This document shows positions 1 to 48,612 of a DNA stretch of 48,612 nt, piece by piece; within the stretch, counting starts at the first letter, position 1, and each line of letters starts with the position of its first letter. Position numbers and translations under genes: made by a program. Origin of the DNA: Anaerolineales bacterium (GTDB lineage Bacteria > Chloroflexota > Anaerolineae > Anaerolineales > Villigracilaceae); assembly GCA_020060625.1 (NCBI GenBank), contig JAGUZU010000090.1:1-48612 (forward strand), given 5' to 3'. The notes under the pieces were generated by a model that had not been told where the DNA came from, searched no databases, and saw only the letters and a program-made list of their open reading frames with translations.

Positions 1-4
1 GCGC

Positions 5-70
5 ACAGAGGGCACGGAGATTTTTTAAAGGTTTTTCTCTGTGGACTCCGTGATCTCTGTGGTGAAAAAA
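5..70. repeat. Interspersed repeat ending in TGTGGTGAAA
   Basis: The left part reads CACAGAGGGCACGGAG and the right part CTCCGTGATCTCTGTGGTG, so the two ends are imperfect inverted copies around an A/T-rich centre. The same 3' end (cytosine-rich, then TTTGTGGTGAAAA) recurs at 30549-30568. No ORF covers it. It is probably a non-coding intergenic repeat; its boundaries are approximate. Confidence 0.5.
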
Positions 71-155
71 AGGGAACCCCACCAAATACCAAAGAGCCTA
101 CTTTTATTATGGCGAATGAGTTATCTTTATCGGCGTTTCCCGCCTGCCTGTGGAG

Positions 156-161
156 TATAAT
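156..161 (+). promoter_or_regulatory. Candidate -10 box (TATAAT)
   Basis: A perfect TATAAT lies about 120 bp upstream of the first aminotransferase gene and 6 nt before an ATG that opens a 33-codon ORF. No convincing -35 hexamer is found 16-18 bp upstream. A start site near 168 would leave a leader of about 115 nt for the aminotransferase. This leader contains an imperfect stem (CTGACA at 181-186 with TGTCAG at 194-199). Confidence 0.35.
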
Positions 162-167
162 GGCGGC

Positions 168-269
168 ATGAATGCCCTGCCTGACAGTTTGGTTGTCAGC
201 GCCGCTTCATCTGCGGTTATGGGATTGTATCTGGTCGGAGGAGTGTATCTGACCGGATTTTATTTTTAA
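168..269 (+). CDS. Possible 33-aa leader peptide
   Basis: A short ORF starts at ATG 168 and ends at TAA 267-269, just ahead of the aminotransferase. The predicted peptide is mostly hydrophobic (many Val, Leu, Gly, Ala and Tyr), so it could insert in a membrane. It lies directly behind the TATAAT at 156-161 and has no Shine-Dalgarno, so it would be read from a leaderless transcript. It could equally be untranslated 5' leader. I do not recognise a family and have no comparative support for it being a gene. Confidence 0.2.
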   Translation: MNALPDSLVVSAASSAVMGLYLVGGVYLTGFYF

Positions 270-283
270 TTACAAGGAGCACC

Positions 284-1501
284 ATGAAACTCAGCAAACT
301 GGCAACCGAGATCGCCGAATCTCCGACTTTTGCCTTGAACGAAGAGGCGCGCCTTCTGCGCGAACGGGGCGAAGCCGTCATCAATCTGGGAATCGGCGAG
401 CCGAAAAATAAGACGCCGATTGCCGCCGTCCTTTCATCGGGCGCAAAACTTACCAGCGGGGAGGTGAAATACACGCCGCCCGACGGTCTGCCTTCGATGA
501 AGAAGGCGGTGATCCGTTATACGGAAGAGAATTATGACCGCCTTGTCGCCCCCGAAAACGTGATCGTCACCAACGGAGCGAAGCAGTCGCTTTACAATAT
601 TTTCTATTCCATTCTGAACCCGCAGGATGAAGTGATCGTTATCGCGCCTTACTGGGTGTCGTATCCTGAAATCATCAAAATGTGCATGGGAATTCCGGTC
701 ATTGTCACGCCCGAAGATGGAACCTTCACGCCGCGCTTCGAAGACATCGAACGGGCGGTCACATCCTCTACGCGCGCGATCATCGTCAACAGCCCGAATA
801 ACCCATCGGGAATTGTCTATCCCCCTGAGCTGATCGAAAAGATTGCAGGTCTGTGCGAGCAAAAAGGCATTTTCATGATTTGTGATGACATCTATCACAA
901 ATTGACCTTCAATGGGCATGCCTCTGTCCCGGCTTATTCATTCACAAAAAGGGATGTGGAAAACTCCAACATCATCGTTGTAAACGGCGTGGCAAAGTTA
1001 TACGGCATGACGGGCTTTCGCATCGGCTGGGTGGTCGCTCCGCGGAAGTTGGTGGAGGTGATGACAAACGTCCTGGCGCAGACGACTTCCTGCGTGTCGC
1101 CCATTGCGCAGGCGGCGGCGGAAGGCGCATTGAACGGTTTGCAGTCTGTGGTGGAGGCGCTGCGTTTGCAAATCCAGAACAATTGCGAGGTGCTTTTGCA
1201 GGAAATGAAGACATTCAATAGCGCGCGATTGATCGAGCCACAGGGGACGTTCTACGCCCTGCCTGACCTGCGGGCATTCAATACTAATTCGGTGGAGGTC
1301 TCAAGGTTCCTGCTGAAGAAGGCGATGGTGGTGACGGTTCCTGGCAAGGAATTCGGCATGGAAGGACACATCCGCATTTCGTTCGCAGGAAGCGTGAAGG
1401 ACATTACAGAAGGCATTTCGCGCATCAAATGGGCGCTTGATGCAACCTCGCCCAACGAGATTTACATCGGCGATAAAAAGATGATACGGGACTGGATGTA
1501 G
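284..1501 (+). CDS. Class I/II aminotransferase, aspartate aminotransferase type
   Basis: This is a PLP-dependent, fold-type I aminotransferase of 405 aa, the usual length for the family. The sequence shows the PLP-contacting NSPNNPSG (Asn171 region), the DDIY segment (201-204), the Schiff-base lysine Lys238 in AKLYGMTGFRIGW, and a C-terminal HIRISFAG arginine that normally binds the substrate carboxylate. The start is supported by AAGGAG seven bases before the ATG. It lies 10 bp upstream of PEP carboxykinase. That pairing fits aspartate plus 2-oxoglutarate giving oxaloacetate, which feeds PEP formation. The specificity is inferred from family resemblance and neighbour; another amino acid remains possible. 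Confidence 0.85.
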   Translation: MKLSKLATEIAESPTFALNEEARLLRERGEAVINLGIGEPKNKTPIAAVLSSGAKLTSGEVKYTPPDGLPSMKKAVIRYTEENYDRLVAPENVIVTNGAKQSLYNIFYSILNPQDEVIVIAPYWVSYPEIIKMCMGIPVIVTPEDGTFTPRFEDIERAVTSSTRAIIVNSPNNPSGIVYPPELIEKIAGLCEQKGIFMICDDIYHKLTFNGHASVPAYSFTKRDVENSNIIVVNGVAKLYGMTGFRIGWVVAPRKLVEVMTNVLAQTTSCVSPIAQAAAEGALNGLQSVVEALRLQIQNNCEVLLQEMKTFNSARLIEPQGTFYALPDLRAFNTNSVEVSRFLLKKAMVVTVPGKEFGMEGHIRISFAGSVKDITEGISRIKWALDATSPNEIYIGDKKMIRDWM

Positions 1502-1511
1502 GAAGAGTCTT

Positions 1512-3158
1512 ATGAATAACCTGTTGAATATCAAAACCCCCGCTGAATCCGTTGCCCAGATCCGCAAGGCGGATTACAACCTGTCCAACCAGGGCGCGAG
1601 CAACCTGCGCCTTGCCTATTGGAACCTCCCCACAGAATCGCTGGTGGAGGAGGCGGTCTTTCGCAATGAAGGCGCTGTCGTTGCCGGAGGCGCGTATGTT
1701 GCGAATACCGGAAAGCATACCGCCCGCAGCGCGAACGATAAATTTGTTGTGCGCCATGCCGATTCGGAGAATAACATCTGGTGGGGTGTGTATAACCGCC
1801 CGATTGCCCCCGAAAAATTCGAGGTCTTGTACGACCGCCTGCTTGGGTTCATGCAGGGACGCGATGTGTTCGTGCAGGATGTGTACGCAGGAGCGGATGA
1901 CGCCTACCGCCTGCCCGTGCGCATCGTGACGGAACTTGCCTGGCACAGCCACTTCGTCCGCAATATGTTCATCCTGCCGGGTTCGTTGGAGGAGTACAAA
2001 CGCTTCGTGCCGGAATTTACGATCATCGTCATGCCGTCTTTTAAAGGCATTCCATCAGTGGATGGCACGAACAGCGACACATTCATCTGCCTGTCATTTG
2101 AAAAGAAACTGGGCATCATCGGGAACACGGCGTACGCGGGCGAGATCAAGAAATCGGTATTTACGATCTTGAACTATCTCCTGCCATTGGAGGGCGTTCT
2201 GCCCATGCACTGTTCGGCAAACGTCAACCCCGATGATACGCACGACGTCGCCCTGTTTTTTGGATTGAGCGGAACGGGCAAGACCACGCTGTCGGCGGAT
2301 CCCACACGCCGCCTCATCGGGGACGATGAGCATGGGTGGAGCGATGACGGCGTTTTCAACTTCGAAGGCGGATGCTACGCCAAGGTCATCGGTTTGTCCG
2401 AATCTGCGGAGCCTGAAATTCACGCCACCACGCACCGCTTCGGCACGATTTTAGAGAACGTAACCTACGACCCGGTCTCGCGCATGATCGATCTGGATGA
2501 CGACACGGCTACGGAGAACACCCGCGCCTCCTATCCGCTGGAGTTCATCGCAAACGCCGTCCCGGAGAAAAAAGCCGGGCATCCAAAGAACATCATCCTC
2601 CTCACGTGTGATGCGAGCGGAGTCATGCCCCCCATCGCGCGGTTGACTCCCAATCAGGCGTTGTACCAGTTCATTTCAGGCTACACATCCAAGATCGCCG
2701 GCACGGAAGTCGGTCTGCGCGAGGAGCCGGAGATTACCTTCAGCGCCTGCTTTGGCGGACCGTTCATGGTGCATCACCCCTATAAGTATGCCGAACTGCT
2801 CAAGAATAAGATCGAGCGTTATGGCGTGACGTGCTGGCTGGTGAATACCGGCTGGGTGGGCGGACCGTACGGCGTGGGCAAGCGCATTTCCATCAAATAT
2901 ACGCGCGCCCTGCTCACTGCCGCGTTGAGCGGAAAACTGGCGGACGTAAAATATAAAAAAGACCCGATCTTCGGCTTCGAGGTTCCGGCAACATGTCCCG
3001 GAGTGCCTGATGACGTTTTGGACCCGTCTTCTTCGTGGGGCGACAGGAAAGAATACGACAGGCGCTACAAAGACCTTGCCATGCGCTTCATCCAGAACTT
3101 TGGCAAGTTTACAGACGGCACGCCAAAGGAAGTCGTCGAAGCGGGACCGAAGGTGTAA
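1512..3158 (+). CDS. pckA: Phosphoenolpyruvate carboxykinase (ATP)
   Basis: PEP carboxykinase interconverts oxaloacetate + ATP and PEP + CO2 + ADP, the entry point of gluconeogenesis. The 548-aa protein is of family length. It carries the ATP-type P-loop GLSGTGKTTLSAD (about 251-263) followed by IGDDEHGW (about 269-276), the metal- and nucleotide-binding signature of the ATP-dependent enzymes. The ATG follows GGAAG and lies 10 bp after the aminotransferase stop, so the two are probably co-transcribed. A 30-bp perfect palindrome follows the stop codon and may end transcription. Confidence 0.97.
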   Translation: MNNLLNIKTPAESVAQIRKADYNLSNQGASNLRLAYWNLPTESLVEEAVFRNEGAVVAGGAYVANTGKHTARSANDKFVVRHADSENNIWWGVYNRPIAPEKFEVLYDRLLGFMQGRDVFVQDVYAGADDAYRLPVRIVTELAWHSHFVRNMFILPGSLEEYKRFVPEFTIIVMPSFKGIPSVDGTNSDTFICLSFEKKLGIIGNTAYAGEIKKSVFTILNYLLPLEGVLPMHCSANVNPDDTHDVALFFGLSGTGKTTLSADPTRRLIGDDEHGWSDDGVFNFEGGCYAKVIGLSESAEPEIHATTHRFGTILENVTYDPVSRMIDLDDDTATENTRASYPLEFIANAVPEKKAGHPKNIILLTCDASGVMPPIARLTPNQALYQFISGYTSKIAGTEVGLREEPEITFSACFGGPFMVHHPYKYAELLKNKIERYGVTCWLVNTGWVGGPYGVGKRISIKYTRALLTAALSGKLADVKYKKDPIFGFEVPATCPGVPDDVLDPSSSWGDRKEYDRRYKDLAMRFIQNFGKFTDGTPKEVVEAGPKV

Positions 3159-3167
3159 TATGTTCAA

Positions 3168-3197
3168 ACCTGACAGGTTTTATAAAACCTGTCAGGT
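3168..3197. repeat. Perfect 30-bp palindrome after pckA
   Basis: The left arm ACCTGACAGGTTTTA (3168-3182) is followed at once by its exact reverse complement (3183-3197), then CTTTTAC. In RNA this folds as a long stem with a minimal loop, so it could act as a terminator for the pckA transcript. It could also be a copy of a dispersed palindromic repeat. It sits within the 68-bp gap before the next gene on the same strand. Confidence 0.6.
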
Positions 3198-3226
3198 CTT
3201 TTACGATATGTGATGGGAAGTATTCC

Positions 3227-3901
3227 ATGTCTCGCTCAAAACTTTTGATCAACCTGCTCGCCCGTCTTTTCGGCGGCATATTCATGTTTGCCTTGTTGTT
3301 CTTCCTCCCGGCGGGGACGTGGCGTTACTGGCAGGGATGGATGTACATCGGAGTTCTAATCACCCCCATGCTTTTTGTGATGGCGTACTTTATGAAGCGC
3401 GACCCTGCGCTTCTCGAACGCCGCACAAGGATGCGCGAAGAACGCAGGGAACAGCGCTGGATCATTTTATTCTTTGGCTTGTCATTCATTCTTGCCTTCC
3501 TGCTGCCGGGTTATGACGTTCGGTATGGCTGGTCGAACATGCCCGCCTGGGTTTCCATTGCTGCCGCGGTGGTGATGTTCCTCAGTTATCTGCTCGTTTT
3601 CCGCACCATGCAGGTCAACAGTTACCTTTCGCGGGTGGTGGAAGTGGCGGAAGGGCAGAAGGTGATAGATACGGATGTATATGGCATTGTCCGCCACCCC
3701 ATGTATGTCGGCGTGGTCGTGCTTTTTCTCGTGTCGCCGATTGTGCTTGGGTCGTGGTGGGCGGTGATTCCCGCGCTGCTTGTCATCCCGCTCATTGCCG
3801 CCCGCATCAAGGATGAAGAAACTGCTCTGGAACAGGAACTGCCCGGTTATGTGGAGTACAAGCAGAAGGTCAAATATCGGTTGATTCCGTTTGTGTGGTG
3901 A
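3227..3901 (+). CDS. Isoprenylcysteine carboxyl methyltransferase (ICMT)-like membrane protein
   Basis: A 224-aa polytopic membrane protein of the ICMT/phospholipid methyltransferase family. It has about five hydrophobic segments. The C-terminal half carries the family signature GIVRHPMYVG, followed by a hydrophobic hairpin and an acidic stretch with EQELPGYVEY. In the family this region binds S-adenosylmethionine. The ATG at 3227 was chosen because it precedes the first membrane segment and follows GGGAAG; in-frame codons further upstream only re-read the end of pckA in another frame. The bacterial substrate is unknown, since bacteria lack prenylated CaaX proteins. The gene converges on the SET gene and shares a terminator with it. 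Confidence 0.8.
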   Translation: MSRSKLLINLLARLFGGIFMFALLFFLPAGTWRYWQGWMYIGVLITPMLFVMAYFMKRDPALLERRTRMREERREQRWIILFFGLSFILAFLLPGYDVRYGWSNMPAWVSIAAAVVMFLSYLLVFRTMQVNSYLSRVVEVAEGQKVIDTDVYGIVRHPMYVGVVVLFLVSPIVLGSWWAVIPALLVIPLIAARIKDEETALEQELPGYVEYKQKVKYRLIPFVW

Positions 3902-3922
3902 TAAGCACACATCATGTGCGTA

Positions 3923-3953
3923 AAAAGAGCCAGACTATAAGCCTGGCTCTTTT
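3923..3953. terminator. Bidirectional intrinsic terminator
   Basis: An 11-bp perfect stem (AAAAGAGCCAG at 3923-3933, CTGGCTCTTTT at 3943-3953) encloses a 9-nt loop. It gives a U-rich tail on either strand. It lies between the convergent ICMT-like gene and the SET-domain gene, so it can serve both. Confidence 0.85.
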
Positions 3954-3956
3954 GAA

Positions 3957-4553
3957 TTACGACTTGTCGTACACGGGCGTCTTCATTGTCGCTGGAATTC
4001 CCGCCGACTTTGCATTGCGCATCGCCCGCTCGAACGCGCGGCGTTCCACGCGCTGCGCGTCGATGCAGCGCTGAACGTGCGGGGAAAAATAACCCGCGTA
4101 GCGTTTCTGAAGCTCCGGTCTCTGCCAGTCGTTCCCGCCCACCTTATGGCGGCAGGTGGCTGCGCCGCACAGGCAGTCGAACTCGTCATAAGGCATGGTA
4201 TCGCACATGGCATAATCGAAACAAACTTCCTCGCCGATTTGGATGTCTCGCATGGCAACGAGTCCAATCTGGCCCGAAAGACCTGCGTTCGGGTTGCACG
4301 AGTGATTGACATAATCTCCCTCACCAATGGGGCGCGGCACCAGGAAGTGACGATCTTCGACCTGGAGGCACAACATGCGCTCACGTTCGGGTAGGTGGAT
4401 AAAGGTCTCCCATTCATACACAACGCCGCCGAAAACAGCGATCAACTCGCCCTTCTTAATGGGTTCGAGGGCGAAAATGCTGTTCCCGCTTTTATCGGCT
4501 TTCAGGCGACCTTCCAACTTAGAAGACAGATAGGAACTTGGCTGCTTGGACAT
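3957..4553 (-). CDS. SET domain-containing protein
   Basis: A 198-aa protein of the SET lysine-methyltransferase superfamily. Visible marks are an N-terminal KSGNSIFALEPIKKGELI-type strand, the NHSCNPN motif near residue 103 (AdoMet and target-lysine site), and GEEVCFDYAM with the catalytic tyrosine. These are followed by CLCGAATCR, which looks like a post-SET cysteine cluster. No other domain is present, so it is a stand-alone bacterial SET protein; the substrate cannot be told. The ATG at 4553 follows AAAGGTGAT with good spacing, and a candidate promoter lies at 4642-4669. It is separated by 307 bp from the upstream pseudokinase gene and is probably its own transcription unit. Confidence 0.88.
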   Translation of the reverse strand: MSKQPSSYLSSKLEGRLKADKSGNSIFALEPIKKGELIAVFGGVVYEWETFIHLPERERMLCLQVEDRHFLVPRPIGEGDYVNHSCNPNAGLSGQIGLVAMRDIQIGEEVCFDYAMCDTMPYDEFDCLCGAATCRHKVGGNDWQRPELQKRYAGYFSPHVQRCIDAQRVERRAFERAMRNAKSAGIPATMKTPVYDKS

Positions 4554-4860
4554 TCATATAATCACCTTTCGTTTTTGAGGGTTAAAGATGAACAGCGCCT
4601 CCCGCGGTGGGCGAGCCGCGAAAAACGCCATTGGTGCGTCAATAATACATCAAACGCCCTGCGTGTAAAGGTTTTAAGCCGTGAGATTTGTTTTTATTTT
4701 GTTAATGATTTTTCATTGGATGTTTCCCCGCAGATCATAAAAAAACCTTCCATGCCTTGTGGACTGCAAAAATGTCACCCTTTTTTTGGAAGGGACAAAA
4801 ACGCCTCGCGCTCCACCCGCGCCTGCCCGAACCCATCCGGGTTTGATCAGCCGCCGGAAA
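4554..4860. other. 307-bp intergenic region upstream of the SET gene
   Basis: No convincing gene is seen. It holds the SET ribosome-binding site (AAAGGTG on the minus strand, just above 4553) and a candidate minus-strand promoter. Near the pseudokinase end there is a small hairpin of AACCC/GGGTT type (about 4830-4844). The only open frame across it reads through the SET gene in antisense and is taken as a shadow. Confidence 0.6.
4642..4669 (-). promoter_or_regulatory. Candidate sigma-70-type promoter of the SET gene
   Basis: On the minus strand, TTTACA (4669-4664) is followed after 16 bp by TATTAT (4647-4642). Each box matches five of six consensus bases. Transcription would begin near 4635, giving a leader of about 80 nt for the SET gene. 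Confidence 0.5.
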
Positions 4861-6840
4861 TTAATCCACCCATCTCGCCCCCCAGTCCGGTTCGGGGTGG
4901 TTGGTGAGCTGCGTCTGGTTAGTCCCATCCGAACGCATGATGTACAGGTCAGCCTGTTCGTTGTTGCGAAGCGAGTTGAATACGATGTAGTTTCCATCCG
5001 GCGAAAAGGACGCGCCCGCGTTGTTCCCGCCGTCCGTCAACTGGATGAAGTTTTGGGTCTCGACCTCGATCTTGAAAATATCCTTACCCCCGAACGGACC
5101 GGCGTGTACCAGCACATACCTTCCGTCGGGCGACCAATCCACACTGCCGCCGATGCCCTTCAAACCCTGCGAGATGCGGACGTGGTTTCTCCCATCTGTA
5201 TCCATCACGAAGATTTCGTACTCCTGCGGAATTCCGACTGACATTGCGTAAGCGATCCGCTCGCCGTCCGGTGACCATGCGGTTGCGACAATGTCATTCG
5301 AGCCGGTGTACACCAGGCGCGGATTCAACCCATCCGCGTTGACCATCCAAACGGAAGTGGGTCCGCTGCCCGCGCGGTTTGCAAAGACGATGTAGCGTCC
5401 GTCCGGTGAGAAATCGGGCGAGATCACATTGCCGATATTGTTCGTGATTTGCACCAATTCCTTTTCATTGAAAACCAAACGATAGAGATCGAACGCGCCG
5501 TTGCGGTTGGAGGCAAAGAGCAGGGAATCGCCATCGGGAGGGAAGGCAGGGTAGTAGTTGCTGGCTTCCATGTCGGTGAGTTGGATCAGCCCCGAACCGT
5601 CGCGGTTGACCATGCACAACTGATTGAAGTCTCCCCGCGTGCAGGTAAAAGCGATGCGTCCGCCGTGCGGGTCGGTGGGCTTTGGAATGGGAGTGAGCGT
5701 GGGCGGGGACGTGAAATTCAGCGGGGGTGATGTAAGTTGTTCCGGGAGAATGACGGGGCTTTCTGCGGGGCGTATCAACCAAAACAGCGAGGCGATGCCT
5801 GCCGTCATGGCGAGCAGGAAAATTGGAATGATATTCCTTCGCGCAGTTTTCTTTTTGGGCGCGGCAATTGTGGCAAGGCGGTCTTCGAGCGGGGCGGCGT
5901 CGTCGCTGAGGATGGTCGGTTTGGGCGGGGGGAGAAACTTCCAGCCGCTGAGAATGCCCGAGGTGATGGGAGCAGTTTCCGGCGCGGCGCGAAGCGGAAT
6001 TTTGTCAACCGGGATGCGGACGGCAAGCGCGAGCGCGGAGAGTAGTTCCGTCGTCGTTTTGAATCGGTCGTCGGGATTCTTGCGAAGCGCCCAAAGGATC
6101 ATCCGCGCGAAGTGGTCGGGCAGGTCTTTGTTCAGCGAAGCGGGGGACGGCGGCGTCGTTTCGAGATGCGTGTTGCGGATCGCTTCGATTGTTTTCGGCG
6201 CCGCCTTTCCATTGATCCACGCGCCTGTGACGAGTTGGTACAGGATGACGCCGAGCGAATACATGTCCGCTGCCGTGCCGGGCGCTTCCTTCTGAATTTC
6301 CTCGGGCGATGTGTAAAGCAGGGGGTATTTGTTGAGTTTGCGCGGCGTTTTGTTTCCGAGCGGATGCGCGTTTGGGACGCCGCCGAGAATCGCTTCGCCG
6401 TTTTTGTTGACGCGGATCAGTTCGGGCGCGAGATTGAGGTGAAGGAAGTTTTGTTTATGCAGGGCTTCCAGCGCGTTGCAGACGGCTTTTGCGTGGATGA
6501 GCGCCTCCTCCGCGCCGATGGGGGCGTCTTTGATGATGTCCGCAAATGAGGGTCCGTCCACCCACTCTTCCAAAAGAAAGGCGAGCGTGGGAGTTTGAAA
6601 CAGACCAAGGTATTTTGTTAAATTCGGGTGGGTGATGTTTTGAAGCCTGCCGGATTTGGATTCCAATTCCTTGATGGCTTCGACGTTTTCCGCGATCTTC
6701 TGCGGCAAAAGCGTAAGCGCAAGCGGTCTGCCGCTGCGCTCATCGGTGACGCGGTATAGTTCCCCAAGCGGCGTGGACGCGGCGAATGCTTCGACAGTAT
6801 ATCGGTTGAGGAGTGTTTTTCCCTTTATTGCTGGAGGCAT
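4861..6840 (-). CDS. Membrane pseudokinase with C-terminal TolB-like (PD40) propeller
   Basis: A 659-aa protein with a protein-kinase fold at about 10-275, a single membrane helix at about 337-356, a Pro/Thr-rich linker (360-392) and a WD40-like PD40 propeller (about 393-659) with repeated FSPDG/WSPDG motifs. The kinase part keeps the fold marks (SPE near 178-180 and DMYSLGVILYQLVTG near 192-206). It lacks the catalytic residues. The VAIK lysine is replaced in ALTLL, HRD has become HLN (134-136), and the DFG position reads LGG. It should therefore not transfer phosphate in the usual way. The kinase end would be cytosolic and the propeller outside. It is the last gene of a minus-strand run from trmFO, 15 bp after a small membrane protein. 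No clear Shine-Dalgarno precedes the ATG. Confidence 0.85.
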   Translation of the reverse strand: MPPAIKGKTLLNRYTVEAFAASTPLGELYRVTDERSGRPLALTLLPQKIAENVEAIKELESKSGRLQNITHPNLTKYLGLFQTPTLAFLLEEWVDGPSFADIIKDAPIGAEEALIHAKAVCNALEALHKQNFLHLNLAPELIRVNKNGEAILGGVPNAHPLGNKTPRKLNKYPLLYTSPEEIQKEAPGTAADMYSLGVILYQLVTGAWINGKAAPKTIEAIRNTHLETTPPSPASLNKDLPDHFARMILWALRKNPDDRFKTTTELLSALALAVRIPVDKIPLRAAPETAPITSGILSGWKFLPPPKPTILSDDAAPLEDRLATIAAPKKKTARRNIIPIFLLAMTAGIASLFWLIRPAESPVILPEQLTSPPLNFTSPPTLTPIPKPTDPHGGRIAFTCTRGDFNQLCMVNRDGSGLIQLTDMEASNYYPAFPPDGDSLLFASNRNGAFDLYRLVFNEKELVQITNNIGNVISPDFSPDGRYIVFANRAGSGPTSVWMVNADGLNPRLVYTGSNDIVATAWSPDGERIAYAMSVGIPQEYEIFVMDTDGRNHVRISQGLKGIGGSVDWSPDGRYVLVHAGPFGGKDIFKIEVETQNFIQLTDGGNNAGASFSPDGNYIVFNSLRNNEQADLYIMRSDGTNQTQLTNHPEPDWGARWVD

Positions 6841-6855
6841 TGCAATGTCTGGCGA

Positions 6856-7059
6856 TCAGAGCGCCCACGAAAGCATAAGCCCAAAGATGGCGATGATCAA
6901 ACCGATGTGCAGGAATAGATTGCTGGCGGTCAGGACGTATCCGGGCAGGACGAATTGAAGGACCAGGTTGACGACGATCAGGAGCAATCCGATGATGGGC
7001 AGCAAGCCTTTTCGATGGGCAAGATATTCTGAAAGGTGGTCCAGGAATTTTGAGATCAT
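6856..7059 (-). CDS. Small two-helix membrane protein
   Basis: A 67-aa protein with two strongly hydrophobic segments (about 19-40 and 45-65) after a short charged N-terminus. I do not recognise a family. Its ATG overlaps the hflX stop by 4 bp (7056-7059) and follows GGAGGAAG, which supports it as a real translated gene. Its stop is 15 bp before the pseudokinase start. The position suggests it is co-expressed with hflX and the pseudokinase and may sit in the same membrane; this is inference. Confidence 0.75.
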   Translation of the reverse strand: MISKFLDHLSEYLAHRKGLLPIIGLLLIVVNLVLQFVLPGYVLTASNLFLHIGLIIAIFGLMLSWAL

Positions 7060-8426
7060 GCTTCCTCCGCGTTGGTTTCTTCGATGATGCCGGTCTTGCG
7101 CCCGTTGCTTTTTGCCTGCCAGGGCGAGAACTGGGCTAACAGCCTGCCGGGGATGCGTCCTTGAATGGATACGCCGCCGCGCTCATGTTCCACGCGCTCT
7201 ACCTGCCCCAGTTCGTGGAAGAGGGAGATGAGCGCCCCCTCTTTATATGGAAGGCGGACGCTGATGGGGGAATACGCCTCGAAGAGTTCCTCTTGAACCA
7301 ATTGGAGGAGGTCTCGAACGCCTTCGCCCGTCAATGCGGAAATGGCGACGGATTTCTGAAAGTTTTGCAATATTTTTCTGGCGTTCGCCGGGTCTTTCAA
7401 AAGGTCTGCCTTGTTCAGCGCAGTGACCATGGGAATGTGACCCGCGCCAATCTCTTCGAGCGTTTCCTGCACCGCCTGATATTGACCGAGCGCATTGCGG
7501 TGGGAAATATCCACCACATGAAGCAGGAGGTCGGCTTCGGCGATCTCCTCCAGCGTGGCATGAAACGCCGCAACCAGCGTGGTGGGCAGTTTTTGAATGA
7601 AGCCGACCGTATCCGTGAAAAGCGCGGTGTTTTCGCCTTTGAGCTGCACCCGCCGGGTGGTGGGATCGAGCGTGGCAAATAACTGGTCGGCGATGTAAAC
7701 GTCGGCGTTGGAGAGGCGGTTTAGGAGCGTGGACTTTCCTGCATTCGTATAGCCAACAAGGGCGACAGTCGGGATGCGCGAACGCTTTCGCTGGGCGCGG
7801 TATCTCATGCGGTGCGCCTCGACTTTCTCCAACTCGCGTTTGATGTGCGCGATCCTTGTGCGGATCGAGCGGCGGTCTACTTCGAGCTGGGTTTCGCCGG
7901 GTCCGCGCAAGCCCACGCCTCCGGTGGAACCGGCGCGTCCGCCTCCGCCGCCCGCCTGTCTCTCCAGATGGGTCCATGCGCGGGTGAGGCGGGGGAGATT
8001 GTATTCATATTGCGCGAGTTCCACTTGCAGCATACCCTCTTTGGTGTGGGCGTGCTGGGCGAAGATATCGAGGATCAGGGCGGTGCGATCAATGACGCGC
8101 AGATTCTTGCCGAGCGCTTTTTCGAGTTCGCGCTGGTGACGCGGCGAAAGTTCGTCGTCGAAGATGACAACCTCGGCGAGAGTCTCCTCGGCGAGCGCTT
8201 TCAGTTCCTCCACTTTGCCGGGACCGATGTAGGTCTCGACATTCGGGCGGTTGAGTTTTTGCGTGAGCTCGCCCACCACGTCCACGCCTGCGGTATCTGC
8301 GAGGAGCGCGAGTTCCAAAAGCGAATCTTCAAGCCCGAGAATTTGTTTGCCGCCGAATAATTCGACGCCGACGAGAAACGCGCGTTCACGCGGCGGGGTT
8401 GTCGGTTGGGGGATTTTCTTTGCCAC
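7056..8426 (-). CDS. hflX: GTPase HflX
   Basis: HflX is a ribosome-associated GTPase that splits stalled or inactive 70S ribosomes, mainly under stress. The 456-aa sequence shows the N-terminal HflX domain, the Gly-rich linker (GGGGGRAGSTGG, then GLRGPGETQLEVDRR), and the G1 motif GYTNAGKST. These are followed by DTVGFI (G3) and NKADLL (G4). The start is GTG at 8426, with no strong Shine-Dalgarno. It overlaps the 3' end of the histidine kinase gene by 41 bp, so its translation may be coupled. The downstream overlap is 4 bp. Confidence 0.95.
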   Translation of the reverse strand: MAKKIPQPTTPPRERAFLVGVELFGGKQILGLEDSLLELALLADTAGVDVVGELTQKLNRPNVETYIGPGKVEELKALAEETLAEVVIFDDELSPRHQRELEKALGKNLRVIDRTALILDIFAQHAHTKEGMLQVELAQYEYNLPRLTRAWTHLERQAGGGGGRAGSTGGVGLRGPGETQLEVDRRSIRTRIAHIKRELEKVEAHRMRYRAQRKRSRIPTVALVGYTNAGKSTLLNRLSNADVYIADQLFATLDPTTRRVQLKGENTALFTDTVGFIQKLPTTLVAAFHATLEEIAEADLLLHVVDISHRNALGQYQAVQETLEEIGAGHIPMVTALNKADLLKDPANARKILQNFQKSVAISALTGEGVRDLLQLVQEELFEAYSPISVRLPYKEGALISLFHELGQVERVEHERGGVSIQGRIPGRLLAQFSPWQAKSNGRKTGIIEETNAEEA

Positions 8427-9660
8427 TGGTTTCTGTTTCCATGTTCGTTTTTTCGAATTGACCGAAGAATTTTATAAAGCTGGCGTCGGTCCGTTCGGTT
8501 CTTGTCGGCACGAGGATGTGGAAGGTCGAGCCGGGTAATTTTACTTCGTCGTGCCCGTCTGATTCAACCCAGATTGTGCCGCCGTGCGCCTCGATGACCC
8601 CGCGCGCAATGGACAGCCCCAGCCCGGGTCCGCCTCCCTTGAACTTGGTCTTGCCGCTGGAATGCAGGTCGGTCCTGCCGACCTGACCGAATTTATCGAA
8701 GATCAGGGACTGGTCTTCGGGCGAAATGCCGATGCCGTTGTCGGCGACGGTAATCTCGACGAAGCCGGGAAGCAGGCGTCCGTTAATCGTGATCGCGCCT
8801 TCATCAGGCGTATATTTGACCGCGTTGGCAACCACGTTGTAAAGCGCCTGGTACAGGCGTTCCGCGTCGCCGTAGATCATCAAGTCGCTGCCTTCGAAGA
8901 ATACGATGTTCAATTGCTGTTTTCGTTCGGCGGTGAATTTTTTGAACTCGTTTTTCAGCAGGTTGAGCAGGTGACTGATCCACAACGGCTGGGCGTTCAG
9001 GGTCAGCAGGTGGTTGTCGATCAATGAGACATCGATCATGTCGTCAATGATCTGACGCAGGCGGTTGATGCCGGTGTTGATGCCCGTCAGGTAGTTTTTC
9101 ATCTGAGCCTGCTCCACCTCCTTGACGAAATCGAGCATCATGGATGTGTACCCTTCGATCAGGGTGAGAGGGGTCTTCAGTTCGTGCGCGGCGACCGAAA
9201 TGAACTTGGATTTGTTCTGGTCCAGTTGCTGCAACTTTTGCTGAACGCTGCCCAGTTCGTTCGAGATGTGCGAGACGCGCGTCTCCATTTCATAGCGGAC
9301 GACGACGCTCAGGCTGTGCGCCAGCACGGGGATGACCACGGCGAGCAATTCGAGCGCATCCTTTTTGCCCAAGGTGTCGCGCGCAACTTCGATGGTGAGC
9401 GCGATCATGCGGTTCAGCACAAAGGAGACTTGGTAATCGCCCTGCTCCAAATTCGTTTCAGTGGGCGAACGCCCCCAATCGTAGAGGACGGGGTCGAGCC
9501 AGGCTGTGTCGCCGGTGACGACGGTCTGTTCGAGCAGGTCGAGGAACCGCTCCAACTGTTCGGCGAAACCGGCGCGCACGCCCTCCCCGCTTGCAAGGTC
9601 GCGGGAAATGCGGTCCACCCAGGACGCCCGAATCTTCTTCAACGATGCTTGTACTGCCAT
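8386..9660 (-). CDS. Soluble sensor histidine kinase
   Basis: A 424-aa kinase from the chosen start. An N-terminal all-helical region (1-130) of unknown sensing role is followed by a coiled-coil stretch and a HisKA domain with the phospho-acceptor His159 in AAHELKTPL. The HATPase domain has N-box NVVANAVKY, G1 ADNGIGIS, F-box FDKFGQ and G2 GPGLGLS. No membrane segment is seen, so it should be cytoplasmic. The longer reading frame to 9741 would overlap the upstream peptidase gene by 31 bp and adds a low-complexity start, so ATG 9660 is preferred, although no good Shine-Dalgarno is seen. No response regulator is adjacent on this strand; those at 14.6-18 kb are candidates. Confidence 0.85.
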   Translation of the reverse strand: MAVQASLKKIRASWVDRISRDLASGEGVRAGFAEQLERFLDLLEQTVVTGDTAWLDPVLYDWGRSPTETNLEQGDYQVSFVLNRMIALTIEVARDTLGKKDALELLAVVIPVLAHSLSVVVRYEMETRVSHISNELGSVQQKLQQLDQNKSKFISVAAHELKTPLTLIEGYTSMMLDFVKEVEQAQMKNYLTGINTGINRLRQIIDDMIDVSLIDNHLLTLNAQPLWISHLLNLLKNEFKKFTAERKQQLNIVFFEGSDLMIYGDAERLYQALYNVVANAVKYTPDEGAITINGRLLPGFVEITVADNGIGISPEDQSLIFDKFGQVGRTDLHSSGKTKFKGGGPGLGLSIARGVIEAHGGTIWVESDGHDEVKLPGSTFHILVPTRTERTDASFIKFFGQFEKTNMETETSGKENPPTDNPAA

Positions 9661-9710
9661 TGTATGCCAAGTGTACGCCGAGTTTGCGCTTTTGGGTAGC
9701 GGACCATCGT

Positions 9711-10619
9711 CTATCGTCTGTCGCCCGCGATCCAATGCCACAGCGTTTCGCCAACGCTCTGCAAACTTTGCGGGGAGACTTTATCCACCGTGTCCTGCGT
9801 GGTATGCCAGTAGGGATAGTCGAAATCAATAATATCCACGGCGGGGATGCCCGCTTCGAGGAAGGGCGTGTGATCGTCCAACATGCTGTGCCTTTCCTCG
9901 TCGATGAAGACATCGCCATAGCCAAGCCTTTTGGCGGTCTCCCAAATTTCCGCGCGGATGGGTCGGTTTGAATTTCTTTCAAGATAAATATTCAAATCTG
10001 CGTCGCCGATCATATCCAGGATGACGACCGCGCGGGGATTCACGGGTATCTCCTCCACGAAGGCGCGCGAACCGAGTATCCAATCCCAGCCTTCGATGCG
10101 CCCATTGTCTTCAGCATCGAAGAAGACCAGCCAAACCGGAACGATATCCTGCGGAAGTGTCCGCGCGAGTTCGAGCAAAACCGCCACGCCCGATGCGCCG
10201 TCATTTGCGCCGGGGACGGGATCGCCCCGTTTGGAGAGGTCGGGGTCGTGGTCGGCGATGAAGCGCGTGTCGTAATGCGCTCCGAGAATGATTTCCGGCG
10301 GGGCGTCGCTTCGCTTTGCGATGACGTTGTAGATGGGATGACCAAGCCGTTCCGTTTCGTGGACTTCCACCGTCCATCCGGCGGATTCCAACTCTGCCCG
10401 CATCCATTCGCGGACTTTGGCATGTCCAGCCGACCCGGGCGTTCTCTCCCCGAAAGCGACTTGCGTCTGCACGTCGGCATAGGCGCGGGAACCGTCGAAG
10501 GAAACAGAATCAGGCTCGCGGGTCAGAAAAGAGGCGATGTACCACCCGATGACGAAGAAGAACAGCAGGGCGATCAGCGTCAAGTAGATGACGGCGGCGC
10601 GGTTAGGGATTCGTCTCAT
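9711..10619 (-). CDS. M28 family zinc metallopeptidase, membrane-anchored
   Basis: A 302-aa protein with one N-terminal membrane helix (about 9-31) and an M28 aminopeptidase/glutaminyl-cyclase fold. The two-zinc site is visible: His115 in GAHYDTR, Asp140 in GANDGASG, Glu170-Asp171 in FDAEDNG, Asp202 in LDMIGD and His272 in YWHTTQD. The catalytic domain should lie outside the membrane. ATG 10619 is chosen because it begins at the basic residues before the helix; an in-frame ATG at 10658 lies deeper inside trmFO. The gene overlaps the trmFO stop by 17 bp. Family members are aminopeptidases or glutaminyl-peptide cyclotransferases, and the sequence does not decide between them. Confidence 0.85.
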
Positions 10620-11946
10620 CGAGGTATTGATCCAATGCTTTCGCGGCGCGTTCGGCATACAGTTGACCGCGTTCGCGTTTGCCTGTTTTGGGCGGGAAAT
10701 CCATGGGCGGCAGGATGCCGAAGTTGGCTTTCATCGGCTGGAAATCTTTCAGGTCGGCGTGGGTAACGTAGTGGCAAAGCGCGCCAAGCATGGTTTCCGG
10801 TGGAAGCGTGAGCGGTGTTTTGCTTTGCAGGAGCCGCGCCATGTTGATTCCCGCCAGCAGACCGGTGGCGATGTTGCCCATGTAGCCTTCCACGCCGGTG
10901 ATCTGCCCGGCGAAGAACAGGTCGTCGCGCGTGATGTGCTGAAGCGTGGGGCGCAGGAGTTTGGGCGAGGCGATGAAGGTGTTGCGGTGCATTTGACCAT
11001 ATCGCTCGAACTCGGCGTTTTCGAGACCGGGGATCATCCGCAGGATGCGGCGTTGTTCGGGGAATTTGAGGTTGGTCTGGAAGCCGACGAGGTTATACAA
11101 GCTTCCGGCAAGGTTATCCTGCCGGAGTTGTACCACGGCATACGGACGTTTGCCCGTGCGCGGGTCTCGCAGACCGACCGGGCGCATGGGACCGAAGGCG
11201 AGCGAATCTTCGCCGCGTTCGGCGATGATTTCGACGGGCAGGCAGCCCTCGAAGAAATGCCCGGCTTTGACGCCGGAGCGGATGGCTTCCTCGAAACTGC
11301 GCAATTCGATGCGTTCGGCGGTTTTGAGCGCGTTTACGAATGCGTAGTATTCCTCTTTGGTGAAGGGACAATTGATGTAGTCGCCTTCGTCTTGTTCGCC
11401 CTTTTCGTAGCGCGAGGCGCGGAAGGCGGTTGCCATGTTGATGCTTTCCGCGCGGACGATGGGCGAGATGGCGTCGAAGAAGAAGAGATGTTCCTCGCCG
11501 CTCAGCGCCGCAATGGATTTGGAGAGGCTTGCGGAGGTGAGCGGTCCGCTGGCGACGATGACGGGCGAAGCGGGGATTTCCTTTATCTCTTCGCGGATGA
11601 GTTCGATGTTCGGGTGATTTTCGATGTGTTCTGTGACCATGCGAGCGAATGGTTCGCGATCTACCGCCAGCGCGGCTCCGGCAGGAAGGGCGGCGGCTTC
11701 CGCGCATTCCAAAAGCATGGAATTGAGCAGGCGCAATTCGTTCTTGAGGACGCCCGAGGCGCGGTCTGGGAGGTTCGAGCCGAGCGAGTTGGAGCAGACC
11801 AGTTCGGCAAGGTCGCCGCCCGTGTGCGCGCCGGTGGGATGTGCGGGTCGCATTTCGTAGAGTTTGACGGTGATTCCGCGTTGGGCGGCTTGAAAGGCGG
11901 CTTCGCTTCCAGCCAGTCCGCCGCCGATAACAATAATGTCAGTCAT
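10603..11946 (-). CDS. trmFO: Folate-dependent tRNA uridine-54 C5-methyltransferase TrmFO
   Basis: TrmFO makes ribothymidine at position 54 of tRNA, using methylenetetrahydrofolate as carbon donor and FAD/NAD(P)H as reductant. The 447-aa sequence has the N-terminal FAD-binding [14 protein letters not shown]. It is followed by YEMRP and the family-specific [11 protein letters not shown] segment, with [10 protein letters not shown] later on. These are hallmarks of TrmFO rather than the related MnmG. ATG 11946 starts just before the Rossmann strand; ATG 11964 would add six residues. It heads the minus-strand run to the pseudokinase and is divergent from the three-GAF kinase, with only 48 bp between them. 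Confidence 0.95.
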
Positions 11947-11975
11947 ATCGGGTGATTTTACCATTCAGGCTAATG

Positions 11976-11981
11976 TATAAT
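11976..11981 (+). promoter_or_regulatory. Candidate -10 box close to an ATG
   Basis: TATAAT lies 13 nt before the ATG of the three-GAF kinase in the 48-bp divergent gap. Transcription would start within about 7 nt of the ATG, and no Shine-Dalgarno is present, so a leaderless or nearly leaderless mRNA is likely. On the minus strand the overlapping TATACA (11980-11975) could serve trmFO. No clear -35 is seen for either. Confidence 0.4.
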
Positions 11982-11994
11982 TTGTTCACCAGCC

Positions 11995-14592
11995 ATGCAG
12001 ATAGAATCCGGCATAGATACTCAACTCAGGGATGCGTCGCGGCTCACCCATGCGGCTTGGGCAGTTCTTGCGGAACGGGTGGGCGGCGTATGGCTGTTGC
12101 GGTCCTCCTGCCATTTGAGTAAAACGGCAAAACGCAAATTGATGGATATGATGGGGAACTCCTCCGTGGATGCGTGGTTGTGCGGCGCGCTCAGCGGCGG
12201 GTACGTCCGCTCTACAAGCATTCCCGAAGAAAGAAAGATCAAAGGTAAACGGTATTACGCCTTTCCCATCAGCGGCACGTCCCAGGTCATTTTGGCTGGC
12301 GCGGATCATTTCTCGACGGAGGCGCAGCGGATCTGGAAGTTGACCGCTTCGCTCCTGTCCGGTCACTCTGCCTCGCCCAACCAGCCGTTCCTGCCGGACC
12401 TGCAATCCGGGCTGGCGTTCGACCTGCCGGCGGCGCTCGAAAAGGCGCTGGGCGCGTTCGTGCAGGCGGCGCACTGTCAGGGGGCGTGGCTGGCGATTCG
12501 ACGCGGGGAGGCGCTCGATATTCAGGCGGAGTGGAATACGCCCAAAGCCCGGGGGATGTCCCTGCTCATAGAGGAGAACCCGGTCTTCCGGCGTGTGAAT
12601 CGTTCCTTGTCCGATGTCGTCATCGCGCGCGGACAGCCGAACTGGGACAACATTCCCCGCGCATTCCTCAAGCCCGGCTCGACTACGTGGATGAGTCTGC
12701 CTCTGGTGATCGGTCAACGCCTGATCGGGGTGGTCTCGCTCTGGCGTGAAAGGGATTTCTCGCTGACCGAGCGCGGGCAGCTGCGCGAGCTGGCGTCTCG
12801 CGTCTCGCCGACGGTTGAAATTGTGGTCACCGTCTCCGAGATGACGGCGCATTTGCGCAGGCTTGGCTTGCTCAACGACTTCGTGCTGACGGTTTCTTCC
12901 GCGCAAAATCTCGACCAGATCGCGCGGCGCATGTTGGGTTTGCTTTCCCGCGCGTTCAACACCGAACTGGTGGCTCTCTTCCTGCGTTCCAGCGACGGCA
13001 GGGTGCTGCGGGATTATCGCGCGTTCGAAGGCAAATTGAATGTGGTCAACGTTTCGCTTTTGGGGCATCCCATGCAGGCGGTCTTGAAGGAGGGACGCGC
13101 CCGCCGCTTCTCCGATTCGACGAAGGATGGTTTCATCGGGGTTCACAAGGATGCCCGCTCCGAGTTGATAGTCCCGCTTCGTTATCGCGGACAGTCGAAC
13201 GGCGTGCTGGTGATCGGGAACGCGTACGCGGAGGCGTTCAGTCAGTATGACGAACACCTGATGGTTGTGATCGCCAGTCATTTGGCGGGGCTGGTGGAAT
13301 ACACCCGTCTGCGCGAGGAGGCGGAGGGCAGGGCGCGCAGTTTGGGGTTGATCCACGAGGTGGTTCAGCAGGTCATCGGCTTGAACGATAAAAAGGAAGT
13401 CGCTTCGATCACCGCCGAGCTGGTCGCCCAGTATTTCCGGTATGAGCTCGCCGTGATCCTGTTGGAGGACGATGACGGTAAATTTTCCGTTCCGGGCATT
13501 GGCGGCGCGCACGCCGGAATGGTGAGTACGGCACTGGCAGACGATGAATTCATCAAGCCGGATGGGGTCACAGGGCATGTCGCCCGCACGGGCGAGAGCG
13601 TGATGATCAACGATACCCTGAAGGAAAAATTGTACAAGCCCATTCGCGGCTGGGAGGCGAAATCGGAGATCTGTGTGGCGGTCAAGGATGGTGAGAATAT
13701 TCTGGGGATCGTCGATGTGGAGAGCCGCGAGCCAAACGCCTTCTCGCACAACGACCTGATCTCGATGGAGTCGCTGGCGGGAATTCTTGCCTCAGTCATA
13801 TCGAGCGCAAACCAATACCAAAAATTGCAGGAAACCGTCCGTCAATTACGCATGACCGAAGCCGAATTGAAGGCGCGTATGGAAGCGCAGCGTTCCGCCG
13901 AAAACCGGCTTTTGCAAGCCGCCAAACTTGCCGCCGTGGGCGAAATGGCGGCTGGTATCGCGCATGAGTTGAACAATCCCCTGACCACCGTGACAGGCTT
14001 TTCTGAAATCGTATTGGGCGAACTGCCGGAAGATTCATCGTCCCGCAAGGAAATGGAAATGGTCCTGCGAGAGGCGCGGCGAGCCAGCGACGTGGTGCGC
14101 CGCCTGCTTGATTTTTCGCGCCAGGGTTCCTACTCCCGCACCCGCGCGGACTTGAACGAAGTGGTCAATGATGTGATCGCGCTCACGCGCCACTTGATTC
14201 AAAACAGCAATGTCAGCCTTACGCTGCGGCTCGATGAGTCCCTTCCCTGGGTTTCGATTGATTCCAACCAAATGAAACAGGTCCTTTTGAATCTGATCCA
14301 CAATGCCCTGCAAGCCATGAAAGAGGGAGGCGAATTGCAAGTCCGCACCCTCCAGAAGGAGCGCGACTCGCGCAAGTGGGTTGTCATGTCCGTGAGGGAC
14401 AGCGGCGTTGGGATAGATGCCGAGGAGCAAGCCCGCATCTTCGAGCCGTTCTATACCACCAAAGCCGACCAGGGCGGCACGGGGCTGGGGCTCTCGGTCA
14501 CGTATGGCATTGTCGCCGATCATGGCGGCACAATCGAAATCACAAGCGAACCGGGGGGAGGCTCCCTGTTCGAAGTCTGGCTTCCGCTTTGA
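11995..14592 (+). CDS. Multi-GAF sensor histidine kinase
   Basis: An 865-aa soluble kinase. Residues 1-125 are unassigned. Three GAF-like domains follow at about 140-280, 290-435 and 445-605, then a coiled coil (605-640). The HisKA domain has His657 in AAGIAHELNNPL, and the HATPase domain has N-box NLIHNALQA near 766, G1 RDSGVGID near 801, F-box FEPFYTTK and G2 GTGLGLS. GAF domains usually sense small molecules or redox state; the ligand is unknown. It is the first gene of a four-gene plus-strand signalling cassette and is followed after 37 bp by a receiver-kinase hybrid, a likely partner. Confidence 0.92.
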   Translation: MQIESGIDTQLRDASRLTHAAWAVLAERVGGVWLLRSSCHLSKTAKRKLMDMMGNSSVDAWLCGALSGGYVRSTSIPEERKIKGKRYYAFPISGTSQVILAGADHFSTEAQRIWKLTASLLSGHSASPNQPFLPDLQSGLAFDLPAALEKALGAFVQAAHCQGAWLAIRRGEALDIQAEWNTPKARGMSLLIEENPVFRRVNRSLSDVVIARGQPNWDNIPRAFLKPGSTTWMSLPLVIGQRLIGVVSLWRERDFSLTERGQLRELASRVSPTVEIVVTVSEMTAHLRRLGLLNDFVLTVSSAQNLDQIARRMLGLLSRAFNTELVALFLRSSDGRVLRDYRAFEGKLNVVNVSLLGHPMQAVLKEGRARRFSDSTKDGFIGVHKDARSELIVPLRYRGQSNGVLVIGNAYAEAFSQYDEHLMVVIASHLAGLVEYTRLREEAEGRARSLGLIHEVVQQVIGLNDKKEVASITAELVAQYFRYELAVILLEDDDGKFSVPGIGGAHAGMVSTALADDEFIKPDGVTGHVARTGESVMINDTLKEKLYKPIRGWEAKSEICVAVKDGENILGIVDVESREPNAFSHNDLISMESLAGILASVISSANQYQKLQETVRQLRMTEAELKARMEAQRSAENRLLQAAKLAAVGEMAAGIAHELNNPLTTVTGFSEIVLGELPEDSSSRKEMEMVLREARRASDVVRRLLDFSRQGSYSRTRADLNEVVNDVIALTRHLIQNSNVSLTLRLDESLPWVSIDSNQMKQVLLNLIHNALQAMKEGGELQVRTLQKERDSRKWVVMSVRDSGVGIDAEEQARIFEPFYTTKADQGGTGLGLSVTYGIVADHGGTIEITSEPGGGSLFEVWLPL

Positions 14593-14629
14593 TGAGCGAA
14601 AATATGACACGAAATGGAAACCTCGCCTA

Positions 14630-16210
14630 ATGGAAACGCCCTTCGTATTCGTTGTAGATGATGAACCTGGCATTGCAATGCTTTGCGACCGGATATTGAG
14701 CCGCGCGGGTTATACCGTCGCCACTGAGACCAATCCGCGCAAGGCAATCGAATTTCTCAAGGAGACGAAGATAGACCTCCTGCTGGTGGACATCCGCATG
14801 CCCGAAGTGGACGGCTTTGAGGTCATCCAACACGCCCAGCGCTTGCAGCCCGACGCTGCCGTTCTCATCATGACCGGGCACGGCACGGTGGAAACCGCCA
14901 TCCGCGCGCTCCGGCAGGGCGTGGATGGGCTGTTATTAAAACCCTTCAGCCAGGGCAGCGAACTGATCGAGGCGGTCAAACTTGCGCTTGCCGACAGCCG
15001 GAAGAAGCGCGACGCCGCTCGCACACAGGCGCTTCGCCCGCTTTTCTCCGTCACCGAATCCCTGCTTTCGGAAACCCGCCGTGAGCCGCTCCTCGACCTG
15101 ATCATCAACGCCGTTAGCGGTCACCTGAAATGCTCGCAGGCGGCGTGCTGGCAATGGGACGATGCGGGCGGAAAACTTTCGCAGATCACGCCGCAGCATG
15201 TCGAAACCTCCTCCGCCTTTTTGGATTTGATCGCGCGCGCGGACGCGACATCCGCGCCATTGATGATCGGCGCGCAGGGACCCGGTGACCCAGCCATAAA
15301 GACGCTTCTTTCCGACCTGCAACTTGGTTCGGTTATTCTCGTTCCGATCCTTCGCCCAAACCTGCGCCTCGTCTTCCACGCCGCCCGCACTGCGGATGAA
15401 CCCCCCTTCCGCGATTCCGATATGGAAATGTTCCAAATCCTTGCCCGGCAGGCGAGCGCCGCGCTCGAAAACTCCCGCCTGTATGCCGAGCAACTGGATT
15501 ACGTCCGCCGGATCGAGGAATCCCAAAAAGCCCTGATCCAGGCTGAAAAGATGGCAACCGCCGGACGTCTGACCGCCTCCATCGCGCACGAGATCAATAA
15601 CCCGCTGCAGGCGGTGCAAAACTGTCTGCATCTTGCCGCGCGCGAAGACCTTTCGGAAGGGAAGCGGGAGGAGTACTTCGACCTTGCCCGTGCCGAACTC
15701 GAACGGTTGATGCTCACCGTGCGGCGCATGCTCGATTTTTACCGTCCCGGCACATCCGACCTGGAGGAGATTGACATATTGGAGATGCTGCAATACGTCA
15801 TCACCTTGATGTCGAAACAACTTGCGGAAGCCGGGATCGACGTTAAAGTGGAGGCGGGGGAGAGCATCCCTCCCGTCAAGGCGGTTGGAAGCCAGATTCA
15901 GCAGGTCTTCATCAATCTCATCCTCAACGCTGCCGATGCCATGCCGAATGGCGGCGGTTTGGCAATCAACGTCCGCGCATTGAAAGGCGGGGTTGAAATC
16001 CTGTTTCAGGACGGCGGCAAGGGCATTCCGAAGGAAAAGCAATCGAGTATATTTGAACCCTTTTTTAGCACGAAGGAAGGCGGGACGGGCTTGGGGCTGA
16101 CGGTAAGTTACAATATAATTAGCGCGCGCGGAGGCGTGTTGGAGTTGTTATCTGACCGTGGACCAGGCGCCTGCTTCCGCATCTTCCTACCCGCAGGAGA
16201 AAACCAATGA
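14630..16210 (+). CDS. Hybrid receiver-GAF-histidine kinase
   Basis: A 526-aa protein. It has an N-terminal receiver (phospho-acceptor Asp54 in LLVDIRMP and conserved Lys104 in LLLKPFS), a GAF-like region (about 140-285), and HisKA with His320 in TASIAHEINNPL. The HATPase domain has NLILNAADAM, DGGKGIP, FEPFFSTKEGG and TGLGLT. Receiver-first kinases typically accept phosphate from an upstream kinase and change their own kinase activity, so the multi-GAF kinase may feed it. ATG 14630 starts right before the first receiver strand; the longer open frame upstream only overlaps the previous gene in another frame. It overlaps the next gene by 4 bp (ATGA). Confidence 0.92.
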   Translation: METPFVFVVDDEPGIAMLCDRILSRAGYTVATETNPRKAIEFLKETKIDLLLVDIRMPEVDGFEVIQHAQRLQPDAAVLIMTGHGTVETAIRALRQGVDGLLLKPFSQGSELIEAVKLALADSRKKRDAARTQALRPLFSVTESLLSETRREPLLDLIINAVSGHLKCSQAACWQWDDAGGKLSQITPQHVETSSAFLDLIARADATSAPLMIGAQGPGDPAIKTLLSDLQLGSVILVPILRPNLRLVFHAARTADEPPFRDSDMEMFQILARQASAALENSRLYAEQLDYVRRIEESQKALIQAEKMATAGRLTASIAHEINNPLQAVQNCLHLAAREDLSEGKREEYFDLARAELERLMLTVRRMLDFYRPGTSDLEEIDILEMLQYVITLMSKQLAEAGIDVKVEAGESIPPVKAVGSQIQQVFINLILNAADAMPNGGGLAINVRALKGGVEILFQDGGKGIPKEKQSSIFEPFFSTKEGGTGLGLTVSYNIISARGGVLELLSDRGPGACFRIFLPAGENQ

Positions 16211-16935
16211 AGCCGAACATCCTTGTTGTGGACGACGAACCCGTAGCCCGTCAATCCCTCGCCGATATCCTTAAGTTGGAAGGTTACACCGTTACCCCCG
16301 CCGCCAACGGACAGGCAGCCGTGGAACATGTCCGCGTCCATTCCGTGGACTTGATGATTGTCGATCTCAAAATGCCCGGCATGGATGGGCTTGAAGTTAT
16401 CCAGGTGGTCAACCAAATCTCGCCGGAAACGGAGATCATCCTGCTGACGGCGCACGGCTCCATCGAAACGGCGGTCCAGGCATTACGCCTGCGCATCCAT
16501 GATTACCTGCTGAAACCGGCATCTCCCGCGCAGATCGTATCCAGCGTCAAAAAAGGCTTGTCTCGTTTCGCAAAATCCCGCTCGAACGTGATGTCGTCCG
16601 GCAATTTGGAAGGCGGTCAGGAGATATTCTCCTTGAAGGATGGAACGATAGTCGACCTTGCCCGCCGTCAGATAAAGAACAAGAACAAAGTGGAACACCT
16701 GACTCCCGCGGAGGGGCGCTTGCTGCGCGTGCTGATGGAAAACGAGGGCAGGGTCTTCTCGCACCGCGAACTGGTCCTGCTCGTGCAGGGATATGACACC
16801 ACCCAGCGCGAAGCCCCCGAAATATTGCGCCCGCTCGTCAGCCGGCTGCGTCATAAACTGGAGCAATTCCCCTCCCTCTCCGAGCAGGTGGTCAGCGTCC
16901 GTGGAACGGGATATTTATTCGAGGGCGGGAGTTGA
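16207..16935 (+). CDS. Response regulator with winged-helix DNA-binding domain
   Basis: A 242-aa OmpR/PhoB-like regulator. The receiver (1-120) has Asp9-Asp10, phospho-acceptor Asp53 in MIVDLKMPGMDG, Thr in LLTAHGS and Lys in YLLKPAS. The C-terminal winged helix (about 145-240) has LTPAEGRLLRVLMEN, then a recognition-helix region and the RGTGYLF wing typical of OmpR-type domains. The start overlaps the stop of the hybrid kinase by 4 bp, so translation is likely coupled. It is probably the transcriptional output of the cassette; its targets are unknown. Confidence 0.93.
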   Translation: MKPNILVVDDEPVARQSLADILKLEGYTVTPAANGQAAVEHVRVHSVDLMIVDLKMPGMDGLEVIQVVNQISPETEIILLTAHGSIETAVQALRLRIHDYLLKPASPAQIVSSVKKGLSRFAKSRSNVMSSGNLEGGQEIFSLKDGTIVDLARRQIKNKNKVEHLTPAEGRLLRVLMENEGRVFSHRELVLLVQGYDTTQREAPEILRPLVSRLRHKLEQFPSLSEQVVSVRGTGYLFEGGS

Positions 16936-16992
16936 GCGTTTCACAGAAGTGTTTTGCAACAAATTCATAATCCAGGGCGGGCGCAAAAGACT

Positions 16993-16998
16993 TATAAT
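16993..16998 (+). promoter_or_regulatory. Candidate -10 box upstream of the last regulator
   Basis: TATAAT lies in the 138-bp gap before the receiver-GGDEF-like gene, 75 bp ahead of its ATG. No good -35 hexamer is seen at 16-18 bp. It suggests that this gene can be transcribed apart from the three upstream genes. The gene has its own ribosome-binding site (GGAAAGG). Confidence 0.3.
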
Positions 16999-17073
16999 GG
17001 ATTTACGCAAAATCACGATTGGGCATAAGAGAGCGTTTCTTAAGCGCTTCGGAGATCGGAAAGGGTCAACCCC

Positions 17074-18003
17074 ATGGAAAAACCTGTCGCCCTGATCGTC
17101 GAGGATGAACGCGATATCGTCGCGCTCTTTCGGCACGTCCTCGATATAGCAGGGTATCAGACCGAGATTGTGCTGGACGGGAAGGAAGCCATGAACCGTC
17201 TGGAAGTCTCCCTGCCCGATATCGTATTGCTGGATTTGCAGCTGCCGGGCATGTCAGGGATGGAGATTCTCAAGCGCATGCGCGAAGACGAACGCCTCAA
17301 ACATGTCCCCACAGTCGTCATCACCGCCTATCCCACCTACGCCGACAGCCTCCCCGTGGAACCGGACTTGCTCCTGATCAAACCGGTGGACATCCATCAA
17401 TTGAGCAGTCTCGTCCAGCGCCTGCAAACGACCCACGGCGCAATCACCGATCCCACCCACGATCCCGTCACCGGGTTGTACGCCTTTTCTTTTTTCAGGG
17501 TTCGGCTTGCCTTTTCGCTCGAACGCATCAAACAAAGCGCGCTTCGCCGTTTTGGCGTCATGTTTGGGGAGGTCACGCGGTTGACGGAATTCAGGGAACA
17601 GATCGAAGGGGACGAGCTGGATACATTTTTTCGCAGGCTTGCAGACCAGTTTCGCGTCACGCTTCGCCCAACCGACACGATAGCCTGGTCGCCGCTCAAT
17701 GGGCTTTTTCTCACGTTGATAGAGGAAATTCCCAACCCCCAGACGCCGCTCAAGATTGCCTCCCGCGTCCGCGATGGCATGAAAAAATTCCTCGAGAACA
17801 ACGATAACGGGCTCGGCATGGGCGCGAACCTGGGCGTGTTGCTCTGCGACCATGAATATCGGGATGCCCAGCATATTATGGATGACGTGGAATTTGCCCG
17901 CCGGCAGCTGCGCGAAGGGTTGTACACGAACCCCTCAGTTTTTGACCGCGAAATGCTGCAAAGCCGCGCTAAGAATCCAGCCCCGCCTTCTTCAACTGAA
18001 TAA
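17074..18003 (+). CDS. Response regulator with degenerate GGDEF-like domain
   Basis: A 309-aa protein with an N-terminal receiver (Asp54 in IVLLDLQLPGMSG, Lys103 in LLIKPVD). A C-terminal domain begins with DPVTGLYAF (130-138), like the DxLTGLxN start of diguanylate cyclases. The active-site loop that should read GGDEF is occupied by WSPLNGLF (about 205-212), so cyclase activity is not expected. It could bind a nucleotide or act through phosphorylation-dependent interaction. It is the last gene of the signalling cassette. Its final 35 bp overlap the end of the convergent yqeB-like gene. Confidence 0.82.
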   Translation: MEKPVALIVEDERDIVALFRHVLDIAGYQTEIVLDGKEAMNRLEVSLPDIVLLDLQLPGMSGMEILKRMREDERLKHVPTVVITAYPTYADSLPVEPDLLLIKPVDIHQLSSLVQRLQTTHGAITDPTHDPVTGLYAFSFFRVRLAFSLERIKQSALRRFGVMFGEVTRLTEFREQIEGDELDTFFRRLADQFRVTLRPTDTIAWSPLNGLFLTLIEEIPNPQTPLKIASRVRDGMKKFLENNDNGLGMGANLGVLLCDHEYRDAQHIMDDVEFARRQLREGLYTNPSVFDREMLQSRAKNPAPPSSTE

Positions 18004-18775
18004 GCGCCGCTTCCAGTACGCCTCCCCCCACAGACAACGCCTTGTCTGAAACGAGCCGGCATACTTCCGGCCCGTTGCGCGGGTCCACGTCCCCAATCTT
18101 CGTCCCTTCGGACACCTCCGCGCTTGGGTGAATCAATCCACGCAGGATGCCATTGAACGGACTATGCACCTGCTGACCGCCGACTTCCGCAATCGCTTCC
18201 TCTTCCCTGCAAAAATCACCGATGGATTTCAATCCCCGCACCCTGCCGGATGCGGGCGCGCGCAGGACGCGGCGCGGGTCGCCTTCGGGTAGTCCGCTGT
18301 CGGGCTGGGGCTGTCCCTGCCAGTAGACCCTGCCGAGCGTGTGACTGCGGCGGGTTTCGATTACAGCGTGACAGTTCTCACCGGCGGAGAATCCGGGTCC
18401 AAGTCCAATGTGAAGCGGGACGTTCACAGGAAGCGGCTCCGGCTCAGATTTCAAAAGCCGCGCATCCACAACGAATGTCGAGGAGGGACTCGTCACAAAC
18501 TGATTGCGGAGGATGTTTGCATCGGGGTCGATCAGCACGGGAATCTCGCGCGCCTCCAACGCGACCTGAAACTGATCCGCCGACACAAGCCTTGCTGTTA
18601 CATCCTCGACCGTGTGCGCGCCTTCATACACTGCCTCCGAAAACGCGACCGTGCGGCGCACTGCGAGCGGCTTCTCCAATTCGAGAATGGCGACCTGAAA
18701 ACCGGCGCGATGCAGGCGGATGGCAACACCGGACGCAAGGTCGCCGCCGCCGCGAATTACGATGAGTGGGTTCAT
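17969..18775 (-). CDS. yqeB: Molybdenum-hydroxylase accessory protein, YqeB/EF2563 family
   Basis: A 268-aa protein of the family annotated as selenium-dependent molybdenum hydroxylase accessory protein (YqeB). The N-terminus reads VIRGGGDLASGVAIRLHRAG, a Rossmann-like nucleotide-binding start. Later segments include VIETRRSHTLGRVYWQG and HSPFNGILRGLIHP, followed by IGDVDPR. In known genomes the family is found with xanthine-dehydrogenase-type enzymes, as here with the catalytic subunit at 20.9-23.1 kb. The exact reaction is not established. ATG 18775 was chosen because upstream sequence in this frame is antisense to the DUF1361 gene. It overlaps that gene by 4 bp, and its end overlaps the convergent regulator gene by 35 bp. 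Confidence 0.85.
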   Translation of the reverse strand: MNPLIVIRGGGDLASGVAIRLHRAGFQVAILELEKPLAVRRTVAFSEAVYEGAHTVEDVTARLVSADQFQVALEAREIPVLIDPDANILRNQFVTSPSSTFVVDARLLKSEPEPLPVNVPLHIGLGPGFSAGENCHAVIETRRSHTLGRVYWQGQPQPDSGLPEGDPRRVLRAPASGRVRGLKSIGDFCREEEAIAEVGGQQVHSPFNGILRGLIHPSAEVSEGTKIGDVDPRNGPEVCRLVSDKALSVGGGVLEAALIQLKKAGLDS

Positions 18776-19491
18776 AAAATATCCTTGCCTGACCGGGCGT
18801 TTTGTTCCTGTAACATGTGGCTGAACGAATACAACAACACGAACACAAACAGGAAAAACAACGTGTATAGGATGGTAAACGCCGCCAGGCGCATGCTTGG
18901 GTCGATGACGATGCCGAGGATTTCCATCGTCGTTTCCGCGGGTCGTTGAAGAATGTCCCATGAATTCAGGCGTACGAAGCGCCCGATGTAGATGGCGAAA
19001 CTGCTCAAGCCGGAGATCACAAGCACGAACGCCCAGCCTGCCCAGCGGCTGAATGTGCGGATGATGATGTCCTGCATGAGGTACAGCGAGATCACGCCGA
19101 GCAGCATGCCCGTCCATGAAGCCCAACCGACGACGATTACATCGTACCAGAGCGGCGCGTCCACGCCACCCGCGCGCGCAAGGTCTTGCAGATCGGTCAA
19201 CATGTAGGGCGCGTTCGGGAAGAAGACCAGCCAAAGGATCGAAATGGCGGGAATGACAAGGTAGAGCCAGATGCGCCGCCATGAAATGACATGCGCGAAA
19301 TAGGCAAGGATGAAGGGAATCCAGGCGAGGAACAGATTCCAGATCAAGCCGGTATGACGCCTTGAGTCGGTGTACGCCACCCGCGCCGCCACCAACAGAA
19401 TGCAAACCAGGCATCCCAGGTTCAATAATACAAAGACGGCGATACTGTGTCGGTTTTCGTAAACGAACTTCTTGAGTTTTTCGTAGTTCAT
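18772..19491 (-). CDS. DUF1361 family membrane protein
   Basis: A 239-aa polytopic protein with about seven hydrophobic segments and the DUF1361 hallmark FFPNAPYMLTDL (about 103-114), followed by PLWYDVI. The function of this family is not known to me. ATG 19491 begins at MNYEKLKKF, before the first helix, and shares its first base with the last base of the DinB stop (TAATG arrangement). With 1-4 bp overlaps on both sides, it is translationally linked to DinB upstream and yqeB downstream. Confidence 0.8.
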   Translation of the reverse strand: MNYEKLKKFVYENRHSIAVFVLLNLGCLVCILLVAARVAYTDSRRHTGLIWNLFLAWIPFILAYFAHVISWRRIWLYLVIPAISILWLVFFPNAPYMLTDLQDLARAGGVDAPLWYDVIVVGWASWTGMLLGVISLYLMQDIIIRTFSRWAGWAFVLVISGLSSFAIYIGRFVRLNSWDILQRPAETTMEILGIVIDPSMRLAAFTILYTLFFLFVFVLLYSFSHMLQEQNARSGKDIL

Positions 19492-19985
19492 TATTTGTTC
19501 TCGCGCAGAAATACGATCAAGTCCATGTCGCCGGGCGATGATCCCATTTCGGTGAGTATCGCGGCGGCTTCGCTGCGGTGTTGGGTTCCGTGGTTGACCA
19601 CGTGTATCATCACTTGCCAAAACACATCTTCCTTTGGGTCGCCGCGGGTGGTCTTGTAGTGAAAAACGGAAGCCAGCTTTTCGTCGGTGAGGGAGGCGAT
19701 GAATTTGTCCATTGCCGCGCCTTCTTCCAGCAGACGGGCGCGAAGCGGTTCAAGCGTGGGGAATTCTTCGGGTTGAATCCATACAGAGGGTGAATCACCC
19801 TCCATGCGCTTGCGCCAGAGCCACTCGGCAAAGAGGACGTGCGTCAGCGTGGATCGTAAGCCTCCGTGTGGAAAAGGCGCGGGCGCGAGGAACTGCTCGA
19901 CGGTCAGGTTCGAGGCGGCGTTTAGAATTCGCGCATTTGCCCATCGGTTGTAATTGTACAAAAGTTGAATATCCTTCGTATTCAC
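19491..19985 (-). CDS. DinB superfamily protein
   Basis: A 164-aa four-helix-bundle protein of the DinB/YfiT-like superfamily. The probable metal-binding histidines are His49 (in STLTHVLFAEW), His132 and His136 (in HVVNHGTQHRSE), the normal spacing of the family. Members include thiol-dependent S-transferases and proteins of unknown role; the substrate here is unknown. The start is GTG at 19985, preceded by AAGGAG, which is better placed than any internal ATG. It overlaps the DUF1361 gene by one base. Confidence 0.85.
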   Translation of the reverse strand: MNTKDIQLLYNYNRWANARILNAASNLTVEQFLAPAPFPHGGLRSTLTHVLFAEWLWRKRMEGDSPSVWIQPEEFPTLEPLRARLLEEGAAMDKFIASLTDEKLASVFHYKTTRGDPKEDVFWQVMIHVVNHGTQHRSEAAAILTEMGSSPGDMDLIVFLRENK

Positions 19986-20019
19986 GGAAGGCTCCTTTGC
20001 GTCTTTGAGTTATCACCAT

Positions 20020-20901
20020 CTAAACGGGTTTTCTCAAAAATTCTAACAGAATTGGGTTGACTTCACCGGGCTTTTCGAAATGGGGAATGTGCCCGCAATT
20101 TTCGATGACGTGGAACTGCGCGTGGGGAATCGCGTTGCGGATGTCCGTGTTGTGTTCGAACGGCATGGTCTTGTCCTCCCGTCCCCAAAGGAGCAGGGTG
20201 TTTTTTCCCAGTTTTCCGACCCGCCGGTATGTCTCGATGAACGAGCCCAGCATGTCGTTGCGTATCGTGGAAAGGATGGCGCGTTTGAATCCGCGATATT
20301 GCATTTGGACTTTGTATTTCTCCTGGAACTCTTCGACAAGCTGCGGCGTGAACAGGTCCGACGCAATGCCTTTGACCATGCTCGCGCTTCCGAATAGACC
20401 GAGGAGCAGTTCGCCAAGGATTGGCATTTTCACCGTTTCGAGCAGACGTGACAACTCGACGGCGCGCGCGCCCGCCGGGTCGATCAGGATATGCCTCGAT
20501 ATGACCTCCGGGTGTTTATTTGCAAACGCGGCTGTGATCGGTCCGCCCATTGAAAGCCCGGCGAGGTTTATATTTTTTAGATTCAATGCATCCAGCAATT
20601 CCTCGAGCTGGCGCGTGAACAAGTGAATGTCATAATTGACATTCGGTCTGTCCGAGAATCCGCGCCCAAAAAGATCGTAGCGCAAAACGTGGAATCCCTG
20701 CGCGGACAAAAACTCGAACGTTGGGTCAAAAATAAAATACGGCACCGAAAAGCCGTGTACGAGGACAACCGGTTCTCCGTTTTCATCACCGCCCAATTCG
20801 TAGTGTGTTACGCCATTGCTCAACATGAGGAACGAACCGCCCACGCCTTTGCGGGCGGATTCGTTCAGTCCCTTGGTTTCATTCAGATAGGGGAAGGACA
20901 T
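20020..20901 (-). CDS. Alpha/beta hydrolase
   Basis: A 293-aa cytosolic hydrolase. The oxyanion loop is VLVHGFS (47-52), the nucleophile is Ser117 in GLSMGG, the acid is Asp near 243 in WGREDKTMP, and the base is His near 272 in ENCGHIPHFEKP. These form a full catalytic triad. The cap region is unremarkable. It lies between DinB (34 bp away) and the molybdenum hydroxylase catalytic subunit (45 bp away) on the same strand. The substrate cannot be told from sequence. Confidence 0.9.
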   Translation of the reverse strand: MSFPYLNETKGLNESARKGVGGSFLMLSNGVTHYELGGDENGEPVVLVHGFSVPYFIFDPTFEFLSAQGFHVLRYDLFGRGFSDRPNVNYDIHLFTRQLEELLDALNLKNINLAGLSMGGPITAAFANKHPEVISRHILIDPAGARAVELSRLLETVKMPILGELLLGLFGSASMVKGIASDLFTPQLVEEFQEKYKVQMQYRGFKRAILSTIRNDMLGSFIETYRRVGKLGKNTLLLWGREDKTMPFEHNTDIRNAIPHAQFHVIENCGHIPHFEKPGEVNPILLEFLRKPV

Positions 20902-20946
20902 GGTTTCCGGGTGACAAACGCTTCCAAAAGCGACCGCGCCTGCATA

Positions 20947-23142
20947 TTACTTTATTTTTCCAAACGCTCTCAGGACGCGTTCCGGTGTGAACGGGAATTC
21001 ATTGATCCATACGCCTGTGGCATCGTGAATCGCCGCCGCGATCACTGCGGCAACCGGCAGATAGGGGAGTTCGCCCATGCCCCTCGCTCCCCACGGCCCG
21101 TTCGGGTCTGGCACTTCGACGATCACCGAATCCACTTTTTCGGGAATGTCCCAAATGGTGGGGATGAGATAGGTGCTCAACTGGTCGGTCAGCACGCGCC
21201 CGTCCTGCATTTTGAATTCTTCCAACACGGCGTATCCATGCGCCTGCACGATCGCGCCTTCGATCTGACCGACCACGAGATCGGGGTTGATGGCTTTTCC
21301 CACGTCGTCGGCGGAGGTGATGCGGAGTACACGCACGTGACCCGTCTCGGTGTCCACTTCCACTTCGGCGGCTTGAGCAACATAGGCGTATTGGAAGTTG
21401 GGCGTGGAATAGCCCGTTTCCTCGTTCATTTTTGTTGTGGGCGGGGCAAGGTATTTGAACTCGGCAATTGCCGGACGTTCCTCGGTTTTCCATTTCTCCA
21501 ACGCCAGTTCCGCCGCGCCTTTGATCGAGTTGCCAGCCATAAACGTCAGGCGTGAGGCGGATGCCGAGCCGGGGTCGCCCTGCGTGGCTGTGTCGGATGT
21601 CCTCAGTTCGATGATATTTTCCGGCACGCCCAGTGTGTGAGCCGCCATTTGAACCATCACCGTATGCGCGCCTTGACCGACCTCCGCGCCTGCGTGGTGC
21701 AGGATCACTTTTTTGATACTGTCGTTGCCGTGAATTTCCACCTTTGCCCAGCAGTTTTCCGCATAGCCAAAAGAGAAGCCGACGTTTTTGAAGCCCGCCG
21801 CAAAACCGCGCCCGCGGACGATAGTCGGCATTTTTTTTGTTTGTGATTTTTTCGCCGTTTTTTTCTTCCACCCAAAATGATCGCGCGCCGCTTCGATACA
21901 CTCCACAATGCTGACGGGGTTGGGGGCAGGCGTGCCGACTCCCATTGTGTCGCCGTCGCGGAGCGCGTTCTTCAAGCGGAATTCCACCGGGTCCATCCCC
22001 AGTATTTCCGCGAGTTTATTCATCTGTAATTCCGCCATGAACAGCGCTTGCGGCGCGCCAAATCCGCGGAACGCCGCGCCGGGGAGGTTGTTGGTGTACA
22101 CGCCGTACACGTCCGTTTTGACGTTTGGGATGAAATACGGTCCCGTCGAAGTGATGGTCGAATTGCCAAGCACCTTGTTGGTTGTGTACATGTACGCGCC
22201 GCCGTCGCCGATGATCTCGTTTTCCGCGGCGACCAGTTTGCCGTCCTTCGTTGCGCCCCATTTGGCTTTTAAGATAACGGCGTGACGTTTTCCGTGACCG
22301 ATGATCGATTCTCGGCGCGACCAGACGATCTTTACCGGCTTTTGCAGTTTCCACGCCGCCATTGCCAGCACGACCTGCACAGAGAGGTCTTCGCGTCCGC
22401 CGAACGCGCCGCCGATGGCGGGATAGATCACGCGGACCTGTTCCTCTTCCATACCGAGCGCGTGCGCGATGGACTTCCGATCAGCGTGAGTCCATTGCCC
22501 GGCGGATTCAACGACGATACGTCCCTCTTCATCAATATATGCCAGTCCCGCTTCCGGCTGAAGGTAGGCGTGTTCCTGCACGGGTGTGTGATACTCGCCC
22601 TCGACAATCACATCCGCTTTTGCAAAGCCATCGTCCACATTCCCTTTGCGGATTTTGTAATGGACGCACACGTTCGTGTCGCCCCGGTCTGGATGTAGAA
22701 GAGGCGCGTCGGGACGCATCGCAGTGACCGGGTCGGTGAGAGGCGGGAGGTCTTCGTAATCCACTTCTATCAATTTCAGCGCCGCCTCCGCTTCGACCTC
22801 GGAACTGGCGACGACAACCGCGATCTGATCCCCAACGAAACGGACGATGTCCGTATGTGGTTTGCTGGAGCCGGGTCCGCACAACACGGGTTGATCCGGG
22901 ATTTGCAGCCCGTATTCATTGACTGGCACGTCTCGCGCGGTGTACACCGCAGCGACGCCGGGTGAGGCGAGCGCTTTGGATGTGTCCACCCGTTTCACGC
23001 GCGCGTGCGGGCGTTCGGCAAAAAGAACTTTCATGAACAGCATCCCCGGCATGGCGCGGTCGCCGGAGTAGGGCGTCGCCCCGGTGACTTTTCCTTTTGC
23101 GTCAACGCGCGGGAGGGGTTTACCGACGGATTGATTCGACAT
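20947..23142 (-). CDS. Xanthine dehydrogenase-family molybdopterin-binding catalytic subunit
   Basis: A 731-aa large subunit of the xanthine oxidase family, which hydroxylates a substrate carbon with water at a Mo centre. Conserved segments are GGAFGGRED (Mo-cofactor region), PGAAFRGFGAPQ, a GQGAHT segment and the catalytic Glu691 in GARGMGE. The CO-dehydrogenase form I loop (AYRCSFR) is not present, so it is not a classic CO dehydrogenase. It should bind molybdopterin-cytosine dinucleotide and work with the fused FAD/2Fe-2S subunit at 23582-24985. TAGGAA precedes the ATG. The substrate is unknown; purines, aldehydes and nicotinate-like rings are all handled by the family. Confidence 0.93.
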   Translation of the reverse strand: MSNQSVGKPLPRVDAKGKVTGATPYSGDRAMPGMLFMKVLFAERPHARVKRVDTSKALASPGVAAVYTARDVPVNEYGLQIPDQPVLCGPGSSKPHTDIVRFVGDQIAVVVASSEVEAEAALKLIEVDYEDLPPLTDPVTAMRPDAPLLHPDRGDTNVCVHYKIRKGNVDDGFAKADVIVEGEYHTPVQEHAYLQPEAGLAYIDEEGRIVVESAGQWTHADRKSIAHALGMEEEQVRVIYPAIGGAFGGREDLSVQVVLAMAAWKLQKPVKIVWSRRESIIGHGKRHAVILKAKWGATKDGKLVAAENEIIGDGGAYMYTTNKVLGNSTITSTGPYFIPNVKTDVYGVYTNNLPGAAFRGFGAPQALFMAELQMNKLAEILGMDPVEFRLKNALRDGDTMGVGTPAPNPVSIVECIEAARDHFGWKKKTAKKSQTKKMPTIVRGRGFAAGFKNVGFSFGYAENCWAKVEIHGNDSIKKVILHHAGAEVGQGAHTVMVQMAAHTLGVPENIIELRTSDTATQGDPGSASASRLTFMAGNSIKGAAELALEKWKTEERPAIAEFKYLAPPTTKMNEETGYSTPNFQYAYVAQAAEVEVDTETGHVRVLRITSADDVGKAINPDLVVGQIEGAIVQAHGYAVLEEFKMQDGRVLTDQLSTYLIPTIWDIPEKVDSVIVEVPDPNGPWGARGMGELPYLPVAAVIAAAIHDATGVWINEFPFTPERVLRAFGKIK

Positions 23143-23148
23143 GGATTC

Positions 23149-23571
23149 CTATCGTTTGTATTTTTTCACTTTTACTTTTGGCGCCGCCACATCGAGCGGT
23201 CCGTAGCGCGAAGGTCCGACCATGCGGTAGATGAGCGCGTACGCAAATGAAATGACGCCGCCGATCAGGATCATGTAGGCAAGGCTGAACGCCGCATAAG
23301 CAAGGAAGTGGTTTGTATTCATGACGGGGCGAAGGATCAGCAGCAGCCCGCTGGATTTGTACACAATATCGGGCATTGTGGGATATCCGAGCAGTTGATA
23401 GGGAATTGCCCAGTTATGATCCAGCCCGTATCGTACCGTTTCGTAACCCGCCGCAATGGAAATAGCCGGGATGATCAACATCATCAAACAGCCGATGCCG
23501 CGCCAGACTGCATGAGGTCTCTCGGTTTTAGGCGTTACTCGTTTGCGAGCGGAACTTGAATATTTGCCCAT
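23149..23571 (-). CDS. Membrane protein encoded between hydroxylase subunits
   Basis: A 140-aa protein with a basic N-terminus, two or three membrane segments (about 24-42, 70-85 and 90-115) and a very basic C-terminal tail (VKVKKYKR). I do not recognise a family. It sits 6 bp upstream of the catalytic-subunit start and 10 bp downstream of the fused FAD/2Fe-2S gene, so it is almost certainly co-expressed with both. A membrane-anchoring or electron-transfer role for the hydroxylase is possible but not shown. Confidence 0.7.
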   Translation of the reverse strand: MGKYSSSARKRVTPKTERPHAVWRGIGCLMMLIIPAISIAAGYETVRYGLDHNWAIPYQLLGYPTMPDIVYKSSGLLLILRPVMNTNHFLAYAAFSLAYMILIGGVISFAYALIYRMVGPSRYGPLDVAAPKVKVKKYKR

Positions 23572-23581
23572 TGTATACCTC

Positions 23582-24985
23582 TTAAGCCTTTGTTTTGCTT
23601 GCGTCTTCCACGGCTTTTACGATCTTGTAATATCCCGTGCAGCGGCACAGGTTTCCGGTAATGGCTTGTTCGATCTCGTTGCGCGTCGGATTCGGTTTTT
23701 CCTCAAGCAGTTTCGCGCCGGACATGATAAAGCCGGGGATGCAATACCCGCATTGGACGGCTCCATGCTCGATGAACGCCTCCTGAACCGGATGAAGCTG
23801 GTCGCCATCCGCAAGCCCTTCCACGGTGACAATTTGCGCGCCGTGCGCGCGTGGGGCGGGAACCAGGCAGGACATGACCGCCTGCCCGTCGAGGAAGACG
23901 GTACATGCGCCGCATTCGCCTTCGGCGCAGCCTTCCTTTGTGCCGGTCAACAAGCCTTCTTCACGAAGCAGGCGCAGCAAGGTCTTGCTGTATCCGCTGG
24001 TGAAGGTATATTTCTTTCCATTGATGGTGGTTTCGATTGGGGTACTGGGGAATTCAGAACTTTGAATTTTGAATTCTGAATCGGCTTTCCCTAGCAGAAT
24101 CGGTTTCTTCGGCATTCCGTCCTGCTCGTTCCCATCGCGGATGGCGGTCAGCCCGCGTTTGGTGATGACGCGCACCATCTCGCTTCGATAGGCTGCGGAC
24201 CCGCGCACGTCGTCAATCGGCGCGGCGGATTCAACGGCGAGTTCCGCGGCTTGCGCGATGTTTTTCTCTGTCAGTTTTTTGTTGACGAGAAATTCCTCCG
24301 CTTTTTCGGCGTGGGTGATGATGGGAGTGACCGCTCCCAGCGTGATGGATGCCGATTTGACGGTATCAGCCTTGATGTCCAGAATGAGCGCAGCGTTTAC
24401 CAGAGAGATCGCCTGCGCGCGGCGCAGCGCCAGTTTGATGAACGTCCCGCGCTGGGTTTTTGTCATGGCGGGGAAGGAAATATCCACCAGCATTTCGTCC
24501 GCCTGCATGACGGTTTTGCGGACGCCGGTGTAAAAGTCTTTTAATGGGATTGTGCGTTCGCCGCGGACAGACAGCAGTGTGACGCTTGCGCCGAGCGCCA
24601 TCAGCGGCGTGATGGTGTCGTTGGCGGGCGAGGCTGTGATGAGGTTGCCCGCGATGGTGCCGCGGTTGCGGATCTGCGGCGCGCCCACTTCCCATGCGGC
24701 GCGCGCCAGCGGATAGGCGCGTTTGCGGATGAGATTCGACGCGGCGCAATCGTTGTGCGTGACCAGCGCGCCGAGGTGAATGACATCATCCTCGTCTGTT
24801 GTGATCTGATTCAGATTTGGAATGCGCGTTACGTCTATGATTGTCTCGATCCCCTTGCGGACGCCGCGCTCGAGTTCCAAAATCAAGTCTGTGCCGCCCG
24901 CGACCACGCGGGCGCGTTCCCCTTTTTCAGCGAGGGTCTTTACGACCTGCTCTGTGGAAGTTGCATTAATGTATTCGCGCCACAT
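23582..24985 (-). CDS. Fused FAD-binding and 2Fe-2S subunit of a molybdenum hydroxylase
   Basis: A 467-aa protein joining two subunits that are usually separate. The first part (1 to about 300) is CoxM-like, with the FAD motifs [10 protein letters not shown] and [12 protein letters not shown]. The second (about 320-467) is CoxS-like, with a plant-type 2Fe-2S site ([13 protein letters not shown] ... SC) and a second cluster site (QCGYC ... CRCTGY). The join, [10 protein letters not shown], is encoded by an A/T-rich inverted repeat at 24052-24081. Electrons would pass from the Mo subunit through both clusters to FAD. ATG 24985 is chosen because the upstream ATG at 25003 lies inside a dispersed repeat. 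Neither start has a strong Shine-Dalgarno. Confidence 0.9.
24052..24081. repeat. Inverted repeat coding the fusion linker
   Basis: ATTCAGAA (24052-24059) and its exact complement TTCTGAAT (24074-24081) flank CTTTGAATTTTGAA, which repeats TTTGAA-like units. The element is much more A/T-rich than its surroundings. It lies exactly between the FAD domain and the 2Fe-2S domain of the fused gene. Confidence 0.65.
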
Positions 24986-24996
24986 AAGATTCAACC

Positions 24997-25094
24997 ATGT
25001 CATTGCGAAGAATGGCGCTCACGCCACGATGAAGCAATCTCCTGCGAAAAAGGAGGTTGCTTCGTGGCGCCCAAGGCGCCACTCGCAACGACAT
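24997..25094. repeat. Dispersed palindromic element, copy A
   Basis: It starts ATGTCATTGCGA and ends TCGCAACGACAT, nearly perfect reverse complements. Inner arms GAAGCAATCTCCT and AGGAGGTTGCTTC also pair. It fills the gap between the 173-aa gene and the fused FAD/2Fe-2S gene, and supplies an ATG (25003) that is probably not the true start of the latter. Related copies lie at 37377, 41873, 43773 and 46935. Confidence 0.85.
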
Positions 25095-25096
25095 TG

Positions 25097-25618
25097 CTAA
25101 TTACTTCCTGTCACCACCTCGGCGCGGCGTTCGAACGTTTCGACGGCGAGGCGGGCAAGGGTGGTGAGATGGCGGATGGCGGCGGGAAGCGCCGCTTCGT
25201 CGCCCAGACTGGCTTCGAGGTTGTCGAGCGCGCTCTTGACCTGATCGCCAAGGTCGAAGAACGCGGCATCGAATTGATAGATTGCCTCGAGTTCCTTTTC
25301 GTTGATTTTGACGGCGTCAAACAGCCCGGAGTAACCTCGCGCGGCGGTGCTGATCTTGTCAATAAACGTGCGCAGTGCGATGGCTGCCTTTTCCATGTCG
25401 TCCACGTACTTGATCATACCGTTGTTGACGAGTTCCACTTGCAGGTTCGAGGCGCGTTTCCAATGTTCCTCGAAACGCCGCGCAACAGTTTCGCGCAGGA
25501 GTTTGTCAGCGTCGCGGCGGTTTTGCCTTTCCACGTATCCGCTGAAACCGGGAATGTACGAAACCAGTTTTTTGAATGGGTCTACCTGACTGCTTACTTT
25601 TTCAAAGAAATCGCTCAT
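25097..25618 (-). CDS. Hypothetical helical protein
   Basis: A 173-aa protein rich in charged residues and Leu/Ala, with no signal peptide or membrane segment. It is predicted almost all-helical and possibly coiled coil. I do not recognise a family. The ATG follows AGGAGG with ideal spacing, and a good promoter candidate lies 50-85 bp upstream, so the gene looks real and separately transcribed. A copy of the dispersed palindrome begins 3 bp after its stop. It is divergent from the aldolase gene. Confidence 0.75.
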   Translation of the reverse strand: MSDFFEKVSSQVDPFKKLVSYIPGFSGYVERQNRRDADKLLRETVARRFEEHWKRASNLQVELVNNGMIKYVDDMEKAAIALRTFIDKISTAARGYSGLFDAVKINEKELEAIYQFDAAFFDLGDQVKSALDNLEASLGDEAALPAAIRHLTTLARLAVETFERRAEVVTGSN

Positions 25619-25671
25619 GTGAGCCTCCTGCCGTTATATACGCTTTCCGATGGTTTAAGTCTTGCCAGCCC

Positions 25672-25701
25672 ATTATAGCCGTAGTTTCTGGTTATAATCA
25701 A
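25672..25701 (-). promoter_or_regulatory. Promoter of the 173-aa helical protein gene
   Basis: On the minus strand, TTGATT (25701-25696) is followed after 18 bp by a perfect TATAAT (25677-25672). The expected start is near 25665, giving a leader of about 45 nt with AGGAGG before the ATG at 25618. The -35 overlaps the plus-strand TATAAT of the aldolase gene. Confidence 0.55.
25693..25698 (+). promoter_or_regulatory. Candidate -10 box of the aldolase gene
   Basis: TATAAT on the plus strand, 85 bp before the aldolase ATG, overlaps the -35 of the divergent gene. No good -35 is seen at the usual distance. A start near 25705 would place the hairpin at 25725-25760 in the leader. Confidence 0.4.
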
Positions 25702-25724
25702 GCGAAACAAATTTCCAGCCTCAA

Positions 25725-25760
25725 CAGGTGACAAGCCGCCATTAAAGCGGCTGTCACCTG
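25725..25760 (+). promoter_or_regulatory. Leader hairpin before the aldolase gene
   Basis: CAGGTGACAAGCCGC pairs with GCGGCTGTCACCTG with one bulged base around a short CATTAAA loop. No U-run follows, so it is not a standard terminator. It ends 10 bp before the aldolase Shine-Dalgarno (AGGAG) and could stabilise the mRNA or act as an operator at the DNA level. Confidence 0.5.
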
Positions 25761-25782
25761 AAAATTATCCAGGAGCAAAGCC

Positions 25783-26847
25783 ATGACAACCGACATTCAA
25801 TCCCTTCTGGGCGATAAAGCGGAATCCCTGCTGGGATTCGACTCGCCCAAGATTCCGAAGGAACGCCTCCACCTACCCGGACCTGATTTCGTAGACCGAA
25901 TCTTTCTCCAGTCTGACAGAAACCCCCGCGTGCTGAATAATTTATCGTGGATGTACAACCATGGCCGCCTCGGCGGGACGGGCTACCTGTCCATTTTGCC
26001 TGTTGACCAGGGCATCGAACATTCCGGCGGCGCGAGCTTTGCCAAAAACCCCGATTACTTCGACCCGGAGAACATCGTCAAACTTGCCATCGAGGGCGGG
26101 TGCAACGCTGTTGCCTCCACGTTCGGCGTGCTGGGATTGATGTCTCGCAAGTATGCGCACAAGATTCCATTCATCGTGAAGATCAATCACAACGAACTGC
26201 TGACCTACCCGAACAGTTACGAGCAAATCCAATTCGGCACGGTGGAACAGGCGTATGAGATGGGCGCGGCGGCGGTTGGCGCGACGATCTACTTCGGCTC
26301 GGATGACTCGCATCGGGAACTGGTGGAGATCGCGGAAGCCTTCTCCTACGCTCACGAACTTGGCATGGCGACCATCCTGTGGTGTTATCTCCGTAATCCC
26401 GCCTTCAAAAAAGACAAGGATTATCATGCCTCCGCGGACCTGACCGGGCAGGCGAACCATCTCGGTGTCACGATCGAGGCGGATATCATCAAGCAAAAAT
26501 TGCCGGAGAACAACGGCGGTTTCATCGCTTTGAACGCGGAAAGCGTCTCCTATGGCAAACTGGACAAACGCATTTACAGCGACCTGACCAGCGACCATCC
26601 CATTGACTTGTGCCGCTATCAGGTGGCGAACTGCTACATGGGGCGCGTCGGGCTCATCAACAGCGGCGGCGCATCCGGTGAAAATGACTTTGCCGAAGCC
26701 GCAGCGACGGCTGTCATCAACAAACGCGCAGGCGGGCAGGGACTCATCTCCGGGCGCAAAGCCTTCCAGCGTCCCATGTCGGACGGCGTGAAAATACTGA
26801 ACACGATTCAGGATGTATATTTGGATGGGAAAATCACGGTTGCGTAA
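25783..26847 (+). CDS. fbaB: Class I fructose-bisphosphate aldolase, DhnA type
   Basis: This enzyme splits fructose 1,6-bisphosphate to dihydroxyacetone phosphate and glyceraldehyde 3-phosphate through a Schiff base, in glycolysis and gluconeogenesis. The 354-aa length and segments match the DhnA/FbaB family: [11 protein letters not shown] (73-83), the probable Schiff-base Lys237 in EADIIKQK, and [13 protein letters not shown] near the phosphate site. AGGAG precedes the ATG. It is monocistronic: a leader hairpin lies upstream and a strong palindromic terminator downstream. It complements pckA in the same window for gluconeogenic flux. Confidence 0.93.
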
Positions 26848-26863
26848 ATGACGTAGAGACTAA

Positions 26864-26899
26864 AGAAGAAGCGGCGTCCAATTGGACGCCGCTTCTTCT
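26864..26899. terminator. 36-bp perfect palindrome between convergent genes
   Basis: An 18-bp arm (AGAAGAAGCGGCGTCCAA) is followed directly by its exact complement ending GCTTCTTCT. The stem is strong and the distal end is T-rich on the plus strand and on the minus strand alike. It lies between the aldolase stop and the end of the convergent 193-aa gene, and should terminate both. Confidence 0.75.
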
Positions 26900-26912
26900 C
26901 GTCTTGGGATGG

Positions 26913-27494
26913 CTACCGTCTCGAAAGAACGCCTGTTGACTGAATATCCCGCGAGATGCCGGTGTTGCTGCATCCGTAGGAAATTCGATCCGCCGATAAC
27001 TTTTGGATATGCTCATAGCAAAAGCCGCACCAATCGGCTCCCTGCGTTTTCGTTTCCCGAAAAATGAACGTATCACCATCGACGCTGACGAGCGTTAGTG
27101 TGCCGGAGCAGGAGAGTTGGTACGCGTCGTATGTTCCGCACACGTCGTTGATCTCGCAACTGGAATCGAACGACAGGTTCAACTCCGTGGAAAAACTACC
27201 GTCCGGCGACTGGATCGTCCCGACCCAACTGCCTGCAAGGGGATTTGTTGTCGAGGCGTTTCCCCCTTGTAACACAGCAGGCGCGATATCGCCTCCGCCG
27301 GTTGACGCAGTCGTTGTTGTTGGCAGTGAAAATACAAACACTCCGCCGCCCAGAAATGAGAGAATTACGATGATTACAGTGGCGATCAGCCCTGCCGGAG
27401 ATCCTTTGCCAAGTAAATCGCCGAGTAATTTAATAAGGGCGGTGATTATCATTGCTATCGCGCCGATAATGGCAATTTTCAGGGTTAAATCCAT
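26913..27494 (-). CDS. Membrane-anchored protein with extracytoplasmic beta domain
   Basis: A 193-aa protein with two N-terminal membrane segments (about 5-27 and 35-56), a Thr/Ser/Gly-rich linker, and a C-terminal domain (about 85-193) starting at GSWVGTIQSPDG. This domain has alternating beta-type pattern and several cysteines (SSCEINDVCG, CSG, WCGFCYEH), probably forming disulphides outside the cell. The domain recalls small lipocalin-like beta barrels, but I cannot assign a family. AGGAGGTAAC before the ATG and a TATAAT at 27556-27551 support expression. It is divergent from the SDR gene. Confidence 0.7.
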   Translation of the reverse strand: MDLTLKIAIIGAIAMIITALIKLLGDLLGKGSPAGLIATVIIVILSFLGGGVFVFSLPTTTTASTGGGDIAPAVLQGGNASTTNPLAGSWVGTIQSPDGSFSTELNLSFDSSCEINDVCGTYDAYQLSCSGTLTLVSVDGDTFIFRETKTQGADWCGFCYEHIQKLSADRISYGCSNTGISRDIQSTGVLSRR

Positions 27495-27550
27495 GTTACC
27501 TCCTGGAAGTTGTATTGCATGAGTGTGATTGGATAAAATCCGCCAAGCCC

Positions 27551-27558
27551 ATTATACT
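27551..27558. promoter_or_regulatory. Overlapping divergent -10 boxes
   Basis: The sequence ATTATACT contains TATACT on the plus strand (27553-27558), 9 nt before the SDR ATG, and TATAAT on the minus strand (27556-27551) facing the 193-aa gene. The two promoters cannot both be occupied at once. The SDR side would give a leaderless transcript; no Shine-Dalgarno is seen there. -35 boxes are weak on both sides. Confidence 0.45.
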
Positions 27559-27567
27559 CGCCCCATT

Positions 27568-28290
27568 ATGCCCGCTCCTTCCCTCGCCCTTGTAACCGGC
27601 TCCGCCCGCCGGCTTGGAAAAGCATTTGCCTTGTCCCTGGCTCGCATGGGGTACTCGATAGCCCTGCATTATCGCGGCTCGGTGACCGAAGCAGAAAAGA
27701 CCGCGAACGAAATTCGCGCTCTCGGCGTGGAATGCCTGCCCATTCGCGCAGATTTGACCGTGCCGAAAAAAATTGACTTCCTCTTTTCGCTTGTGGATGA
27801 ATTTCACGCGCCATTAAAAGTGGTTGTCAATTCGGCGGCGATCATGCCTGCTGGCAGTCCGCGCGAGTTGGAACTCCGCGACTGGGACTTTGCGCTCGAC
27901 CTCAACCTCCGCGCTCCGTTTCTCATCGCACAGCAAGCCGCCAAACGCATGACCAAAGGCGGGCTGATCGTCAATATTTCCGACATCGGCGCGCAAAAGG
28001 CGTGGAGCCGCTACCCGTCTTACACAGTCAGCAAAGCGGGGCTGGACTCGCTTACCAAATTGCTTGCGCGCGCCCTTGCGCCGACCATCCGCGTCAATGC
28101 CATTGCTCCGGGGTTGGTACTCCCCTCGGATGTTGTCAATGAAGAGCAGTGGAACAAACTGGTTGCGCGGCTTCCGCTCAAGCGCGCCGCCGCGCTCGCC
28201 GAAATCACATCCGCTCTCGAATTTCTCATCAAAAACGAGTATATTACGGGTCACACCATCGTCGTGGATGGCGGATATTCGCTGATATAA
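27568..28290 (+). CDS. Short-chain dehydrogenase/reductase, pteridine-reductase-like
   Basis: A 240-aa SDR enzyme. The cofactor motif is TGSARRLG (10-17), the TGxxxRxG form typical of NADPH-dependent pteridine reductases such as PTR1 and FolM. NSAA (88-91), Ser138 and the catalytic Tyr152/Lys156 in YTVSK are present, and the C-terminus is ITGHTIVVDGGYSL. A pteridine or folate substrate is a family-based guess; other carbonyl substrates are possible. ATG 27568 is preferred over ATG 27529, which would add residues before the Rossmann strand and lies upstream of the -10 box. The GT-C-like gene follows after 21 bp. Confidence 0.85.
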   Translation: MPAPSLALVTGSARRLGKAFALSLARMGYSIALHYRGSVTEAEKTANEIRALGVECLPIRADLTVPKKIDFLFSLVDEFHAPLKVVVNSAAIMPAGSPRELELRDWDFALDLNLRAPFLIAQQAAKRMTKGGLIVNISDIGAQKAWSRYPSYTVSKAGLDSLTKLLARALAPTIRVNAIAPGLVLPSDVVNEEQWNKLVARLPLKRAAALAEITSALEFLIKNEYITGHTIVVDGGYSLI

Positions 28291-28311
28291 ATCAACCTAC
28301 CATTACGCCAA

Positions 28312-29943
28312 ATGCCTTCTTCCAAAAAACTCTTACCCGACCTGTTACTCTCCCTTCTTTTAATTATCTCCACGCTTTACTATGCTTTTAAGTTTGTAAA
28401 CTTTACCATTCCCCCTTTCGAAGACGCGGCGATGATCATGCGCTACGCCCAGAATCTTGCGAATGGCTACGGCATTGTTTGGAACATCGGCGAGCCGCCT
28501 GTGGATGGCGCAACCGACTTTCTCTTCATGGTCGCGTCCGCCGCGCTTATCAAGTTCGGCTTCACGGTCGGTCAATCGGTGCGCGGCATCGGCTTTGTTT
28601 CTCACATTCTCACCGTCCTTCTCGTCTACTGGACGAACCGCCGTATTCATAACGGCAGCATCCCCCTCTCTTTGATAAGCGGAATTTACCTTGCCGTTGG
28701 GACGGGACTCTCCTATGTGTCCGCCTACTTTGGGACGCCTTTCTTTGCCCTCGCCGCCGCCTCCACCTGGACCTTGGGCTTGCTCCTGATGAAGGAAGAG
28801 AATCCACGCTGGCAGCTTTCTCTCGCCTTCGCCCTGAGCGGACTCATCACCGGTTTGATTCGTCCCGAAGGCGTCATCCTTGCTTCGTTGATGCTGTTTG
28901 CAGTCATCCTTATGCGTGGATTAAAAAACTCCATTTCGATGGTCATCATCTTTGGTGTAGTTTTTCTTCTTTTAGGCGGCGCGTACTTCCTCTGGCGGTG
29001 GGACTACTTCGGTTACCCCCTGCCGAATCCTTTTTACAAGAAAGGCGAGGGCGGCTGGAGTTGGCTGACATTCAACGCTTCCATGTTGAACGCATTGCGC
29101 CTGTCACTGCCGATGGTTTTCGCTTTCATTCTTGGTTTTCGCTCAAAGGAGACGACAAAAACGACGGTTGCCTATCTCGTTCCGATAATTGGTTTTGCGG
29201 CGGCGTTCGGCTTGATCTCGGATGAAATGAACTACGGCGCGCGTTTTCAATACGTGATCGTGCCTCTTGCGCTGATGTCGTGGATTCCGCTCGTGCGTGG
29301 ATTCAAGCTCGAAGCGCTGACTCAGGCATCGGGTCGGGAGCGAGGCGTGTATCTCGTCGGGTTGATCGCTCTTGCTGCGGGACTGGTCTATTATTCCTGG
29401 TTCCAGAATTGCTTCCTGACTCCCACGCAAAAATCGTGCCTTGGTCCGTATGAGCGCGACGGGCGTTTGGAGATGGCGAAGATGCTGGCGAATTTTCGCG
29501 GCAAGGGATACGTGATCGCCACGACGGAGGCGGGGCTACTGCCGTATTATTCCGGCTGGACGGCGATTGATACCTGGGGTTTGAACGACCAGTACATCGC
29601 GCACAACGGCTTGACGGTGGAATATCTTGACGAATACAAGCCGCACATCATCATGTTCCATGATTATTATTCGCCGCTCGTGCCGCCCAAATTGACCGAG
29701 CCCAACCTCGCCCAGCGTTGGTTCGGCATGACGATTTTGATGAAGACCTATGCCGAAGAAAACGGGTATGTGCTTGCCGCCGTCTTCGGCGATACTCCCT
29801 ACGACACGCATTATTATTATGTGCGAATGGATTTCGAAGACAGCGAGCGGCTGATCGAACGAATTTCCGAATTCCGCGATTATTTTTACCCGACAACAGG
29901 CAGGCGCTCGATCAATTACGCAATTTACGACGATGGGCAATAG
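28312..29943 (+). CDS. Polytopic GT-C-like glycosyltransferase
   Basis: A 543-aa membrane protein with about ten or eleven hydrophobic segments and a C-terminal soluble part. The first outer loop contains PPFEDAAMIMRYAQNLANG, then GYGIVWNIGE. This matches the arrangement of GT-C enzymes, where an acidic pair (Glu37-Asp38 here) in the first loop is catalytic and the next helix carries the RYAxNLxxGxGxVWN pattern. Such enzymes move sugars from polyprenyl-phosphate donors on the outer face. The donor and acceptor are unknown, and no cell-wall cluster surrounds it. It is likely co-transcribed with the SDR gene. Confidence 0.7.
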   Translation: MPSSKKLLPDLLLSLLLIISTLYYAFKFVNFTIPPFEDAAMIMRYAQNLANGYGIVWNIGEPPVDGATDFLFMVASAALIKFGFTVGQSVRGIGFVSHILTVLLVYWTNRRIHNGSIPLSLISGIYLAVGTGLSYVSAYFGTPFFALAAASTWTLGLLLMKEENPRWQLSLAFALSGLITGLIRPEGVILASLMLFAVILMRGLKNSISMVIIFGVVFLLLGGAYFLWRWDYFGYPLPNPFYKKGEGGWSWLTFNASMLNALRLSLPMVFAFILGFRSKETTKTTVAYLVPIIGFAAAFGLISDEMNYGARFQYVIVPLALMSWIPLVRGFKLEALTQASGRERGVYLVGLIALAAGLVYYSWFQNCFLTPTQKSCLGPYERDGRLEMAKMLANFRGKGYVIATTEAGLLPYYSGWTAIDTWGLNDQYIAHNGLTVEYLDEYKPHIIMFHDYYSPLVPPKLTEPNLAQRWFGMTILMKTYAEENGYVLAAVFGDTPYDTHYYYVRMDFEDSERLIERISEFRDYFYPTTGRRSINYAIYDDGQ

Positions 29944-30020
29944 ACGATAGCCGCAGTTTTAACGACCGTTGTCCATGATCTGCGGTCAATAACCAATTTA
30001 TCGAAACTGGAGACCCCACC

Positions 30021-30491
30021 ATGTCCGAAATCACTGAACTTGCCGAAAAACTCAAAATCGAAGGTGAACGCATGGCGGCGTTCTTTTCCGAATTGACCGA
30101 CGAGCAATGGTTGGATGAAGTCTACACCGAAGGCGAAACGTGGACGATCCGTAATGTGCTTTCGCATTTTGTCACTTCCGAGCGCGGACTTATCCGACTC
30201 TTTGAGCGTATTCGCACGACGGGTGAAGGCGCTTCGGAAGATTTTTCGATTGACCGTTACAACGCTGCCCAGCAGGAAAAGACGAAAGACCTTGCCTCCG
30301 CCGAATTGCTGGAGCAGTATAAGCAGGTCCGCGCGGAGGCGGTGAAGTGGGTGACCGGCTTGAAGGACGAGGAACTCGATATCAAAGGACGTCATCCCTT
30401 TCTCGGAGAGACGGTCATCCGTGAAATGGTGAAGATGTTATATCTGCACAATCAATTGCATTACCGTGATGTGAAACGCGCATTGAAATAG
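30021..30491 (+). CDS. DinB superfamily protein
   Basis: A 156-aa four-helix protein of the DinB-like superfamily. The likely metal ligands are His49 (in IRNVLSHFVTSE), His143 and His147 (in LHNQLHYRDV). GGAG precedes the ATG. It is not closely similar to the DinB protein at 19.5 kb, apart from the histidine pattern. Its role is unknown. A dispersed repeat follows its stop. Confidence 0.8.
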   Translation: MSEITELAEKLKIEGERMAAFFSELTDEQWLDEVYTEGETWTIRNVLSHFVTSERGLIRLFERIRTTGEGASEDFSIDRYNAAQQEKTKDLASAELLEQYKQVRAEAVKWVTGLKDEELDIKGRHPFLGETVIREMVKMLYLHNQLHYRDVKRALK

Positions 30492-30493
30492 AT

Positions 30494-30568
30494 TAAACAC
30501 GAAGTACACAAAGGAATATACAAAGTTCTTAATCCTTTCAAAAAACTTCGCGCCCTTTGTGGTGAAAA
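30494..30568. repeat. Dispersed repeat carrying the ribosome-binding site of the next gene
   Basis: It starts with CACGAAGTACACAAAGG and ends with CTTCGCGCCCTTTGTGGTGAAAA, the arms being imperfectly inverted. Its 3' end matches that of the repeat at 5-70. GTGGTG lies 6-11 nt before the aminotransferase ATG and is the only Shine-Dalgarno-like sequence there, so the repeat seems to provide it. Confidence 0.55.
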
Positions 30569-31699
30569 ATGAACTTAACTCCCTTCAAACTCGAACGCTA
30601 CTTTGCAAAGTACGAATTCACCGCTGAATTCCTGCTTTGCTCTTCGGATTGCGAAGCCATGTCCGTTGCGGACTTGCTCGCGTTCGAAGAAGGCGCGGCG
30701 GAAAAATTTCAAAACGTCTGGCTTGGGTACACGGAGTCGCTCGGCAGCCCGTCGCTGAGGAAGGAGATTTCCAGGATATATTCCACGATCCAGCCCGAAG
30801 ATGTGCTGACATTTTCGGGCGCGGAGGAGGCGATTTTCCTGTTCATGCAAGCCGTCCTGCGCGAAGGCGATCACGTCATCGTCCACACGCCGCATTACCA
30901 GTCGTTGAGCGAAGTGGCAAAGGGACTTGGCTGCGAGGTCAGCCCGTGGACTGCCTGCGAAGAAAACGGCTGGGCGTTGGACTTGGACGAACTGCGCAGG
31001 CTTGTCCGCCCGTCCACGAAGGCGATTGTCATCAACACGCCGCATAACCCGACCGGATACCTGATGTCCCGCGCGGACTTCGACGCTCTCAATCGCTTCG
31101 CCCTTGAGAATAACCTGTTCCTGTTTTCTGACGAGGTCTACCGCGAATCCGAATATGACCCCGCCGCCCGCCTTCCTTCTGCGTCTGATCTCAATGAGAA
31201 TGCCGTCTCTCTCGGCGTGACGTCGAAGACTTACGGACTGGCAGGCTTGCGCGTCGGCTGGATCGCCACAAAGAATCGAAAAGTGTACGAAAAGATGGCG
31301 TCGCTGAAAGATTACACTACCATCTGCAACTCTGCGCCGAGTGAATTTCTCGCGGAAGTTGCCTTGCGTCACCGCCATCAACTCGCAGAGCGCAATCTCG
31401 ACATTATCAAATCCAACCTTGCTGTTATTGACGATCTTTTCGCTCGCCACCCATCCCTTTTCGCCTGGGTTCGCCCGCAGGCAGGCTCGATGGGATTTCC
31501 GAAACTTCTGAAAGGCGATGTCGAAGCCTTCTGTGATGACCTCGTCAAAAAAGCGGGCGTTTTGCTTCTTCCCGGCACCATGTACGACGACACGGGAAAC
31601 CACTTCCGCGTGGGACTGGGGCGCAAAAATCTTCCACAGGCAGTGGAGCGGTTGGAAGAATATCTCTTAAATCGTAAATTCGTAAACCGGAAATCCTAA
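30569..31699 (+). CDS. Class I/II PLP-dependent aminotransferase
   Basis: A 376-aa fold-type I aminotransferase. It has INTPHNPTGYL (PLP-binding Asn), LFSDEVYRE (Asp/Tyr contacts), the Schiff-base lysine in GVTSKTYGLAGLRVGW, and FRVGLGR (substrate carboxylate Arg). It differs clearly from the first aminotransferase of the window and resembles family members annotated only generally, including capreomycidine-synthase-like proteins; the substrate is unknown. The ATG follows a repeat-derived GGTG. The next gene begins one base after its stop. Confidence 0.85.
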   Translation: MNLTPFKLERYFAKYEFTAEFLLCSSDCEAMSVADLLAFEEGAAEKFQNVWLGYTESLGSPSLRKEISRIYSTIQPEDVLTFSGAEEAIFLFMQAVLREGDHVIVHTPHYQSLSEVAKGLGCEVSPWTACEENGWALDLDELRRLVRPSTKAIVINTPHNPTGYLMSRADFDALNRFALENNLFLFSDEVYRESEYDPAARLPSASDLNENAVSLGVTSKTYGLAGLRVGWIATKNRKVYEKMASLKDYTTICNSAPSEFLAEVALRHRHQLAERNLDIIKSNLAVIDDLFARHPSLFAWVRPQAGSMGFPKLLKGDVEAFCDDLVKKAGVLLLPGTMYDDTGNHFRVGLGRKNLPQAVERLEEYLLNRKFVNRKS

Positions 31700-31700
31700 A

Positions 31701-32564
31701 TTGCTAAAACTCACTCATCCTCTTCACCTCCTCCTTGCCGCGCTGACCTACCTCCTCGGCGCGAGCATCCCCGCCTATTTGGGCAAGCCGTTTCAGCCCC
31801 TTCCGTTTGCGCTCGGCTTTTTTGCTGTTTTCCTCGCGCAAACCAGCATGGCGTTTCTGCGGGAAGTCTTTCGTCCGCACAATGAGCCGCTCATCGAAGA
31901 CGAGACCCCCCAACAAAAAGAGACTATCCGCAACAACCTGCTTTACACCTCAGTCGGGATGATCGCCACAATAGCCGTTATCGCCTTCATTATCCATCTC
32001 AACTTCACCCTTGCCCTGTCTTCCTTTCTCTTTCTTCTTTCTTCCATTGCCCTCGTCCTCGCTTATTCCATCCCGCCCTTTCATCTCGTCAACCGCGGTT
32101 TCGGCGAACTGATCCTCGCCGCGCATATCGCCTACATCATTCCGTCCATCGGTTTTTCGCTTCAAGTTGGCGAGTCTCACCGCCTGCTGACCTTCCTCAT
32201 CGTCCCGCTCACCGCATTGGCGCTGGCATATTTTCTGATCGTCAATTTCACAACTTTTCCCGAAGACCAAAAATACGAACGCGGCACGCTCCTGCGCCGC
32301 CTCACATGGGAACGCGCTGTGCCGCTTCATCACAGCCTTGTCATATTTGCTTACATCGCTTTCGCGCTTGCGCCCATGTTCGGCTTTTCCTTCAACCTGA
32401 TCTGGCCCGCCTTCCTCACGTTTCCATTCGCCGTCTTTCAGGTCATCCAACTCCGCGCTGTCGCGTCCGGCAATCCGCCGAATTGGAAACTGCTCACGTC
32501 CACCGCGCTCGCCGTTTTTGGATTAACCACCTACTTCCTGACCCTCACCTTCTGGCTCCGCTAA
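31701..32564 (+). CDS. UbiA-like membrane protein with degraded Asp motifs
   Basis: A 287-aa protein with about eight membrane helices. YSIPPFHLVNRGFGEL matches the inter-helix signature of UbiA/MenA prenyltransferases (YSxPPxRLxxRGxGEL). The two Asp-rich motifs that bind Mg-diphosphate are poorly kept: the first aligns with FRPHNEPLIED and lacks NDxxD, and the second reads FPEDQKYERGTL. It may be a diverged prenyltransferase or an inactive homologue. The start is TTG, one base after the aminotransferase stop; no clear ATG alternative keeps the first helix. A short repeat of ACCTG units follows the stop. Confidence 0.65.
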   Translation: MLKLTHPLHLLLAALTYLLGASIPAYLGKPFQPLPFALGFFAVFLAQTSMAFLREVFRPHNEPLIEDETPQQKETIRNNLLYTSVGMIATIAVIAFIIHLNFTLALSSFLFLLSSIALVLAYSIPPFHLVNRGFGELILAAHIAYIIPSIGFSLQVGESHRLLTFLIVPLTALALAYFLIVNFTTFPEDQKYERGTLLRRLTWERAVPLHHSLVIFAYIAFALAPMFGFSFNLIWPAFLTFPFAVFQVIQLRAVASGNPPNWKLLTSTALAVFGLTTYFLTLTFWLR

Positions 32565-32600
32565 CCTGAAACCTGATACCTGGAACCTGACACCGACCTC
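32565..32600. repeat. Short tandem ACCTG-containing repeat
   Basis: The spacer between the UbiA-like gene and moeA consists of four units of the type AACCTGA/TACCTGG/AACCTGA. No other signal is seen. Similar but not identical repeats fill spacers at 38719-38782 and 42158-42209. Confidence 0.6.
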
Positions 32601-32602
32601 CC

Positions 32603-33847
32603 ATGCCCGAATTTTTGACTCTCCTCCCGCCCGATCAAGCCCGCGAAAAACTGCTCTCGCATCTCCCCCCGCCGACGCCTGATTCTGAAACCCTGGCTGT
32701 AGTCTCCGCCTTGGGCAGAGTCTCCGCGGAGGACGTCATCGCGCCGCATCCGCTGCCTGAATTCCCGCGAACCACTGTGGATGGATATGCCGTCCGCGCA
32801 AGGGATACGTTTGGCGCAACCGACTCGCTGCCCGCCTATCTCACCCTCATTGGCGAAGTGCCGATGGGGGATTCGCCATCGTTTGAAATCGAAGCAGGTC
32901 AGTGCGCATTGATTCACACGGGCGGCATGCTTCCCAAAGGCGCGGATGCGGTTGTGATGCTTGAATATACCCAATCTGCACAGACACATGAGATGGAAAT
33001 TTTCAAATCTGTTGCCGATGGCGAAAATGTCATCGGCATCGGCGAGGACGTGGCGAAAGACCGGGTCGTCATCCCAAAAGGGACGATTCTTCGCCCCGCC
33101 GAGATAGGCGGATTGATGGCATTGGGAATTACATCCTTGCGCGTAGCCAGATTAGTGAAAGTGGGATTGATCTCCACTGGAGATGAGGTTGTCGAACCGA
33201 GTCAACGCCCGCGCCCAGGGCAAGTGCGCGACATCAACTCATACACACTGGGCGCGCTCGTCGAAAAAAGCGGCGGCGTGGCAGTCCGCTATGGGATTAT
33301 CGGCGACCAGTTTCCGGCGTTGAAAGAGGCGGCGGCGAAGGCGCTATCTGAATGCGACGTGGTCATCATCACCGCCGGGTCGTCCGCATCCACGCGGGAT
33401 ATGACCGCCGAGGTCATTCGCGGGTTGGGGGAGCCGGGCGTGTTGGCGCATGGCATCAATACCCGCCCCGGCAAACCGACGATTTTGGGCGTATGCGATG
33501 GCAAGGCGGTAATTGGTTTGCCGGGGAATCCGGTCAGCGCGTTGGTGAATGGATATTTGTTCGTTGCGCCGGTGATCGAGAAATTGCTGGGCGCGCTGCC
33601 CAAACCCAAAGCGACTGTGCAAGCCAAACTCACGGTCAACCTTCCGTCTCAAGCGGGACGCGAAGATTGGTGGGCGGTGAAGTTAATCGTCAATCGTCAG
33701 TCGTCAATCGTCAATTATTTGGCGGAGCCGATTTTCGGAAAGAGTAATTTGATCTTTACGCTTGCGGCGGGGGACGGGCTTTTGAAAATTCCCCCCGATG
33801 CCACCGGATTGAGCGCCGGGGAAACGGTGGAAGTAATGTTGATATAA
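32603..33847 (+). CDS. moeA: Molybdopterin molybdenumtransferase MoeA
   Basis: MoeA inserts molybdate into adenylated molybdopterin, giving active Mo cofactor, which the hydroxylase at 21-25 kb would need. The 414-aa sequence has TTVDGYAVRA (domain I), HTGGMLPKGADAVVMLE and ISTGDEVVEP. Further on it has ITAGSSASTRDM, then NTRPGKPTILG and GLPGNPVSALV. All are standard MoeA segments. Near the C-terminus, LIVNRQSSIVNY is encoded by a short tandem repeat (33688-33717) that expands a loop without breaking the frame. The GNAT gene starts one base after its stop. Confidence 0.95.
   Translation: MPEFLTLLPPDQAREKLLSHLPPPTPDSETLAVVSALGRVSAEDVIAPHPLPEFPRTTVDGYAVRARDTFGATDSLPAYLTLIGEVPMGDSPSFEIEAGQCALIHTGGMLPKGADAVVMLEYTQSAQTHEMEIFKSVADGENVIGIGEDVAKDRVVIPKGTILRPAEIGGLMALGITSLRVARLVKVGLISTGDEVVEPSQRPRPGQVRDINSYTLGALVEKSGGVAVRYGIIGDQFPALKEAAAKALSECDVVIITAGSSASTRDMTAEVIRGLGEPGVLAHGINTRPGKPTILGVCDGKAVIGLPGNPVSALVNGYLFVAPVIEKLLGALPKPKATVQAKLTVNLPSQAGREDWWAVKLIVNRQSSIVNYLAEPIFGKSNLIFTLAAGDGLLKIPPDATGLSAGETVEVMLI
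33688..33717. repeat. In-frame CGTCAAT/CGTCAGT tandem repeat in moeA
   Basis: Four near-identical 7-8 bp units (ATCGTCA, ATCGTCA, GTCGTCA, ATCGTCA) lie within the coding sequence and are translated as IVNRQSSIVN. The insertion falls between conserved segments of the C-terminal domain, where MoeA proteins vary in length. Confidence 0.7.
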
Positions 33848-33848
33848 G

Positions 33849-34274
33849 ATGGAATGGAAGAGAGACAACTTTACGATTTCGGACGACGCTTCGCGTCTCG
33901 ACCTTGACGCGATTGCCGACTTTCTCTCCCGCGCCTATTGGGCGGAAACGCGCCCGCGCGATGTGATCGAGCGTTCAGTTCAACATTCGCTCAATATCGG
34001 CGTGTATGATGGAAAACGGCAGATCGGCTTTGCCCGCGTAGTGACTGACCGCGCGGTATTCGCCTATCTTTGCGATGTGTTCATCCACGAAGGTTATCGC
34101 GGGCAAGCCCTCGGCAAATGGATGATGGAATGCATCGTGAATCATCCCGAACTACAGGGACTTCGCCGCTGGTGTCTTGTGACCCGCGACGCGCACGGGC
34201 TGTATAACCAGTTCGGGTTTGCCGAACTGAACAACCCGGAGCGTTGGATGGAGAAATTCGATTCGGGCAGATAA
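33849..34274 (+). CDS. GNAT family N-acetyltransferase
   Basis: A 141-aa GNAT protein that would transfer an acetyl group from acetyl-CoA to an amine. Core strands and the acetyl-CoA loop are visible: CDVFIHEGYRGQALGKWMME contains the R/Q-x-x-G-x-G/A pattern, and a C-terminal Tyr in GLYNQFGF is in the usual place. The substrate is unknown. It starts one base after moeA, so it is probably co-transcribed. Its stop directly abuts the stop of the convergent hydrolase gene, with no spacer. Confidence 0.88.
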   Translation: MEWKRDNFTISDDASRLDLDAIADFLSRAYWAETRPRDVIERSVQHSLNIGVYDGKRQIGFARVVTDRAVFAYLCDVFIHEGYRGQALGKWMMECIVNHPELQGLRRWCLVTRDAHGLYNQFGFAELNNPERWMEKFDSGR

Positions 34275-35342
34275 TTATTTGAGGTGCAGGTCGAAGAATT
34301 CAATTGTTCGACCCATTGCGGTGTAAAAATTGTTGACAAGGTTGTGATTGTCGCCGTCGTAGATGTACAAGTCGGCGACTTTTCTTTCCACCCTTGCGAG
34401 TTCTGCCAGCCGGATGGAAAATTCCAGCGGGACGTCTTCGTCATTGGTTCCGTGGTGGAGTTGCAAAGGTCCCGAAAGGTCTGCGAGATAAAATGTAGCG
34501 GAGACAGAATCCCAGAAAGCGGGATTCTGTTCAGGCGTTCCAAATTGTTCGATCCATGACGTTCGCCAGCCCACGCCGCGTGAACTCGGTGACGGCGTAA
34601 ACGAACCTGTCCGCCGCCAGTTGTAAAGCAGGTCTGTGTATGAAGCGACGACGCCCGCCCAGATGACCCCGGCTTTGACGTCGTTCGAGATCACCATTGA
34701 GCGTAAAGTCAGATAGCCGCCCATTGAATGTCCCCACATGCCGACTTTGTCGGGATTGACCTCGGGTAATTGCTTGATGGAGGCGACCGCGTTCAACACG
34801 TCTATTTGGTAGCCGGGGCTTCCGTACGCTCCGGTTGGCTCGCCTTCGGATTGATCGTGCCCGCGATAGTCAATGCGGAAGACGACGTAGCCTGCCTTGG
34901 CGAGTTCGTCCACGTAATGGACGTAACGTTCCGTTGTGCGGTATATATCCGGCGGGATGTAGCCGTGGTTGAAAATAATGGCGGGGAATCCGCCCTCGGG
35001 CGGCGCGCCGTTGGGGAGGGTGAGCAGGGCGTAGATTTTCAGCCCCTCTGAAAGATAATACGCATAGTACCGGCGGTAATTCAATCCGCGATCCAATTCT
35101 TTGACGACGGTCACTTCGCTGCCGGGGTATTCCTGATTTCTGAGCGCGATAATACTCATGGGGTGGGGAACCGGCGTAGCCGTCAGCGTGGGGACGAAAG
35201 TTGGAGATGGCTCGAATGTTGCTGTGGGAGATTGTGTTTGAGCAGGCGGGATGGCGGTGTTTGTCGGCAGGGGAATCGTTCCCGTAACGCAGCCCGAAGC
35301 TGTCAATGCAGTAATCATCAATACCAATAAAACTCTCCTCAT
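34275..35342 (-). CDS. Secreted alpha/beta hydrolase lipoprotein (S9-like)
   Basis: A 355-aa protein with a lipoprotein signal peptide (hydrophobic 4-15, lipobox LTASGC with Cys18), then a Thr/Pro-rich spacer (20-60) and an alpha/beta-hydrolase domain. The nucleophile is Ser in GHSMGGYL, the acid Asp in GTNDEDVP and the base His in DGDNHNLV, as in prolyl-oligopeptidase-like or acyl-peptide hydrolases and related esterases. It should be anchored outside the cytoplasmic membrane. AAGGAG precedes the ATG. The gene is single, convergent with the GNAT and followed on its 5' side by a repeat-rich gap. Confidence 0.85.
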   Translation of the reverse strand: MRRVLLVLMITALTASGCVTGTIPLPTNTAIPPAQTQSPTATFEPSPTFVPTLTATPVPHPMSIIALRNQEYPGSEVTVVKELDRGLNYRRYYAYYLSEGLKIYALLTLPNGAPPEGGFPAIIFNHGYIPPDIYRTTERYVHYVDELAKAGYVVFRIDYRGHDQSEGEPTGAYGSPGYQIDVLNAVASIKQLPEVNPDKVGMWGHSMGGYLTLRSMVISNDVKAGVIWAGVVASYTDLLYNWRRTGSFTPSPSSRGVGWRTSWIEQFGTPEQNPAFWDSVSATFYLADLSGPLQLHHGTNDEDVPLEFSIRLAELARVERKVADLYIYDGDNHNLVNNFYTAMGRTIEFFDLHLK

Positions 35343-35429
35343 TTTACGCTCCTTACGAGTCTGGAAAACAAAAAGAGACAGTATCTTACCGCCTCTTTTT
35401 ACTGCACTCTCTTCCGTACAAAACCCATG

Positions 35430-35495
35430 TGGGACGCTGACAAACGCTGATTTCGCTGATTTTTAATGAATTTATCTGCGTTTTTCTGCGTCCCA
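35430..35495. repeat. Palindromic GACGC...GCGTC repeat
   Basis: TGGGACGC (35430-35437) pairs with GCGTCCCA (35488-35495). Between them lie repeated CGCTGATTT and CTGCGTTTTT units that partly pair. The element lies in the 200-bp gap between the hydrolase and homocysteine-methyltransferase genes. A second small hairpin (AATTCTC/GAGAATT, 35495-35520) follows, and a weak stem (35370-35400) lies nearer the hydrolase. I see no gene in this gap. Confidence 0.55.
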
Positions 35496-35542
35496 ATTCT
35501 CAAATGTACGGTAGAGAATTACTGCATATCCTTCCAGACAGG

Positions 35543-36490
35543 TCAGAGTGAGATGACTGGTCTCGCCCATTTGCTCACTTCGCGGATGTGATCCGGCGTG
35601 GTGCGGCAGCATCCGCCGATGATTGCGGCTCCCGCTTCGAACCAGTCTTTGGATTGGGAGCCAAACGAGTCGCAGGAAGTTTCGCCGTGCCAGGTGTTGG
35701 TCTGGGCGTCGTATACTTCGCCGGAGTTGGGGTACACGATGACCGGCTTGTTTGTATTTGCTTTGATCTCACGAATCAAAGATGGGATGTAAAGCGGCGA
35801 CGTGCAGTTGATACCAATCGCAGCGGCTTGTGGTTGTTTATCGAGCCATGCGGCGCAGTCCGCGATGCGCTCGCCATTGCAGATGTGTTCGTCGTCTTTT
35901 GCGCTGAAGCAGAACCATGCGGATGTGTTCGGGAACTCGCGGAGTAATTGGATCAAAGCGCGGGCTTCGATCAGGCATGGAAGGGTTTCGCAGGCTATGA
36001 GGTCCGCGCCGGAGGCGATGAGGGCTTCCAGACGCGGGCGGTGGAATTGAATTAAATCGTCTTCGGTCAGGTTGTAGTCGCCGCGATATTCGGAACCGTC
36101 CGCAAGATACGCGCCGTAAGGACCAATCGAACCTGCCGCCAACGGGCGGACGCGGTTTGCGCGGTTCTCTTCCTTCGACCAGAATTCATCGCGGGCTTCC
36201 TTTGCGAGCCGCACAGACTTTTTTATCAGGTCAATGGCTTGCTCGCGGTTCAAGCCGCGCGTGGCGAACCCTTCGACAGTTGCCTGATAACTGGCGGTGA
36301 TGGCAAAGTCCGCGCCCGCGTTGAAATAATCGAGATGCACCTGGCGGATGAGTTCGGGCTGGTCGAGCAAAATTCTCGCAGACCAGAGCGCGTCGTTCAG
36401 GTCGCAGCCGCGGCGCTCCAGTTCGGTTGCAAGCGCTCCATCCAGAATGGCAATCTTTTGGTTTTGTAAAAGGGTTTCAATCGGGTTCAT
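35543..36490 (-). CDS. mmuM: Homocysteine S-methyltransferase
   Basis: A 315-aa zinc enzyme that moves a methyl group to homocysteine, forming methionine; the best-known donors are S-methylmethionine and AdoMet. Seen are ILDGALATELERRGCDL at the N-terminus, FAITASYQATVEGF, and the zinc cysteines in GINCTSP and in GGCCRTTPDH (Cys294-Cys295). It resembles MmuM/YagD proteins and also the first module of cobalamin-dependent methionine synthase. Its ATG overlaps the stop of the folate-corrinoid methyltransferase gene by 4 bp, so the two are translationally linked. The last gene of the MttB cluster. Confidence 0.9.
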   Translation of the reverse strand: MNPIETLLQNQKIAILDGALATELERRGCDLNDALWSARILLDQPELIRQVHLDYFNAGADFAITASYQATVEGFATRGLNREQAIDLIKKSVRLAKEARDEFWSKEENRANRVRPLAAGSIGPYGAYLADGSEYRGDYNLTEDDLIQFHRPRLEALIASGADLIACETLPCLIEARALIQLLREFPNTSAWFCFSAKDDEHICNGERIADCAAWLDKQPQAAAIGINCTSPLYIPSLIREIKANTNKPVIVYPNSGEVYDAQTNTWHGETSCDSFGSQSKDWFEAGAAIIGGCCRTTPDHIREVSKWARPVISL

Positions 36491-37359
36491 TTTGCCGCCG
36501 CTTCCGCCTCGCGCAGTTTTTCCGTCGCGCGGAAATATTTGAGATAGCGCATCGAGTTTGCGTCGCGTCCCAGCAGCAGGTCTGTTGCGCGAATCGCGCT
36601 GCCGAGTTTGATCGGGTCGGTAATGGAACAGGTCGCGCCCGCTTGCATTGCAATCGAAAGCATCGCCGCATTGACCGAATGGCGATCCGGCAGCCCAAAC
36701 GAAACGTTGCTTGCGCCGAGGCTGATATTCACACCGAATTCGTTGCGGATCAACTCGATGGCTTTGAGCGTGATCGTTGCCGCCTTGCTGTCGTGTCCGA
36801 CGGTCATCACCAGTGGGTCTATGATGATGTCTTCGATGGGGATGCCGATCTTCGCCGCGCGTTCGATGACCTTTGCCGCCGCGGCGAGACGTCCCTCCGC
36901 TGTGGGCGGGATGCCTTCGTCGGCAATCGTCAACCCGATGACTGCCGCGCCTCTTTCCTTGACGATGGGCAGGACACTCGCCAGTTGCTTTTCCTCCCCG
37001 TTGACGGAGTTCACGAGCGGCTTGCCGCCCTTAACGGCGCTCAACCCCGCTTCGAGAATCTTCGGCTCGTTCGAGTCAATGCACAGCGGCACATCCGTTA
37101 CAGACTGAATCGCTTCCACCACCAGTGGCATGACCTCGGCTTCTTCAATTTGTGGATGCCCCACGTTCACGTCCAACACATCCGCGCCCCAATCCACCTG
37201 GCGTTTGGCGAGATGTTTGACATAGTCCATGTTCCGTTCCACCAGCGCCTGACCGAGTTTCTTGATACCCGTCGGGTTCAACTTCTCGCCGATGATGACG
37301 AACGGTTTGTCAATGCCGATGACGACTTCCTTCTTTTCCGATTTAAGTATGGTGTGCAT
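36487..37359 (-). CDS. Methyltetrahydrofolate:corrinoid methyltransferase (pterin-binding)
   Basis: A 290-aa TIM-barrel protein of the pterin-binding family (AcsE/MtgA and MetH folate module). Segments seen are IGEKLNPTG, ADVLDVNVGHP, LCIDSNEPKILEAGL, VNSVNGE, DPLVMTVGHD and LGASNVSFGLPDRHSVN. It carries methyl groups between a corrinoid protein and tetrahydrofolate. In this cluster it is the natural second methyltransferase for the MttB proteins and the corrinoid protein at 47.0-47.7 kb. The ATG at 37359 follows GGAGGG; codons upstream of it lie in repeat copy B. Confidence 0.93.
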   Translation of the reverse strand: MHTILKSEKKEVVIGIDKPFVIIGEKLNPTGIKKLGQALVERNMDYVKHLAKRQVDWGADVLDVNVGHPQIEEAEVMPLVVEAIQSVTDVPLCIDSNEPKILEAGLSAVKGGKPLVNSVNGEEKQLASVLPIVKERGAAVIGLTIADEGIPPTAEGRLAAAAKVIERAAKIGIPIEDIIIDPLVMTVGHDSKAATITLKAIELIRNEFGVNISLGASNVSFGLPDRHSVNAAMLSIAMQAGATCSITDPIKLGSAIRATDLLLGRDANSMRYLKYFRATEKLREAEAAAK

Positions 37360-37376
37360 TGTGCCCTCCAGAAAAT

Positions 37377-37472
37377 TGTGTCGTTGCGAGTGACGCCTCG
37401 GCGCCACGAAGCAATCCCCCGCTAACTGGGAGGTTGCTTCGGGCGAAAGAGCGCCGCCACTCGCAACGACAT
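37377..37472. repeat. Dispersed palindromic element, copy B
   Basis: The element begins TGTCGTTGCGAG and ends CTCGCAACGACA, exact reverse complements. The inner arms GAAGCAATCCCCC and GGGAGGTTGCTTC pair imperfectly. It fills the gap between the folate-corrinoid methyltransferase and the M20 gene, and its last base touches the M20 stop codon. Confidence 0.85.
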
Positions 37473-38629
37473 TATGACTTCAAAAATCTCACCGCCGTCT
37501 CCGCCAGAACCGCCGTGCCGATGGGCAGGGCGCGTTCGTCCAAATCGAATTTGGGATGATGAAGTTCGTACACTTCGCGTCCTTCGATTTTTGTGCCAAG
37601 CGTGTACATTGCGCCTGGCGCGTCCCGCAGGAACTCGGGAAAATCCTCCGCGCCGAGAGTCTTGTGCATCGGGTGGACTTTGTCTTCGCCGAGTAAATCC
37701 TTGCCGACCTTTTCGATGACTTCCGCGACATGCCTGTCGTTGACCAGCGGCAGACCGCCGAAGAGGAAATCCAATTCGTAATCGCCGCCGAGCGCCTTGA
37801 CGATCTCGAAGACCCGTGTCACTTCCTCGCGGATAAACTTCTGTGTTTCCAGCGAGGTGAAGCGGATTGTGCCTTTCATCTCCACTTGGTCGGGAATAAC
37901 GTTTTCCGTAAAGCCGCCGTTGACCGAGCCGATGCTGACCACCGCCGGTTCGAACGGATCGAGTTTACGGGAAGTGATCGCGTTCAATCCCGTGATGACA
38001 TGCGCAAGCATCACAAAGGGGTCTTTGGATTTATGCGGATATGCCCCATGCCCGCCGACTCCTTTGATGGTCGCCGTCCACGAATCCACACCGCCACCGC
38101 TCGGACCTTCGTTGATGGCAATCGTCCCGACAGGCTTGGTTGGGTCTACGTGCTGTGCGATGACGTAGTCCGCGCCGTCCACTGCGCCTTCCGCATACAT
38201 GCGCTGCGCGCCGCTCTTGCCTTCTTCGTCCGCGGTTTCTTCGCAGGGTTGGAAGAGAAAACGCACGCGCCCGTTAAGTTTTTCCTTTGCCAAAATCCGC
38301 GCCGCGCCCAATGCCATTGCCGTATGTGAGTCATGTCCGCAGGCGTGCATCTTGCCTTCGTTTTGCGAGACGTATTCCGTTTCGTTCTGCTCGAAAATGG
38401 GAAGCGCGTCCATGTCCGCGCGGATGGCGACGACCTTGCCGCCCTCGCCTATTTCCGCGACCACGCCTGTTTTGCCCACCCCGCGCTTGACTCGATATCC
38501 CATCTTTTCCAGTTCATCCGCTACGATGCCTGCCGTGCGGTGGACATCGAATCCCGTTTCGGGGTGCTGGTGAAAATCCCGACGCCATTCGATGAGTTCT
38601 TCAGAAATTGCATGAGCCTGCTTGAGCAT
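37472..38629 (-). CDS. M20D family amidohydrolase (N-acyl amino acid hydrolase type)
   Basis: A 385-aa M20 peptidase-family protein. Metal-binding and catalytic segments are AIRADMDALP, MHACGHDSHTA (Cys97, His99), FQPCEETADEEG (Glu130-131), AQHVDP (His160) and LGAEDF near the end. This is the M20D pattern, as in hippurate, N-acetyl-diaminopimelate and indole-acetyl amino acid hydrolases. It would release an amino acid from an N-acyl conjugate. The ATG at 38629 follows AAGGA; the open frame upstream lies in non-coding repeat. It lies within the MttB cluster on the same strand, so its substrate may be a precursor of the methylated compound; this is inference. Confidence 0.9.
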   Translation of the reverse strand: MLKQAHAISEELIEWRRDFHQHPETGFDVHRTAGIVADELEKMGYRVKRGVGKTGVVAEIGEGGKVVAIRADMDALPIFEQNETEYVSQNEGKMHACGHDSHTAMALGAARILAKEKLNGRVRFLFQPCEETADEEGKSGAQRMYAEGAVDGADYVIAQHVDPTKPVGTIAINEGPSGGGVDSWTATIKGVGGHGAYPHKSKDPFVMLAHVITGLNAITSRKLDPFEPAVVSIGSVNGGFTENVIPDQVEMKGTIRFTSLETQKFIREEVTRVFEIVKALGGDYELDFLFGGLPLVNDRHVAEVIEKVGKDLLGEDKVHPMHKTLGAEDFPEFLRDAPGAMYTLGTKIEGREVYELHHPKFDLDERALPIGTAVLAETAVRFLKS

Positions 38630-38718
38630 GGTGTTTTTTCCTTTTGGGGTTGTGTGGTGTGAGGTAAGTAGACAAGTACAACACGTATACAAGTATACAC
38701 GTCGAACCGCGCGCCTGC

Positions 38719-38782
38719 GTACCTATGTACTTGTGTACCTGTGTACCTGTGTACCTGTGTACCTGTGTACCTGTTTACCTGC
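38719..38782. repeat. 8-bp tandem repeat GTACCTGT
   Basis: Seven consecutive 8-bp units (GTACCTAT, GTACTTGT, then five exact GTACCTGT) and one diverged unit (TTACCTGC) run up to the stop codon of the 471-aa MttB gene. The remainder of the 153-bp gap to the M20 gene also holds GTATAC-type fragments but no gene. Confidence 0.9.
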
Positions 38783-40198
38783 CTACTTCCTCCTCACCAT
38801 CTCTTTTTCCGCCGCTGCCATAATTCGATCAAGTTCCTGCTCCTGCTGAGGCTCCAGCGGCGGGACCTGGTGCTCGCGTAATATTCTTTCCGCTTCATCA
38901 ACGGCGTGATCTGCCATTTGTTTTCCGCCTTTGTTCTCCCAGGTTTCCCATGAATTGCGTTCGGCAAGTTTGGTCAACGTCAGTTCGCCTGCCTTGAGAT
39001 GTTTGAGCGTGTGCTTCTGACCGAGGAAATTGCGCGTGCCGTCCATCACGTTGCCGATGATCTCAACCGCAAGGTGTTCCACATCCGCGGATAAACCTTG
39101 CCGCAGGCGCATCACCCCGCCGACAAATTCATTATCCAATACCATCTGGGCGTATGAGCCCATCACGCCTGCTTCCATCTCGCCAATGCCTGAGAGTTCG
39201 TCCGCCCCAGCCAGCGCGGGGATGGCGGCGTTCAGTCCGCGTTCGAATGTGTTCTGTGCGTCGAGAGTGTGTGCATTGGTCGAGAATCCATATACGTTGA
39301 CGCTGAATCCGTAATAATGTCCGAGTTGAACCGTGCCGGCAGAGGATAAGCCCAACTCCACGCCGCCCCAGATCAATCCCGTGCGCGGCTCCAACATCCC
39401 AAGTCTTCCACAATAAACCGCCGCACAGCCGGGGTTGACGATCTGCGCCATGACCAGCAATGCCAGCGTCTCCGCGCTTTGCTGAACGAGGCTGCCTGTG
39501 ATCGTCATCGGCGAGGTCGCGCCGCCGGTGGGGGCGGGGAGGTTGGCGCAGATCACGCCCGCTTTCGCCATCTCGACAATCGCCGCCGCGGCGGGGTCGT
39601 GAATCGTCAGCGGGCTGACCGGCGAAAGCGAGAGCGTCAACTCTTCGGGAGGCGTACCCACCACGGCTGCCATTTCGACGGCGTATTTCACTTCTTCCGC
39701 GAATTGAATGCCGGGTCCCTGGATCGGCTTGGTGGTGTGCGGCAGCGTGTGGCGGTACATGAACAGCGACATCAACTCGCCCGGCACATCCTGCGGCGTG
39801 AAGAACGGCGTGACGGTGTGTGCGTTTGGCAATGCGTCCAGCAAACGGGTTGAATCAATCACGTCCCGGTCGGTTGCGATGCGCCGTGTGCCAGTTTTAG
39901 CGTCGAACACATCCCGCGCGCCGCCAAGATTATGGAAGTATAAATTCCCGCCGCCCAATTCGTTGACCTGTCCATTGCGCCCGCGGATCGTCGGGCGTTT
40001 GTTCGCTTTGGCGATGCAATCCATCACAAGGTCGGGCGGCATCAGAACACGATTGTCTTTCATCGTACAGCCCGCTTGAAGCAGAGTGTTCAAACTCGGC
40101 TTGTGCGTCCAGATGATGCCCACTTCGCTCATCACCCTTAGCGTGGCTTCGTGCATCGCTTTTACATCGTCATCGGATAAAAAATTCAACGGCGGCAT
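38783..40198 (-). CDS. MttB-superfamily corrinoid-dependent methyltransferase (copy 4)
   Basis: A 471-aa TIM-barrel protein of the trimethylamine-methyltransferase (MttB) superfamily. N-terminal LNFLSDDDVKAMHEATLRVM and central APTGGATSPMTITGSLVQQ, with NPGCAAVYCG nearby, are typical of the family. The reading frame has no internal amber codon, so it is a non-pyrrolysine member, like glycine-betaine, carnitine or proline-betaine demethylases. It belongs to a different subgroup from copies 2 and 3. GGAG precedes ATG 40198. It would move a methyl group from a quaternary or tertiary amine to the corrinoid protein; the substrate is unknown. Confidence 0.9.
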   Translation of the reverse strand: MPPLNFLSDDDVKAMHEATLRVMSEVGIIWTHKPSLNTLLQAGCTMKDNRVLMPPDLVMDCIAKANKRPTIRGRNGQVNELGGGNLYFHNLGGARDVFDAKTGTRRIATDRDVIDSTRLLDALPNAHTVTPFFTPQDVPGELMSLFMYRHTLPHTTKPIQGPGIQFAEEVKYAVEMAAVVGTPPEELTLSLSPVSPLTIHDPAAAAIVEMAKAGVICANLPAPTGGATSPMTITGSLVQQSAETLALLVMAQIVNPGCAAVYCGRLGMLEPRTGLIWGGVELGLSSAGTVQLGHYYGFSVNVYGFSTNAHTLDAQNTFERGLNAAIPALAGADELSGIGEMEAGVMGSYAQMVLDNEFVGGVMRLRQGLSADVEHLAVEIIGNVMDGTRNFLGQKHTLKHLKAGELTLTKLAERNSWETWENKGGKQMADHAVDEAERILREHQVPPLEPQQEQELDRIMAAAEKEMVRRK

Positions 40199-40238
40199 GG
40201 ATTCTCCTCTTCTAAAATCGACCATAAACGACAGACCA

Positions 40239-40283
40239 TTGACCATAAGGTCGTCCATCGTCTATGGTCAATCGTCCATCGTC
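40239..40283. repeat. Inverted and tandem GGTC/ATCGTC repeat overlapping the S9 stop
   Basis: TTGACCATA (40239-40247) pairs with TATGGTCAA (40263-40271). ATCGTC-type units continue to about 40283. The stop codon and the last few codons of the S9 peptidase gene lie in this repeat, which also fills the gap to MttB copy 4. Confidence 0.7.
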
Positions 40284-42121
40284 AGTATTCTTTCTAAAAA
40301 CTCCACCCGCTTCACTTCCGCATCGATCACATTCTCGATATTCAAAAACGAATGACCCTCGCCTTCATACAAAAGCAATTCTACTTCCTTTCCCAACTCG
40401 ATCAATTTGTCCCGCGCTTCCATCGAATCAGAAGCGGGGCAGCGCGGGTCGTTCTCGCCGCAGAGCATTTGCACGGGCGCATTCACGCGATCCAAAAAGA
40501 AATAGGGCGAACGGTCATGCCACAATTCTTTATTGTCTTCGGGGTCGCCCATGTTCTCGATATTCCAATGCTGCAAATCCTCGCGCGAATCCTTATGCGA
40601 TTTAAACCAATTCAAAAACGGCACCACCGCCGAACCGCCCGCAAACAATTCGGGATACATCGTCAAACAGCACATCGTCAAATACCCGCCGTGGCTTCGT
40701 CCCGTCACCGCGATTTTTTCCGCCAGCCCATTCTCCAACAAGTACTTCGCGCCTGCCGCGCAATCGTCGTTGTCCACGCCGCCCATGTCGTAGCGGCTTG
40801 CGTTTTGCCACTTCCTGCCATAACCTGTCGAGCCGCGATAATTTGGCGCAAGCACTGTCCAGCCGCGCGATGCCAGATAACTCATGGACGGCTCCCACCC
40901 AAATGAAAAATGCCAGTTCGGTCCGCCGTGAATGTTCAGAATCGCGCGTTTGCTCTCCCCGCGATATAACAACGCGGGCACTTGCGTACCATCCATTCCC
41001 GTGTACGAAATTTCTTCAGGCTGCACAAAATTCAATTCTTCATCCAACGACTTCGTGAGTTGGGTCGTCTCGCCGCTTTTCAAATGTATCTTCCATAAGT
41101 CAGGCGGGTGATTGACATCCTCATACACAAGGACGACTCCATCGGATACAAACTGCGGAAACGCATGGACTCCGTCACCGACTTTCGCTTGACGAAGTTT
41201 TCCGCCTCTTTCCCAAAACTGAAAGCTGGTTCTCGTGCCTTCGCCGTGTACCCAGCCGACGATTTCCCCGCTTCGCGACCAGGCAGGCTGTGTATCATCG
41301 CCTATGGAGTCCGTCAGCCAGGCGATTTCCTGCGTCTCAACATCGTAAATTCCAATGTTGTGCCACTCGCCATTTTCACACGAAAACGCCAGTGACTTGG
41401 AATCAGGCGACCAGGCGGGGTGCTGCGCGTTCAACGGCTTGCCATCCATCATCAACTGCACCGTGCGGACTTTCGGTCCCTTGCGCCGTCCAATGGGGAC
41501 GATGTGAATACTGCGATCACTCGCCGTCGACTCGGACTCTACTGCAATCCACATCCCATTGGGCGACCAGACCGCATCCCAGCAGGGATGGAAGATATTC
41601 CTCAGCATACGCAAGCCGCTTCCATCCAGCGGCAGCACATACAATGCGAACTGTCCCTTGGCTTCGGATAGCACCGCCAGCTTTTCCCCATCAGGCGACC
41701 ATGACATATTCGGCTGGTTGGCATACAAAATTTGCGGTGTGAGGTCTGTGGTGATGTTTGTTTTCAGATCGTGGACGCAAATGTGATAAGACTCGCTGCC
41801 GTCAATATCCAATGCAAAAGCGATCTTCGTGCCGTCGGGCGAAAAGCGCGGAGAGAATTTAGCGCCTTTCAATGTCGTTGCGAGGGGCTGCTGGTCGAGT
41901 AGCGTTTTTTGCGTATCGAAACCCAGCCCCGAAGCAACCTTCTCATTTAACTGGGGATTGCTTCGTCGCCGCTTCGCGTCTCCTCGCAATGACATGCTCC
42001 ACAACTCCCAACTCCCCGATTTATTCCACGAAAAGACGATCTTACTTTCATCAGGAGAGACAGCAAACGGCAAGCCGTTATCCACATTGGGGATGCGGAG
42101 GAATTCGGGGAGGGTCAGCAT
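40268..42121 (-). CDS. S9 family prolyl-oligopeptidase-like peptidase
   Basis: A 617-aa cytosolic serine peptidase with an N-terminal beta propeller (FSPDGTKIAF-type repeats at 92-101 and later) and a C-terminal alpha/beta-hydrolase domain. The catalytic residues are Ser476 in GRSHGGYL, Asp558 in CGENDPRCP and His590 in EGEGHSF. Residues 43-86 (from MSLRGDAKRRRSNP to ATTLKG) do not look like propeller sequence. They are the in-frame translation of dispersed palindrome copy C. The ATG at 42121 starts before a typical N-terminus; upstream codons lie in repeats. It sits within the MttB cluster. Its last codons come from another repeat. Confidence 0.88.
   Translation of the reverse strand: MLTLPEFLRIPNVDNGLPFAVSPDESKIVFSWNKSGSWELWSMSLRGDAKRRRSNPQLNEKVASGLGFDTQKTLLDQQPLATTLKGAKFSPRFSPDGTKIAFALDIDGSESYHICVHDLKTNITTDLTPQILYANQPNMSWSPDGEKLAVLSEAKGQFALYVLPLDGSGLRMLRNIFHPCWDAVWSPNGMWIAVESESTASDRSIHIVPIGRRKGPKVRTVQLMMDGKPLNAQHPAWSPDSKSLAFSCENGEWHNIGIYDVETQEIAWLTDSIGDDTQPAWSRSGEIVGWVHGEGTRTSFQFWERGGKLRQAKVGDGVHAFPQFVSDGVVLVYEDVNHPPDLWKIHLKSGETTQLTKSLDEELNFVQPEEISYTGMDGTQVPALLYRGESKRAILNIHGGPNWHFSFGWEPSMSYLASRGWTVLAPNYRGSTGYGRKWQNASRYDMGGVDNDDCAAGAKYLLENGLAEKIAVTGRSHGGYLTMCCLTMYPELFAGGSAVVPFLNWFKSHKDSREDLQHWNIENMGDPEDNKELWHDRSPYFFLDRVNAPVQMLCGENDPRCPASDSMEARDKLIELGKEVELLLYEGEGHSFLNIENVIDAEVKRVEFLERILTMDD
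41873..41995. repeat. Dispersed palindromic element, copy C, inside a gene
   Basis: It begins TGTCGTTGCGAG and ends CTCGCAATGACA. The inner arms GAAGCAACCTTCTC and GGGGATTGCTTCGTC match other copies. It is the longest kind of copy (about 123 bp) and is read in frame through the S9 peptidase gene, adding about 41 residues. Confidence 0.85.
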
Positions 42122-42157
42122 GGTGGTGTGAGGTGTGAGAAACGGGAAATAAGAAAC

Positions 42158-42209
42158 GAGTAACGAGGGGCATTGTAACTCGTAACCTGTAACCTGTAAC
42201 TCGTTACTC
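42158..42209. repeat. Inverted repeat enclosing GTAACCT tandem units
   Basis: GAGTAACGAG (42158-42167) pairs exactly with CTCGTTACTC (42200-42209). Between them are four GTAACTC/GTAACCT units. On the minus strand it directly follows the stop codon of MttB copy 3, so its hairpin may affect read-through to the S9 gene. Confidence 0.75.
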
Positions 42210-43685
42210 TCAAGCAGGCGCGAGTTCATCCAATCTTGGCAATTCTTCCATCCCCGCCTTTTTAGCGAGATCCAAAACAAGAACATGGACGTCCGCCAGA
42301 TGGACGGGATCAAGTGCGGGTCGAGAGAATGAAGCGAGGATTTCCGTCACCTGCTCCCTGGCGCGGGTAAAAGTATCCGGCGAGCCGCCCTGCTTCCATC
42401 CACGAATCGAATCGCGGTCAATGATTTTTGTGGGCAGGTGTTGTTCCTTTTGGAAGAGTTGCATGGTGATCTTTTGTTTGAGGAAGTCGCCGCCTTTGAA
42501 ATTGACGCCTTCAAAGAATTCGGTGGCGAGGGTTTCTGATTGTATCTTCATTCCTTCGAGCAGACGCTTTGCCATTGAAATTGACTCTGCGTCGATGACG
42601 AGTTTTTCGGGGCTTTGGCATAAAAGCGAATCAATCATGCCTGCGCCGGAGATCATATTGACGCCGCTTAACGCGCCGACGAGAAAACCCATACCGCTTT
42701 CGATGCCCGCTTGCATGTCGAGGATTTTCGCGTCGGTGGCGCCGAGGTAGGTGTGCGTGGGCAGCCCCAGCGATTTGCCGACCTGCGCGTAGGACGAGTC
42801 AATCATGGCGGTTTCGATGGCGCCATAAGGCGTGCCGCCTTTGCGCATCTCGAAGATCGCTGGCGCGCCGCCCCACACGATGGGCGAACCCGCGCGCGCG
42901 AGTTGATGAATGGCGATGCCCGAAAGGCACTCTGCCGCGTGTTGGGTGACCGCGCCAAGCAATGTCACGGGAGCCGCCGCGCCTGCCAGCGGCATGGAGA
43001 CGATCTCGGCGGGGATGCCCGCTCGCGCGAGTTCGATCAATTGACCCGCGCCGAAGTTTGACCAGATCAACGGCGGCGAGGGGCAGGCATCAAAGATGGC
43101 GCGCGGTTTCTCGCGCAGTTTATCCCGTCCGCCTGCGAAGATGGCGAGCATGTCAATCATCGCATGGACGGTCTGATTGGTGAATGCGCCTGTGACAATC
43201 GGTTTTTTGGAATACAGCATGACCAGATACAAACGATACAGGTCATGGATGTCTTTCGGTACATCGTGACAGACCACCGCCGTGGATTGCGCGTCGTATT
43301 GCGGCAGGCTTTCCGCAACCTTGATAACGCGGATCAAGTCGGCGGTTTCGGCGGTCTTGTGTTCCAGCGTCTCCGGGATGAGGACGGAGATGCCCGAGGA
43401 TCCCGGGTCGAAGTGAACCGCATCGCCTCCATACCGGACTTTGGGCTTGCCCTCGTAGTCGTACAGTTGGAACTCGCGCGGGACCGTTTCCAATGCCTTG
43501 CGGACGATTTGTTCTGGAACGCGGACGACCTGCGTTTCTTCGTTCACGTCCGCGCCGGCTTCGGCAAGCAACTGCCTTGCTTCCGCGTTCTGTACCTTGA
43601 TGCCGGGCTTGAGCATCAGTTGATAGGCTTCGTCGAGGATGCGGGAGATCAGGGCATCGTCGAGCAGGGATAACTTGGGTTGCAT
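42210..43685 (-). CDS. MttB-superfamily corrinoid-dependent methyltransferase (copy 3)
   Basis: A 491-aa MttB-superfamily protein with no internal amber codon. Segments include LSLLDDALISRILDEAYQLM, PPLIWSNFGAGQLIELARAG, LAGAAAPVTLLGAVTQH and PTHTYLGATDAKI. It is closely related to copy 2, located immediately upstream; most positions are identical in the central barrel, so the two arose by tandem duplication. GGAGG precedes the ATG. The methyl donor is unknown. Keeping both copies suggests two different but related substrates, or gene dosage. Confidence 0.92.
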   Translation of the reverse strand: MQPKLSLLDDALISRILDEAYQLMLKPGIKVQNAEARQLLAEAGADVNEETQVVRVPEQIVRKALETVPREFQLYDYEGKPKVRYGGDAVHFDPGSSGISVLIPETLEHKTAETADLIRVIKVAESLPQYDAQSTAVVCHDVPKDIHDLYRLYLVMLYSKKPIVTGAFTNQTVHAMIDMLAIFAGGRDKLREKPRAIFDACPSPPLIWSNFGAGQLIELARAGIPAEIVSMPLAGAAAPVTLLGAVTQHAAECLSGIAIHQLARAGSPIVWGGAPAIFEMRKGGTPYGAIETAMIDSSYAQVGKSLGLPTHTYLGATDAKILDMQAGIESGMGFLVGALSGVNMISGAGMIDSLLCQSPEKLVIDAESISMAKRLLEGMKIQSETLATEFFEGVNFKGGDFLKQKITMQLFQKEQHLPTKIIDRDSIRGWKQGGSPDTFTRAREQVTEILASFSRPALDPVHLADVHVLVLDLAKKAGMEELPRLDELAPA

Positions 43686-43772
43686 GGTGCCTCCGTTTTG
43701 AGATACAAGAAACGAGATATGAGTGACGAATTCTTCCTCGTTACTTGTTACTTTGGTTATCCCAGGAGGAAT

Positions 43773-43887
43773 ATGTCGTTGCGAGGAGGGTGTTCTTCCC
43801 GACGCTTGTCCTGAGCCTGTCGAAGGGAAGCAATCTCTAGGCTAAAGGGGATTGCTTCGCCGCAAAGAGCGCGGCTCGCAATGACAT
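43773..43887. repeat. Dispersed palindromic element, copy D, with nested insert
   Basis: Ends are ATGTCGTTGCGAG and CTCGCAATGACAT. The left half is interrupted by GCTTGTCCTGAGCCTGTCGA (43804-43823), a sequence not found in the other copies. Inner arms GAAGCAATCTC and GATTGCTTCGCC are kept. It fills most of the 203-bp gap between MttB copies 2 and 3; GAAACGAG and GTTACTTGTTACT units precede it. Confidence 0.8.
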
Positions 43888-43888
43888 G

Positions 43889-45367
43889 TCACACAATTTC
43901 CAAATCTTCCAGCCTGGGCAATTCTTCGAGACCTGCCTTTTTGGCGAGGTCGAGCATGTACGAGTGGAGATGCGTTATCTGGTCGGGATCAAGTTCGGGT
44001 TGAGAGTATGAAGCGAGCAGTTCCTTCACACGGAGTTTGGCTCTGCCGAAGGCATCCAGCGAACCTGCTTCCTTCCAGACGCGGGTCGAGTCGCGGTCAA
44101 TCACGCTGCTGGGAAGATGCTGCTCCTCGCGGAAGAGTTTCATCGTGATCTTCTGCTTCAGGAAGTCGCCGCCTTTGAAATTGATCTTTTCGTCGTAGAA
44201 GCCTGTGGCGAGCGTGTCGGTGTGCTGCTTGACGCCACCGATCAGGCGTTTTGCCATGGCGATGCCTTCTGCATCGAGGACGAGTTTTTCCGCGCTGTGG
44301 CAGGCGAGGAAATCCAACATGCCCGAACCGGAGATCATGTTGATGCCGCTCAGCGCGCCGACCATGGCGGAGATGCCGCTTTCGAGCCCGGCTTGCGCGT
44401 CCACGAGTTTTGAATCTGTTGCGCCGAGGTAGGTGTGCGTCGGCATATTGAGCGTCTTTGCAACCTGCGCGTAGGAGCAGTCGAGCATGGCGGTTTCGAC
44501 CGCGCCCATGGGCGTCGCGCCTTTGCGCATGTCGAAGATCGCCGCCGCGCCGCCCCACACGATGGGGGCGCCGGGCTTTGCCAATTGATGGATGGTGATG
44601 CCTGCAAGGACTTCCGCCGTGTGTTGTGTGACCGTGCCAAGCATGGTGACGGGAGCCGCCGCGCCCGCCAGCGGAACGGATACGATCTCGGCAGGGATAC
44701 CTGCCCGCGCGAGCGCGATCAGATTGCCTGCGCCGAAGTTGCTCCAGATGAGCGGCGGGGCGGGGCAGACGTCAAAAATGGCGCGCGGTTTTTCTCTCGC
44801 CGCTTCCATGCCGCCCGCAAAGACCGCGAGCATGTCAATCATCTCCTGCACGGTCTTGTTGGTGAACGCGCCGGTGACGATGGGTTTCTTCGAGTACAGC
44901 AATGCAAGATACAGGCGGTACGAGTCCTGGATGTCCTTCGGCACGTCATGGCAGATCACCGCCGTGGACTGCGCGTCGTATTGCGGCAGTTGCTCCGCGA
45001 CCTTCAGCAGGCAGATGAGATGCTCGGTCTCGGTGGTCTCGTGTTCGAGCGTGTCGGGGTTGAGGATGGCGATACCCGATGAACCGGGGTCGAAGTGAAC
45101 GTCATCGCCGCCGTAATGGACGGTGGGATTGCCATCGTAATCGTACAGGTAGAATTCGCGCGGCACACTTTCCAATGCGCGTTGGACAAGCGCAGCGGGA
45201 ATCCCAACAACCTGGTTTTCAGGATATAGTTTCGCGCCCGCGGCGGCGAGCAGGTCACGCGCTTCCTCGTTTTGCACCTTGACGGCAGGACAGCGCAGAA
45301 GTTCGTATGCCTCCTCTAAAATGCGGGTGATGATCTCGTCACTGAGTAAAGTTAGTTTTGGTCTCAT
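43889..45367 (-). CDS. MttB-superfamily corrinoid-dependent methyltransferase (copy 2)
   Basis: A 492-aa MttB-superfamily protein, close paralogue of copy 3 and nearly the same length. It has LTLLSDEIITRILEEAYELL, PPLIWSNFGAGNLIALARAG, LAGAAAPVTMLGTVTQH and PTHTYLGATDSKL. No internal amber codon is present. AGAGGTG lies before the ATG. It probably uses the corrinoid protein at 47.0-47.7 kb as acceptor. The main differences from copy 3 lie at the N-terminus and around the last hundred residues. Confidence 0.92.
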   Translation of the reverse strand: MRPKLTLLSDEIITRILEEAYELLRCPAVKVQNEEARDLLAAAGAKLYPENQVVGIPAALVQRALESVPREFYLYDYDGNPTVHYGGDDVHFDPGSSGIAILNPDTLEHETTETEHLICLLKVAEQLPQYDAQSTAVICHDVPKDIQDSYRLYLALLYSKKPIVTGAFTNKTVQEMIDMLAVFAGGMEAAREKPRAIFDVCPAPPLIWSNFGAGNLIALARAGIPAEIVSVPLAGAAAPVTMLGTVTQHTAEVLAGITIHQLAKPGAPIVWGGAAAIFDMRKGATPMGAVETAMLDCSYAQVAKTLNMPTHTYLGATDSKLVDAQAGLESGISAMVGALSGINMISGSGMLDFLACHSAEKLVLDAEGIAMAKRLIGGVKQHTDTLATGFYDEKINFKGGDFLKQKITMKLFREEQHLPSSVIDRDSTRVWKEAGSLDAFGRAKLRVKELLASYSQPELDPDQITHLHSYMLDLAKKAGLEELPRLEDLEIV

Positions 45368-45436
45368 CCGACACCTCTAATTGGGATTTGATTTCTCTTT
45401 GGCGAAGAGAGAAGGTTGCAACCTGTAACTTGTAAC

Positions 45437-46891
45437 CTAAGACTTTTCTACCGACTTGATAATTTTGTCGAACTCTTTGCTAATTCTTTCATCCAGCGGA
45501 TCGGGCTGGTGCTCTTTCAATATCTTCCTGGCTTTGTTCAATGCCCAATCGCGCGCGTCGTCTTTTTTCGTTTCCCACTCGGTGTAGGGACGGCGATCCA
45601 AAAACTGCGGCAGGAACAGGTCGCGCATGTGATTGCGGGTGTGCTTCTGGGCGAGGAAATGCCCACCGGGTCCCACCGCCGCTATCGCGTCGAGCGCGAG
45701 GGTCTCCTCATCCACGACGATGCCCTGCATCATCTTGTGGATGATGGAAAAAATCTCGCAATCCATCATCATCTCGGCATACGACCAGATGCGGCTGCCG
45801 TGCAGGAATCCGACTCCCAGCAGCATATCGGACATGACCACGCTTGCCATGAAGGTGGAGAGACTTCCTTCAAGCCCCGCCTGCCAGTTCGGTTCCTTCG
45901 CGCCGGTGGCGAACGATCCCATCGAAAGCGGGATGTTGTAGAAATCCGCGAGGACATTGGTAGCCGCGCCGAAGAGGAAGTCTTCCGGTCCGCCGCCGGT
46001 GTACGCGCCTGAGCGCGGATCGGATGCGGTCTGCGCGGCGGCGTAAAAGACCGGCGCGCCGGGATAAGCCAGTTGTAAAAGGGCGGTGGCGGCGATCACT
46101 TCCGCGTTGCCGACGGCGAGCGTCCCTGCCATCGTTGCGGGTCCCGTCGTCAGGCAGGATGCCATGGTCATAAAGCCGGTCGGGATGCCGTGTTCGGCGG
46201 CGATCAAGGCGGCGTCGAGCGAACCGCCGTCATGTCCGAGGGGAGGCGCAGTGCATTGCATCAACGAGAGGACGGGACGCTTGCGCACTTCCGCTTTGCC
46301 GCCCGCGAGGATGACCGCCATCTCCATCGCGGCTTGCGCCTCATGCACGCTGTAAATGGACTCGGTCTGCACGTGCTTGGTGGAGTTTTCCCAGACGGCT
46401 TTGACTTCGTGCAAGCCGCGCGTTTCGGCGGGCGTGTCCTGCGCGGAGACGGGAACCCAATGAAAGGCGACTTCCTCGGTGGCATCGGCAACGCGCGCAA
46501 TATCGCGGACATCCTGCAAACAGGACGTGCGCTTTTCTTTGGTTTCGATGTCAATCACTTCCACGCCGCAGCCGTCCGTGCCGAGACAGACGTGATTTCC
46601 GTCCAGCGGTAAATCCTGCTGCGGATCGCGCGCCGCGAGCGTGTAAGCGGGCGGGCATTTCTTCAACGCCTCTTCAATGACCTGCGGCTTGACTCGCACA
46701 ATTCGTTTTTCGTGATCCACATCCGCGCCGTTTGCTTCCCAAATTTCCAACGCGCGTTTGGACGGGAATCGCACGCCGACATTTTCGATGATTTGCAGTG
46801 TCGCATCGTGAATCTTTTGAACGTCTTCCTTTGTCAGTATTTCCAGTTTCAGTTTTGGATTACTGATTGTCTTAATGTTTTTATGAGACAT
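45437..46891 (-). CDS. MttB-superfamily corrinoid-dependent methyltransferase (copy 1)
   Basis: A 484-aa MttB-superfamily protein of a third subgroup. The N-terminus reads LEILTKEDVQKIHDATLQII and ENVGVRFPSKRALEIW. Later come VCLGTDGCGVEVID and TAPPLGHDGGSLDAALIAAE, then GTLAVGNAEVIAATALLQLA and a YPGAPVFYAAAQTASDPRSG loop. No amber codon interrupts the frame. ATG 46891 follows GGAGGG. It is the first methyltransferase after the corrinoid protein, separated by repeat copy E. Its partner and substrate are inferred only from position. Confidence 0.92.
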   Translation of the reverse strand: MSHKNIKTISNPKLKLEILTKEDVQKIHDATLQIIENVGVRFPSKRALEIWEANGADVDHEKRIVRVKPQVIEEALKKCPPAYTLAARDPQQDLPLDGNHVCLGTDGCGVEVIDIETKEKRTSCLQDVRDIARVADATEEVAFHWVPVSAQDTPAETRGLHEVKAVWENSTKHVQTESIYSVHEAQAAMEMAVILAGGKAEVRKRPVLSLMQCTAPPLGHDGGSLDAALIAAEHGIPTGFMTMASCLTTGPATMAGTLAVGNAEVIAATALLQLAYPGAPVFYAAAQTASDPRSGAYTGGGPEDFLFGAATNVLADFYNIPLSMGSFATGAKEPNWQAGLEGSLSTFMASVVMSDMLLGVGFLHGSRIWSYAEMMMDCEIFSIIHKMMQGIVVDEETLALDAIAAVGPGGHFLAQKHTRNHMRDLFLPQFLDRRPYTEWETKKDDARDWALNKARKILKEHQPDPLDERISKEFDKIIKSVEKS

Positions 46892-46934
46892 GAGCCCTCC
46901 AAGGCAAAATGTCTCTCTTCTCTCTCTGAGTACT

Positions 46935-47032
46935 ATGTCATTGCGAGTGGCGCAGGGCGCCACGAAGCAATCTACTGTTTATGATGGAAGCCAAGATTGC
47001 TTCGTCGGGCTAAAGCCCTCCTCGCAATGACA
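46935..47032. repeat. Dispersed palindromic element, copy E
   Basis: Starts ATGTCATTGCGAG and ends CTCGCAATGACA. Inner arms CACGAAGCAATCT and AGATTGCTTCGTC pair around a TACTGTTT...ATGATGG centre. It fills the gap between the corrinoid protein and MttB copy 1. Confidence 0.85.
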
Positions 47033-47034
47033 AA

Positions 47035-47694
47035 TTATTCCTTGCCGACCAACTGCTTCGCCAACTGCACCGCTCCTACCGCGTCTTCCGACGTGCCGTC
47101 CGCCTTGATCTTGGTTGCCCAGTCGCGGGTGATCGGCGCGCCGCCGACCATCACCTTGATACGCGGGCGCAAGCCTTCTTTATCCAACTCTTCGATGACT
47201 TCACGCTGACGTACCATCGTGGTGGTAAGCAGGGCGCTCATACCGATCAGGTCGGCGTTGATCTCCAGCGCCTTGCCGATGATCTTGTCCGCGGGCTGAT
47301 CCACGCCCAAGTCCACCACTTCAAAGCCGGACGCGCTCAGCATCGTTCCCACGAGCGTCTTGCCGATCTCATGGATGTCGCCTTCGACGGTGGCAAGCAC
47401 CACGCGCCCCATGATTTCGCGGGCTTCGCCGAGTTTGATCAACTCAGGCTCCAGCGTGGCGACGGCGGCTTTCATCGCTTCGCCTGCCATGACCAACTCG
47501 GGCAAAAACGCCTCTCCCGCCCCGAACTGATCGCCGATGTAATTGACCCCGACCACAAACCCCTTGGTGATGGCATCCAGCGGCGGCACCCCCATTTCGA
47601 TGGATTTTTTGGCAAGCTCCACCGAAATATCCGAATCCCCGTCAATGATGCTCTGCGCCATCTCTTTGAACAATTTCTCCAATTCGTCCGACAT
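47035..47694 (-). CDS. Corrinoid (B12-binding) protein, MtbC/MtgC-like
   Basis: A 219-aa corrinoid protein that carries the methyl group between the two methyltransferases. An N-terminal helical cap (1-90, including VELAKKSIEMG) is followed by the B12 Rossmann domain (about 95-219). This has the lower-axial ligand motif DIHEIG (Asp106, His108, Gly111), SALLTTTM (Ser153) and VGGAP. These are the marks of base-off, His-on cobalamin binding, as in MtbC and the B12 module of MetH. GGAGG precedes ATG 47694. It lies 11 bp after the GntR gene and is the only corrinoid protein in the window, so the four MttB proteins probably share it. Confidence 0.95.
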   Translation of the reverse strand: MSDELEKLFKEMAQSIIDGDSDISVELAKKSIEMGVPPLDAITKGFVVGVNYIGDQFGAGEAFLPELVMAGEAMKAAVATLEPELIKLGEAREIMGRVVLATVEGDIHEIGKTLVGTMLSASGFEVVDLGVDQPADKIIGKALEINADLIGMSALLTTTMVRQREVIEELDKEGLRPRIKVMVGGAPITRDWATKIKADGTSEDAVGAVQLAKQLVGKE

Positions 47695-47705
47695 GCTGCC
47701 TCCAA

Positions 47706-48446
47706 TTATTTTGATTTTTTTATCAAGTGCGTCACTTGCTTCTCTTTTTCTCTCAGCAATTTTGCGGGAATGTTCAGGTAATCCTCCAGCCACTTGCCCG
47801 AATCCATCACATGTTCAATGGATGCCTGCACCGCCAAGTCTGAGTCCCCGTTTCGGAGCGCCTCCAAAATGGCGGCGTGTTCGTCGTGGGTCTGGGCGAT
47901 GCTTCCTCCCACCAGTTCGGGGTTGCGGAATAATGCTTCGTACAACAGCCAGTCTGGAAATGCGTTTGCGACAATTGCATATAATTTGATCAACAAATCG
48001 TTTCCCGATGCCTCTGCAATCGCAGCATGGAACTCGCGGCTCAACTGCCGTTCCTGCGGCATTTCGTTTAATTCGACGTGCCTGTTCATTTCCTCCATGA
48101 TCGCTTCGATCTTCCCGATCTGTTCCGGCGTGATGTTCAACGCCGCGTCTCGCGCGATCATCGCTTCGAGTATCAGCCTCATCCCGTAAGCCTCGACGAT
48201 ATCCTTCGCAGACATCTCGCGCACGCGCACGCCGCGATAGGGAACCCGCTCCGCGATGCCTTTTGCAACCAATAAATCCAACGCCTCGCGCACGGGGGTC
48301 ATGCTCACGCCCATCTGCCCCGCGATGTCCTCCTGCCGCAGCCAGTCGCCAGGTCCGTATTTGCCTGCGATGATCTGGCGGTGAAGCGCATCGTAGATTT
48401 CTTCTTTTAACGGTTTGTGGGTGAGTTCTTTCTCTATTGACTTCAT
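47706..48446 (-). CDS. GntR family transcriptional regulator, FadR/FCD subgroup
   Basis: A 246-aa regulator. An N-terminal winged helix (about 10-75) has the recognition segment GQMGVSMTPVREALDLL and the wing VPYRGVRV. A C-terminal FCD ligand-binding domain (80-220) contains His140 in EFHAAIAEASGN and the HDEHAAILEALRNGD segment, usual metal and ligand positions. FCD regulators bind small organic acids or metabolites and are often autoregulated. It is the first gene of the MttB cluster, 11 bp before the corrinoid protein, so it probably controls the whole set. No Shine-Dalgarno precedes the ATG and an in-frame TAA lies just upstream, so the start is firm. Confidence 0.93.
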   Translation of the reverse strand: MKSIEKELTHKPLKEEIYDALHRQIIAGKYGPGDWLRQEDIAGQMGVSMTPVREALDLLVAKGIAERVPYRGVRVREMSAKDIVEAYGMRLILEAMIARDAALNITPEQIGKIEAIMEEMNRHVELNEMPQERQLSREFHAAIAEASGNDLLIKLYAIVANAFPDWLLYEALFRNPELVGGSIAQTHDEHAAILEALRNGDSDLAVQASIEHVMDSGKWLEDYLNIPAKLLREKEKQVTHLIKKSK

Positions 48447-48467
48447 GATTATATATTATATATAATC
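48447..48467 (-). promoter_or_regulatory. 21-bp palindromic operator/promoter at the GntR start
   Basis: GATTATATAT, one central T, then the exact complement ATATATAATC. It contains two TATAAT boxes on the minus strand (48460-48455 and 48453-48448) and directly touches the GntR ATG. It is the natural candidate for both promoter and GntR binding site. If the upstream box is used, transcription starts at the ATG (leaderless). Confidence 0.6.
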
Positions 48468-48543
48468 CAACTTGATTTCGGAAGTGCCGCATGTCACGAA
48501 AAATGTCACTGGCTATACATAGCGCGGCAAGCCGCAGCCAAAG

Positions 48544-48570
48544 TAAGTCGGATTGGCAATCCGACCTACG
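48544..48570. repeat. Palindrome GTAAGTCGGATTG/CAATCCGACCTAC
   Basis: Two 13-bp arms around one G pair with one mismatch. A second small palindrome (GCGGC/GCCGC, 48524-48535) lies 8 bp away. Both are in the 166 bp between the GntR start and the window end, where I see no gene. They look like dispersed repeats rather than operator sites. Confidence 0.5.
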
Positions 48571-48612
48571 CGCAAAATCTTCGCGGTAGGCGTAGTTTTT
48601 ACAGAGCAATAC

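Follow-up and report, generated by a model that had tools for sequence, protein, structure and literature searches.

CGTC-tagged REPs are short palindromes that lie between and inside protein-coding genes, where they add residues to the product, and they seemingly have no dedicated transposase. In the part of that literature drawn on here, the Rickettsia palindromic elements RPE-4 and RPE-6 are filed as CGTC-4 and CGTC-1 REPs, and recB of Xanthomonas campestris and X. oryzae holds different REPs at about one site (PMC3733652). Small repeats that overlap or lie inside open reading frames are also described, in the passages considered, for QMITE1 and QMITE2 of Coxiella (PMC5896051) and for enterobacterial repeat units (PMC2759123).

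We analysed a 48,612-nucleotide stretch of DNA (the window) from an Anaerolineales bacterium of the Chloroflexota, in which the gene for an S9-family peptidase contains a palindromic element, here called E. Like RPE-4 and RPE-6 as portrayed in the part cited, E is a short palindrome, intergenic as well as intragenic, that adds residues; it differs in belonging to another phylum and in bearing a TGTC tag (PMC3733652). By analogy, E would work as RPEs and intragenic CGTC REPs do. The recB case, as given in the same part of that study, shares with ours the presence of different REPs at one place in orthologues, but it concerns two species, whereas we compare dozens of orthologues and three enzymes and find strong loop differences between relatives (PMC3733652). 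E is also a different element family from the Coxiella and enterobacterial repeats, and the sections of those reports considered here do not describe repeated use of a single loop (PMC5896051, PMC2759123). The kind of process is already known; what is new here, also relative to RPE-4 and RPE-6 as far as the cited part goes, is that one codon site is used by E and by other repeat-like sequences across many orthologues and species. Literature searches, judged by titles and with partial coverage, found nothing related to GTCATTGCGAGG and no such hotspot under palindromic or REP insertion, Chloroflexi, Anaerolineae, RPE site reuse or Villigracilis.

An in-frame element in the S9 peptidase gene

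The S9 peptidase combines an N-terminal propeller-type part with a C-terminal hydrolase part, and E is located in the hairpin of the first propeller blade. The features of the window are collected in Table 1.

Table 1. Positions of the S9 peptidase gene, its E element and further E copies in the window
Feature	Position	Strand	Basis
S9-family (prolyl oligopeptidase-type) peptidase gene, 617 aa	40268..42121	-	ORF; Pfam Peptidase_S9 E 6.7e-48, PD40 E 7.6e-22
E element in the S9 gene, ATGTCATTGCGAG...CTCGCAACGACAT, coding for residues 43-83	41872..41995	-	sequence, own-genome matches, translation
Putative first REP-like half of E, TGTCATTGCGAG...GAAGCAATCCCC	41953..41994	-	sequence; within-half pairing of the family in this genome
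Putative second REP-like half of E, inverted, containing the nested palindrome	41873..41939	-	sequence; same sub-variant in own-genome copies L038, L051
Nested palindrome, GGGTTTCGATACG...CTACTCGACC	41888..41926 (ends approximate)	-	sequence; L038, L051
Another E copy	24997..25094		own-genome match
Another E copy	37378..37472		own-genome match
Another E copy	43773..43887		paired-copy reading
Another E copy	46935..47033		paired-copy reading

E is translated as 41 residues (MSLRGDAKRRRSNPQLNEKVASGLGFDTQKTLLDQQPLATT) with the frame open on both sides, and GAKFSPRFSPDG picks up again downstream of the encoded segment. The motifs GRSHGG, NDPRCPAS and EGHSF, which presumably contain the active-site Ser, Asp and His, are all present in an alignment of 30 orthologues, and to judge from its sequence the gene with its insert looks intact. 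The preliminary description of this DNA had reported a palindromic repeat inserted in frame, with propeller sequence resuming beyond it, and both points are borne out for what proves to be a dispersed repeat. Chance is excluded as the source of the palindrome by at least 46 matches in the same genome (E ≤ 0.001, itself included, 40 of 126 candidates scored), by counts of the element ends against a reversed control, and by folding z scores of -3.2 as DNA and -4.1 as RNA. An Rfam scan of the window returned no match. The insert owes its length of 41 residues to the extra palindrome nested in this copy, a sub-variant shared with two other copies in the genome (L038 and L051).

An AlphaFold2 model of the peptidase (mean pLDDT 82.9, pTM 0.86) falls below a pLDDT of 50 at residues 49-74, downstream of a strand at 39-44. 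Low confidence is not peculiar to the insert, as residues 429-447 and 521-523 of the hydrolase part are likewise below 50. The insert therefore fits a flexible loop in the model, which in itself proves neither disorder nor exposure.

Adjoining the peptidase gene on the minus strand are three ORFs of 491, 492 and 508 aa (42210-43685, 43889-45367 and 45437-46963), which may be MttB-type methyltransferase paralogues. The DNA of the first two is 72-78% alike over stretches of 166-300 bases.

Structure and spread of the E family

We compared 61 genomes, 37 from the genus (including the genome of the window, G000) and 24 from other families. The end pattern of E, ATGTCRTTGCGAG, matches G000 183 times (97 + 86), against 0 + 1 for the reversed pattern, from which we infer roughly 90 copies. 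Among the other 36 members of the genus the same count ranges from 1 (G007) to 230 (G019), with reversed-pattern controls of 0 or 1; counts in the 24 from other families start at 0 and reach 17 (G037). Besides G007, two further members of the genus are nearly free of E ends (G030 with 2 and G014 with 4). A covariance model for E found it in at least 52 of the 61 genomes. Judging by the end counts, E apparently multiplies in some lineages and disappears from others.

Forty-eight paired copies of 73-130 bases were read in G000, about half of the number implied by the end counts. They are preceded by A in 44 cases and followed by T in 40, and their length is a multiple of three in 12 of the 48, so there is no bias towards frame-preserving lengths. 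In G000 the variable fifth base of the ends covaries within the left and the right half (p = 8e-4 and 1e-4). Across the long outer inverted repeat, where one variable pair was tested, it does not (p = 0.35). The corresponding values for G021 (0.48 and 0.30 within halves, 0.48 across) are uninformative. Since base pairing in G000 is thus preserved inside the halves, E is most readily viewed as two REP-like units joined into an inverted dimer; lone half-copies also occur inside genes. A MITE-like unit with a long terminal inverted repeat is unsupported, as neither G000 nor G021 shows covariation across the outer repeat.

The preliminary description likened the insert to Rickettsia palindromic elements. 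This likeness holds for the way of working, including frame-keeping insertion in protein-coding genes, but does not establish membership: the ends of E in G000 and G021 do not follow the CGTC tetranucleotide of the CGTC-tagged REP superfamily, the tag being TGTC in 47 of 48 pairs in G000 and TGTC in 40 and CGTC in 3 of 45 in G021, in searches that allowed at most one mismatch from a TGTC pattern. As in that superfamily, the stem begins with A-T pairs beside the tag (ATTGC/GCAAT in each half) and dimers are frequent. Where that superfamily has a short tail fitting CCA, the commonest triplets after GCAAT in G000 are CTC (18) and CCC (18) of 43. None of the seven Y1_Tnp matches checked in this genome is a RAYT-type transposase flanked by E; E sequence occurs at two of the seven loci, on one side only and several hundred bases from the match.

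Two of the 48 pairs in G000 lie inside genes verified by Pfam or orthologues, namely those for the S9 peptidase and a class IV aminotransferase; the other pairs are not each proven intergenic, and most ORFs running across copies were discarded by eye as spurious or upstream of the start. For G021 we examined 58 stretches containing 65 elements or single ends, and half-elements turned up in the genes for a WecB-type epimerase and a membrane protein. These are the 2 spanning ORFs kept out of 13, the first supported by orthologues and the second by eye only. In the membrane protein (L111) the half-element lies mid-protein and reads SVIASLADAKQSN. The S9 and aminotransferase genes of G021, which were read apart from this set, each contain a complete E.

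Occupants of the hairpin in orthologues and other enzymes

In a first set of S9 orthologues, all 30 loci could be read at the loop, and E is found at the identical site and in frame in 10 of them. The remaining 20 are shorter here, with 18-25 residues between a conserved W and GAKF in 18 and with 28 and 31 in the other two, and often contain other repeat-like DNA. In the 8 of 10 E rows in which both ends could be placed, the same interval, measured by eye, retains 6-8 residues that do not belong to E, which suggests that E took the place of some 12 host codons instead of merely interrupting them. The simple insertion of the preliminary description thus stands as regards the extra segment relative to orthologues, and would need amending as regards the host codons. 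Its further claim, that the repeat adds peptide without destroying the gene, is supported by the orthologues and agrees with the low-confidence loop of the model.

We extended the comparison with a named collection, in which 50 of 54 loci were read (unread, L229, L234, L244 and L248), 24 of the 50 repeating earlier genomes; 25 of the 26 new rows entered the S9 tree, from which L225, whose loop is like that of L026, and the G006 row (L164) are absent. The search demanded an open frame, such that out-of-frame loops would go unread. Among the 55 tree rows the hairpin is occupied by E in 21, by a TTAGAGATT-type sequence (R) in 12, by a GGGAGAGGGG-type palindrome (S) in 6, which form their own clade, and by other sequences (O) in 4, with nothing recognised in 12; R, S and O are labels given by eye. 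Ten rows thus hold repeat-like sequences other than E and R. We take S to resemble a common intergenic repeat. Two of the E rows are decayed (L021 and L215) and one is partial; the 19 rows other than the two decayed ones have at least one end with no more than one mismatch. Against 300 shuffles, the R assignment beats all in 10 of 12 rows, the other two standing at 1.3% and 2.7%. Further palindromes, recognised by eye, lie in frame within or at the end of E in L003, L013, L210, L242 and L228. The S9 copy of G015 has E and is frameshifted elsewhere. On this reading of the sequences, the same first-blade hairpin is a site that holds different repeat-like sequences in related species.

Outside this hairpin, a second hairpin of the peptidase in L163 (G015) and L026 (G011) has a DALSLSKG or DALSQSKG segment, presumably from the CTTCGACAGGCTCAG repeat, and the orthologue L009 (G036) ends in a repetitive C-terminal tail, DDGRQMMDDGRWMMDDE.

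The other occupants are dispersed to differing extents. R has matches, in low numbers, in 18 of the 61 genomes, with reversed controls of zero. O matches 4 of the 61, the match in G012 being the S9 copy itself. A GTAC palindrome, which was seen at the site in the aminotransferase but not at that in S9, matches 19 of the 61, again with all reversed controls at zero. That several dispersed families reuse the S9 loop is accordingly well established for E, with a weaker case for the other occupants.

A similar loop pattern appears in two more enzymes, in whose loops elements were assigned by eye. For the class IV aminotransferase, loops were read at 29 of 30 loci (all but L100). These contain a full E in 3 (G000, G021 and G034), a partial E in 3 (G018, G029 and G009), the GTAC palindrome in 4 (G036, G017, G033 and G012) and a plain hairpin of 12-14 codons in 13, with 6 unclassified. 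The aminotransferase model has a mean pLDDT of 79.7 and falls below 50 at 198-208, inside the insert, and at 149-154. For the WecB-type epimerase, 24 of 30 loci were read, with a full E in G001, half or decayed copies in G021, G019 and G008, and other loops in 20.

Inheritance and proposed turnover at the loop

Some copies of E in the S9 gene appear clearly inherited. The inserts of G016 and G022 are 91% alike, the best match after the query itself in a search of 23 of the 37 genus genomes (hits in 22), and in L018/L218 the loop is 90% alike between flanks of 88 and 91%. In other close relatives the loop has diverged much more than its flanks. Among eight hand-chosen pairs, L024/L219 are 88% alike upstream, 84% downstream and 52% in the loop, L010/L195 are 74%, 90% and 53% alike, respectively, and L021/L215 are 94% alike downstream and 54% in the loop.

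We propose that E consists of two REP-like palindromes in inverted arrangement, is non-autonomous and is spreading through these genomes, and that copies landing in genes would mostly be purged by selection. A copy would survive where the host frame passes through an open frame of E, where the net change in length is divisible by three, and where E has landed in a surface turn that joins two strands and can accommodate added residues. The first-blade hairpin of the S9 peptidase would qualify as such a place. With repeat DNA in residence, the loop may act as a landing pad in which palindromes insert, other copies convert the resident one, or sequence is overwritten, so that the loop changes from one related species to another while the gene remains open; its peptide would most likely be tolerated and not selected for its sequence. 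We give this explanation as a whole, from the spreading pair through survival in tolerant turns to turnover of the occupied loop, a probability of about two in three. Genomes with E in the S9 gene also hold more E ends than those without (11 versus 21 genomes, 5 of the 37 in the genus lacking the gene being left out; p = 0.012, uncorrected for kinship).

Instead of repeated gain, one or a few ancestral insertions in the genus could have persisted in some lines and decayed or been displaced in others, E never having re-inserted and R being old loop sequence. The E rows share their left boundary and group together on the S9 tree (only 6 of 500 shuffles were as low), which together favour a few old gains with losses, and the orthologous-looking copies of G016/G022 and L018/L218 and the decayed copies of L021 and L215 point the same way. 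So does R: of the 12 R genomes of the tree, 7 have a copy outside the S9 gene and 5 (G030, G034, G014, G007 and G009) have none at up to two mismatches, and a single clade takes in 7 of the R rows, where R may therefore be old loop sequence. We nevertheless consider this account rather unlikely. On a quick tree in which some long branches are joined (L030, L245, L232 and L239), E requires 10 changes among the labelled rows, at least 8 of them forced by the starred branches, and 14 against all other rows. The codons at the ends of E are also kept far better than the remaining gene: identical residues share their codon there in 177 of 218 comparisons, versus 8101 of 15598 outside the insert and 1597 of 3551 for Ser, Leu and Arg only (10 E rows giving 45 mutually non-independent pairs). 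This suggests that most S9 copies are younger at the site than the split of the gene, or are kept by conversion, or are constrained as DNA, readings that the codon test does not separate; nor are gain, loss and conversion at the loop separated here. Ancestral insertion alone, moreover, leaves the other palindromes at the S9 spot and in the aminotransferase unexplained.

A function for the loop peptide, for instance as a contact surface, with selection for its diversity, would suit the very strong variation of the loop in length, with 15 lengths and a standard deviation of 9.7 in 28 rows against 2.3 at the next most variable site. We regard this as improbable, because E is read as MSLR in the S9 peptidase and as HVIA in the aminotransferase, and translation in differing frames argues against a fixed peptide function; the site is also occupied by unrelated sequences and plain hairpins, and the model of the loop is of low confidence. 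Mis-joining of repeats into the gene in draft metagenome assemblies is very hard to credit. Nearly all named relatives are, by their titles, metagenome-assembled and the frame is cut short further downstream in L240, L243 and L247, but G021, a single contig of 4,127,769 bases, has E in both the S9 and the aminotransferase genes, the E-bearing orthologues stem from many different assemblies, and the loops read were open in frame, as the search required.

In the turnover that we favour, one bolder extension can be set out: certain enzyme hairpins of these bacteria could be standing exchange sites, in which a resident palindrome attracts recombination or insertion of palindromes of any family. 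We think this unlikely; were it true, a surface loop would be rewritten far faster than the rest of its protein, a natural, repeat-driven diversification of loops. Repeats inside proteins have usually been treated as scattered accidents, whereas here one position in an enzyme, with counterparts in two more, has differing repeat-like occupants from one related species to the next while the gene stays open. By comparing such orthologues one can now test by what route repeat DNA turns into protein sequence and which loops at the surface admit it; they also provide natural loop-swap sets for studies of tolerance in propellers and hairpins.
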